Below, piece by piece: positions 1 to 33,450 of a DNA stretch of 33,450 nt. A program made the translations under genes and the position numbers. Source of the DNA: an uncultured Clostridia bacterium (GTDB lineage: Bacteria; Bacillota; Clostridia; Christensenellales; Borkfalkiaceae); assembly GCA_947589565.1 (NCBI GenBank), contig CANQBW010000019.1:1-33450 (forward strand), written 5' to 3'. Positions within the stretch are counted from its first letter, which is position 1, and every line of letters begins with the position of its first letter. The notes beneath the pieces were generated by a model. It made no database searches. It was not told where the DNA came from and worked only from the letters and a program-made list of their open reading frames with translations.

Positions 1-26
1 CCCGTTTACGGGCCGGCCGGCATTAT

Positions 27-75
27 CCCCTTTTAGGGGTTGTGCAAACCACCAGTTTTACTGGTGGTTTTGATT
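27..75. repeat. Hairpin element with CCCCTTTTAGGGG flank
   Basis: A perfect 10-bp stem (46-55 AAACCACCAG pairing with 61-70 CTGGTGGTTT, loop TTTTA) follows the short palindrome CCCCTTTTAGGGG and TTGTG, and precedes TGATTA. A second element at 32131-32180 keeps the same flanks (CCCTTTTAGGA, TTGTG, TATGATT) but has a different stem. No transposase is present. The layout resembles subterminal hairpins of IS200/IS605-type or REP-like elements, which is inference only. Confidence 0.5.
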
Positions 76-216
76 ACGTCGGTTGCTCCTAATCCCAAAA
101 AATCTTGCTGCACAATCTTTTTCGGGAGCCCTGATTTGCAAAGCGCACCCGCCTCGCTACCGGCTCGGCTAAATTTGCCGAATGGCTCGTGCAAATGAAG
201 TAAATAAAAAGCGATG
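76..216. other. Non-coding stretch with possible stem-loops
   Basis: No supportable gene. An outer pairing is possible between ATTTGCA (134-140) and TGCAAAT (190-196), with an inner stem TCGGC/GCCGA (165-169 with 177-181). Short minus-strand reading frames exist but have no start with a ribosome binding site and no recognisable domain. It may be the remainder of the repeat element that begins at position 27. Confidence 0.25.
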
Positions 217-281
217 GCATTCTGAGCGGAGTCGACGACGCGTCGCTCCGCTCAACATGAAAAAAAGCACATGCAAAGCGT

Positions 282-389
282 TGTCATTCTGAGCAGGCGC
301 CCGCAGGGCGCCGTCGTCGAAGAATCCCCTTGAGTTTCGACGGGGCGTTCTGAATATTGGTATACAACAGTCTAATGACCGGGGGGATT
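282..389 (+). repeat. Direct repeat, copy 1 (108 bp)
   Basis: This 108-nt segment is repeated at 492-599 with one visible difference (CGGGGCGTTC here, CGGGACGTTC there). It starts with the GTCATTCTGAGC unit and its hairpin and continues through TATACAACAGTCTAATGACC to GGGGGGATT. Confidence 0.9.
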
Positions 390-467
390 TATACTCGCCT
401 TCGGCTCGTGAGGCGCGTATGGATTCTCTATAGAACGCCGCGCCTTCGACTACGCTCGGAATGACAG
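381..467 (+). repeat. Repeat module shared with 2271-2357
   Basis: An 87-nt module with GGGGGATT, TACTCGCC, GGCTCGTGAGG, GCGTATGG, ATAGAACG and ending CGCTCGGAATGACAG. A diverged copy of the same length is at 2271-2357, on the other side of the BspA-like gene. Confidence 0.7.
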
Positions 468-491
468 GGGGGGCGAGCCGATAAAAGGCGA

Positions 492-599
492 TGTCATTCT
501 GAGCAGGCGCCCGCAGGGCGCCGTCGTCGAAGAATCCCCTTGAGTTTCGACGGGACGTTCTGAATATTGGTATACAACAGTCTAATGACCGGGGGGATT
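492..599 (+). repeat. Direct repeat, copy 2 (108 bp)
   Basis: Second copy of the segment at 282-389, displaced by 210 nt. Sequence after the repeat differs between copies: copy 1 continues into TACTCGCC, copy 2 into CTCGACTACGCTCGGAATG. Confidence 0.9.
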
Positions 600-805
600 C
601 CTCGACTACGCTCGGAATGACAGAAAAAAAGTTGCGCGTCGACTACGCTCGGAATGACAGGAAAGGACAAAAGGGCGAGATGTTTCGACTCCGCTTCGCT
701 CCGCTCAACATGACAGTGGGGGCTGTGCGCCTTCGACTACGCTCGGAATGACAGAGGGAAAGGGGCGCGCTCGGAATGACAGAGGGACGAGCCGATACAA
801 AGCGA

Positions 806-918
806 TGTCATTTTGAGCGAAGTGACGCGCAGCGTCACGCAGTCGAAAGTGAGCGTAGCGAACGTGAATCCCCTAAGCAAGCTGAAATCAGTTGCGCCCG
901 CGAAAGCGGGCGGCGCAT
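806..918 (+). repeat. Composite repeat element A
   Basis: Starts with TGTCATTTTGAGCGAAG, contains a small hairpin TGACGC-GCA-GCGTCA, then GAATCCCCTAAGCAAGC, and ends with a GC-rich hairpin built on GCCCGC-GAAA-GCGGGC. The same modules occur in inverted order and orientation at 2107-2203. The two copies flank the BspA-like lipoprotein gene. Confidence 0.65.
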
Positions 919-990
919 TTCTGTCTTCCGACGTCATTCTGAGCGGAGCGGCGCAAAATTTCTGAGAATTTGTCGAAAAAATTTTCAAAA

Positions 991-1020
991 CCCCGTATTT
1001 TCTGTTGACAAAATACGGGG
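991..1020. promoter_or_regulatory. Inverted repeat over the -35 region
   Basis: A perfect 11-bp inverted repeat: CCCCGTATTTT (991-1001) and AAAATACGGGG (1010-1020), separated by CTGTTGAC. The TTGACA hexamer (1005-1010) lies mostly in the loop. It could be an operator or a hairpin affecting expression of the lipoprotein gene; this role is inferred. Confidence 0.5.
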
Positions 1021-1029
1021 GGGTATAAT
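1005..1029 (+). promoter_or_regulatory. Possible sigma-A promoter with short spacer
   Basis: TTGACA at 1005-1010 and TATAAT at 1024-1029, both perfect hexamers, but only 13 nt apart rather than 17. Either the -10 box works with a weak -35 further upstream, or an activator is needed. The start codon at 1057 has the ribosome binding site AAAGGTGG at 1043-1050. Confidence 0.5.
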
Positions 1030-1056
1030 TGGAGAAAAAGAAAAAGGTGGATATTT

Positions 1057-2070
1057 ATGGGAAAGAAAATCATTTCGTTACTTCTGTCAGTTGCACTATG
1101 CGCAGGAATTGCTCTTTCCGCCGCGGCGTGCGAGGACCCTTCCGAAAGCGGAAACGGCGGAACCACGGAACAGACCCCCGGCGGCTCGCAAGGTAGCGGC
1201 AATCAAGGCGGCTCGCAGGACAGCGGCAACCAAGGCGGCTCGCAGGACAGCGGAAATTCGGACAATCAAGGCAATGGGGGCGACTCGGAAAACGAGCAGG
1301 GCAACCAAGTCGGCTCGCAGAGCGGAAACGGCGGAAACGACGGCTCGCAGGATAGCGGCAATCAAGGCGGCTCCGAAGGCGAGCAACCCGAAGAGCAAAA
1401 GCCGAGCGACGAAAAACCCGCACAAAAGCCCGAGGAAAAACCTGAGGAGCAAAAAAGTACAGATGGCCTTGAATTTGAATATGATTCCGAAACAGATAGC
1501 TATATTGTTGCGGGGATCGGCACTGCGACCGACACGGACATCGTCATTCCCGCATCCCATGAGGGAAAACCTGTGACCGCGATTGGAAATTATTCGTTCA
1601 TTGGTTGCACATCCCTTACGAGCATTACGATTCCGGACAGCGTGACGGAGATTGGAGAAAAGACGTTCTATGGTTGCACAGCTCTTACGAGCGTTTCGAT
1701 CGGAAACGGCGTGACGGAGATTGGATATCAGGCGTTCTATGGTTGCAAAGCTCTTACGAGCATAGCGATTCCGGACAGCGTGACGGAGATTGGAAAGGTG
1801 GCGTTTTGCAATTGTACTTCTCTTTCAAGCGTTTCGATCGGAAACGGCGTGACGGTGATTGGTGGAGAGGCGTTCGAAGATTGCACATCCCTTACGAGCA
1901 TAACGATTCCCGACAGCGTGACGAAGATTGGAAATTATGCGTTCTATGATTGCAAATCCCTTACGAGCATAAATTATCAAGGGACGAAAGAAGAGTGGAA
2001 AAAATCGAGAAAAACTTATTTTGGAAAAGTAACTCCTCGTTCGAAGTTATCTGCTCGGACGACGTGTTGA
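1057..2070 (+). CDS. BspA-type leucine-rich-repeat lipoprotein
   Basis: Predicted surface lipoprotein, 337 residues as read. A lipoprotein signal peptide with lipobox SAAAC (Cys about residue 25) is followed by a long Gly/Ser/Asn/Gln linker including three 9-residue GGSQDSGNQ-like units, then an acidic/Pro/Lys segment. From about residue 140 to 315 there are BspA-like (LRR_5) repeats of about 23 residues with the pattern TSLTSITIPDSVTEIG...FYGC. Such repeats in gut Clostridia are generally surface binding or adhesion domains; the ligand here is unknown. ATG 1057 is supported by AAAGGTGG six bases upstream. The last 27 codons look out of frame: after the run of six A at 1999-2004, the neighbouring frame reads WKKIEKNLFW...FEVICSDD and stops at 2090, as BspA proteins usually do. 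A one-base loss in that run (real or sequencing error) is likely. Confidence 0.85.
   Translation: MGKKIISLLLSVALCAGIALSAAACEDPSESGNGGTTEQTPGGSQGSGNQGGSQDSGNQGGSQDSGNSDNQGNGGDSENEQGNQVGSQSGNGGNDGSQDSGNQGGSEGEQPEEQKPSDEKPAQKPEEKPEEQKSTDGLEFEYDSETDSYIVAGIGTATDTDIVIPASHEGKPVTAIGNYSFIGCTSLTSITIPDSVTEIGEKTFYGCTALTSVSIGNGVTEIGYQAFYGCKALTSIAIPDSVTEIGKVAFCNCTSLSSVSIGNGVTVIGGEAFEDCTSLTSITIPDSVTKIGNYAFYDCKSLTSINYQGTKEEWKKSRKTYFGKVTPRSKLSARTTC
1180..1260 (+). repeat. 27-bp tandem repeat in linker (3 units)
   Basis: Three 27-nt units (1180-1206, 1207-1233, 1234-1260), each starting GGCGGCTCGCA and encoding GGSQ-[GD]-SGN-[QS]. A further partial copy recurs near 1340-1373. The repeat lengthens the flexible spacer between lipid anchor and repeat domain and could vary in copy number. 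Confidence 0.75.
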
Positions 2071-2106
2071 CGGGAGAGGAGATCGGATAAAAAGAAAATG
2101 ATAGTT

Positions 2107-2140
2107 TGCGCCGCCTGCGAAAGCGGGCGGCGCATTTTTA
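2107..2140 (+). terminator. Intrinsic terminator with GAAA tetraloop
   Basis: A 12-bp stem (2107-2118 with 2123-2134, one G.U pair) closed by GAAA and followed by TTTTTA. It lies just after the expected end of the BspA-like gene (2070 as read, 2090 if the frameshift is corrected). The same hairpin belongs to the composite repeat at 2107-2203. Confidence 0.7.
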
Positions 2141-2203
2141 GTATCTGCTTGCTTAGGGGATCCATTCGACTTCGCGGCTGCGCCGCTTCGCTCAGGATGA
2201 CAT
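2107..2203 (-). repeat. Composite repeat element B (inverted copy of A)
   Basis: Reverse-complement arrangement of the element at 806-918: GC-rich GAAA hairpin, then GCTTGCTTAGGGGATCC, then a TTCGACTTCGC...GCTCAGGATGACA unit. The unit's internal hairpin differs (GCGGC-TGC-GCCGC instead of TGACGC-GCA-GCGTCA). Confidence 0.65.
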
Positions 2204-2220
2204 GGGTATACAAACAATGC

Positions 2221-2258
2221 AATGCGCCGTCTGCATGAGCAAGGCGGCGCATTTTGGG
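2221..2258. repeat. GC-rich hairpin of the GCGCCG family
   Basis: Stem AATGCGCCG (2221-2229) with CGGCGCATT (2245-2253), followed by TTGGG. It uses the same arm sequence as the hairpins at 2107 and 2372 but has a longer loop. It could act as a weak terminator. Confidence 0.45.
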
Positions 2259-2270
2259 ATTCTATCGACT

Positions 2271-2357
2271 GGGGGATTCTTACTCGCCTAAAGGCTCGTG
2301 AGGTGCGTATGGTGGCACGATAGAACGGGCGCACCTTCGACTTCGCTCAGGATGACA
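2271..2357 (+). repeat. Repeat module shared with 381-467
   Basis: Diverged 87-nt copy of the module at 381-467, with the same order GGGGGATT, TACTCGCC, GGCTCGTGAGG, GCGTATGG, ATAGAACG, ending CGCTCAGGATGACAG. Confidence 0.7.
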
Positions 2358-2371
2358 GGAAGGGAATCTCA

Positions 2372-2400
2372 TGCGCCGCCCGCGAAAAGCGGGCGGCGCA
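2372..2400. terminator. GC-rich hairpin, likely bidirectional terminator part
   Basis: A perfect 12-bp stem (TGCGCCGCCCGC 2372-2383 with 2389-2400) and GAAAA loop. It sits next to the hairpin at 2406-2433 between two convergent genes. It has no T-run on the plus strand, so it may be a repeat unit rather than an independent terminator. Confidence 0.45.
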
Positions 2401-2405
2401 CAAAA

Positions 2406-2433
2406 GGCGCCGCCTGCATGTGCAGGCGGCGCC
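2406..2433 (-). terminator. Terminator-like palindrome after nifJ
   Basis: A 13-bp perfect stem: GGCGCCGCCTGCA (2406-2418) and TGCAGGCGGCGCC (2421-2433). Read on the minus strand it begins about 25 nt beyond the nifJ stop codon and is followed by TTTTG, a weak U-tract. Likely terminator for nifJ. Confidence 0.6.
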
Positions 2434-2457
2434 GTCTTTGTTCTATGATGTTATTCG

Positions 2458-5400
2458 TTATTCTTTTCCTGCCATCTTCTTGTAGCCGGCGAGGCGGGCC
2501 TTGGAGCTCTCTTCCGTTCTCTTGAAGAGTTCGTCCGCAAGGTCGGGCTGCGTCTTCTTGAGGGAAGCGTAGCGCGTCTCGCCCAGGATGAACGCCTGGT
2601 AGTCGCCCGTGGGATCCTTGGAGTCGAGCGTGAAGGGATTCTCGCCCTTCTCCGCAAGACGGGGATCGTAGCGATAGAGCTGCCAATAGCCGCAGTCGAC
2701 CGCGTTCTTCTCCTCGGACTGGGACTTCATCATGTTGATGCCGTGGTTGATGCAGGGCGCATAGCAGATGATGAGCGAAGGTCCGTGATAGCTCTCTGCC
2801 TCCTTCATCGCCTTGACGAGCTGCGCCTTGTCCGCGCCCATCGCGCACTGTGCAACATACACATAGCCGTAGCTTGCCGCGATCATGCCGAGGTCCTTCT
2901 TCTTGACTCTCTTGCCCGAGGAAGCGAACTTCGCGACCGCGCCGATGGGGGTGGACTTGCTCGCCTGTCCGCCCGTGTTGGAGTAGACCTCGGTGTCGAG
3001 GACAAGCACGTTGACGTCCTCGCCGCTTGCAAGCACATGGTCGAGTCCGCCGTAGCCGATGTCATACGCCCAGCCGTCGCCGCCGATGATCCAGAAGGAC
3101 TTCTTGACGAGGCAATCTTTCTCCGCGAGGATCTCATCGATGAGCTTAAGCGCCTCTCCCTCGACGGTCTTCTTGCAGGATTCGAGCTTTGCAACGAGCG
3201 CCGCGCTCGACTTCTTGCTGCCTTCTGCGTCGTCCATCGTGTCGATCCAATCCTTCATGACCTTGACGCATTCGGGGCAGTCCTTTCTGATCTCCATGAG
3301 TTTTTCGATCTTGTCCTTGAGAGCGCCTCTTCTTGCCTTGTATGCAAGGTGCATACCGTAGCCGAACTCGGCGTTGTCTTCAAAGAGGGAGTTTGCCCAT
3401 GCGGGACCCTTGCCCTGCTTGTTGGTCGTGTAGGGGCAGGTGGGGGAGGAGCCGCCGTAGATGGAGGAGCAGCCCGTCGCGTTCGCGATGATCATGCGGT
3501 CGCCGAAGAGCTGGGTCGCAACCTTGATATAGGGAGTCTCGCCGCAGCCCGCGCAAGCGCCCGAGAACTCGAACAGCGAGTGGGTGAACTGAGACTTCTT
3601 GACGTCCGCCATCTTCTCGGTGACCTCTGCGGGAACATCTTCGATGCCCTGTGCGAAGTCCCAATTCTTGGCGTCGACCTCTTCGAGTTCGGCAAAGGGA
3701 GTCATCGTGAGCGCCTTGTTGCCCTTCATGCCGGGGCAGACGTCCGCGCAGACGCCGCAGCCCATGCAGTCGAGCGGGGAGACCTGAATGCGATACTGAT
3801 ACCCCTTCGCCTGGGTCGCGGGGAGCGTTTCGAAGGTTGCGGGAACCTTTTCTCCGTCCTTGACGAGGTAGGGGCGGATACATGCGTGCGGGCAGACAAA
3901 TGCGCATTGGTTGCACTGGATGCAGTTCTCCTTGATCCACTTGGGAACGGTGACGGCAACGCCGCGCTTTTCGTACTTGGTCGTGCCCGTGGGAACGGAG
4001 CCGTCTGCATTGAACGCGGAGGAGGGGAGCTTGTCGCCCTCGAGCGCGAGAATGGGAGCGATCACATTGCGGAAGTAGTCGTTGTCCGCAAGTTTGACGA
4101 GCTCTGCGCCCTCTTTGGTCGTCGCCCAGTCTGCGGGGATCTTGATCTCGACGAGATTTCCCTCCTGCGCGGCGGAGTCGATCGCGGCGTAGTTCATCTG
4201 AACGACCGCGTCGCCCTTTCTCGCGAAGGACTTGTATGCCATCTTCTTCATATATTCGACGGCGTCCGAATAGGGCATGATCTGTTGGTTGATGCGGAAG
4301 AATGCGGACTGCAAAATGGTGTTCGTTCTGCCGCCGAGCCCGAGTTTCCGCGCGATGTCGATCGCGTCGATGACATAGAGCTTTGCGTGCTTCTTCGCGA
4401 GCGCGTTCTTCATTCTCGCGGGAAGGTTTGCGTTGAGCTCTTCGATGGTCGTCCAGGGCGCATTCAGAAGGAAGGAGCCGCCCTCTTTGAGGTCCGCGGT
4501 CATGTCATAGCGGATGACATAGGAGGGGTTGTGGCAGGCGATGAAGTCGGCTGCGTCGATGAGGTATTCGCTCTGAATGGGCGTCTTGCCGAAGCGGAGG
4601 TGGGAGACCGTGATCCCGCCCGACTTCTTGGAATCATAGAAGAAATATGCCTGCGCATAGAGGTCGGTGTGGTCGCCGATGATCTTGATGGAGTTCTTGT
4701 TCGCGCCGACGGTGCCGTCCGAGCCGAGTCCGTAGAACTTGACGGAGGTGGTGCCTTCGGGAGCCGCGTCGAACTTCTCGGAGAAGTCGAGGGAGCTTCC
4801 TGTGACGTCCTCGATGATACCGACGGTGAAGTGGTTCTTGGGTTCCTTCTGCTCGAGGTTCTTGTAGACGGAGAGGACCATGGAGGGGTTGAACTCCTTG
4901 GAGCCGAGGCCGTATCTGCCGCCGACGACCTTGATCCCGCTCACGCCCTTTTCAAGGAGCGCCGTGCAGACGTCGAGGTAGAGGGGCTCGCCGAGGGAGC
5001 CTGCCTCCTTCGTGCGGTCGAGGACTGCCATCTTCTTGCAGGTCTTGGGGATCGCCGCAAGGAAGGCGTCGGTCGCGAAGGGACGGTAGAGACGGACCTT
5101 GATGAGACCGAACTTTTTGCCCATCTTGTTGAGCTTGTTGATGGTCTCCTCGACGGTCTCCGCGCCGGAGCCCATGATGACGACGACTTCCTCTGCGTCG
5201 GGAGCGCCGACATAGTCGAAGAGGTGATATTTTCTGCCCGTGAGTGCGCCGACTTCGTCCATCATCTCCTGCACAATGCCGGGAACTGCGAGGTAGTAGG
5301 CGTTTGCGGACTCTCTGTTCTGGAAGTAGGTATCTCCGTTCTGCGCCGTGCCGCGCTGGATGGGATGCTCGGGATTGAGCGCGCGCGCTTTGAACTCTGC

Positions 5401-6006
5401 GACATCCTTTGCAAGGCCCTTCTTGTCGAAGAGGGCTTTGAGTTCGTCATAGTCGATGGCGTCGATCTTGGAGACCTCGTGCGAGGTGCGGAAGCCGTCG
5501 AAGAAGGAGACGAAGGGGACGCGGGCGCGGAGCGTGGAAAGATGTGCGACGGTGGCAAGGTCCATGACCTCCTGAACGGAGCAGGACGCGAGCATCGCAA
5601 ACCCCGTCTGGCGGCAAGCCATGACGTCGGCATGGTCGCCGAAGATGTTCAGCGAGTGCGCCGCGATCGCGCGGGCGGAGACGTGCATGACCATGGGCAT
5701 GAGCTCGCCTGCGATCTTGTACATGTTGGGGATCATGAGGAGCAAGCCCTGGGACGCCGTATAGGTCGTCGTGAGCGCACCTGCCGAGAGGGAGCCGTGG
5801 ACTGCGCCCGCTGCGCCGCCCTCGGACTGCATCTCCGTGATGCGGAGCTTCTGTCCCCACATGTTCACTCTGCCCTGCGTTGCCCACTCATCGGCGGATT
5901 CCGCCATGGGGGACGAAGGCGTGATGGGATAGATGGCTGCCACTTCCGAGAATGCGTAAGCGACGTGCGAGGCGGCTGTGTTGCCGTCGATAGTCATCTT
6001 TGTCAT
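2458..6006 (-). CDS. nifJ: Pyruvate:ferredoxin (flavodoxin) oxidoreductase
   Basis: Homodimeric-type PFOR, 1182 residues, the usual length. It oxidatively decarboxylates pyruvate with CoA to acetyl-CoA and CO2, reducing ferredoxin; central to anaerobic fermentation and cytosolic. Visible: the N-terminal pyruvate-binding segment YPITPSSPMAE (about 30-40); the ferredoxin-like domain with CIQCNQCAFVCPH (about 692) and CMGCGVCADVCPG (about 746); CAGCGETPY (about 815), contributing a Cys to the proximal cluster; and the TPP-binding GDGWAYDIGYGG (about 975) with NTGGQASKSTP further on. The start is supported by GGAGG (6014-6018 on the plus strand) seven bases upstream and by a consensus promoter. 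It stands alone, divergent from the SbcD-like gene. A long open frame on the opposite strand is a codon-bias shadow. Confidence 0.97.
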   Translation of the reverse strand: MTKMTIDGNTAASHVAYAFSEVAAIYPITPSSPMAESADEWATQGRVNMWGQKLRITEMQSEGGAAGAVHGSLSAGALTTTYTASQGLLLMIPNMYKIAGELMPMVMHVSARAIAAHSLNIFGDHADVMACRQTGFAMLASCSVQEVMDLATVAHLSTLRARVPFVSFFDGFRTSHEVSKIDAIDYDELKALFDKKGLAKDVAEFKARALNPEHPIQRGTAQNGDTYFQNRESANAYYLAVPGIVQEMMDEVGALTGRKYHLFDYVGAPDAEEVVVIMGSGAETVEETINKLNKMGKKFGLIKVRLYRPFATDAFLAAIPKTCKKMAVLDRTKEAGSLGEPLYLDVCTALLEKGVSGIKVVGGRYGLGSKEFNPSMVLSVYKNLEQKEPKNHFTVGIIEDVTGSSLDFSEKFDAAPEGTTSVKFYGLGSDGTVGANKNSIKIIGDHTDLYAQAYFFYDSKKSGGITVSHLRFGKTPIQSEYLIDAADFIACHNPSYVIRYDMTADLKEGGSFLLNAPWTTIEELNANLPARMKNALAKKHAKLYVIDAIDIARKLGLGGRTNTILQSAFFRINQQIMPYSDAVEYMKKMAYKSFARKGDAVVQMNYAAIDSAAQEGNLVEIKIPADWATTKEGAELVKLADNDYFRNVIAPILALEGDKLPSSAFNADGSVPTGTTKYEKRGVAVTVPKWIKENCIQCNQCAFVCPHACIRPYLVKDGEKVPATFETLPATQAKGYQYRIQVSPLDCMGCGVCADVCPGMKGNKALTMTPFAELEEVDAKNWDFAQGIEDVPAEVTEKMADVKKSQFTHSLFEFSGACAGCGETPYIKVATQLFGDRMIIANATGCSSIYGGSSPTCPYTTNKQGKGPAWANSLFEDNAEFGYGMHLAYKARRGALKDKIEKLMEIRKDCPECVKVMKDWIDTMDDAEGSKKSSAALVAKLESCKKTVEGEALKLIDEILAEKDCLVKKSFWIIGGDGWAYDIGYGGLDHVLASGEDVNVLVLDTEVYSNTGGQASKSTPIGAVAKFASSGKRVKKKDLGMIAASYGYVYVAQCAMGADKAQLVKAMKEAESYHGPSLIICYAPCINHGINMMKSQSEEKNAVDCGYWQLYRYDPRLAEKGENPFTLDSKDPTGDYQAFILGETRYASLKKTQPDLADELFKRTEESSKARLAGYKKMAGKE

Positions 6007-6045
6007 TGAGAAACCTCCATAATCTTTATAAATGTTTGTTGTTAC

Positions 6046-6065
6046 GCGTAGGACATGTCCGACGC
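6046..6065. promoter_or_regulatory. 20-bp imperfect palindrome in nifJ leader
   Basis: GCGTA-GGACATGTCC-GACGC: 9 of 10 base pairs symmetric, with a perfect GGACATGTCC centre (6051-6060). It lies a few bases downstream of the predicted nifJ start of transcription and about 40 nt before the start codon. This is a typical place for a repressor operator, or it could form an RNA hairpin. It matches no operator I can name. Confidence 0.5.
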
Positions 6066-6074
6066 ACCTTAGTT

Positions 6075-6103
6075 ATTATACCGATTTTTTCAATTCCTGT
6101 CAA
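6075..6103 (-). promoter_or_regulatory. Consensus sigma-A promoter of nifJ
   Basis: On the minus strand, TTGACA (plus coordinates 6098-6103), a 17-nt spacer, and TATAAT (6075-6080). Both hexamers and the spacing are perfect, which fits a highly expressed central-metabolism gene. Confidence 0.9.
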
Positions 6104-6146
6104 ACGAATGCGCTTGATTTTTTGCCGCAAGAGAGGCATTTTTTTC

Positions 6147-6175
6147 TTGCATGATCGCGGGGATTTTGATATAAT
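6147..6175 (+). promoter_or_regulatory. Sigma-A promoter of the sbcD-like operon
   Basis: TTGCAT (6147-6152), a 17-nt spacer, and TATAAT (6170-6175), 41 nt before the ATG at 6217. It is divergent from the nifJ promoter; the two -35 boxes are about 45 nt apart. Confidence 0.8.
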
Positions 6176-6216
6176 CATGGGGTGAGTCATATCATACGAT
6201 CAAGGAGAAGAGAGAA

Positions 6217-7278
6217 ATGAAATTCATTCATGCGGCGGACGTTCATCTCGGCGCAAAGATGGATTCGCGCCTAACGCGGGAATCTGCCGATCAGAGGCGG
6301 ATCGAGCTTCGCAATACCTTCAAGCGCATGGCGGAGTTTGCCCGTGAAAACGAGGTGAGGGCGATCCTTCTTTCGGGCGACGTGTTCGACCGCGACTGTC
6401 CCTTCAAAAAGGACAAGGACTTCTTTTACAGCGTCGTCAAAAACACGCCCGAGGTCGATTTTCTTTATTTAAAGGGAAATCATGACAGCGGCGTCGAAGC
6501 CCCGGAGGAACTTCCCGAGAACCTCAAGACCTTTTCCGCCGAATGGACCTGCTATTCCTATGAAGACGTCGTGATCGCGGGCATCGAGATGGCGGCGGAG
6601 AACTGTCTCTCGCTGTATTCCACCCTGAGACTCGAAAAGGACAAGAAGAACATCGTCATGCTCCACGGCACGGCGGGAGAGGGTGCGGGAAAGGATCTTG
6701 TCTGTCTCAAAAAACTCCAGAATAAGTACATCGATTACCTCGCGCTCGGTCATATCCACAAGCCGCAGGCGGGGACCCTCGACGAGCGCGGAAAGTACGC
6801 CTATCCCGGCTGCCTCGAGGGCAGGGGATTCGACGAGGCGGGGGAGCACGGCTTTCTCCTGCTCGATGTCGGAGAAAAAATCGAGGAGACTTTTTATCCC
6901 TTTGCGGAGAGAAAGATTTACGTCGTCGGCGCGGACGTCTCGGGCGCAAAGGACGCCTATGACGCCTACCGCAAGGTCAAGAATGCGGTCTCCTTCGACA
7001 AGCGGTACATCTACCGCGTCGAACTTACGGGGGAAGTTGACCTCGAAGTCGACCTCTCCTGCGAAGACATCGCAAAATACCTCGAGAGCGACTGTTTCTT
7101 TGCGGACGTGAAGGACGGCACCGTGAAAAAGTTCGACGGAAAGCTCTATGAGGGCGACATCTCGCTGAGGGGGGAGTTTGTGCGCACCGTCCTCTCCGAA
7201 GATATTCCCGATGGGGAAAAGTGCAGGATCATCGCCCTCGGACTCAAAGCTTTGAAGGGGGAGAAAGTCGAATTATGA
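6217..7278 (+). CDS. SbcD/YhaO-like metallophosphoesterase (DNA repair exonuclease)
   Basis: Calcineurin-like phosphoesterase of the Mre11/SbcD/YhaO group, 353 residues. The metal-binding motifs appear in order: DVHLG (about 9-13), GDVFD (about 54), GNHDSG (about 87), HG (about 149) and GHIHKP (about 184). In this family the protein is a Mn-dependent nuclease working with a coiled-coil ATPase that opens DNA ends and hairpins. The partner is the next gene, overlapping by ATGA (7275-7278), which implies translational coupling. The start is supported by AAGGAG nine bases upstream. Whether it is a true SbcD orthologue or the YhaO branch cannot be settled by eye; the partner's shape favours YhaO/YhaN. 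Confidence 0.88.
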   Translation: MKFIHAADVHLGAKMDSRLTRESADQRRIELRNTFKRMAEFARENEVRAILLSGDVFDRDCPFKKDKDFFYSVVKNTPEVDFLYLKGNHDSGVEAPEELPENLKTFSAEWTCYSYEDVVIAGIEMAAENCLSLYSTLRLEKDKKNIVMLHGTAGEGAGKDLVCLKKLQNKYIDYLALGHIHKPQAGTLDERGKYAYPGCLEGRGFDEAGEHGFLLLDVGEKIEETFYPFAERKIYVVGADVSGAKDAYDAYRKVKNAVSFDKRYIYRVELTGEVDLEVDLSCEDIAKYLESDCFFADVKDGTVKKFDGKLYEGDISLRGEFVRTVLSEDIPDGEKCRIIALGLKALKGEKVEL

Positions 7279-9824
7279 AACTTCTGTCCTGTCACATTGA
7301 AAATTTCGGAAAACTTTCCAACGAAGATTTCACCTTCGACTCCGATCTCACCGCCCTTTGCAGGGAGAACGGCTACGGCAAGACGACGCTCGCTTCCTTT
7401 TTGCGGGCGATGTTCTACGGGTTGGATTCCGACCGCGCGAACAGCGCCTTCAACGACCGCAGAAAGTACTTTCCCTTTTCGGGGGGAAGGTTCGGCGGCA
7501 ATCTCACCTTCGAGGCGGAGGGAGCCGTCTATAAGATCGAGCGGTTCTTCGATGAGAGGAGCGAGACGAGGGACTCTCTCACCGTCTATCGCAACGGGCA
7601 GCCCGTTGCGCTCGGAGAGGTCGGGAAGAGATTCTTCGGCATCGACAGGCAGTCCTTTGACAGGACCGTCTTCGTCACGAATGCGGATATCGAACTGTCC
7701 GCAACGGGAGACATCGGCGCTAAACTCAACGGCTTTGCACAGGGGACGGACGTCGGCGTCAACTTCGAGAGGGCATACGCCTCCCTCGAGGAGAAGAGCA
7801 AGGAATACAAAAAGTCCAAGAGCGGGAACGATCTTCTCTCTAAGCGGGAACAGCGCTTAAGCCGCCTCTCGGAGGAGATCAAAAACAAGGAGACGATCGC
7901 AAATTCTCTGCCCGAAAAATATCAAAAATTCAACGAACTGAAGGAAGAGGTCGCCCGCCTCGGCGAGGAGATTTCCCGGGCACAGTCGAAGAACGTTCTT
8001 CTCGCCGCCTGGGAGCACTACGACGGACTTAAAAGGGAAGTCTCCGATCGGGAGCAAGAGCTTGCAAAAATCGCGGAAAAATACCCTCATGGGTATCCCG
8101 AGCGCGGCGAGGCGGAGCAGGTCAGAGAGTTTTTGGGACAGGAGCGGGCATTGAGCGCCAAGCTCTCCAAAAAGTCGTTCACCGAGGAAGACGCGGAAAA
8201 GCTTTCCGCCTTCGAAAGGGAGTTCTCCCAAGGCATTCCCACGGAGGAGGAGCTCGACGAAGTCCGCGGGAAGATCGACGAGGCGGCAAAGCTCTCCTAT
8301 GAGTTGAGCAAGACGGATTCTCCTTCGGACAGGGAGCTTGCTCTCAAGCAAAAGTTTTCCACTTCGGAGCCCGATCGGGAAAAGCGGGAGACGGTTCGTC
8401 AAAGGACGGAGGCCTTTCGCGCCGCGGAGAAAAATGTTGCAAATCTTTCGGCGGGGGCGGCACAGCCCGCTTCGGAGCCGAAGAAGGGGAAAAAGCTCTT
8501 TATGATCCTTGCGGCAGCCTTTTTGCTGCTCGCCGTGGGGGGAATTGCGGTCACCTTTGTGCAGACCGTTGCGGGGATCATTCTGCTCGGCGTCGGGCTG
8601 GTCGGCGCGATCGCGATGGGCTTTCTCTATCTCAACCAAAAGTCCGCCGCGGGCGCAAGGGGAGAGGACCCCGCCCTCTCGGCCGCCCAAAGGCAGCGGG
8701 AAGCCGCTTTGACGGAGCTTCGCGCCCTCTTGGTTCCCTACGGCTATTCCTTCGAGCGCGGCGCGGAGTTTGCCGCCGCGTCCTTCGAAGAGGACGTCAA
8801 GGAGTACTTCCTTTTCAAGGAGAGAGAGGAAAAGCGGGAAACGGAGAGGCGGGAGAGCGCGGAGAGAAGGGATGTTCTCCTTCGGGAGATCGAAAATTTC
8901 TTGGGAAGATTTCAAATCCCCGCGGGGGAAATTTCTGCGCGCATGAAGCGGCTCACGCTGGATACGCAGGCTTTCCGGGAGCTGAAAAACAGACAGGAGC
9001 GTTCCGCCGGGGAGGAGCGAAAGACGGAGGAAGAGATCGCGGAAATTTCCGAGAAGATCCGGGCGTTTTGCGAAAAGTATTCGTTTGACCAAGGGGCGAT
9101 TTCCGAAAACATCGATCAAATTTGTTCCGACCGCGAGCGGGCGGCCCGCCTGAGAGGGGAGATCGCCGATCGCGCGGCGCAGGCGGAGGCGTTCCGCACG
9201 GAGAAGGGCCTCGGGGAGAGACCGGAGGGAGAGCCCGCCGACCTCGGACTTCTCAACGAAAAGCTCGGTAGGATCCAAGATGAGAAGAACAGTCTCTCCA
9301 CACACATCGAGAGCGACGAGAGGGAGGCGGAGAGCCTCGAGGGGCTTCAAAGCGAGTACGAAGAGGAGCAAAAGATCCTCGCAAAGTACAGGGCGGACTA
9401 TGACCTTCTCAAGAAGACGATGGACTGCCTCAAGAGGGCGGACGGCGTCCTGAAGGACAAGTACATAAAGCCCGTCAAAGATCAATTTCTCTATTATTCC
9501 GCGCTCCTTGAAGACGCGCTCGGGGAGAAGATGACGATGGCGCCCGATTTCTCGGTCAGTTTCGAACGGAACGGAAAGGAGCGGAGCGACAAGCACCTCA
9601 GCGCGGGCTTAAAGAGCCTCTGTGCGCTCTGTTTCCGCTTGGCGCTCATCGACAATATGTATGAGAAGGAGAAGCCCTTCGTCATTCTCGACGATCCCTT
9701 TGTCAACCTCGACGGAGAGCATCTCGAGAAGGCGAAGAAACTTTTGGTGCGCCTCTCGAAGAAGATGCAGATCATCTACTTCTGCTGCCATGAGAGCCGC
9801 GCCATGAACGAAACAAATCTGTAA
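7275..9824 (+). CDS. YhaN/SbcC-like AAA ATPase with membrane segments
   Basis: 849-residue SMC-like ATPase, partner of the preceding nuclease. The N-terminal half-ATPase starts MKLLSCHIENFGKL and has a P-loop variant ENGYGKTT (31-38), whose first Gly is replaced by Arg, as in YhaN-type relatives where it often is not Gly. Long, charged coiled coils rich in Glu/Arg/Lys follow. Two hydrophobic segments at about residues 410-460 interrupt the coiled coil and look like a transmembrane hairpin, which SbcC lacks and YhaN has. The C-terminal ATPase half has a signature-like segment LSAGLKSLCALCFRLAL and the Walker B segment FVILDDPFVNLD. The upstream open frame to 7221 is an extension into the previous gene; the ATG at 7275, overlapping that gene's stop, is the likely start. 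Probable role: tethered DNA repair or end processing. Confidence 0.85.
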   Translation: MKLLSCHIENFGKLSNEDFTFDSDLTALCRENGYGKTTLASFLRAMFYGLDSDRANSAFNDRRKYFPFSGGRFGGNLTFEAEGAVYKIERFFDERSETRDSLTVYRNGQPVALGEVGKRFFGIDRQSFDRTVFVTNADIELSATGDIGAKLNGFAQGTDVGVNFERAYASLEEKSKEYKKSKSGNDLLSKREQRLSRLSEEIKNKETIANSLPEKYQKFNELKEEVARLGEEISRAQSKNVLLAAWEHYDGLKREVSDREQELAKIAEKYPHGYPERGEAEQVREFLGQERALSAKLSKKSFTEEDAEKLSAFEREFSQGIPTEEELDEVRGKIDEAAKLSYELSKTDSPSDRELALKQKFSTSEPDREKRETVRQRTEAFRAAEKNVANLSAGAAQPASEPKKGKKLFMILAAAFLLLAVGGIAVTFVQTVAGIILLGVGLVGAIAMGFLYLNQKSAAGARGEDPALSAAQRQREAALTELRALLVPYGYSFERGAEFAAASFEEDVKEYFLFKEREEKRETERRESAERRDVLLREIENFLGRFQIPAGEISARMKRLTLDTQAFRELKNRQERSAGEERKTEEEIAEISEKIRAFCEKYSFDQGAISENIDQICSDRERAARLRGEIADRAAQAEAFRTEKGLGERPEGEPADLGLLNEKLGRIQDEKNSLSTHIESDEREAESLEGLQSEYEEEQKILAKYRADYDLLKKTMDCLKRADGVLKDKYIKPVKDQFLYYSALLEDALGEKMTMAPDFSVSFERNGKERSDKHLSAGLKSLCALCFRLALIDNMYEKEKPFVILDDPFVNLDGEHLEKAKKLLVRLSKKMQIIYFCCHESRAMNETNL

Positions 9825-9848
9825 ACATTTTATTTTCGAAAAATTCGG

Positions 9849-9886
9849 AATGCCGTCCCTTGCGGGGCGGCATTTGGTCTATTTTG
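9849..9886 (+). terminator. Terminator after the YhaN-like gene
   Basis: Stem AATGCCGTCCC (9849-9859) with GGGGCGGCATT (9864-9874), loop TTGC, one G.U pair, followed by a T-rich but interrupted stretch TTGGTCTATTTT. It separates the repair pair from the spoIIIA operon. Confidence 0.65.
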
Positions 9887-9905
9887 TGTTCTTGTCCCAT
9901 ATATT
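9877..9905 (+). promoter_or_regulatory. Possible sigma-E promoter of spoIIIA
   Basis: GTCTATT (9877-9883) and CATATATT (9898-9905), 14 nt apart, resemble the sigma-E elements (-35 like KMATATT, -10 like CATACANT). The spoIIIA operon is under sigma-E in Bacillus. The predicted transcript would begin almost at the GTG codon, leaving no leader, which is unusual and lowers confidence. Confidence 0.35.
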
Positions 9906-9911
9906 TAAAGT

Positions 9912-10748
9912 GTGCTCAGCTATCTTCCGAAAAGGATCAGGGACGCCCTCGATCATGTGAATTTTTGCCTCGTGTACGAGCTTCGCATTCGCGCCTTCAA
10001 GCCGCTCTCCGTCAACTTCAACGGAAGTTTCCGCTTTTTGGGAGTCGGGGGACTGTGTTCCTTGAAAGACGCCATCCGTCCGACCGCCGAAGAGATCGAG
10101 GAAATTCTGTTTGCGGCGAGCGGATACTCCGTCTACTCGGTCGAAAACCAGATCAAGCGGGGATTTCTGACGGGAGAGGACGGAGAGCGCATCGGAATTG
10201 CGGGCGCCTATGTGTACGAGGGGGAGAAGGTCCTATCGGTCAGAAGCGTCAGCTCGCTGTGTATCCGCATTCCGCATGAGATCAGAGGCTGCGCGGAGGA
10301 GATCTATGCCCGCTGCTTTGCGGGGGGACTTCGCTCGATTCTTCTTCTCTCGCCGCCCGGCGACGGGAAGACGACGATTTTGCGCGATCTTTCCCGTCTC
10401 GTCTGCGAGAGGACCTCTCTCAACGTGCTCGTGAGCGACGAGCGGGGGGAGCTCTCGGCGGGAGATTTGGGGGTCACCTCGGACTGTATCAAATTCTGCG
10501 ACAAATTGACCGCGTTTACGGCGGGCATTCGTGCGATGCGGCCGGACGTCATCGTCACCGACGAACTTCTTCCCGAGGACTATCCCGCCGTGCGGCGTGC
10601 GGTCGAGAGCGGGATCGTCGTCTTCGCCTCCGCACATCTGAAAAAGTATGAATTTGTGCCCGAAAAGCTCTTCTCCCGCTACGTATTTTTGAACGGTTTG
10701 GGGAAGATCGCCGAAATTTGCAGGGAGGACGGAGTTGCTCTGGATTAA
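9912..10748 (+). CDS. spoIIIAA: Stage III sporulation protein AA (ATPase)
   Basis: 278 residues. Cytosolic, secretion-type ATPase thought to energise the SpoIIIA-SpoIIQ channel between mother cell and forespore. It begins with the family pattern SYLPKRIRDAL and a following LRIR motif. The P-loop SPPGDGKTT is at about 147-155, followed by RDLSRL and DERGEL, and a Walker-B-like DVIVTDE at about 214-220. Position and order before spoIIIAB-AH make the assignment secure. The frame has a stop at 9906, so the GTG at 9912 is the only upstream start that keeps the conserved N terminus; no good ribosome binding site precedes it. It overlaps spoIIIAB by 14 nt. Confidence 0.95.
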   Translation: MLSYLPKRIRDALDHVNFCLVYELRIRAFKPLSVNFNGSFRFLGVGGLCSLKDAIRPTAEEIEEILFAASGYSVYSVENQIKRGFLTGEDGERIGIAGAYVYEGEKVLSVRSVSSLCIRIPHEIRGCAEEIYARCFAGGLRSILLLSPPGDGKTTILRDLSRLVCERTSLNVLVSDERGELSAGDLGVTSDCIKFCDKLTAFTAGIRAMRPDVIVTDELLPEDYPAVRRAVESGIVVFASAHLKKYEFVPEKLFSRYVFLNGLGKIAEICREDGVALD

Positions 10749-11205
10749 ATTTGTTTTGGGGATCCTGATCGTTCTCTTCTGTACCTTTTTGGGATACCTC
10801 TTCGCGGCAAAGTACCGCGAGCGGAAGAGCTTTTTTGCGCAGATGTACGAGCTCAACGAAAAGTACCTCGCGGAGCTCAAATATGCCCGAAAGCCGCTCG
10901 CGAAATTCCTGTCGGACATGAATTTCAAGGGGGATTTTGCGCAGGTCATAAAAGGATTTACAGCCGACCGCAGCATTTCTTTAAAGTATTCCTATCTTTC
11001 AAAAGAGGAGCAAGCCGAGGCGGAGGAATACCTCAAAATGCTTGGAAGAGGGGATTCCCACTCGCAGAACGGCTACTTTTCCGCGCAGTCGGAGGAATTG
11101 CTTGCAAGAAAAAATAAGAGCGAAAAAGAGGCAAAGAGCTATACCGACCTCTATCTCAAACTCGGACTTCTGGCGGGACTTGCCTTCGTCATTTTAATTG
11201 TATAA
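10735..11205 (+). CDS. spoIIIAB: Stage III sporulation protein AB
   Basis: 156 residues from a TTG start at 10735, chosen because AGGGAGG (10722-10728) lies six bases upstream. An N-terminal membrane segment (residues about 3-24) is followed by a helical cytosolic domain with AQVIKGF, then a C-terminal hydrophobic segment LGLLAGLAFVILIV. This is the usual shape of SpoIIIAB, which resembles a type II secretion F-like platform component. It is slightly shorter than the Bacillus protein (about 170). Second gene of the operon, with its start inside spoIIIAA. Confidence 0.93.
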   Translation: MLWIKFVLGILIVLFCTFLGYLFAAKYRERKSFFAQMYELNEKYLAELKYARKPLAKFLSDMNFKGDFAQVIKGFTADRSISLKYSYLSKEEQAEAEEYLKMLGRGDSHSQNGYFSAQSEELLARKNKSEKEAKSYTDLYLKLGLLAGLAFVILIV

Positions 11206-11206
11206 T

Positions 11207-11404
11207 ATGGATATTTCAATCATCTTTAAACTTGCCGCGATCGGCATTCTCATCACGGTCGTCTGCCAGGTCCTCAAAAAATCGGACCGCGACGACTTTG
11301 CGACGGTCGTCTCCATCATAGGACTCGTCATCGCGCTCACGATCGCCGTCACGATGATCGCAGACCTCTTTGCGACCATCAAAGAAATTTTCAATTTGAG
11401 TTGA
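11207..11404 (+). CDS. spoIIIAC: Stage III sporulation protein AC
   Basis: 65 residues starting at the ATG 11207, one base after the spoIIIAB stop; a TTG three codons earlier is an alternative. Two membrane helices (about 3-23 and 36-58) with a short charged loop KKSDRDDF between them. Small integral membrane subunit of the SpoIIIA complex. No Shine-Dalgarno sequence is visible, so translation is probably coupled to spoIIIAB. Confidence 0.92.
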   Translation: MDISIIFKLAAIGILITVVCQVLKKSDRDDFATVVSIIGLVIALTIAVTMIADLFATIKEIFNLS

Positions 11405-11405
11405 T

Positions 11406-11798
11406 ATGGGAATTTTTCAGCTGATCGGCATCGCCCTCATCACGGCAGTCGCGGCGCTCGTTCTAAAGAGCACAAAACCCGAACTCGCCCTCGCCGTCAC
11501 GATCGCGGGGAGCGTCATTCTTCTCCTGTTCGCCTTTGAAATTCTGCGGGGGAGCCTCACGATCTTTCAAAGGATCACCGAAGTGACGGGGATACAGTCC
11601 TCCCTCGTGAAGATCCTTTTAAAGATGGTCGGGATCGGGTATTTGGTCGAGTTCAGTTCGGGAATTTTATCCGATTTCGGGCAAAACGCCCTCGCGGACA
11701 AACTTGTCTTCTGCGGAAAGATCATCATCCTCGTTCTGGCGGTTCCCATCATCGAGAGCCTTCTGACGCTGATATTAAAACTTTTGGAGCTTGTATGA
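11406..11798 (+). CDS. spoIIIAD: Stage III sporulation protein AD
   Basis: 130 residues, starting two bases after spoIIIAC and overlapping spoIIIAE by ATGA. Hydrophobic protein with about four membrane segments. The KSTKPELALAV motif and the central region SLVKILLKMVGIGYLVEF are typical of SpoIIIAD. It is related in sequence to SpoIIIAC over its first half, as expected in this family. Membrane subunit of the mother-cell channel complex. Confidence 0.93.
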   Translation: MGIFQLIGIALITAVAALVLKSTKPELALAVTIAGSVILLLFAFEILRGSLTIFQRITEVTGIQSSLVKILLKMVGIGYLVEFSSGILSDFGQNALADKLVFCGKIIILVLAVPIIESLLTLILKLLELV

Positions 11799-12976
11799 GA
11801 GGAAAAGTCCGCCGAAAACTCTATCTCGTGTTGCTCTTGATCCCCTTTTCCGTTCTGTTTTTCTGCGGTGCGGCCAAGCCTGTTTCCGCAGAGGAGGAGG
11901 GGAAGGAGCAATTCGACGCGCAGATCGAAGAACTCATCGGAGCGCTCGACACTTCCGAGCTTCAAAAATACTTGAGTTCGCTCTCCGAGTTTAAGGGAGT
12001 CTCCCTCAAAGAGCGGCTCAAGAATATGATCTCGGGGGACTACGTCCTCGATTACTCCTCTTTGGGACAGGCGATCTTGGGACAAGTCTTCGAGGAGATT
12101 TCCATACTTTTGCCCGCATTTGCCGTCATTTTGGCGATCTCTCTGCTCTGCGGCGTCCTCAACTCCTCGAAAAACGGCTTTTTGCATAGTACTATGTCAG
12201 ACATAATCGGCTTCGTCGGCTTTATTTCGGTCGGGACGATCGTCCTTTCTTGCCTCATTTCGGTGCTGTCGGTGGGTTTTGCCTCGATCGAGAGTATGCG
12301 AAGGCAGATGGAGATCGTCTACCCGCTTCTGCTCACTTTGATGGCGGCGAGCGGGGGAACCGTCTCCGCTGCGGTCTTCCGTCCTGCGGTCGCCTTTATG
12401 AGCGGGGGGATCGTAGAACTCTTTTCCTCGATCGTTTTGCCCGCCTCCGTCGTCGTCATCGTGCTCGCCTTTGTCGGGAATCTCTCGGACAGCGTCCGCA
12501 CCGAAAAGCTCGGCGACTTTTTCAAGAGCCTTTCGAAGTGGCTCATCGGGCTCACGCTCGGGCTCTTCAGCCTCTTTCTGACCATTCAGGGAATGACCTC
12601 GGCGCAGTACGACGGAATTTCACTGAGGGCGGTCAAATACATCGTCTCCGGTTCCGTTCCCATCGTAGGCGGGTTTCTGTCGGGCGGCGTGGAGCTGGTT
12701 GCGGCGGGCAGCGCCCTCATCAAGAATGCGCTCGGCGCGTTTGCGATCTTTCTTCTCGTGGCAGCCGTATTGAAACCCTTGCTGCTGTTTGTGGCATTCC
12801 AGCTCTTTTTGCGGCTGTCTGCTGCCGTCACCGAGCCCATCGGGGGGAAGATCCCCGCCTTTTTGTCGCGGCTTGCAACGGACAGCGGCTACTTCATCGC
12901 GGGACTTCTTTGCGTCGCATTTCTATACTTTTTGACGATCGTACTCATCGTCTGTTCCTCGGGGGTGATCTTTTGA
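11795..12976 (+). CDS. spoIIIAE: Stage III sporulation protein AE
   Basis: 393 residues. A signal-peptide-like N terminus (VSAEEEG after a hydrophobic stretch) is followed by an extracytoplasmic amphipathic region and about six to seven membrane helices, the normal topology of this largest SpoIIIA membrane protein. It overlaps spoIIIAD (ATGA) and spoIIIAF (TTGA). Odd feature: codons 131-137 (12185-12205) are the AT-rich palindromic sequence encoding HSTMSDI that also occurs, identical in DNA and frame, in dxs. It lies in the loop before a membrane helix where family members are variable, so the protein is probably still functional. Confidence 0.95.
   Translation: MRGKVRRKLYLVLLLIPFSVLFFCGAAKPVSAEEEGKEQFDAQIEELIGALDTSELQKYLSSLSEFKGVSLKERLKNMISGDYVLDYSSLGQAILGQVFEEISILLPAFAVILAISLLCGVLNSSKNGFLHSTMSDIIGFVGFISVGTIVLSCLISVLSVGFASIESMRRQMEIVYPLLLTLMAASGGTVSAAVFRPAVAFMSGGIVELFSSIVLPASVVVIVLAFVGNLSDSVRTEKLGDFFKSLSKWLIGLTLGLFSLFLTIQGMTSAQYDGISLRAVKYIVSGSVPIVGGFLSGGVELVAAGSALIKNALGAFAIFLLVAAVLKPLLLFVAFQLFLRLSAAVTEPIGGKIPAFLSRLATDSGYFIAGLLCVAFLYFLTIVLIVCSSGVIF
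12185..12205 (+). repeat. 21-nt double palindrome, copy in spoIIIAE
   Basis: Two overlapping palindromes: CATAGTACTATG (12185-12196), and ACTATGT-CAG-ACATA (12191-12205), here continuing AT instead of GT. The 21 nt are identical to 18245-18265 in dxs, and the bases before (TTT, one mismatch) also match. Read in frame as HSTMSDI using AT-rich codons unlike the neighbours. Confidence 0.85.
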
Positions 12977-13440
12977 AGGCGTATTTGCTCGCGGTCTCGG
13001 GCGCGATCCTGATCTCGGCGGTCCTCGCCTGTATTCTACCGGACGGAAAGATGGGGAAGTTCATTCGCGGCATGTCGCGGCTGTTCGTCTTCTCCGTGTT
13101 GCTGCTTCCGCTTTTGAACCTCTTTTCGGGAAAGGGATTCGTCTTTTCCGCCGCAAACATCGAAGAGGATGGCAGCTACCTTACCTATTGTGCCGAAACG
13201 CTTGCAAAAGAGGACGAAGAGGAGATCGCCAACCTTATCTTAGAGGAATTTCCGCTCGAGATCGGCATCGACGTTGTTCGGAGCGCGGAGCCGGGATTTC
13301 CGCGCAAAAAAATTTCCGTGAAAATTTACGATTCCGGTCTATTGGGGGAGGAGGAGCATATACATATTTTGAGCTGTATCGAAGAGCTTCTCGAAGGATA
13401 CGGCTGTCGGACGGAGGTCATATGGCAGGAGGAGGAATGA
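12973..13440 (+). CDS. spoIIIAF: Stage III sporulation protein AF
   Basis: 155 residues from a TTG at 12973 that overlaps the spoIIIAE stop (TTGA). Two N-terminal membrane helices (about 2-22 and 34-52) are followed by a soluble domain (about 60-155) with LILEEFPLEIGIDVV and the C-terminal HILSCIEELLEGYGCRTEVIW. This alpha/beta domain resembles the ring-building fold in SpoIIIAF, AG and AH. The reading frame stays open far upstream inside spoIIIAE, but that part is a shadow. It is shorter than the Bacillus protein (about 206). Confidence 0.92.
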   Translation: MKAYLLAVSGAILISAVLACILPDGKMGKFIRGMSRLFVFSVLLLPLLNLFSGKGFVFSAANIEEDGSYLTYCAETLAKEDEEEIANLILEEFPLEIGIDVVRSAEPGFPRKKISVKIYDSGLLGEEEHIHILSCIEELLEGYGCRTEVIWQEEE

Positions 13441-13775
13441 AAGACTTCCTGAAGAGCAAGACGGCGAAAATTCTTCTCCTTTGCCTGTTCGCACTCTTGC
13501 TTCTCCTCGCCGTATGGAGAGTATTCGTTGTCGGGGAGAGTTCGGACTATCCCTCGACCGAGGAGGAGAAGAAACTCTGCCGTCTCTTAAATGAAGTGGA
13601 GGGGATCACGGACGCAAGGGCCATGATCACCCAAAAGGACGGCGAGACCGTCGGCGTCATCATCGTGTTCGAGGGTGCGGACAGCATTCTCACGAGGAGC
13701 CGGGTGCTCGACATCGCCTCTGCTGCGCTCAACATCGAGCGCAAGAACGTGCAGGTCTATCCTGCCAATCACTGA
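13437..13775 (+). CDS. spoIIIAG: Stage III sporulation protein AG, unusually short
   Basis: 112 residues from the ATG at 13437 (ATGA overlap with spoIIIAF; AGGAGG four bases upstream; an in-frame ATG at 13422 is an alternative). One N-terminal membrane helix (about 9-28) is followed directly by a ring-building motif: helix KKLCRLLNEVEGI, strand ARAMIT, strand VGVIIVFEGAD, helix SRVLDIASAALNI, strand VQVYP. In Bacillus the protein has about 229 residues because a long beta-rich insertion sits inside this motif and forms the large ring of the channel. Here only about six residues (QKDGET) join the two strands, so that insertion is absent. Operon position and the motif make the identity secure. 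Confidence 0.92.
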   Translation: MKDFLKSKTAKILLLCLFALLLLLAVWRVFVVGESSDYPSTEEEKKLCRLLNEVEGITDARAMITQKDGETVGVIIVFEGADSILTRSRVLDIASAALNIERKNVQVYPANH

Positions 13776-13801
13776 GAAATTATTTGAAAGGAGATAGAAC
13801 T

Positions 13802-14290
13802 ATGTCAAACACCAAGAAAATTGCACTCATGTCAACCCTTGTACTGCTCCTTGCAGTCACCGCCGTGTTCAACTTCGTGCTGGCGGGCACCCGTCCCACG
13901 GCAGAGGCGAGCGGCGATGCGGAGCCCGTCAACTTCTTCACCTCGCACCGCGCCGAGCGCTCGTCGACGAGAAGCGAAGAGTTTTTGGAGCTCGACGGCA
14001 TCATCGAGGCATATGCCTCGGACTCGCAGGAGTATGCTGAGGCGGTCGCAGCCAAGCAGAGAATGGTTAAGCTCATGGAAGATGAGCTCGTCATCGAGAC
14101 GATGATCCGCTCCATCGGATTCTCCGACGCCGTCGTCGTCATCGGCTCGGACTCCGACAACATCAATATCTTCATCAATTCGAGCGAACTCAACGCCGAT
14201 ACCGTCATGAAGATCTTCTCGATTTTCGAAGAGGAGAAGGGGATCCGCAACGGCAATATCATTATCATGCCTATTTATGCGGAAAGTTGA
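13802..14290 (+). CDS. spoIIIAH: Stage III sporulation protein AH
   Basis: 162 residues. The start ATG 13802 has AAAGGAG eight bases upstream; the open frame extends 18 nt further but without a better site. A signal-anchor helix (about 7-28) is followed by a linker and a C-terminal ring-building domain (about 60-160) ending IRNGNIIIMPI. SpoIIIAH is homologous to YscJ/FliF and binds forespore SpoIIQ across the septum. Last gene of the operon, 26 nt after spoIIIAG and with the operon's clearest Shine-Dalgarno sequence, consistent with a structural subunit made in quantity. Confidence 0.94.
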   Translation: MSNTKKIALMSTLVLLLAVTAVFNFVLAGTRPTAEASGDAEPVNFFTSHRAERSSTRSEEFLELDGIIEAYASDSQEYAEAVAAKQRMVKLMEDELVIETMIRSIGFSDAVVVIGSDSDNINIFINSSELNADTVMKIFSIFEEEKGIRNGNIIIMPIYAES

Positions 14291-14299
14291 AAAAAACAG

Positions 14300-14328
14300 T
14301 TGTAAAAAACAAATGAACGTGCTATAAT
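14300..14328 (+). promoter_or_regulatory. Sigma-A promoter before yqhY
   Basis: TTGTAA (14300-14305), a 17-nt spacer, and TATAAT (14323-14328). It provides vegetative transcription for the yqhY-nusB-folD block independent of the sporulation operon upstream. A leader of about 12 nt precedes ATG 14347. Confidence 0.8.
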
Positions 14329-14346
14329 ATACAAAAGGTAAAGACT

Positions 14347-14721
14347 ATGGCAAGTATCAAATACAATCCAAGCGGTCAAAAGGGCAAAATTTCTTACAAT
14401 GCGGATATTGTCAGCGGCATCGTCGTGCTGAGCCTGCGCGAGACAGAGGGGATCGAACTCGTTCCCTCCAAGGGCAAGGGGATCAAGATCTGCTTTGAAA
14501 AAGAGGGCATCTTTGCGGACATCTCCGTGATCGCACACTACGGTTACAATGTTCCCGAACTCGCCTATTCCATCCAGCAGACAGTCAAGCAGATGGTGGA
14601 ATCGATGACGAAGTTCAAGATGGCGAAGATCGACGTCCACATTCAGAGCGTCGTCTTTGCGAAAAATCCTCCTCCTCCCGCCGAACCGACGGAGAGCGAG
14701 GGAGAGAATAAAATCGGATGA
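14347..14721 (+). CDS. yqhY: Asp23/Gls24 family protein (YqhY-like)
   Basis: 124 residues, Asp23/Gls24 (DUF322) fold: N-terminal strands (ISYNADIVSGIVVLSL), central ADISVIAHYGYNVPELAYSIQQTVKQMVESMT, and KIDVHIQSVVF, then a disordered PPPPAEPTESEGE tail. YqhY precedes nusB in Bacillus, where it is linked to control of acetyl-CoA carboxylase. Here the neighbouring accBC genes are missing, so that link cannot be assumed. AAAGG lies eight bases before the ATG. Confidence 0.88.
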   Translation: MASIKYNPSGQKGKISYNADIVSGIVVLSLRETEGIELVPSKGKGIKICFEKEGIFADISVIAHYGYNVPELAYSIQQTVKQMVESMTKFKMAKIDVHIQSVVFAKNPPPPAEPTESEGENKIG

Positions 14722-14726
14722 AATCA

Positions 14727-14756
14727 AATCCCCTTTCCTGATCGAAAGGGGAATTT
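14727..14756 (+). terminator. Stem-loop between yqhY and nusB
   Basis: TCCCCTTTC (14729-14737) pairs with GAAAGGGGA (14744-14752), extended outward by A/T pairs around one bulge, and is followed by ATTTCTCG. It may be a weak terminator or attenuator limiting read-through into nusB; no stronger promoter for nusB is visible. Confidence 0.4.
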
Positions 14757-14770
14757 CTCGTAGGATCAAC

Positions 14771-15172
14771 ATGAGAAGTCAAGCAAGGGAAGCGGCTTTC
14801 AAGATCGTCTTCGCGAGCCTGTTCGGCACGGAGACGGGAGAAAGGTTCCGCAGAAGCGTCTATAAAAAGGAAGGGCTCGAGGAGGAGGACATCGCCTTCT
14901 CGGAGAGGCTTTTTGGTCTCTATTCCACTCACAGCGAAGAACTCTCCGCCCTCCTCCTGGAAAAAGTGGAGCACTTTGCGGAACACCGCATTTACTATGC
15001 CGACAAGGCGATCTTACTTCTCGCCCTTGCGGAAATTCTCTATGCGGAGGACGTGCCGCCCGTCGTCTCCGTCTCGGAAGCGGCGGCGCTTGCCACAAAA
15101 TATTCCACGGAGAACTCCGCGGGGTTTGTCAACGGTGTGTTGGCGGGGGTTATAAATCATGATTCTCATTGA
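14771..15172 (+). CDS. nusB: Transcription antitermination factor NusB
   Basis: 133 residues, an all-helical NusB fold. It starts with the family pattern SQAREAAFKIVFA and includes DKAILLLALAEILY and the C-terminal VSVSEAAALATKYSTENSAGFVNGVLAGV. NusB binds boxA RNA with NusE (S10) and promotes antitermination, chiefly in rRNA operons. The start at ATG 14771 keeps the conserved N terminus and has AGGA six bases upstream; the open frame upstream is not conserved. It overlaps folD by 14 nt. Confidence 0.93.
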   Translation: MRSQAREAAFKIVFASLFGTETGERFRRSVYKKEGLEEEDIAFSERLFGLYSTHSEELSALLLEKVEHFAEHRIYYADKAILLLALAEILYAEDVPPVVSVSEAAALATKYSTENSAGFVNGVLAGVINHDSH

Positions 15173-16007
15173 CGGTAAAAAAATCGCAGCAGAGCTGAAG
15201 GCGGAAGTCAAGGTCCGCGCGGAGGCTTTCTATCAAAAACACGGGATAAAGCCCTCTCTCGCGGTCGTTCTCATCGGAAACGACCCCGCTTCGCAGGTCT
15301 ATGTGCGCAACAAGATCAAGTCCTGCGAAGAGACGGGCATCAAGTCCTGCTCGCATTTCCTCCCGGAGACGGCAACGCAGGAGGAGGCGGTCTCTCTCGT
15401 CAGGAGCCTTGCGGCAGATGATACCGTGCACGGCATTTTAGTGCAGCTCCCGCTCCCCAAACATCTCAACGAGGCGGAAATTCTGCGGGAAATTCCCCAT
15501 GAAAAGGATGTGGACGGATTTTCCGAGTTCAACATCGGCAGACTCTCCATGCAGAAGGAGGGGATCGTCGCTTGCACGCCCTACGGCGTGATGGAACTTT
15601 TGAAGCGCTACAATATTCCCATCGCTGGAAAGCGTGCGGTCGTCGTCGGCAGGTCGAACATCGTCGGCAAGCCGATGTCCATGCTGCTTTTGAATGCAAA
15701 TGCGACGGTCACCGTCTGCCATTCCAAGACGCAGAATTTGAAAGAGGAGACCTCCCGCGCGGACATCTTGGTCGCAGCGATCGGCAAGCCGAAGTTCATC
15801 ACGGGGGACATGGTCAAAGAAGGGGCGGTCGTCATCGACGTCGGGATCAACCGCGGAGAGGACGGAAAACTCTGCGGAGATGTCGACTTCGAAGCCGTCA
15901 AGGATAAGGTTTCTTACATTACGCCCGTCCCGGGAGGGGTGGGACCCATGACGGTGGCGTCCCTCATGGTCAATACCTGCATGTGTGCCGAAAGAAACAC
16001 AAAATAA
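15159..16007 (+). CDS. folD: Bifunctional methylene-THF dehydrogenase/cyclohydrolase FolD
   Basis: 282 residues, full length. Converts 5,10-methylene-THF to 10-formyl-THF with NADP, supplying one-carbon units for purines and formyl-Met. Motifs: YVRNKIKSCEETGI with the catalytic Lys (about 49-62), ILVQLPLPKHL (about 91-101), DVDGFSEFNIG (about 114-124), GRSNIVGKPMSMLL (about 160-173, the nucleotide-binding loop) and PVPGGVGPMTVASLM (about 255-269). The ATG lies inside the end of nusB. In Bacillus xseA and xseB follow folD; here ispA follows directly. Confidence 0.96.
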   Translation: MILIDGKKIAAELKAEVKVRAEAFYQKHGIKPSLAVVLIGNDPASQVYVRNKIKSCEETGIKSCSHFLPETATQEEAVSLVRSLAADDTVHGILVQLPLPKHLNEAEILREIPHEKDVDGFSEFNIGRLSMQKEGIVACTPYGVMELLKRYNIPIAGKRAVVVGRSNIVGKPMSMLLLNANATVTVCHSKTQNLKEETSRADILVAAIGKPKFITGDMVKEGAVVIDVGINRGEDGKLCGDVDFEAVKDKVSYITPVPGGVGPMTVASLMVNTCMCAERNTK

Positions 16008-16011
16008 AGTG

Positions 16012-16030
16012 TAGTATGTCAGACATAGTA
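16012..16030 (+). repeat. Shortened copy of the double palindrome before ispA
   Basis: TAGTATGTCAGACATAGTA: the same sequence as in spoIIIAE and dxs with three bases missing from the left arm (TAGTA-TGTC instead of TAGTACTATGTC). It sits just before the ispA start codon (16038), in the position where a ribosome binding site would be, and so could influence ispA translation. Confidence 0.75.
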
Positions 16031-16037
16031 TCAAGAT

Positions 16038-16913
16038 ATGGATATTTCATTTGAAGACAAGTACAGGGAATACTTTGAATTTTTCGAAGAGACCCTGAAG
16101 AGATTTTGCGCTTCCCTGAAAGTTTTTCCGCCTGTTTTGAAGGACAGCATGTGCTATTCGCTGCTGTCGGGCGGCAAGCGCATTCGTCCGGTGCTGTTCT
16201 TTGCTTCGCTCGACGCCTTCGGTGTCGATTTTAAAGAGGAGCGGGAACTTGCGCTCGCGCTTGAGTGTATCCATACTTATTCGCTGATCCATGATGACCT
16301 TCCGGCGATGGACAACGACGATTTCAGAAGGGGAAATCCCTCCAATCATGTGGTCTATGGGGAGGCGAACGCCATTTTGGCGGGAGACGCCCTGCTTTCG
16401 GAGGCGTGCAGTCTGATGTTCTCCGCGGCGAAGAAGAGCGGACGGCATCTTGAAGCCGCGTTCTATCTCTCGGAGTGCGCGGGAGCGCGCGGTATGGTCG
16501 CGGGACAGTCCGCTGACCTTCTCTATTCGGGAAAGAATGCGGGAAAGGACGATCTTGAATTTATCTATTCCCACAAGACGGGGAAACTCATCGCGGCTCC
16601 CCTCGTCATGGCTGCAATTTTGGCGGGTAGCGACAAAAATATTGCCGAGGAGTTCGGTATGGAACTTGGGCGGCTCTTCCAGCTGACGGACGACCTTCTC
16701 GACGCCAAGGGGGACAGCCAAAAGATGGGCAAGACCCTCGGCAAGGACGCCGAGGAGGATAAACTCACCTGCGTCAAGCTGTACGGGATCAAGGATTCGG
16801 AGCTTTTGGCGGATAAGTCTGCTTCCAAATGCCTTGAAATGATTCAAAAACATTACGACAACAATTTCTTCTTTGAGGGGATCGTGCGGCTCGTTCGCGG
16901 TCGGGACATTTGA
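16038..16913 (+). CDS. ispA: Polyprenyl (farnesyl/geranylgeranyl) diphosphate synthase
   Basis: 291 residues. Chain-elongating trans-prenyltransferase joining IPP to allylic diphosphates for quinone, undecaprenyl and other isoprenoids. Visible: GGKRIRP (about 46-52), first Asp-rich motif DDLPAMDND (about 90-98) followed by RRG, GDALLSEA (about 115), HKTGKLI (about 181-187), and second Asp motif QLTDDLLD (about 217-224). The product length (C15 or C20) cannot be told by eye. The start at ATG 16038 has no strong Shine-Dalgarno sequence, and the palindromic repeat lies just upstream. It overlaps the possible dxs TTG start. Confidence 0.92.
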   Translation: MDISFEDKYREYFEFFEETLKRFCASLKVFPPVLKDSMCYSLLSGGKRIRPVLFFASLDAFGVDFKEERELALALECIHTYSLIHDDLPAMDNDDFRRGNPSNHVVYGEANAILAGDALLSEACSLMFSAAKKSGRHLEAAFYLSECAGARGMVAGQSADLLYSGKNAGKDDLEFIYSHKTGKLIAAPLVMAAILAGSDKNIAEEFGMELGRLFQLTDDLLDAKGDSQKMGKTLGKDAEEDKLTCVKLYGIKDSELLADKSASKCLEMIQKHYDNNFFFEGIVRLVRGRDI

Positions 16914-16915
16914 AA

Positions 16916-18622
16916 ATGGGGAAACTGCTTTCGGACAAGGAGCTGAAAACCGCTTCTTTCTCACAACTGAATGAGCTCTGTGAGCAGATCCGCAGCGAAA
17001 TTTTCAACACGGTCTCCGTCTGCGGGGGGCATTTGTCCTCTAATTTGGGGGCGGTGGAGCTGACGGTCGCGCTGCACCGCGTCTTCGACTTTCCGCAGGA
17101 TAAGATCATCTTCGACGTCGGACATCAGTGCTACACCCATAAATTGCTCTCCGGCCGCGCCGACCGATTCCATACTCTGCGAAAAAGAGGGGGCATTTCG
17201 GGATTTCCCAAGCGGGAGGAGAGCGAGTACGACTGCTACAATACGGGGCACGCGGGGACGGCGATCTCCGCTGCGCTCGGATTCTCCAAGGCGCGGGACA
17301 TAAAGTGCGAAAATTACAAGGTCATTGCGCTCGTCGGCGACGGCGCGTTCAACAACGGACTCATCTACGAGGCTCTGAATAGTATCAGAATACTTGGGAG
17401 CCGCGTTCTCATTATTTTAAATGACAACGGCATGTCGATCTCTCCCACGGTCGGCGGAATGCACGAAATTTTGGGGGAACTCAAAAGCGGGGAGCGCGAT
17501 GTGAGGCTCTTCGAACAGTTCGGGCTTCACTACATGGGGATTTACGACGGAAACAAGCTCGAGAGCATTCTTCCCGCCCTCGAGGAGGCGAAAGGGTTGC
17601 TTGAAAGGGAGAGTGTGCTCCTTCATGTGGTCACGCGGAAGGGGTGCGGATACCCGTTTTGCGAGAATGCGCCCACGGAGACGCACGGTGTGAGCCCCGC
17701 AGGCACAGAGACAAAGGAATATTCCACGGCGCTGGGGGAGGAACTCAGTGCCCTTGCAAGAAAAAACGACAAAATCGTGGCGGTCACCGCCGCGATGACG
17801 GAAAGTTTGGGACTGAGACCCTTCTTTCGGGAATTTCCGGGGAGGGGGATCGACGTCGGGATCTGCGAGGAGCACGCCGCAGTGCTGTGTGCCTCGATGG
17901 CAGCTGCCGGACTCAAGCCCTACTTTGCGATCTATTCCACTTTTTTGCAGCGTGCGTTTGACGAGGTCATCCACGACATCTGTTCCCAGAACTTGCCCGT
18001 GACGATTTGTATCGACCGTGCGGGCGTGAGCGGCGCGGATGGGGAGACCCATCAGGGAGTGTTCGACCTCTCCTATCTTTCGATGATCCCAAACCTTACA
18101 ATTGCGGTGCCCAAGGACATCGGAGAGTTCCGCGCGATGTTGCGTGCAAGCGTTGACTTTGACCGTCCGCTCGCCATTCGCTACCCCCGCGAGGGGACGG
18201 AATCGCCGATTTCCGACATCGAAATTGGGAAATTTGAGGTTTTACATAGTACTATGTCAGACATAGTAATGCTTGCAGCGGGGGAGCGGTGCCTGAAAAC
18301 CGCGGAAAATGTGCGAAGAAGAGCCGAAAAGCTCGGGCGGGACTTTACGCTCGTCAACGCCCGCTTTGTGCGTCCGCTTGACGAGGAACTCTTAAGCGGA
18401 TTGAAGGAAAAGCACATCATCACCCTCGAGGACAATGTGCTCTGCGGCGGCTTTTCGGACGCAGTCGCGCGGTTCTTTGAGGGAAGGGGGAAATTTATTC
18501 ATCGCTTCGGTTATCCCGACTGTTTTCTGCCCCACGGGAGCGCCGGGGAACTTCGGGAGGAGTTCGGGCTCGGAGAGGAGCAGATTTTCGACTGCGTCAT
18601 GAGAATTTATGCGGGCGGATAA
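16916..18622 (+). CDS. dxs: 1-deoxy-D-xylulose-5-phosphate synthase, shortened
   Basis: TPP-dependent condensation of pyruvate and glyceraldehyde-3-phosphate, first step of the MEP pathway that feeds ispA. 568 residues from ATG 16916 (a TTG at 16910 overlapping the ispA stop is possible), versus about 620 in most bacteria. Visible: GGHLSSNLG, DVGHQCYTHK, TPP motif GDGAFNNGLIYEAL...NDNGMSI, CEEHAA with the catalytic Glu, and DRAGVSGADGETHQG. Between NDNGMSISP and LFEQFGL only about 30 residues remain where E. coli has roughly 65; the missing part corresponds to a flexible loop near the active site. In addition, codons at 18245-18265 are the palindromic repeat encoding HSTMSDI, in the less conserved linker after the pyrimidine domain. 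Confidence 0.94.
   Translation: MGKLLSDKELKTASFSQLNELCEQIRSEIFNTVSVCGGHLSSNLGAVELTVALHRVFDFPQDKIIFDVGHQCYTHKLLSGRADRFHTLRKRGGISGFPKREESEYDCYNTGHAGTAISAALGFSKARDIKCENYKVIALVGDGAFNNGLIYEALNSIRILGSRVLIILNDNGMSISPTVGGMHEILGELKSGERDVRLFEQFGLHYMGIYDGNKLESILPALEEAKGLLERESVLLHVVTRKGCGYPFCENAPTETHGVSPAGTETKEYSTALGEELSALARKNDKIVAVTAAMTESLGLRPFFREFPGRGIDVGICEEHAAVLCASMAAAGLKPYFAIYSTFLQRAFDEVIHDICSQNLPVTICIDRAGVSGADGETHQGVFDLSYLSMIPNLTIAVPKDIGEFRAMLRASVDFDRPLAIRYPREGTESPISDIEIGKFEVLHSTMSDIVMLAAGERCLKTAENVRRRAEKLGRDFTLVNARFVRPLDEELLSGLKEKHIITLEDNVLCGGFSDAVARFFEGRGKFIHRFGYPDCFLPHGSAGELREEFGLGEEQIFDCVMRIYAGG
18245..18268 (+). repeat. Double palindrome, copy in dxs
   Basis: CATAGTACTATG (18245-18256) overlapping ACTATGTC-A-GACATAGT (18251-18267), a perfect 8+1+8 palindrome. 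The first 21 nt are identical to 12185-12205 in spoIIIAE and are read in the same frame (HSTMSDI). AT-rich codons (AGT, ACT, TCA, ATA, GTA) contrast with the GC-rich surroundings. Confidence 0.85.
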
Positions 18623-19373
18623 GTTCTTTTCGGAGAAATTTTCCTCGCGCACGAAGGCCGCGGAGGCTCTCAAAAAGGGATATATTCTCCGTGGCGGCAA
18701 GCCGGTCTCTCCGAGCGATGAAGTCAATGAAGATGATGTCTTCGAATTTCTCGAAGAAGAGCATTTCCGCTACGTCTCCAATGGGGGTTACAAGCTCGAG
18801 CGTGCGATAAATGAGTTTAAAATCGATGTTTCGGGAATGAGTTTTGCGGATTTGGGCTCGAGCACGGGGGGATTTTGCGACTGTCTTTTGCAGAATGGCG
18901 CAAGGCATGTCTTCTGTGTGGACGTCGGCACGTCGCAGCTTTGCGATCCTCTTCGGGAAGATGGGCGAGTGACCGTCATGGAGGGAGTCAACGCGCGGTT
19001 TTTGACCCGCGAGAGCTTTTCGTTCCCGCCCGACGGCGTCACCGCGGACCTGAGTTTTATTTCTTTGAAACTCGTCCTTCCCGCAATTTCTCAGATTCTC
19101 TCCGTTGGGCAAATCGCGCTCCTTCTCTTGAAACCCCAGTTCGAATGCGGCAGAGAGGGTCTCAAAAAAGGGGGGATCTGCCCCGTCGGACTGCACGGAA
19201 AGCTTCTCGGGGAGTTCTACGACGAAGCGATCATTCATGATCTTTCGCCGCTCGACGTCGTCAATGCGCCGATCAGGGAGAAGAAGAACATCGAATACAT
19301 GGTCTCTCTCAAAAAGGGCGCCGAGCCGCTCGAAAAACGGGAATTTCTTTTGAAAGCTTCAAAGCTCATTTGA
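18609..19373 (+). CDS. tlyA: TlyA-family rRNA 2'-O-methyltransferase (YqxC)
   Basis: 254 residues. An N-terminal S4 RNA-binding domain (about 1-60, MRADKFFSEKFSSRTKAAEALKK begins it) is followed by an FtsJ-like methyltransferase domain with SAM motif ADLGSSTGGFCDCLL (about 79-93), VDVGTSQL, and ADLSFISL, ending with LLLKPQFECGRE (the catalytic Lys region). Related TlyA proteins 2'-O-methylate 16S and 23S rRNA; in Bacillus the gene (yqxC) has this same position. It overlaps dxs by 14 nt. Confidence 0.92.
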   Translation: MRADKFFSEKFSSRTKAAEALKKGYILRGGKPVSPSDEVNEDDVFEFLEEEHFRYVSNGGYKLERAINEFKIDVSGMSFADLGSSTGGFCDCLLQNGARHVFCVDVGTSQLCDPLREDGRVTVMEGVNARFLTRESFSFPPDGVTADLSFISLKLVLPAISQILSVGQIALLLLKPQFECGREGLKKGGICPVGLHGKLLGEFYDEAIIHDLSPLDVVNAPIREKKNIEYMVSLKKGAEPLEKREFLLKASKLI

Positions 19374-19391
19374 TAAATTACGGGAGAAGAG

Positions 19392-20183
19392 ATGAAAATC
19401 GGAATTTTTTACCATGGACAGAGGACTCCGCGCGAGGAGGCGGTCAAGGTCGGCGAAATGCTCCAAAAGCGGGGCGCAGAAGTTGTCCTGTTTTCCTGCG
19501 AAGAGGAGATCGGGATCGTCGACCGACTTGTCGTCTTCGGCGGGGACGGCACGATCTTGCGCGCTGCAAGAAAGGTCTCGCCCTACTCGATCCCACTCGT
19601 CGCCGTCAACTACGGCACGATCGGCTTCCTTGCGGAGTTCGAAAAGAACGAGACGGAGGAGCTTGTCGACCTTGTTCTCGATGAAAACTGCCCCGTGCAG
19701 AAGAGATCGCAGCTCGAAGTGATCTATAACGGAAAAAAATACTATTGTCTCAACGATCTTACCATCATGCGCGAGGTCTCCGCGAACAGCCACAGCAAGA
19801 CGGGGCGCATTCTGGTGAGTATCAACGGACGGGACGCGGGGGATTTCACGGCGGACGGGCTCATCGTCTCCACGCCGACGGGCTCCACCGCCTATTCCCT
19901 CGCCGCGGGGGGGAGCATTCTCACGCCCGACTGCGAGGTGTTCATGCTCACGCCCGTCTGCTCCTTCTCCCTCCGCGGGAGACCGATTGCATGTTCCGAC
20001 CGCAGCAGGCTCTCCTTCCGCTTCCCCAAGGACAGCGCGCTCGTGCTGCACGGGGACGGGATCTACATCGGTGAAGTCGGAGAAAAGGACGTCGTCACCG
20101 TGGAAAAAGCCGAGAGGAGTGCGATCTTCCTCACCAAGGAGAAGAATGACTTCTTCCGTAGACTGACCGAAAAAATCAACTGA
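19392..20183 (+). CDS. nadK: NAD kinase
   Basis: 263 residues. ATP-dependent phosphorylation of NAD to NADP. Motifs: FGGDGTILRAARK (about 51-63, with the catalytic Asp), NYGTIGFLAEFE (about 73-84), the NDLTIMRE segment (about 118-125) and TADGLIVSTPTGSTAYSLAA (about 152-171). GGGAG lies five bases before ATG 19392. The tlyA-nadK-argR-recN order is common in Clostridia; Bacillus has the gene elsewhere. Confidence 0.95.
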   Translation: MKIGIFYHGQRTPREEAVKVGEMLQKRGAEVVLFSCEEEIGIVDRLVVFGGDGTILRAARKVSPYSIPLVAVNYGTIGFLAEFEKNETEELVDLVLDENCPVQKRSQLEVIYNGKKYYCLNDLTIMREVSANSHSKTGRILVSINGRDAGDFTADGLIVSTPTGSTAYSLAAGGSILTPDCEVFMLTPVCSFSLRGRPIACSDRSRLSFRFPKDSALVLHGDGIYIGEVGEKDVVTVEKAERSAIFLTKEKNDFFRRLTEKIN

Positions 20184-20195
20184 CGAGGTGGAAAT

Positions 20196-20654
20196 ATGCT
20201 GCTCAGAAACGCCAGACAGACAAAAATTCTCGAGCTCATCGAGGAAAAGGAAATCGAGACGCAAGAGGAACTCTGCAAGGAGCTCTCCGCCTGCCACTTT
20301 AAGGTGACGCAGGCGACGGTCTCGCGGGACGTGAGAGAACTCGGCCTTAGCAAAAAATCGGGAGTGGAGAAGCGGTACCGCTACGTCGCGGCGAAGCGCA
20401 AGGAGGGGAATCTGCCCGACCGTATGCGCGCTCTCTTCGAGGCGGGCGTCGAATCGGTCCAGAATGTCGGAAATATGGTCGTCGTCAAGACCATGCCCGG
20501 CTACGGCGCAAACGCGGGCGCAGTCATCGATCTTCTCGAATTTCAAGGAGTTGCGGGGAGCATTGCGGGAGACGACACCGTCTTCTCCGTCTGCTTGAAT
20601 GCGGAGACCGCCGAGAAGTTCCGCGATTATCTCCTTCTCATCGCCAAGGGATAA
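20196..20654 (+). CDS. argR: Arginine repressor ArgR/AhrC
   Basis: 152 residues. An N-terminal winged helix (about 1-70) with RQTKILELIEE and TQATVSRDVRELGL is followed by a C-terminal hexamerisation/arginine-binding domain with MPGYGANAGAVIDLL and SIAGDDTVF (the GDD motif that contacts arginine). It represses arginine synthesis and activates catabolism when arginine is present; no target operator was seen in this window. GAGGTGG lies close upstream. recN starts one base after its stop. Confidence 0.95.
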   Translation: MLLRNARQTKILELIEEKEIETQEELCKELSACHFKVTQATVSRDVRELGLSKKSGVEKRYRYVAAKRKEGNLPDRMRALFEAGVESVQNVGNMVVVKTMPGYGANAGAVIDLLEFQGVAGSIAGDDTVFSVCLNAETAEKFRDYLLLIAKG

Positions 20655-20655
20655 T

Positions 20656-22353
20656 ATGCTCAGAAGTCTTCAAATTTCCAACGTCGCGCTCATCGAGCGC
20701 GCCGAACTGACCTTTTCAGAGGGGCTCAATGTGATTTCGGGTGAGACCGGCTCGGGAAAATCCGTGCTGCTCTCCTCGATCGAGTTTGTGCTCGGGGGAA
20801 AGGCGGACAAGTCCATGATCCGTCACGGCGAGGACAGCTGCTCTGTCCGCGCCCTCTTCGACTGCTCCGAAGAGATCAAAAAAATGCTTGCCGAAATGGA
20901 TATCGAGGCGGAGGACTCCCTCGTACTTTCGAGAAAACTCTCCCTTGACGGCAGGAGCAGCGCGAAGATCAACGGCTGCGCGGTCACGCTCTCCATGCTG
21001 AAGGAGATCACCACCCGCCTCGTCGACATTCACGGTCAGAGCGAGCACTTTTTTCTTTTGAAAGAGAGCAACCAATTGAGGCTTCTCGACCGTCTCGGCG
21101 GAGAGCCCGTACGGGAGAGCAAGGAGAAAGTCGGAAAATTTCTCTCCGAGCGGAAAGCTATCCTCGAACAGATCCAAAAGATCGGCGGGGACGAGGCGGA
21201 GCGCGACCGCAGAATGGACATGCTTCGCTTTCAGATCGACGAAATTTCCGCCGCCTCTTTGAAAGAGGGAGAGGAGGAGAAACTGCTCCTTTTAAGAGAC
21301 AAGCTTCGCAACGCGGAAAAGATCGTGACCGGCTTAAGTTCCGCATGTGAGGTGTTGCAGACGGACGGGGGCGCCTTGGATCGCGTCCGCTCCGCGCAGA
21401 AGTCTCTCTCGCAAATTCTAAAGTATGCGCCCGAGCTTAGTGCCTGTTCCGATCGGCTTGCAAATGCCTTTGAGGAGCTTGAGGACATCTCCGAGACCCT
21501 TTCTCAGGCCGCCGAGGAGCCGGACCTCGACGAAAACGCCCTCGAAAAGACGGAAAATCGGCTCGACGAATATCGCTCGCTCAAGAAAAAGTACAGCGGA
21601 ACCGTCGAAGGAGTCCTGCAATTTTTAGAAAAGGCGCAGGAGGAGTACGATCTTCTCAAAAACGGCGAGGAGAGGGCGGAGGAACTCCGTGCCGCGCTCA
21701 AAACCTGCGAGGACAACCTCTTTTCTGCCTGCGTGGAGCTCAACGAGAGGAGAAAGAAGACTGCAAAGTCCTTTTCGGAGAAGGTCATTCGAGAATTGAA
21801 GACGCTGAACATTTCCTCGGCGAACTTCGAAGTCGAATTTACGGAGTACGGGCGGGACAAGATCGGTCGCGCGACGGGCGAGGGGCTTGGAGAGATCAGA
21901 TTTCTCTTCTCCGCCAATGCGGGGGAGCCGCTCAAGGAGCTTGGAAAGATTATCAGCGGCGGCGAAATGAGCCGGTTCATGCTCGCCGTCAAGACGCAGA
22001 TCGCCGAAGTGGAAGGGATCGACTGCGCTCTCTTCGACGAGATCGATGCGGGGATCGGCGGAAAGACGGGGAAAGTCGTTGCGGAAAAGCTCATGCGGCT
22101 CTCGAAAAACGTGCAAATTATCTCCGTCTCTCATTTGACGCAGATCGCGGCGGGCGCGGACAGACAGTTCTGTATCGAAAAGGCGGAGCGCGAGGGAAGG
22201 ACATTTTCGATCGTCCGTCAGCTCGACGAAGGACAGCGGACAGCCGAGCTCGCCCGCATGATCGCGGGAGACGTCAACGAGCTCTCCTTAAAGCACGCAG
22301 AGGAACTGATAAAATCTGCCTCTCTTTACAAAAATTCACCGAATGCCGATTGA
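20656..22353 (+). CDS. recN: DNA repair protein RecN
   Basis: 565 residues, SMC-like ATPase in double-strand break repair. P-loop GETGSGKS (about 31-38), a long coiled-coil middle (about 150-370), signature ISGGEMSRFMLAVK (about 434-447), and Walker B ALFDEIDAGIGGKTG (about 457-471), with VSHLTQIAA after it. ATG 20656 follows the argR stop by one base with AAGGG five bases upstream; the open frame from 20599 is an artefact of overlap with argR. Its stop codon lies in the loop of a terminator hairpin. Confidence 0.96.
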   Translation: MLRSLQISNVALIERAELTFSEGLNVISGETGSGKSVLLSSIEFVLGGKADKSMIRHGEDSCSVRALFDCSEEIKKMLAEMDIEAEDSLVLSRKLSLDGRSSAKINGCAVTLSMLKEITTRLVDIHGQSEHFFLLKESNQLRLLDRLGGEPVRESKEKVGKFLSERKAILEQIQKIGGDEAERDRRMDMLRFQIDEISAASLKEGEEEKLLLLRDKLRNAEKIVTGLSSACEVLQTDGGALDRVRSAQKSLSQILKYAPELSACSDRLANAFEELEDISETLSQAAEEPDLDENALEKTENRLDEYRSLKKKYSGTVEGVLQFLEKAQEEYDLLKNGEERAEELRAALKTCEDNLFSACVELNERRKKTAKSFSEKVIRELKTLNISSANFEVEFTEYGRDKIGRATGEGLGEIRFLFSANAGEPLKELGKIISGGEMSRFMLAVKTQIAEVEGIDCALFDEIDAGIGGKTGKVVAEKLMRLSKNVQIISVSHLTQIAAGADRQFCIEKAEREGRTFSIVRQLDEGQRTAELARMIAGDVNELSLKHAEELIKSASLYKNSPNAD

Positions 22354-22373
22354 CGCATAGATCGGCATTTTTT
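22342..22373 (+). terminator. Intrinsic terminator after recN
   Basis: AATGCCGAT (22342-22350) and ATCGGCATT (22361-22369) around a 10-nt loop that contains the recN stop codon (22351-22353), followed by a run of six T (22368-22373). It ends the vegetative block before spoIVB. Confidence 0.85.
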
Positions 22374-22394
22374 ACGCAAAATAGTTCCGTTCAG

Positions 22395-22416
22395 ACCTAT
22401 GCTTTCAAGCATGGGT
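22395..22416 (+). promoter_or_regulatory. Hairpin abutting the spoIVB ribosome binding site
   Basis: ACCTATGCTT (22395-22404) can pair with AAGCATGGGT (22407-22416) with one G.U pair, leaving a tight loop. It ends next to the GGGAGG (22417-22422) used by spoIVB. It may modulate translation or may be an operator; no clear sporulation promoter was recognised upstream. Confidence 0.3.
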
Positions 22417-22428
22417 GGGAGGTAACAT

Positions 22429-23451
22429 TTGCGTAAGCTGAAATTTGTATTCTCTGCGGTTCTGCTTCTTTGTCTTTCCCTCTTTATGGGAGCGGGACAG
22501 TTCTATGTCGCGGACGCCGCAGCCGAAAAATATTATGTGGGCGGCATGACCGCGGGATTCATGCTCGGCGCGGGCGGCGCGGAGGTCATCGAACTGAGCG
22601 AGGTCGTGACCAAGGAGGGGACGGCAAGTCCCGCAAAGGACGCCGGCATTCGTCCCGGTGACTGCATCTGTGCGGTCAACGAGGAGCCCATCAGGACCAT
22701 CGAGGACTTAAATCACGCGCTCGAGGCGAGCAAGGGCAAGGAGATCGAGATCACGCTCAGGAGAAACGGGGAGTTTGCGACCGTCTCCATCACTCCGGTC
22801 AAGGATAAAAAGAGCGGAAAATTCAAGATCGGCGTGCTCATTCGCGACACGCTTTCGGGGATCGGGACGGTCACCTATATCAAAAAGAACGGCAAACAGT
22901 TCGGTGCGCTCGGACACAAGGTCGCCGACGACAACAACGAACTTTTGCAAATTTCCGACTCCAAAGTGTATCTTTGCAGCATTATCGGCGTCAACAAGGG
23001 GACGCGCGGCAAGGCGGGGGAACTGAGGGGACTCTTCATCAACGACAAGCCCATCGCCAAGGCGAAGAAGATCTGCGACACGGGACTCTTCGGCACCTTT
23101 GAAAATTACGATCTGAAGGACTGCAAGCTCGTGGAGACCGCGCCGCTCTCGGAAGCGGAGATCGGAAAGGCGTATATCTATTCGACCGTCAACGGCACCA
23201 CGCCCCAGCGATTCGAGATCGCCATCGCCAAGATCGACGAGGGGAACAAGGAGAACAAGAACTTCGTCATCAAAGTGACGGATGAGGCGCTCATCGAATA
23301 CACGGGCGGGATCGTCCAGGGCATGAGCGGCAGCCCTATCCTGCAGGACGGCAAGCTCATCGGCGCCGTCACCCACGTCTTCCTCAACGACCCGACGAGA
23401 GGTTACGGAATCGGAATCGAAAAAATGATCTCCTGCGGAACGGAAAAGTAA
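22429..23451 (+). CDS. spoIVB: SpoIVB serine peptidase (S55)
   Basis: 340 residues. Made in the forespore and secreted into the intermembrane space, where in Bacillus it cleaves SpoIVFA to start pro-sigma-K processing. An N-terminal signal anchor (about 5-25) is followed by a PDZ domain (about 60-125, with DAGIRPGDCICAVNEEPI), then the S55 peptidase domain with GALGHKVAD (His about 163) and GIVQGMSGSPIL (Ser region about 300-302) and THVFLNDPTRGYGIGIE. TTG start at 22429, supported by GGGAGG six bases upstream. spo0A, its usual neighbour, does not follow; an accessory region begins instead. Confidence 0.95.
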   Translation: MRKLKFVFSAVLLLCLSLFMGAGQFYVADAAAEKYYVGGMTAGFMLGAGGAEVIELSEVVTKEGTASPAKDAGIRPGDCICAVNEEPIRTIEDLNHALEASKGKEIEITLRRNGEFATVSITPVKDKKSGKFKIGVLIRDTLSGIGTVTYIKKNGKQFGALGHKVADDNNELLQISDSKVYLCSIIGVNKGTRGKAGELRGLFINDKPIAKAKKICDTGLFGTFENYDLKDCKLVETAPLSEAEIGKAYIYSTVNGTTPQRFEIAIAKIDEGNKENKNFVIKVTDEALIEYTGGIVQGMSGSPILQDGKLIGAVTHVFLNDPTRGYGIGIEKMISCGTEK

Positions 23452-23470
23452 AATTTTATAAATCGAACTC

Positions 23471-23501
23471 AAAAAAGGCATACGGTTTGTATGCCTTTTT
23501 T
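23471..23501 (+). terminator. Terminator after spoIVB
   Basis: A 13-bp stem AAAAAAGGCATAC (23471-23483) with GTATGCCTTTTTT (23489-23501), loop GGTTT. The A and T runs make it work in both directions. Nearly the same arms occur in the terminator at 31640-31669. Confidence 0.85.
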
Positions 23502-23563
23502 CTACTGATTGTCCAAGATTTAGAATATTTCTTTATAATTACGCAAAAATTCTCAATAGCCGC

Positions 23564-23592
23564 TTTACAATAAGCGAACTTTATGCTATAAT
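23564..23592 (+). promoter_or_regulatory. Sigma-A promoter of the DUF4143-type ATPase gene
   Basis: TTTACA (23564-23569), a 17-nt spacer, and TATAAT (23587-23592). The -35 lies within a small inverted repeat CGCTT-ACAAT-AAGCG region (23561-23576), a possible regulator site. Confidence 0.75.
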
Positions 23593-23618
23593 AATTAAAA
23601 ATCGCAACGAGGACGGAC

Positions 23619-24878
23619 ATGGAGATCGCAAGAGATTTTTACTTACAAAAGCTCATCGAACATAAGCGGAATGGGTTGGTCAAGATCGTCACGGGAGTTC
23701 GCCGTTGCGGTAAGTCATACCTGCTTTTTGCGCTGTTTTACAACCATCTTTTGAAAGAAGGCGTTTCCGCCGATCATATCGTCCGCGTTTCGCTCGAAGA
23801 TTACGGAAATAAAAGCCTACAAAATCCCGACGAGCTCTATGCGTTTGTCAAGGCGCAGATCAAGGACGATGCGCCTTATTATATTCTTCTGGACGAGATT
23901 CAGCTCGTGCCCAATTTCGAGAGCGTCGTCAACGGTTTTCTGCATATTCCGAATGCGGACATTTACGTCACCGGGAGTAATTCCAAATTTCTGTCGAGCG
24001 ACATCATCACGGAATTTCGCGGGCGCGGCGACGAGATCCGCGTCTTTCCACTCTGTTTTGCGGAGTTTTACTCTGCGCTCGAAGCGAATACGCCCTTCAA
24101 TAGGGCGTGGCTTCAATATGCGACATACGGCGGAATGCCGCTGTGCCTTTCGATGAAGTCGGAATCCGACAAGGCAAAGTATTTGCAAGACCTGTTTGCA
24201 ACGACCTATCTTGCGGATATCATCAACCGAAACAACCTGCGCGGGAATGCCGAGATCAATGAGCTCACCGATATTCTCGCCTCGTCGATCGGCTCGCTCA
24301 CCAATCCATTGAAGCTCTCGAATACCTTCAACTCACAAAAGAATTTGAAACTCTCTGCAAATACGATTTCGGCGTATCTCGATCATCTGCAAGACGCGTT
24401 TCTGATCGAAAGAGCTGTCCGATACGACATCAAGGGCAAGAAGTATATCAACACGCCGTCCAAGTATTATTTTGTAGACATGGGGCTAAGGAATGCGCGG
24501 CTTTCCTTCCGCCAGCAGGAATATAACCACATCATGGAAAACATCGTCTATAATGAGTTGAAACTGCGCGGCTATTCCGTAGACGTGGGCGTAGTGGAAA
24601 CCAACCTGAAAGAAAACGGCGTATCGCAGAGAAAACAACTCGAAGTGGATTTCGTCGCCAATATGGGCAACCGCAGATATTACATTCAATGCGCTTATCG
24701 GATGCCCGACGAAGAGAAACGCAAGCAAGAACAGGCTTCCCTCCTTGGAATCAACGACGCCTTCAAAAAGATCGTCATCGTGGGAGAAGAGGTGCTGACA
24801 GGCTATAACGAACAGGGAATTTTAATTGCCTCTCTTTCGGATTTCCTTTTCAACCCCGAAAAAACGTTAAATTGGTAA
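23619..24878 (+). CDS. AAA_14/DUF4143-type ATPase
   Basis: 419 residues. N-terminal AAA domain with P-loop GVRRCGKS (26-33), Walker B ILLDEIQ (about 92-98), and sensor region YVTGSNSKFL; then FRGRGDEIRVFPLCFAEF and a C-terminal DUF4143-like domain with TYLADIINRNNLR, YYFVDMGLRNAR, and ENIVYNELKLRGYSV...EVDFVA, the last resembling a restriction-endonuclease-like fold. Proteins of this kind are abundant and variable in anaerobes; their role is not established, with defence or mobile-element links often suggested. Own promoter, and GAGGA five bases before ATG. First gene after the core block. Confidence 0.88.
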   Translation: MEIARDFYLQKLIEHKRNGLVKIVTGVRRCGKSYLLFALFYNHLLKEGVSADHIVRVSLEDYGNKSLQNPDELYAFVKAQIKDDAPYYILLDEIQLVPNFESVVNGFLHIPNADIYVTGSNSKFLSSDIITEFRGRGDEIRVFPLCFAEFYSALEANTPFNRAWLQYATYGGMPLCLSMKSESDKAKYLQDLFATTYLADIINRNNLRGNAEINELTDILASSIGSLTNPLKLSNTFNSQKNLKLSANTISAYLDHLQDAFLIERAVRYDIKGKKYINTPSKYYFVDMGLRNARLSFRQQEYNHIMENIVYNELKLRGYSVDVGVVETNLKENGVSQRKQLEVDFVANMGNRRYYIQCAYRMPDEEKRKQEQASLLGINDAFKKIVIVGEEVLTGYNEQGILIASLSDFLFNPEKTLNW

Positions 24879-24902
24879 CGTATCGCCGCAAAGGAGTTGC
24901 TT

Positions 24903-25169
24903 ATGACAAGAGGAATCAATATTAAAAAACTCGAAGCAGATCTTTGGGAGTCGGCGGACTTACTTCGCGCCGATTCGAAACTGACGAGCAATCAATACTG
25001 TATGCCTGTGCTCGGTCTGATTTTCCTGCGCTACGCTTATGGTCGCTTCAAATTGGTTGAGGCGGAGATCCTCAAAAACAGACCTATGCGCAACGGCAAA
25101 CCTCTCCCGGTCGAGGCGAGCGATTTCGCGGAAATGGCTGAATCGCTATGGTTTCGTTTAAAGAGGTAA
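24903..25169 (+). pseudogene. hsdM: Type I restriction methylase (HsdM) N-terminal fragment
   Basis: 88 residues. It starts like the HsdM N-terminal helical domain: LEADLWESADLLR...SKLTSNQYCMPVLGLIFLRYAYGRF, continuing to about residue 75, then unrelated residues and a stop. A normal HsdM has about 500 residues with the N6-adenine methylase motif NPPY, absent here. ATG 24903 has AAGGAG six bases upstream, so a short peptide might still be made. No hsdS or hsdR is visible. Remnant of a type I restriction-modification locus. Confidence 0.8.
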
Positions 25170-25197
25170 CCACCCACGAAGCAAATCACCAATAAAG

Positions 25198-25312
25198 AAT
25201 AAGAAGAATGGCAGAAATACAAAGCTGAGAACGCAAAAGGACATATGCTGTTGACGGATACCATCCGGTTCATCTGCGAGGCCAACGGCTATGACGCAGG
25301 AAAGATCGGGTA
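25198..25312 (+). pseudogene. Orphan coding remnant
   Basis: From about 25206 to a TAG at 25310-25312 one frame reads EWQKYKAENAKGHMLL and then DTIRFICEANGYDAGKIG. Composition and hydrophobic pattern look like the C-terminal end of a protein, but an in-frame stop lies just upstream and no start signal is present. I do not recognise the family. It lies between the hsdM fragment and the RES gene, so it is probably debris of the same rearrangement. Confidence 0.35.
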
Positions 25313-25367
25313 GCACTTCCTTAGAAATCCTGCCGAAAATCACAGAACAAGGAGATTGATTAAAACT

Positions 25368-26240
25368 ATGTGCCTGTTTGAATTCTCTGACATTTCCAAA
25401 AATGAAAAAACCATTCAGCGAACATGGGAGAATTTTCGTTCAGCTTTAGCCACAGGTGTTTTTTCATATAATGAGTTGGATGCTGCAAAAGCGAACATTA
25501 CATTTCTAAAGGTTTTTAATGACCTTTTTTCTCACTGTCATCCGTTCTTTGATGCATCAGCAGAAAGCATATTATCCTGCCCCACAACTTTAATGAGAGC
25601 AGTAAGACTTCTTCCTGCTGATCCAGACCCAACGTACAGCAGATTTATTCCAAACAAAAACTATATAACGAAGCACAATCGGTTTAGCCCTCCGGGAGTA
25701 GAATGGTTGTATTTGGCCATGGGCGATCCGTGCGTTGCCAAGAATTGTGCCTTAAAAGAATGTCGAGCTGTAACAGGTGAACTGTTCAGTTTGTGTCAGT
25801 TCAAACTTAATGAGAAATATTCAGAAAAAACGCTTGTTGACCTTACGATAGCAGAAGATGTGTCGTATGAAGATTTAAACAGGCAACTTGAGAACTCAGC
25901 CGATGATATTCGTAATCGTGAAGTAAAGAAAGCCGTAAATAGCATCATGCGTAAAGGATATGCCAAGACGCCAGATGTCAGTGATGTTAAGGAGAAGCTT
26001 ACAAGGTGGGTAGCATATACTTATGCAAGGCTGCTATCAAAACAGATTTTTGTTCCTGTGGAAACTGAAGATAAAGAATTCATGTATTCGCCATTCCAGT
26101 GTATGGCCCAATACTTTTTATCCCATGGATATGAGGGTATCGTTTATTCGAGCACAGTATTCCCCGAAGGAAAAAATGTGGTACTGTTCGATAAAGATGC
26201 TGCCACCCCTATTGGAAAGATAATAAAGATCTATGTATAA
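25368..26240 (+). CDS. RES-domain protein (possible NAD-consuming toxin)
   Basis: 290 residues from ATG 25368; a TTG at 25356 lies too close to the AAGGAG at 25349-25354. The C-terminal two-thirds fits the RES domain: RFSPPGVEWLYLAMGDP (105-121), Glu in LKECRA (about 131), and near the end YFLSHGYEGIVYSSTVF with the conserved Ser, then NVVLFDKD. Characterised RES toxins degrade NAD by phosphorolysis or hydrolysis and pair with an upstream Xre/MbcA-type antitoxin; no such gene is present next to this one. The N-terminal about 90 residues are an extra region without a recognised domain. Codon use is clearly more AT-rich than the core genes, suggesting recent transfer. Activity as a toxin is inference. 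Confidence 0.75.
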   Translation: MCLFEFSDISKNEKTIQRTWENFRSALATGVFSYNELDAAKANITFLKVFNDLFSHCHPFFDASAESILSCPTTLMRAVRLLPADPDPTYSRFIPNKNYITKHNRFSPPGVEWLYLAMGDPCVAKNCALKECRAVTGELFSLCQFKLNEKYSEKTLVDLTIAEDVSYEDLNRQLENSADDIRNREVKKAVNSIMRKGYAKTPDVSDVKEKLTRWVAYTYARLLSKQIFVPVETEDKEFMYSPFQCMAQYFLSHGYEGIVYSSTVFPEGKNVVLFDKDAATPIGKIIKIYV

Positions 26241-26295
26241 TATGAAAAACGCCTTCGAGCCGATGTGGTTCAGAGCCGTTGTTGCGTCAATGGGG

Positions 26296-26640
26296 TTATA
26301 CCTTGATTTCAGTGCCGTCCTTGAAAGTTACCAGAATGTCCTTTTTGCTGTGGACGATGAAGTAGTCCACCTTCGCCAGCCAGTCGGTTTCCCGAAACTT
26401 AGTCAGTGGCTCGCTCCGCAGATTCTTCAGGTAAGTTTCGATCTGGTGCTTCCGAGCCATGCGCTCGGCAATTAGGTCTGTGACCTTGGTGTTTCTGGCC
26501 TTGGCCTTGTCGACCGGTTCACCAGCTCGTCGTAGTGTTTTGGTATTCGACCTGATCAAGGGCGACGTGAGCGTTTTCTTTGATGCACTCCTTGATGAGC
26601 TTGGCAGCGAGCTCACAGGATGTATCTCCAAATTTGAGTT
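26296..26640 (-). pseudogene. Serine recombinase C-terminal remnant
   Basis: On the minus strand the last part reads TDLIAERMARKHQIETYL, then LTKFRETDWLAKVDYFIVHSK, ending in ILVTFKDGTEIKV and a stop at 26296-26298. That ending is characteristic of large serine site-specific recombinases. Going upstream, homology-like sequence continues with two frame changes: HYDELVNR near 26515-26540, and before it AAKLIKECIKENAHVALDQVEYQ reaching about 26635. No catalytic resolvase domain is present. It is interpreted as the decayed end of an integrative element, lying antisense just before hipA. Confidence 0.7.
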
Positions 26641-26667
26641 GAAAAAAATTTCAGAATATGGTAAAAT
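26639..26667 (+). promoter_or_regulatory. Sigma-A promoter of the HipA-like gene
   Basis: TTGAAA (26639-26644), a 17-nt spacer, and TAAAAT (26662-26667), only about 20 nt before the ATG, which has AAGGAGGT at 26673-26680. The promoter is formed at the edge of the recombinase remnant. Confidence 0.7.
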
Positions 26668-26686
26668 CAAAAAAGGAGGTGCCTCA

Positions 26687-27901
26687 ATGGAGTATTATCT
26701 CATGCACAACGAAAAGAAAGTCGCGCTTATTTCGCTCGATGTGGACACAGGCGTCATTCTAAGGATCAACAAGCTCTTTGAGGAAGCTCTCCTGCCCTGC
26801 GGCGTTGGCGTGCGGAATGCGCATCCGGACAGAGCCGCCTTGAACGAATGGTGGATCGACCGTTCCATTCCCGCAAGCAGGTCGGGAATCGAAAGAGCTT
26901 TGGAAGAGATGAACATCTCCTCTACAAAGATGCTCCTTTCGCGGTGCTTCGGTTTGAGCCTTTCCGATCAATATTGGATCTGTCCGAAAGGTTCTACTCT
27001 TTCCTGGCACGAGGTCAATTTCTTCGAGAACGACTTTTCCGAGGATATCGGCGACATTTTGATCGGGAAAAGAAAGGACTCGAAGAACCTTGATTTCCGC
27101 TCCCCCGACAATACTTCGGACGGCGCTTTGAAGAAGCGCTGGAAAATCGTAAACGGAAAGCGCTGCCTTTTGAAATCGGGAAGCAATCCTTTCCGCCAGC
27201 AGCCCTTTAACGAAGTGATCGCCTCCAAAATCGCTAAGCGCTTGAATATCCCGCATGTGGAATATGATGTCGTATGGGATGGGGGAGAGCCTTACAGCAT
27301 TTGCGAGGATTTTATCGACAAAGAGACTGAGCTTGTCAGCGCATGGCGCATCATGAAAACCGGGAAGCGAGATAATGCGACTTCCCTCTATCGTCACTAT
27401 GTGAATTGCTGCGGGAAGCTCGGCGTAGACATTGTCCCTGCGATCGACCGCATGATCGTTCTCGACTATATCATCGCCAACGAGGATCGTCACTTGAATA
27501 ACTTTGGTCTTGTGCGAAACGCCTACTCGATGGAATGGCTCGGTGCGGCGCCGATCTACGACAGCGGCTCGTCGCTCGGGTTCGATAAGACCGAGCGCAT
27601 GATCAACTTGGAAGCGGAGATCGAATGCAAACCGTTCAAGAAAGGTCATGAAGAGCAGCTGAAACTCGTCTCATCTTTCGATTGGATCGATTTTGATTCG
27701 CTCTTGGGCATTGAGCATGAAATTACCTCCGTGCTTTCCGAAACGGATGGATTGGAGAGTGAGGCGAGAAGAGAAGCGATCGTGCAGCTCGTATTGAGAC
27801 GCATTGGGCGCTTAAAAGAGTTTGCGGGTCAGCATAAGCCTCAGGAAGACAGACCCGAAGAGGACGTGACGGAAAATCTCGCAAAAGCATATAAAGAGTA
27901 A
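26687..27901 (+). CDS. HipA-like kinase-fold protein
   Basis: 404 residues. N-terminal region (about 1-110) with SIPASRSGI and a C-terminal HipA-type kinase domain (about 150-385). Visible: KRWKIVNGKRCLLKSGS (nucleotide loop and Lys), QQPFNEVIASKIAKRL, catalytic loop ANEDRHLNNFG (264-274, Asp 267), and the metal-binding segment APIYDSGSSLGFD. HipA phosphorylates glutamyl-tRNA synthetase and causes growth arrest; this Firmicutes subgroup is often labelled simply HipA-domain protein and its target is unknown. No HipB-like DNA-binding partner is adjacent. ATG 26687 has a full AAGGAGGT. The long open frame upstream to 26459 runs antisense through the recombinase remnant and is not part of the gene. 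Confidence 0.82.
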   Translation: MEYYLMHNEKKVALISLDVDTGVILRINKLFEEALLPCGVGVRNAHPDRAALNEWWIDRSIPASRSGIERALEEMNISSTKMLLSRCFGLSLSDQYWICPKGSTLSWHEVNFFENDFSEDIGDILIGKRKDSKNLDFRSPDNTSDGALKKRWKIVNGKRCLLKSGSNPFRQQPFNEVIASKIAKRLNIPHVEYDVVWDGGEPYSICEDFIDKETELVSAWRIMKTGKRDNATSLYRHYVNCCGKLGVDIVPAIDRMIVLDYIIANEDRHLNNFGLVRNAYSMEWLGAAPIYDSGSSLGFDKTERMINLEAEIECKPFKKGHEEQLKLVSSFDWIDFDSLLGIEHEITSVLSETDGLESEARREAIVQLVLRRIGRLKEFAGQHKPQEDRPEEDVTENLAKAYKE

Positions 27902-27931
27902 TCATTGGTAAAAGAATAGAACTTCGCTTAA

Positions 27932-28735
27932 GGGTATACCAAGGGGTTTGACTTCTATATCTTCGAACACGCTCTTCCGCTTTTTCTTCAAGATCAGGGT
28001 TTTCCGAAGGACGGCGTGATCATTCTGTCCAATCCCAACGACCTTTCGATGCTCGGCATCGAACTCGGCGAGCGCGTCATGCTCGACAAAATGAACTATT
28101 TCGAGTCGAACGTCTCGCACCCGCTTCTCCAATATATCGACCCGGAGGAAATGGGCGTTACCGCATACAAAAAAGTTCTCTCGTATGACGAAAGTTTCAG
28201 ACCTATCCTGTTTTGCAACGGCGACCCCGTCATGCTCGTCAAGGAGACGCCGACCGAGCGGTTCATCGTCATGCCCTTTTCCATCAACTGGTCAAATCTT
28301 GCCAATACGTCGCTGCTCACAAAACTTCTCTATAACATGATCACGCACTATATGCCGCTCACTTTACAGGAGTACGAAGTGGAGGCGGACGGAGCGGTGG
28401 AGCTTCTTTGCAAGGGTTCCTCGATCACGGTGACGGACCCGAACGGCGAAGCCGAGACCTACTATGATTTTCCGGGCAGTATCGATCTGCCCGAGCTCGG
28501 AACTTACACCTTTGCAACAAATTATGCTTACGAAAAGGAACGGGAAATTCGCAAAGTTTATGTGAAACTCCCCAATTCTCAGAGCGGGCTCTTTCGTTCG
28601 ATCGCGCTCAACATGAGACTGGACAATACGGAAATTTGGGAAGAGCTCGGAAGCGATCTCTTCTTGTATCTTGCGATCGTCATTCTGGTGCTTGCCGTTG
28701 TGGAGTGGTGTCTGCAACTGAGGGACGTCTATTGA
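27932..28735 (+). pseudogene. BatA/vWA-like membrane protein, 5' truncated
   Basis: Protein-like sequence begins abruptly at about 27932, just after an in-frame TAA (27929-27931), as GFDFYIFEHALP...DGVIILSNPNDL, and continues to a C-terminal membrane helix LFLYLAIVILVLAVVEW and stop at 28735. The earliest possible start is the GTG at 28016 (239 residues); ATG follows at 28049. Homologous proteins beside vWA genes are about twice as long, with N-terminal membrane helices and a vWA domain, all missing here. The break coincides with the end of the hipA gene 30 nt upstream, so the accessory island or a deletion removed the 5' part. The following vWA gene is its normal operon partner. Confidence 0.65.
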
Positions 28736-28747
28736 GGGAGGGGATGT

Positions 28748-31627
28748 ATGACTGATTTTAAAATTCATTTTTCGGTCAGCGGCTGGCTGCTGCTCCTCAT
28801 CATACCTCTTCTCATTCTCTCTTTCTTTGTCTTTTTCAAAGTCAAGAAGCAGTTCCGCCGTTCCCGCAACCGCATTGTCTCGTTGGTACTTCACTGCATC
28901 GTGCTTGTCCTGTGTGTTTTTGTGCTCTCGGGCATTTACTTTACTTACGACACCGCCAATGAGCGCAACGAGCTCGTCATTCTCGTCGACGCGTCGGAGA
29001 GCGACGCCGCCTATAAGGAGCGCGTCGATTCCTATGTGCATGACATACTCACGGAAAACGGGGACCTGAGCAATGTTGCGATCGTGACCTTCGGCTATGA
29101 CCAAAAAGTGGCCCTCGAAATGGGCAAGCACGACCCCGAAAAGGCGTATGAAAAATATCTCTCCGCGCCGCTGCCGGATACGACGGCGACGGACATCAGC
29201 GGCGCTTTGACCTTTGTCTGGGACCCCGAGACAAAGACGAGCGGGGGCGAAGGGGATGAAATCATCCACTATCCCGAAACGGCGAAGATCTTTCTCGTAA
29301 GCGACGGACTTCAGACGGACAGGGACGCCATGAGTGTGGCGGGACGCATCGCCATGGACGGGATCCAGATCGATGCCGCGCATTATCCGGCGGTGTTCCA
29401 AAATGATGCACGGATCATGAGCGTGACCTTTCCCGATCGCAACTTTTCCTTGGGGGAAACGATCGATTTTTCCGTGGAGCTCGCAAGTTCCCTTACGGAG
29501 AGGGCGAGGATCGACCTCGTCGACAGGAGCGATTTCGGCGAAAAATCGGCGTCAAGGAGCGATATAAACTTGAGTCTGGGAACGCAGACGATCGCCTTTC
29601 CGTATGCTTTTTCTTCGCCGGGACACCATGAACTTCAATTTGTCTTGACGATCGCGGGAGATTCGATCGCGGAAAATAATGTGTATTATACCTTCTATGA
29701 CCTCGAAGAGTACACCTCCGTCCTCGTCTTGGAGCGATATGATGGCGAGTCGGAAAAGTTCGTGAGTGAGTTCAAAAAGTCCAAAGGCGGCGAGAGCGCG
29801 GTCGTCGACGTCGTCAATATCAAGAGCGGAACCGTTCCGAATAAGATCGAAGCTCTCGTCCGATACAACGAGGTCGTGCTTGTGAATATCGCGCATTCCG
29901 ATCTGCCTGCGGGATTTGAAAATCTGCTCGAATCTTACGTCAAGGACTATGGGGGCGGAATGCTCACGGTGGGAGGTTTGGAACATGACGAGAGCGGCAA
30001 TGTCGTCATGACAGCCGACGGCGTTCCCAAGGCCCATGCGTACGATCAAGCCGATTTGAACGGAACTAAACTTCAGGAGATGCTGCCCGTCGAAGCTGCC
30101 GACTATTCGCCTTCGACGGCGCTTGCGATCATCGTCGACATCTCCGGTTCGATGAGTTATGCGGCGGGTTCGGGGCTCGAGATCGCGATACAGGGCGCAA
30201 TGGACGCGATCGACGCCCTTTCAACGCGCGACCAAGTGGGTATTTTGACCCTTGAAGACAACTACGAAGTTGACATGGCAATGGTACCCATGACGCGCAA
30301 GTCGGAGATCTTAAATACGATAAGACATCTTTCGGATCGGGGCGGCTCGGGCGGAACGGTCTACGCGCCGGCAATCGAAATGGCGTGTCAGACGCTCGCC
30401 GCAATCCAATCCGCCGAACGCAAACATATCCTGTTCCTTTCGGACGCCGATCCAAGCGACGAATACGAAAAATTTAACTCCGTCATGCAAAAATTCCACA
30501 AGAATGTCGGCATCAATTTGACCGTGATCACCTGCAAAGGGCAATACAGTCAAGCAAGTTTTCACTACAAAATGATGGAGGACTTTGCGGCGAGCAATGA
30601 CGGACACGCCTATGTCGCGGAGATCGGGGACGTAAAGTCCTTTTCGGATATCCTTTCCCAAGATCTCGGCGCGGGAAAAGAGTTCTCGGGCGCCGTTCCC
30701 GCAGAGTATATTCCGAAAATTGCCCAAGACACGCCAATTGTGGACAATATCAGTCAATCCGACCTCGACCAGATCACGATGAACGGCTTCTTTACGACTC
30801 TGGCGAAGGGCTACGGCGAGGTGGAGGTGTCTCTTACGGCGGAATATGTTCCGCTCTATGCGCAGTGGAAATACGGAGAAGGCACGGTGGGGAGCTTTAT
30901 GTGCGATTTGAGCGGTTACTGGTCGGCGCAGCTTCTCGGCAATGAAACGGGGACGAAACTTGTTGGAAACATGGTTTCGGGACTCATCGCCAAAGTGACC
31001 GAGATCATCGAGGGCGACGCCTTCCGAATTTCGCTCATCGAGGACAATTATCGCACCCAGGTCAGCATTTACGGTTTCGATCCGCAAGCGGAGAGCACGA
31101 GTAAACTCATAGCTTTCGTCGGCGGCCCCGACGGAGAGGTGCAGAAGTTCGATCTGCGAGAGGGCTCTCTGACCGGGAATCGGTTTACTTTCGAGAATAA
31201 GACGCAGGGCGTCTATGAGATCACCGTCATCAAAGTTCCGCAAACGTTAAATCTTTATGCGCAAGGCATTTCGTCGCCGCAGGATATTCCGCCGTCGCAG
31301 ATCGGCGGAACTTTGCGGGCATACAGGGCGTTTTCCTATTCCAAGGAATATGACCCGTCGCTTGCGGGAGGGAAGGAGCTTTTGATCGCTCTCTCAACGC
31401 GTGAAATCGAGGAAACGGCAGACCCGACCGAAAAACTTGTCTACAGCGCGGAGGATCTGCTCGGCTATTTTGCCGAAGTGCATGTGGTCAAAAACCCGCA
31501 GCTCTTTCTCTGCATCGCCGCCGTAGTTCTCATGCTGCTCGATATCGCCGCCCGCAAATTCAAGATCAGGTGGCTGCATGAAATTTTAAGAACGCGCAAA
31601 CAGCAAAAGACCCAATTCGGCGAATGA
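28748..31627 (+). CDS. Large vWA-domain membrane protein
   Basis: 959 residues. Two N-terminal membrane helices (about 12-32 and 45-64), then extracytoplasmic vWA-like sequence starting ELVILVDASES (Asp about 81), a beta-rich segment (about 220-300), a glutamine-amidotransferase-like region with LVNIAHSDLPAGFENLLESYVKD and GGGMLTVGG (about 375-420), a second vWA domain with a complete MIDAS motif VDISGSM (Asp 464, Ser 466, Ser 468) and LFLSDADPSD, and a C-terminal helix LFLCIAAVVLMLLDIAA. Such proteins occur with BatA-like and MoxR ATPase genes and probably act in envelope complex assembly; the exact role is unknown. GGAGGGG lies shortly before ATG 28748. MoxR and DUF58 partners are not in the window. 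Confidence 0.85.
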   Translation: MTDFKIHFSVSGWLLLLIIPLLILSFFVFFKVKKQFRRSRNRIVSLVLHCIVLVLCVFVLSGIYFTYDTANERNELVILVDASESDAAYKERVDSYVHDILTENGDLSNVAIVTFGYDQKVALEMGKHDPEKAYEKYLSAPLPDTTATDISGALTFVWDPETKTSGGEGDEIIHYPETAKIFLVSDGLQTDRDAMSVAGRIAMDGIQIDAAHYPAVFQNDARIMSVTFPDRNFSLGETIDFSVELASSLTERARIDLVDRSDFGEKSASRSDINLSLGTQTIAFPYAFSSPGHHELQFVLTIAGDSIAENNVYYTFYDLEEYTSVLVLERYDGESEKFVSEFKKSKGGESAVVDVVNIKSGTVPNKIEALVRYNEVVLVNIAHSDLPAGFENLLESYVKDYGGGMLTVGGLEHDESGNVVMTADGVPKAHAYDQADLNGTKLQEMLPVEAADYSPSTALAIIVDISGSMSYAAGSGLEIAIQGAMDAIDALSTRDQVGILTLEDNYEVDMAMVPMTRKSEILNTIRHLSDRGGSGGTVYAPAIEMACQTLAAIQSAERKHILFLSDADPSDEYEKFNSVMQKFHKNVGINLTVITCKGQYSQASFHYKMMEDFAASNDGHAYVAEIGDVKSFSDILSQDLGAGKEFSGAVPAEYIPKIAQDTPIVDNISQSDLDQITMNGFFTTLAKGYGEVEVSLTAEYVPLYAQWKYGEGTVGSFMCDLSGYWSAQLLGNETGTKLVGNMVSGLIAKVTEIIEGDAFRISLIEDNYRTQVSIYGFDPQAESTSKLIAFVGGPDGEVQKFDLREGSLTGNRFTFENKTQGVYEITVIKVPQTLNLYAQGISSPQDIPPSQIGGTLRAYRAFSYSKEYDPSLAGGKELLIALSTREIEETADPTEKLVYSAEDLLGYFAEVHVVKNPQLFLCIAAVVLMLLDIAARKFKIRWLHEILRTRKQQKTQFGE

Positions 31628-31639
31628 CGGGAAGATATC

Positions 31640-31669
31640 AAAAAGGCATACGGATCGTATGCCTTTTTT
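31640..31669 (+). terminator. Terminator after the vWA gene
   Basis: AAAAAGGCATACG (31640-31652), loop GAT, CGTATGCCTTTTTT (31656-31669). A strong, bidirectional intrinsic terminator. The arms AAAAGGCATAC and GTATGCCTTTTTT match those of the spoIVB terminator at 23471-23501. Confidence 0.88.
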
Positions 31670-31686
31670 CTTTTGTTAAAAGACAA

Positions 31687-31705
31687 CCTCCCGCTATGCG
31701 GGAGG
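31687..31705. repeat. Short hairpin CCTCCCGC-TAT-GCGGGAGG
   Basis: A perfect 8-bp stem directly after the vWA terminator, flanked by AAAAGACAA and AAAAAGGG. It lies at the edge of the second intergenic repeat cluster and could be another repeat unit or a minus-strand terminator. Confidence 0.5.
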
Positions 31706-31749
31706 AAAAAGGGAGCGGAAGCGTTGCAAAGAAAAACCTCCGATGAAAA

Positions 31750-32042
31750 CAGCGATGTCATTCTGAGCAGGCACCCCGCGGTTATCGCCGCGGGGTGCCG
31801 CCGTCGACGACGTTACCCCTCTTGTCATGTTGAGCGGAGCGAAGCGAAGTCGACGCCACATCGTTCTATTGAGAATCGATATGTGGCGCACGAAACCGAA
31901 GGCGAAGTAAACATCACGTCCTTAAAATAAGGTAAAAGGGCGAGATTCCTCGACTGCGCTCGGAATGACAGAAAGGAATTTGTCGTCGCACGAGCCCCTT
32001 TCCTGTCATGTTGAGCGAAACGAAGTGGAGTCGACGACGACA
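31750..32042. repeat. Second cluster of GTCATTCTGAGC-type repeats
   Basis: Four units. The one at 31755 carries the flank AGCGATGTCATTCTGAGCA and a 12-bp hairpin GGCACCCCGCGG-TTATCG-CCGCGGGGTGCC (31770-31799) before GTCGACGACG. TGTCATGTTGAGCGGAGCG is at 31823 and TGTCATGTTGAGCGAAACG at 32005, both plus orientation; CTCGACTGCGCTCGGAATGACAG lies near 31949 in reverse. No supportable gene lies between 31628 and 32332. Confidence 0.75.
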
Positions 32043-32130
32043 AAGGCAAGAAATAAAGTGCTTGAGAAGCAGCTGAGAAAACATGCGGTTGGCAGCTTTT
32101 TCACCGCGCGAATAGAGCTGTCGGTACCAT

Positions 32131-32180
32131 GCCCTTTTAGGACTTGTGTATACTACGCGTTGCAAGCGTAGTTATGATTT
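32131..32180. repeat. Hairpin element, partner of 27-75
   Basis: GCCCTTTTAGGACTTGTG, then stem ACTACGC (32152-32158) with GCGTAGT (32166-32172) and loop GTTGCAA, then TATGATTTT. The flanks match the element at the start of the window, while the stem differs at nearly every base but keeps pairing. A further outer pairing ATGCCC with GGGCAT (about 32129 and 32194) is possible. Confidence 0.5.
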
Positions 32181-32216
32181 TCAATATGTTGGGGGCATTA
32201 TTTTTCATGCGGACCA

Positions 32217-32245
32217 TTGACTATTGATCGGGAATGTGATAAAAT
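32217..32245 (+). promoter_or_regulatory. Sigma-A promoter of the second BspA-like gene
   Basis: TTGACT (32217-32222), a 17-nt spacer, and TAAAAT (32240-32245), leaving a leader of about 80 nt before ATG 32333. A second AT-rich -10-like box (GATAAAAT, about 32302-32309) lacks a convincing -35. Confidence 0.65.
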
Positions 32246-32332
32246 GGACAGTGAGGAGTTTCTCAAAGGGTGTAAAAACTCGCATATTCTGTGTTTTTAG
32301 TGATAAAATTCTTCATAAGGAGGAAATCGAAC

Positions 32333-33450
32333 ATGAATCAAAAACTTCGGAAATGGTTTGCGGTCTCTGTGATAGCAGTCTCCTTATCATGTTTTTCCGC
32401 CTGCGGCAAGCATGAACATTCCTATGCAGACGGTTGGGAACATGATGATACCTATCATTGGAAGGTTGCGACCTGCGGTGATATTGATATTGGATTAAAG
32501 ACCGAACACAATTTTATCGACAATAAATGTACTTTGTGCGGCTATGTCAAGGACGGTCCCATAAGTCCCGATAAACCTGTGAACCCCGATAATCCCGATG
32601 ATCCCGATAATCCCGATGATCCCGATAATCCCGACAACCCCGATGATCCCGATGATCCCGATGATCCCGATGATCCTGATAATCCCGACAAACCTGACAA
32701 TCCCGATACGCCCGACAACCCCAACAACCCGGGTGGAGAAGATGGAGAACCCGAGCAAGGGACGGACGGTTTGATCTATACCCTGACATTGGATCAGGAT
32801 ACACCCGGTTACTCCGTTTCTGCGGGAAAGTCAACTTCGGGAAGTGTTGTGATCCCGAGCACTTATAAAAATTTACCGGTTATAAAAATTGGCGAAAGTG
32901 GTTTTGCCGGTAGTTCTATAAGTGGAATCACAATACCGGATTCCGTAATGGCGATCGGCTATGCGGCATTCTCCAATTGTAAATCTTTGACTTCTATAGT
33001 AGTTCCCGATTCCGTAACATTGGTAGACACGCAGGCATTTGAGGAGTGCTCGTCATTGAGAGAAATCCACTTGCCTGAAAACTTGGAAGCAATCTATTAT
33101 AAAACGTTCTATAACTGCCGTGCCTTACAAAAACTCACGATCCCCGACAAAGTGACGACCATAGGACGTTATGTATTTTATGGGTGTAGCTCACTCACCG
33201 AACTTACCGTAGGTAAGAGCGTAAATTCGTTTGACACAATGAACTTTATATATTGCAATTCGCTCAATAGGGTGAATGTAACCGATCTTGACGCTTGGTG
33301 TAAAATTTCATTCACCGGCACGTTATCGAACCCGCTCTATGTAGCGCATAATCTGTACTTAAACGGTCAGCCTGTAACGGAAGTTACTTTCCCGAGCGAT
33401 CTCGAAGATATTTCGAACTGTGTGTTCATCGGATGTCATACCTTAAAAAA
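32333..33450 (+). CDS. BspA-type leucine-rich-repeat lipoprotein (partial, runs off end)
   Basis: At least 372 residues; no stop before the window edge. The signal peptide ends in lipobox FSAC (Cys 24). Then a His/Cys-rich segment (HEHSYADGWEHDD and later CTLCGY), common after the signal in gut BspA-like proteins and suggestive of a metal-binding knuckle, a long Pro-Asp-Asn/Asp linker (about 85-133), and BspA/LRR_5 repeats from about residue 150, with patterns such as SGITIPDSVMAIGYAAFSNC and LQKLTIPDKVTTIGRYVFYGC. Start: ATG 32333 with AAGGAGG nine bases upstream. It is more AT-rich than the paralogue at 1057 and has a different linker, so the two are not a recent duplication. Predicted surface-anchored binding protein. 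Confidence 0.88.
   Translation, partial: MNQKLRKWFAVSVIAVSLSCFSACGKHEHSYADGWEHDDTYHWKVATCGDIDIGLKTEHNFIDNKCTLCGYVKDGPISPDKPVNPDNPDDPDNPDDPDNPDNPDDPDDPDDPDDPDNPDKPDNPDTPDNPNNPGGEDGEPEQGTDGLIYTLTLDQDTPGYSVSAGKSTSGSVVIPSTYKNLPVIKIGESGFAGSSISGITIPDSVMAIGYAAFSNCKSLTSIVVPDSVTLVDTQAFEECSSLREIHLPENLEAIYYKTFYNCRALQKLTIPDKVTTIGRYVFYGCSSLTELTVGKSVNSFDTMNFIYCNSLNRVNVTDLDAWCKISFTGTLSNPLYVAHNLYLNGQPVTEVTFPSDLEDISNCVFIGCHTLK
32585..32730 (+). repeat. 9-nt tandem repeat coding PDN/PDD
   Basis: About 16 units of CCC-GAT-RAT, slightly varied, coding Pro-Asp-Asn or Pro-Asp-Asp. Copy number could change by slippage in steps of three residues without frameshift, altering the length of the stalk of the lipoprotein. 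Confidence 0.8.

Follow-up and report, generated by a model that had tools for sequence, protein, structure and literature searches.

Palindromic sites around the replication terminus of uncultured Clostridia and a PadR-type, probably membrane-anchored protein as their putative binder

The window, a stretch of 33,450 nucleotides from the genome of an uncultured Clostridia bacterium (G000), carries the same palindromic sequence inside two genes, spoIIIAE and dxs, and a further copy in front of ispA. What are these palindromes? A sequence-only reading had offered a small mobile palindromic element able to enter genes in frame or, alternatively, a dispersed site for a DNA-binding protein, made up of three half-sites. 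We favor, with fair confidence, the view that they are putative binding sites of a terminus-marking system and are bound by a PadR-type membrane protein. The sites at the terminus are probably gripped by a protein anchored in the membrane.

Three sites in the window and their family

The copies at 12185-12205 and 18245-18265 were identical over all 21 nt, as claimed. CATAGTACTATG with at most one mismatch occurs at these two places only in the window, against 0.02 expected. Translation also bore out the reading of both copies as HSTMSDI. The spoIIIAE and dxs copies share a reading frame because only one forward frame is stop-free; the other two of the three frames of the full site, in its own direction, hold a stop. 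The third copy was correctly recognized as such, but no three bases are missing from it, and its 19-bp palindrome is complete apart from one mismatch. To its left we found no recognizable TTTTGCATAG extension, and it ends 7 nt 5' of the ispA ATG. A profile scan of the window (score ≥5) returned exactly the three sites of Table 1, and none in the reversed control. Site 1 runs with the leading strand, with GC skew as the judge. Genes were called with our own coding-score script, not a standard annotator; the assignment of folD is our own reading, and both 16910 and 16916 are possible starts of dxs.

Table 1. Palindromic sites and adjoining genes in the window
Feature	Position	Strand	Description	Profile score
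Site 1	12180..12208	+	Extension TTTTGCATAG plus palindrome TACTATGTCAGACATAATC, within spoIIIAE	28.9
Site 2	16012..16030	.	Palindrome TAGTATGTCAGACATAGTA, no recognizable extension, folD-ispA gap	30.9
Site 3	18240..18268	+	Extension TTTTACATAG plus perfect palindrome TACTATGTCAGACATAGTA, within dxs	33.6
spoIIIAE	11795..12976	+	Pfam Spore_III_AE, E 7.6e-64; host gene of site 1	
ispA-type polyprenyl synthetase	16038..16913	+	Pfam polyprenyl_synt, E 1e-52; 3' of site 2	
dxs	16910..18622	+	Pfam DXP_synthase_N, E 4.6e-90; host gene of site 3	

Genome-wide, TACTATGTCWGACATAGTA with up to three mismatches matched 43 sites in G000 and none in the reversed control. The genomes compared are fragmented assemblies. 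Comparison of 10 genomes of the genus, these being the genomes with exact-core places among the matches listed, showed sites repeatedly at orthologous positions, including positions inside dxs, spoIIIAE, miaA, and glmS; the spoIIIAE orthologues of four other genomes carry a site. The position of site 3 is common to dxs of the genus. A first reading of this position could use 20 of 30 genus loci, and the alignment used all 30 plus 9 of 12 more.

Codons at the dxs site were counted in the best 30 of 101 genomes by score. Ser was encoded by AGT in all 30 sequences, Thr by ACT and Asp by GAC in all 26 sequences that have the respective residue, and Ile by ATA in 28 of 28, while the Met codon was altered in 11 of 30. 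Relatives with equal residues in other codons, the pattern set beforehand as speaking against a DNA signal, were thus rare, His being the exception (CAT in 27, CAC in 3). The synonymous positions of the site are mostly frozen, with ranks 1, 4, 11, and 22 among 358 scored columns. Together with the orthologous positions, this supports a dispersed putative binding site, and the three proposed half-sites correspond to a symmetric core plus a polar extension with a third half-site.

A mobile palindromic element inserting in frame, like those of Rickettsia, could account for near-identical copies both within and between genes and for the several copies at one place on contigs C22 and C30 of G000, and the common positions alone would also fit an old insertion event. 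Rickettsia palindromic elements are, however, insertions relative to relatives. With dxs as the intragenic host gene aligned, we saw no insertion at the site against a relative (L169) that is 59% identical and has other residues there, and a one-residue gap against a far relative (L172, 37%). The frozen synonymous codons, the polarity of the sites, and their clustering at the terminus, described below, also argue against an element of this kind, which we rejected as extremely improbable.

Location around the terminus and polarity

In four large contigs, which represent two families (G055, G048, G134, and G031), the sites are grouped around the replication terminus. GC skew and gene strand both switch within the site cluster in G055, in G048, and, in the other family, in G134, where 400 of the 476 kb of contig C1 were covered. 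For G031, the switch of gene strand falls at about 30 kb, and GC skew is about zero over 20 to 80 kb, with no switch at the dif-like repeat. This repeat, located by comparing the sequence beside the recombinase gene, is an 11-6-11 inverted repeat without mismatch that is present in all four contigs. A tyrosine recombinase (Xer-type) gene lies 93 to 189 bp from it in three of them and 7.7 kb away in G048; the copy of this gene in G015 matched Phage_integrase with E 3.3e-30. Judged from sequence, such a repeat and recombinase gene at the terminus mark a putative dif/Xer terminus. The Bacillus dif consensus had no good match (best, 8 to 12 mismatches of 28), and a search of the G000 assembly gave no clean dif.

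In the two contigs where both flanks of the terminus are well represented, the sites span about 180 to 290 kb. For G000 itself, clustering was read from contig clumping alone, with 38 independent sites on 17 contigs against 26.2 expected (P = 1.5e-4); its site-bearing contigs amount to 631 kb, 40% of the assembly and a broader region. In all 18 genomes with complete site lists, the dnaA contig carried no listed site. Origin-proximal, ParB-like sites were rejected on this ground and on the clustering at the terminus.

In the genus, 66 of the 70 sites with a clear orientation run in the direction of replication given by local GC skew, a count that covers only the clearly polar sites among 120 from 10 genomes and enters orthologous sites repeatedly. 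Orientation agreed nearly as well with gene strand (63 of 70). Of 21 sites with a clear orientation in three further genomes, 18 point toward dif. A logo oriented by skew alone (113 sites; those with an absolute skew ≤0.01 left out) held 0.66 bits per position in the fork-facing flank and 0.17 in the other, and the better palindrome lies on the dif side. Phased A/T tracts extend about 58 bp to each side of the site, and none of 60 shifted controls showed equally strong phasing (119 sites). Polarity was absent from the sites of the one genome read in family f32; these sites are near symmetric, and therefore no polarity is possible by sequence there.

A PadR-type protein as candidate binder

The best candidate binder is a PadR protein. 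It comprises a PadR winged helix, a long charged region that is a probable coiled coil, and about four C-terminal hydrophobic segments, within about 450 to 1180 aa; the coiled-coil and membrane parts were judged from hydropathy and the look of the sequence. The PadR domain (PF03551, E 8.8e-19 and 1.9e-19) was the only Pfam match above the cutoff, and structure matches were to the winged helices of PDB 9qbc (E 3.3e-26) and LmrR (3f8b, E 3.4e-22). No match to the RTP family (PF02334) was obtained up to E 10 in the Pfam scan, whose HMMER filters may drop weak matches. Of 103 genomes of the genus, 101 had a match to the gene, and it was the sole PadR match in seven of the eight scanned, including G000. 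Its promoter carries a site in 27 of 30 loci (the best-scoring 30 of 101 genomes), 23 times at 60-69 nt 5' of the start; the exceptions are L196, which has an uncertain start and gave no site, L210, whose sequence does not extend upstream of the gene, and L214, where the site is weak (12.1). Our literature searches found no earlier description of such a membrane-anchored terminus protein.

PadR-s2 relatives are described as binding ATGT/ACAT inverted repeats, with the arms of known operators about 8-10 nt apart (PMC3506622). The candidate and its sites share the winged-helix domain and these arms with PadR-s2 and LmrR but differ in an arm spacing of 3 nt, in the size of the protein and its long extension with hydrophobic segments, and in sites across the terminus region. 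Beyond the genus, we hand-picked 20 PadR loci among the matches with long open frames, of which 14 were parsed and 6 were read separately. The promoter motif was clear in families f18 (one of one) and f32 (one of three parsed loci) only. Loci from f3, f6, f10, and f24 had an equal protein layout and promoters without the motif or a recognized common palindrome, and the genome counts of these families lacked the site core apart from single matches. In 3 of the 20 loci (f6, f16, and f8), the PadR gene lies about 0.6 kb or less from a dif-like repeat.

In the mechanism we propose, copies of TAYTATGTCWGACATARTA, numbering from a dozen to about forty and scattered within and between genes on both sides of dif, would all be bound by the single PadR-type protein encoded in most of these genomes. 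Dimers of its PadR domain would read the palindrome ATGT...ACAT, and the helix-phased A/T tracts would let about 120 bp of DNA bend round the protein. The coiled coil and membrane domain of the protein would anchor the terminus region at the cell membrane, probably at the site of division, where chromosome separation is completed by Xer recombination and DNA translocation. The PadR gene would probably control itself through the site in its own promoter, and each site in the genus of the window would owe its polarity to an additional half-site, GCATAG, on the fork-facing side. We infer a terminus-to-membrane tether that is MatP-like in role.

Alternative binders, known systems, and significance

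The matS sites of MatP are palindromic, with the sequence GTGACRNYGTCAC, and the MatP fold differs from the PadR winged helix. Our sites are likewise confined to the terminus, as seen in the four contigs; they differ in sequence from GTGACRNYGTCAC, and the candidate, with PadR as its only Pfam match above the cutoff, differs in its membrane-like C-terminal domain, its long charged region and, in the window's genus, its polar sites. In E. coli, MatP is a dedicated protein on specific sites of the terminus region (PMC7394560 and others), and it is reported to contact membrane lipids too (PMC6538776). ZapT of Caulobacter is described as a non-MatP protein linking terminus DNA to the Z-ring (PMC7188993); it is a different protein from the PadR candidate.

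To our knowledge, RTP has neither a coiled coil nor a membrane domain. The system may be likened to RTP/ter of B. subtilis in its winged helix, PadR-like dimer topology, overlapping inverted repeats, own-promoter site and, in the window's genus if not in the f32 genome read, polar sites flanking dif. The PadR protein might accordingly act as a fork trap that stops forks leaving the terminus, with the strong palindrome toward dif and the weak extension toward the incoming fork. The polarity counts in the genus and in the three further genomes would suit such a trap, as would the position of the better palindrome toward dif. The dimer topology and organization of bcPadR are described as highly similar to those of RTP (PMC3506622), and RTP ter sites likewise as two imperfect inverted repeats that are polar, arrest occurring when the fork meets the strong B repeat first (PMC13220808, PMC10331603). 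Both rtp and tus are reported to be autoregulated via a promoter ter site (PMC10331603), perhaps as the PadR gene is. However, the f32 sites are near symmetric, and the 43 sites of G000 outnumber the nine ter sites reported in B. subtilis and the ten in E. coli (PMC13220808); we regard a fork trap as unlikely. We are similarly doubtful of a more ambitious version of our own proposal, in which one integral-membrane coiled-coil PadR protein and a dozen to forty bent polar modules round dif would form both an envelope tether and a polar fork barrier across the order, RTP possibly having descended from such PadR proteins.

Other owners of the sites seem less probable still. Another DNA-binding protein, of the ParB/Noc type or an Xer accessory factor, might bind them, the PadR gene merely having one copy. 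Among the loci searched, the parS consensus has a single exact match, which lies on G000 contig C21, away from the sites, and therefore a ParB system may exist; but the site is unlike parS, its half-site ATGT/ACAT is as for PadR, and G000 has no second PadR match, which makes a different binder improbable. A terminus-region regulon, with the PadR protein as repressor of genes near the terminus, would agree with the PadR fold and the site in the gene's own promoter. It was rejected as very improbable on account of the many sites inside genes, such as the four named above, or between convergent genes and by adjoining housekeeping genes without a common function; moreover, site positions track the terminus.

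One account limits MatP to enteric bacteria (PMC7188993), another names it in Vibrio cholerae as well (PMC6549158), and RTP sequences are reported from a Bacillales subgroup only (PMC6549158); on these accounts, terminus handling beyond enterics is largely open. The mechanism of sister-terminus cohesion during Bacillus sporulation is likewise described as not settled (PMC7515245). If our proposal is true, terminus handling would become directly testable through a dedicated DNA-to-membrane protein and the set of sites that goes with it in an order of Clostridia. The site set could flag the terminus in fragmented assemblies, and Dxs, seemingly with SpoIIIAE, MiaA, and GlmS, clearly illustrates that a protein can accommodate a DNA signal of the chromosome within its reading frame. 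The sites may also show how the last-copied part of the chromosome is held in this group of uncultured Clostridia.

Copy number, position and codon use of the site

The two 21-nt stretches inside spoIIIAE and dxs, described by the sequence-only reading as identical, proved exactly so, and both were embedded in TTTTRCATAG plus TACTATGTCAGACATARTM. The third, which that reading had taken for a shortened version (16012-16030, before ispA), is a copy, in the form of a 19-bp palindrome that has one mismatch and lacks a recognisable extension. Scanned with a profile, the window (contig C19 of G000, a 1.59-Mb genome in 73 contigs) returned exactly these three sites and no reversed control match. Across G000, the motif count proposed in that reading gave 43 places for TACTATGTCWGACATAGTA at up to 3 mismatches and 0 for the reversed pattern. 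The exact 13-mer core TATGTCWGACATA occurred 36 times in G000 and 0 to 14 times in each of 20 other genomes of the genus, and its reversed control was absent from all 21. The core was found in 59 of 297 genomes of the order, concentrated in families f1, f32, f19 and f18, with single matches elsewhere; by our count, 19 of the 297 held one reversed control match each. The extension TTTTGCATAG was present at up to 3 mismatches in 33 of 44 aligned, oriented G000 sites. Palindromes were clustered or paired in places, several intergenic sites lay directly after terminator-like hairpins (judged by eye), and in two genes the site supplied the start codon, TATGTCWGA being read as M-S-D (see the table). 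A near relative, G091, had 38 sites by a looser pattern, versus 12 to 18 in six others.

Among 10 genomes (120 sites), many positions were common, including those inside dxs, spoIIIAE, miaA and glmS, between nadD and rsfS, and beside purB, typA, thrS and others; gene names without domain-search support are our reading of the proteins. In the best-scoring 30 of 101 genus dxs sequences, synonymous choices at the site were mostly frozen: AGT in 30/30 (rank 1 of 358 scored columns), ACT in all 26 encoding Thr (rank 4), ATA in all 28 with Ile (rank 11) and GAC in all 26 with Asp (rank 22). The other serine was restricted to TCA (17) or TCT (13), which fits a W centre. His was CAT in 27 and CAC in 3, and the Met codon was altered in 11 of the 30; site copies therefore decay. 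In a separate check, the 19-mer was found at up to 3 mismatches in 20/20 readable dxs loci. Alignment with locus L169 (59% identical) contained no insertion at the dxs site, and that with L172 a one-residue gap. The common positions, the frozen dxs codons and the lack of an insertion relative to L169 led us to reject the small mobile palindromic element that had been suggested. The closer dxs relatives are uncultured Clostridia assemblies, including Candidatus Gallimonas gallistercoris, which we infer to be gut bacteria.

The same reading frame of the window copies, also remarked on earlier, is explained by stop codons: read forward, the full site is closed in two frames, and the third, LHSTMSDIV, is used, with the site in gene direction, by 16 of 22 intragenic sites. 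The glmS copies of two genomes (G000 C15:6482 and G010 C2:51985) use another frame and carry GAG for TAG (ACAGAG for ACATAG), so that an in-frame stop is avoided.

Distribution and polarity around a dif-like repeat

Large contigs of four genomes were scanned with the site profile. G055 C1 spans 306 kb, and both its GC skew and its gene strand change over at about 220 kb; 15 matches scoring at least 15 lay at 118-299 kb with 0 control matches, and a looser cut-off added two, with one control match. G048 C4, where skew and strand both change over at about 90-100 kb, had 7 matches and G031 C3 12, control 0 in both; on the latter, gene strand switches near 30 kb, and skew is near zero to 80 kb and clearly negative only beyond. 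On G134 C1 (family f32), with a switch near 172 kb, 23 matches lay at 4-295 kb (control 1), the stretch at 295-400 kb being free of them. The 11-6-11 inverted repeat TATTCGYAAAA-N6-TTTTRCGAATA, which we take to be dif, occurs without mismatch at 220428 in G055, 169241 in G134, 30401 in G031 and 93557 in G048, and also in loci of G015, G013 and G017.

In several genomes the repeat directly precedes a gene for a tyrosine recombinase (the G015 copy matches Phage_integrase at E 3.3e-30). The recombinase gene is 93-189 bp away from the repeat in G055, G031 and G134, and 7.7 kb away in G048. Some genomes carry an extra single arm, ATTCGTAAAATTGAC, near the recombinase gene start, which suggests that this gene may be under self-control. 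The dif-like arm TTTTGCGAATA and the site extension share their opening bases (TTTTGC), and TTTTGCGAAG is seen in some sites; this may be chance.

In all 18 genomes with complete site lists, dnaA was on a contig without listed sites; some of these contigs may be short. In G000, 38 independent sites occupied 17 contigs versus 26.2 expected (P 1.5e-4, the sizes of 36 of the 73 contigs being interpolated); these 17 amount to 631 kb, 40% of the assembly. No clean dif was found in the G000 loci examined, the best match (3 mismatches, L050) lying ~200 bp from a weak site. One exact copy of the parS palindrome lies on G000 C21, which carries none of the terminus sites.

Judged by local GC skew, 66 of 70 clearly extended sites point with the leading strand, orthologous sites entering this count repeatedly: 36/36 outside G000, 30/34 within it, and 12/13 between convergent genes. 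Agreement with the majority gene strand was 63/70, which leaves the direction of replication incompletely distinguished from that of transcription. In G055, G031 and G048, outside this set, 18 of 21 clearly oriented sites point to dif by our count; of the three that do not, two are no more than 0.4 kb from it. When 113 sites were oriented by skew only, the fork-facing flank carried 0.66 bits per position and the other 0.17 (background 0.03); the G134 flanks were about equal (0.21 and 0.16, background 0.11). A/T was enriched ~17, 27, 37, 48 and 58 bp either side of 119 dyads, with a 10.5-bp power of 0.63, whereas none of 60 shifted controls exceeded 0.013; this phasing is only partial at the three window sites.

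Coordinates of dif-like repeats and of individual sites
Feature	Location	Detail
Dif-like repeat	L244:428-455	
Dif-like repeat	L307:9241-9268	
Dif-like repeat	L320:10401-10428	
Dif-like repeat	L335:13557-13584	
Dif-like repeat	L105:3258-3285	
Dif-like repeat	L121:3250-3277	
Dif-like repeat	L140:3183-3210	
Dif-like repeat by PadR gene	L284:106-133	f6 (one of two f6 loci), exact
Dif-like repeat by PadR gene	L293:2135-2162	f16, exact
Dif-like repeat by PadR gene	L295	f8, two mismatches
Four palindromes	G000 C22:6516-6600	~85 bp
Paired palindromes	G000 C11, C15, C30	
Sites directly after hairpins	G000 C5:44666, C11:3605, C61:4028	
Start-codon site	G000 C1:57071 (L048:5362-6156)	ABC-transporter-like gene (our reading)
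Start-codon site	G000 C9:18583 (L060:2570-4006)	purB-like gene (our reading)
parS palindrome	L185:8206-8221	G000 C21

A PadR-family candidate binder

A site lies upstream of a PadR gene in all 10 genomes of the orthologous-position set. We found a match to the gene in 101 of the 103 genomes of the genus, weak in one case (G002, E 1.2e-13), and it was the sole PadR match in 7 of 8 scanned, including G000; G048 has a second, short one. Its product (571-1183 aa in 30 genus loci) contains a PadR domain (PF03551, E 8.8e-19) whose nearest PDB entries are PadR 9qbc (E 3.3e-26) and LmrR 3f8b (E 3.4e-22), and a long, variable, charged middle that looks like a coiled coil; SMC models matched one of two proteins at E 0.003-0.14. 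The C-terminus has four or five overlapping hydrophobic segments in six proteins and four each in a set of 14. Promoter sites scoring at least 17 were present in 27 of the 30 loci, the best lying 60-69 nt before the gene start in 23.

Long PadR frames were present in 20/20 loci that represented 12 of the order's families and had been picked for long frames; other families, such as f31, had short matches only. The promoter motif was clear in 1/1 f18 and 1/3 parsed f32 loci; another genus of f1 had a weaker version, and promoters of f3, f6, f10 and f24 lacked it. The f29 promoter carries GCATAGTACTATGC, the extension palindrome. A dif-like repeat lies at most ~0.6 kb upstream of the gene in 3 of the 20 loci, with none in the other 17, and ~8 kb from it in G134.

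Probable terminus tethering or a possible polar fork barrier

By what is known of the family (PMC3506622), a PadR dimer is expected to read ATGT/ACAT arms 8-10 nt apart. The sites share these arms but have a 3-nt spacer, and a PadR dimer would read their ATGT/ACAT. With sites ringing dif, the predicted DNA-binding head, coiled coil and membrane domain would fit a tether between terminus and membrane. Less probably, the sites may act as a polar fork barrier, a reading favored by their polar extension, by the site in the PadR promoter and by the structural likeness of PadR to RTP. RTP halts a fork that meets the strong half of its site first, and in our sites the strong palindrome is the side facing dif. 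No PadR system that tethers or otherwise acts at the replication terminus, and no MatP-type counterpart in Firmicutes, was found described in open-licence PMC literature, judged mostly by title. Because the sites of the f32 genome are symmetric, we infer a history in which anchoring may have arisen first and polarity later.
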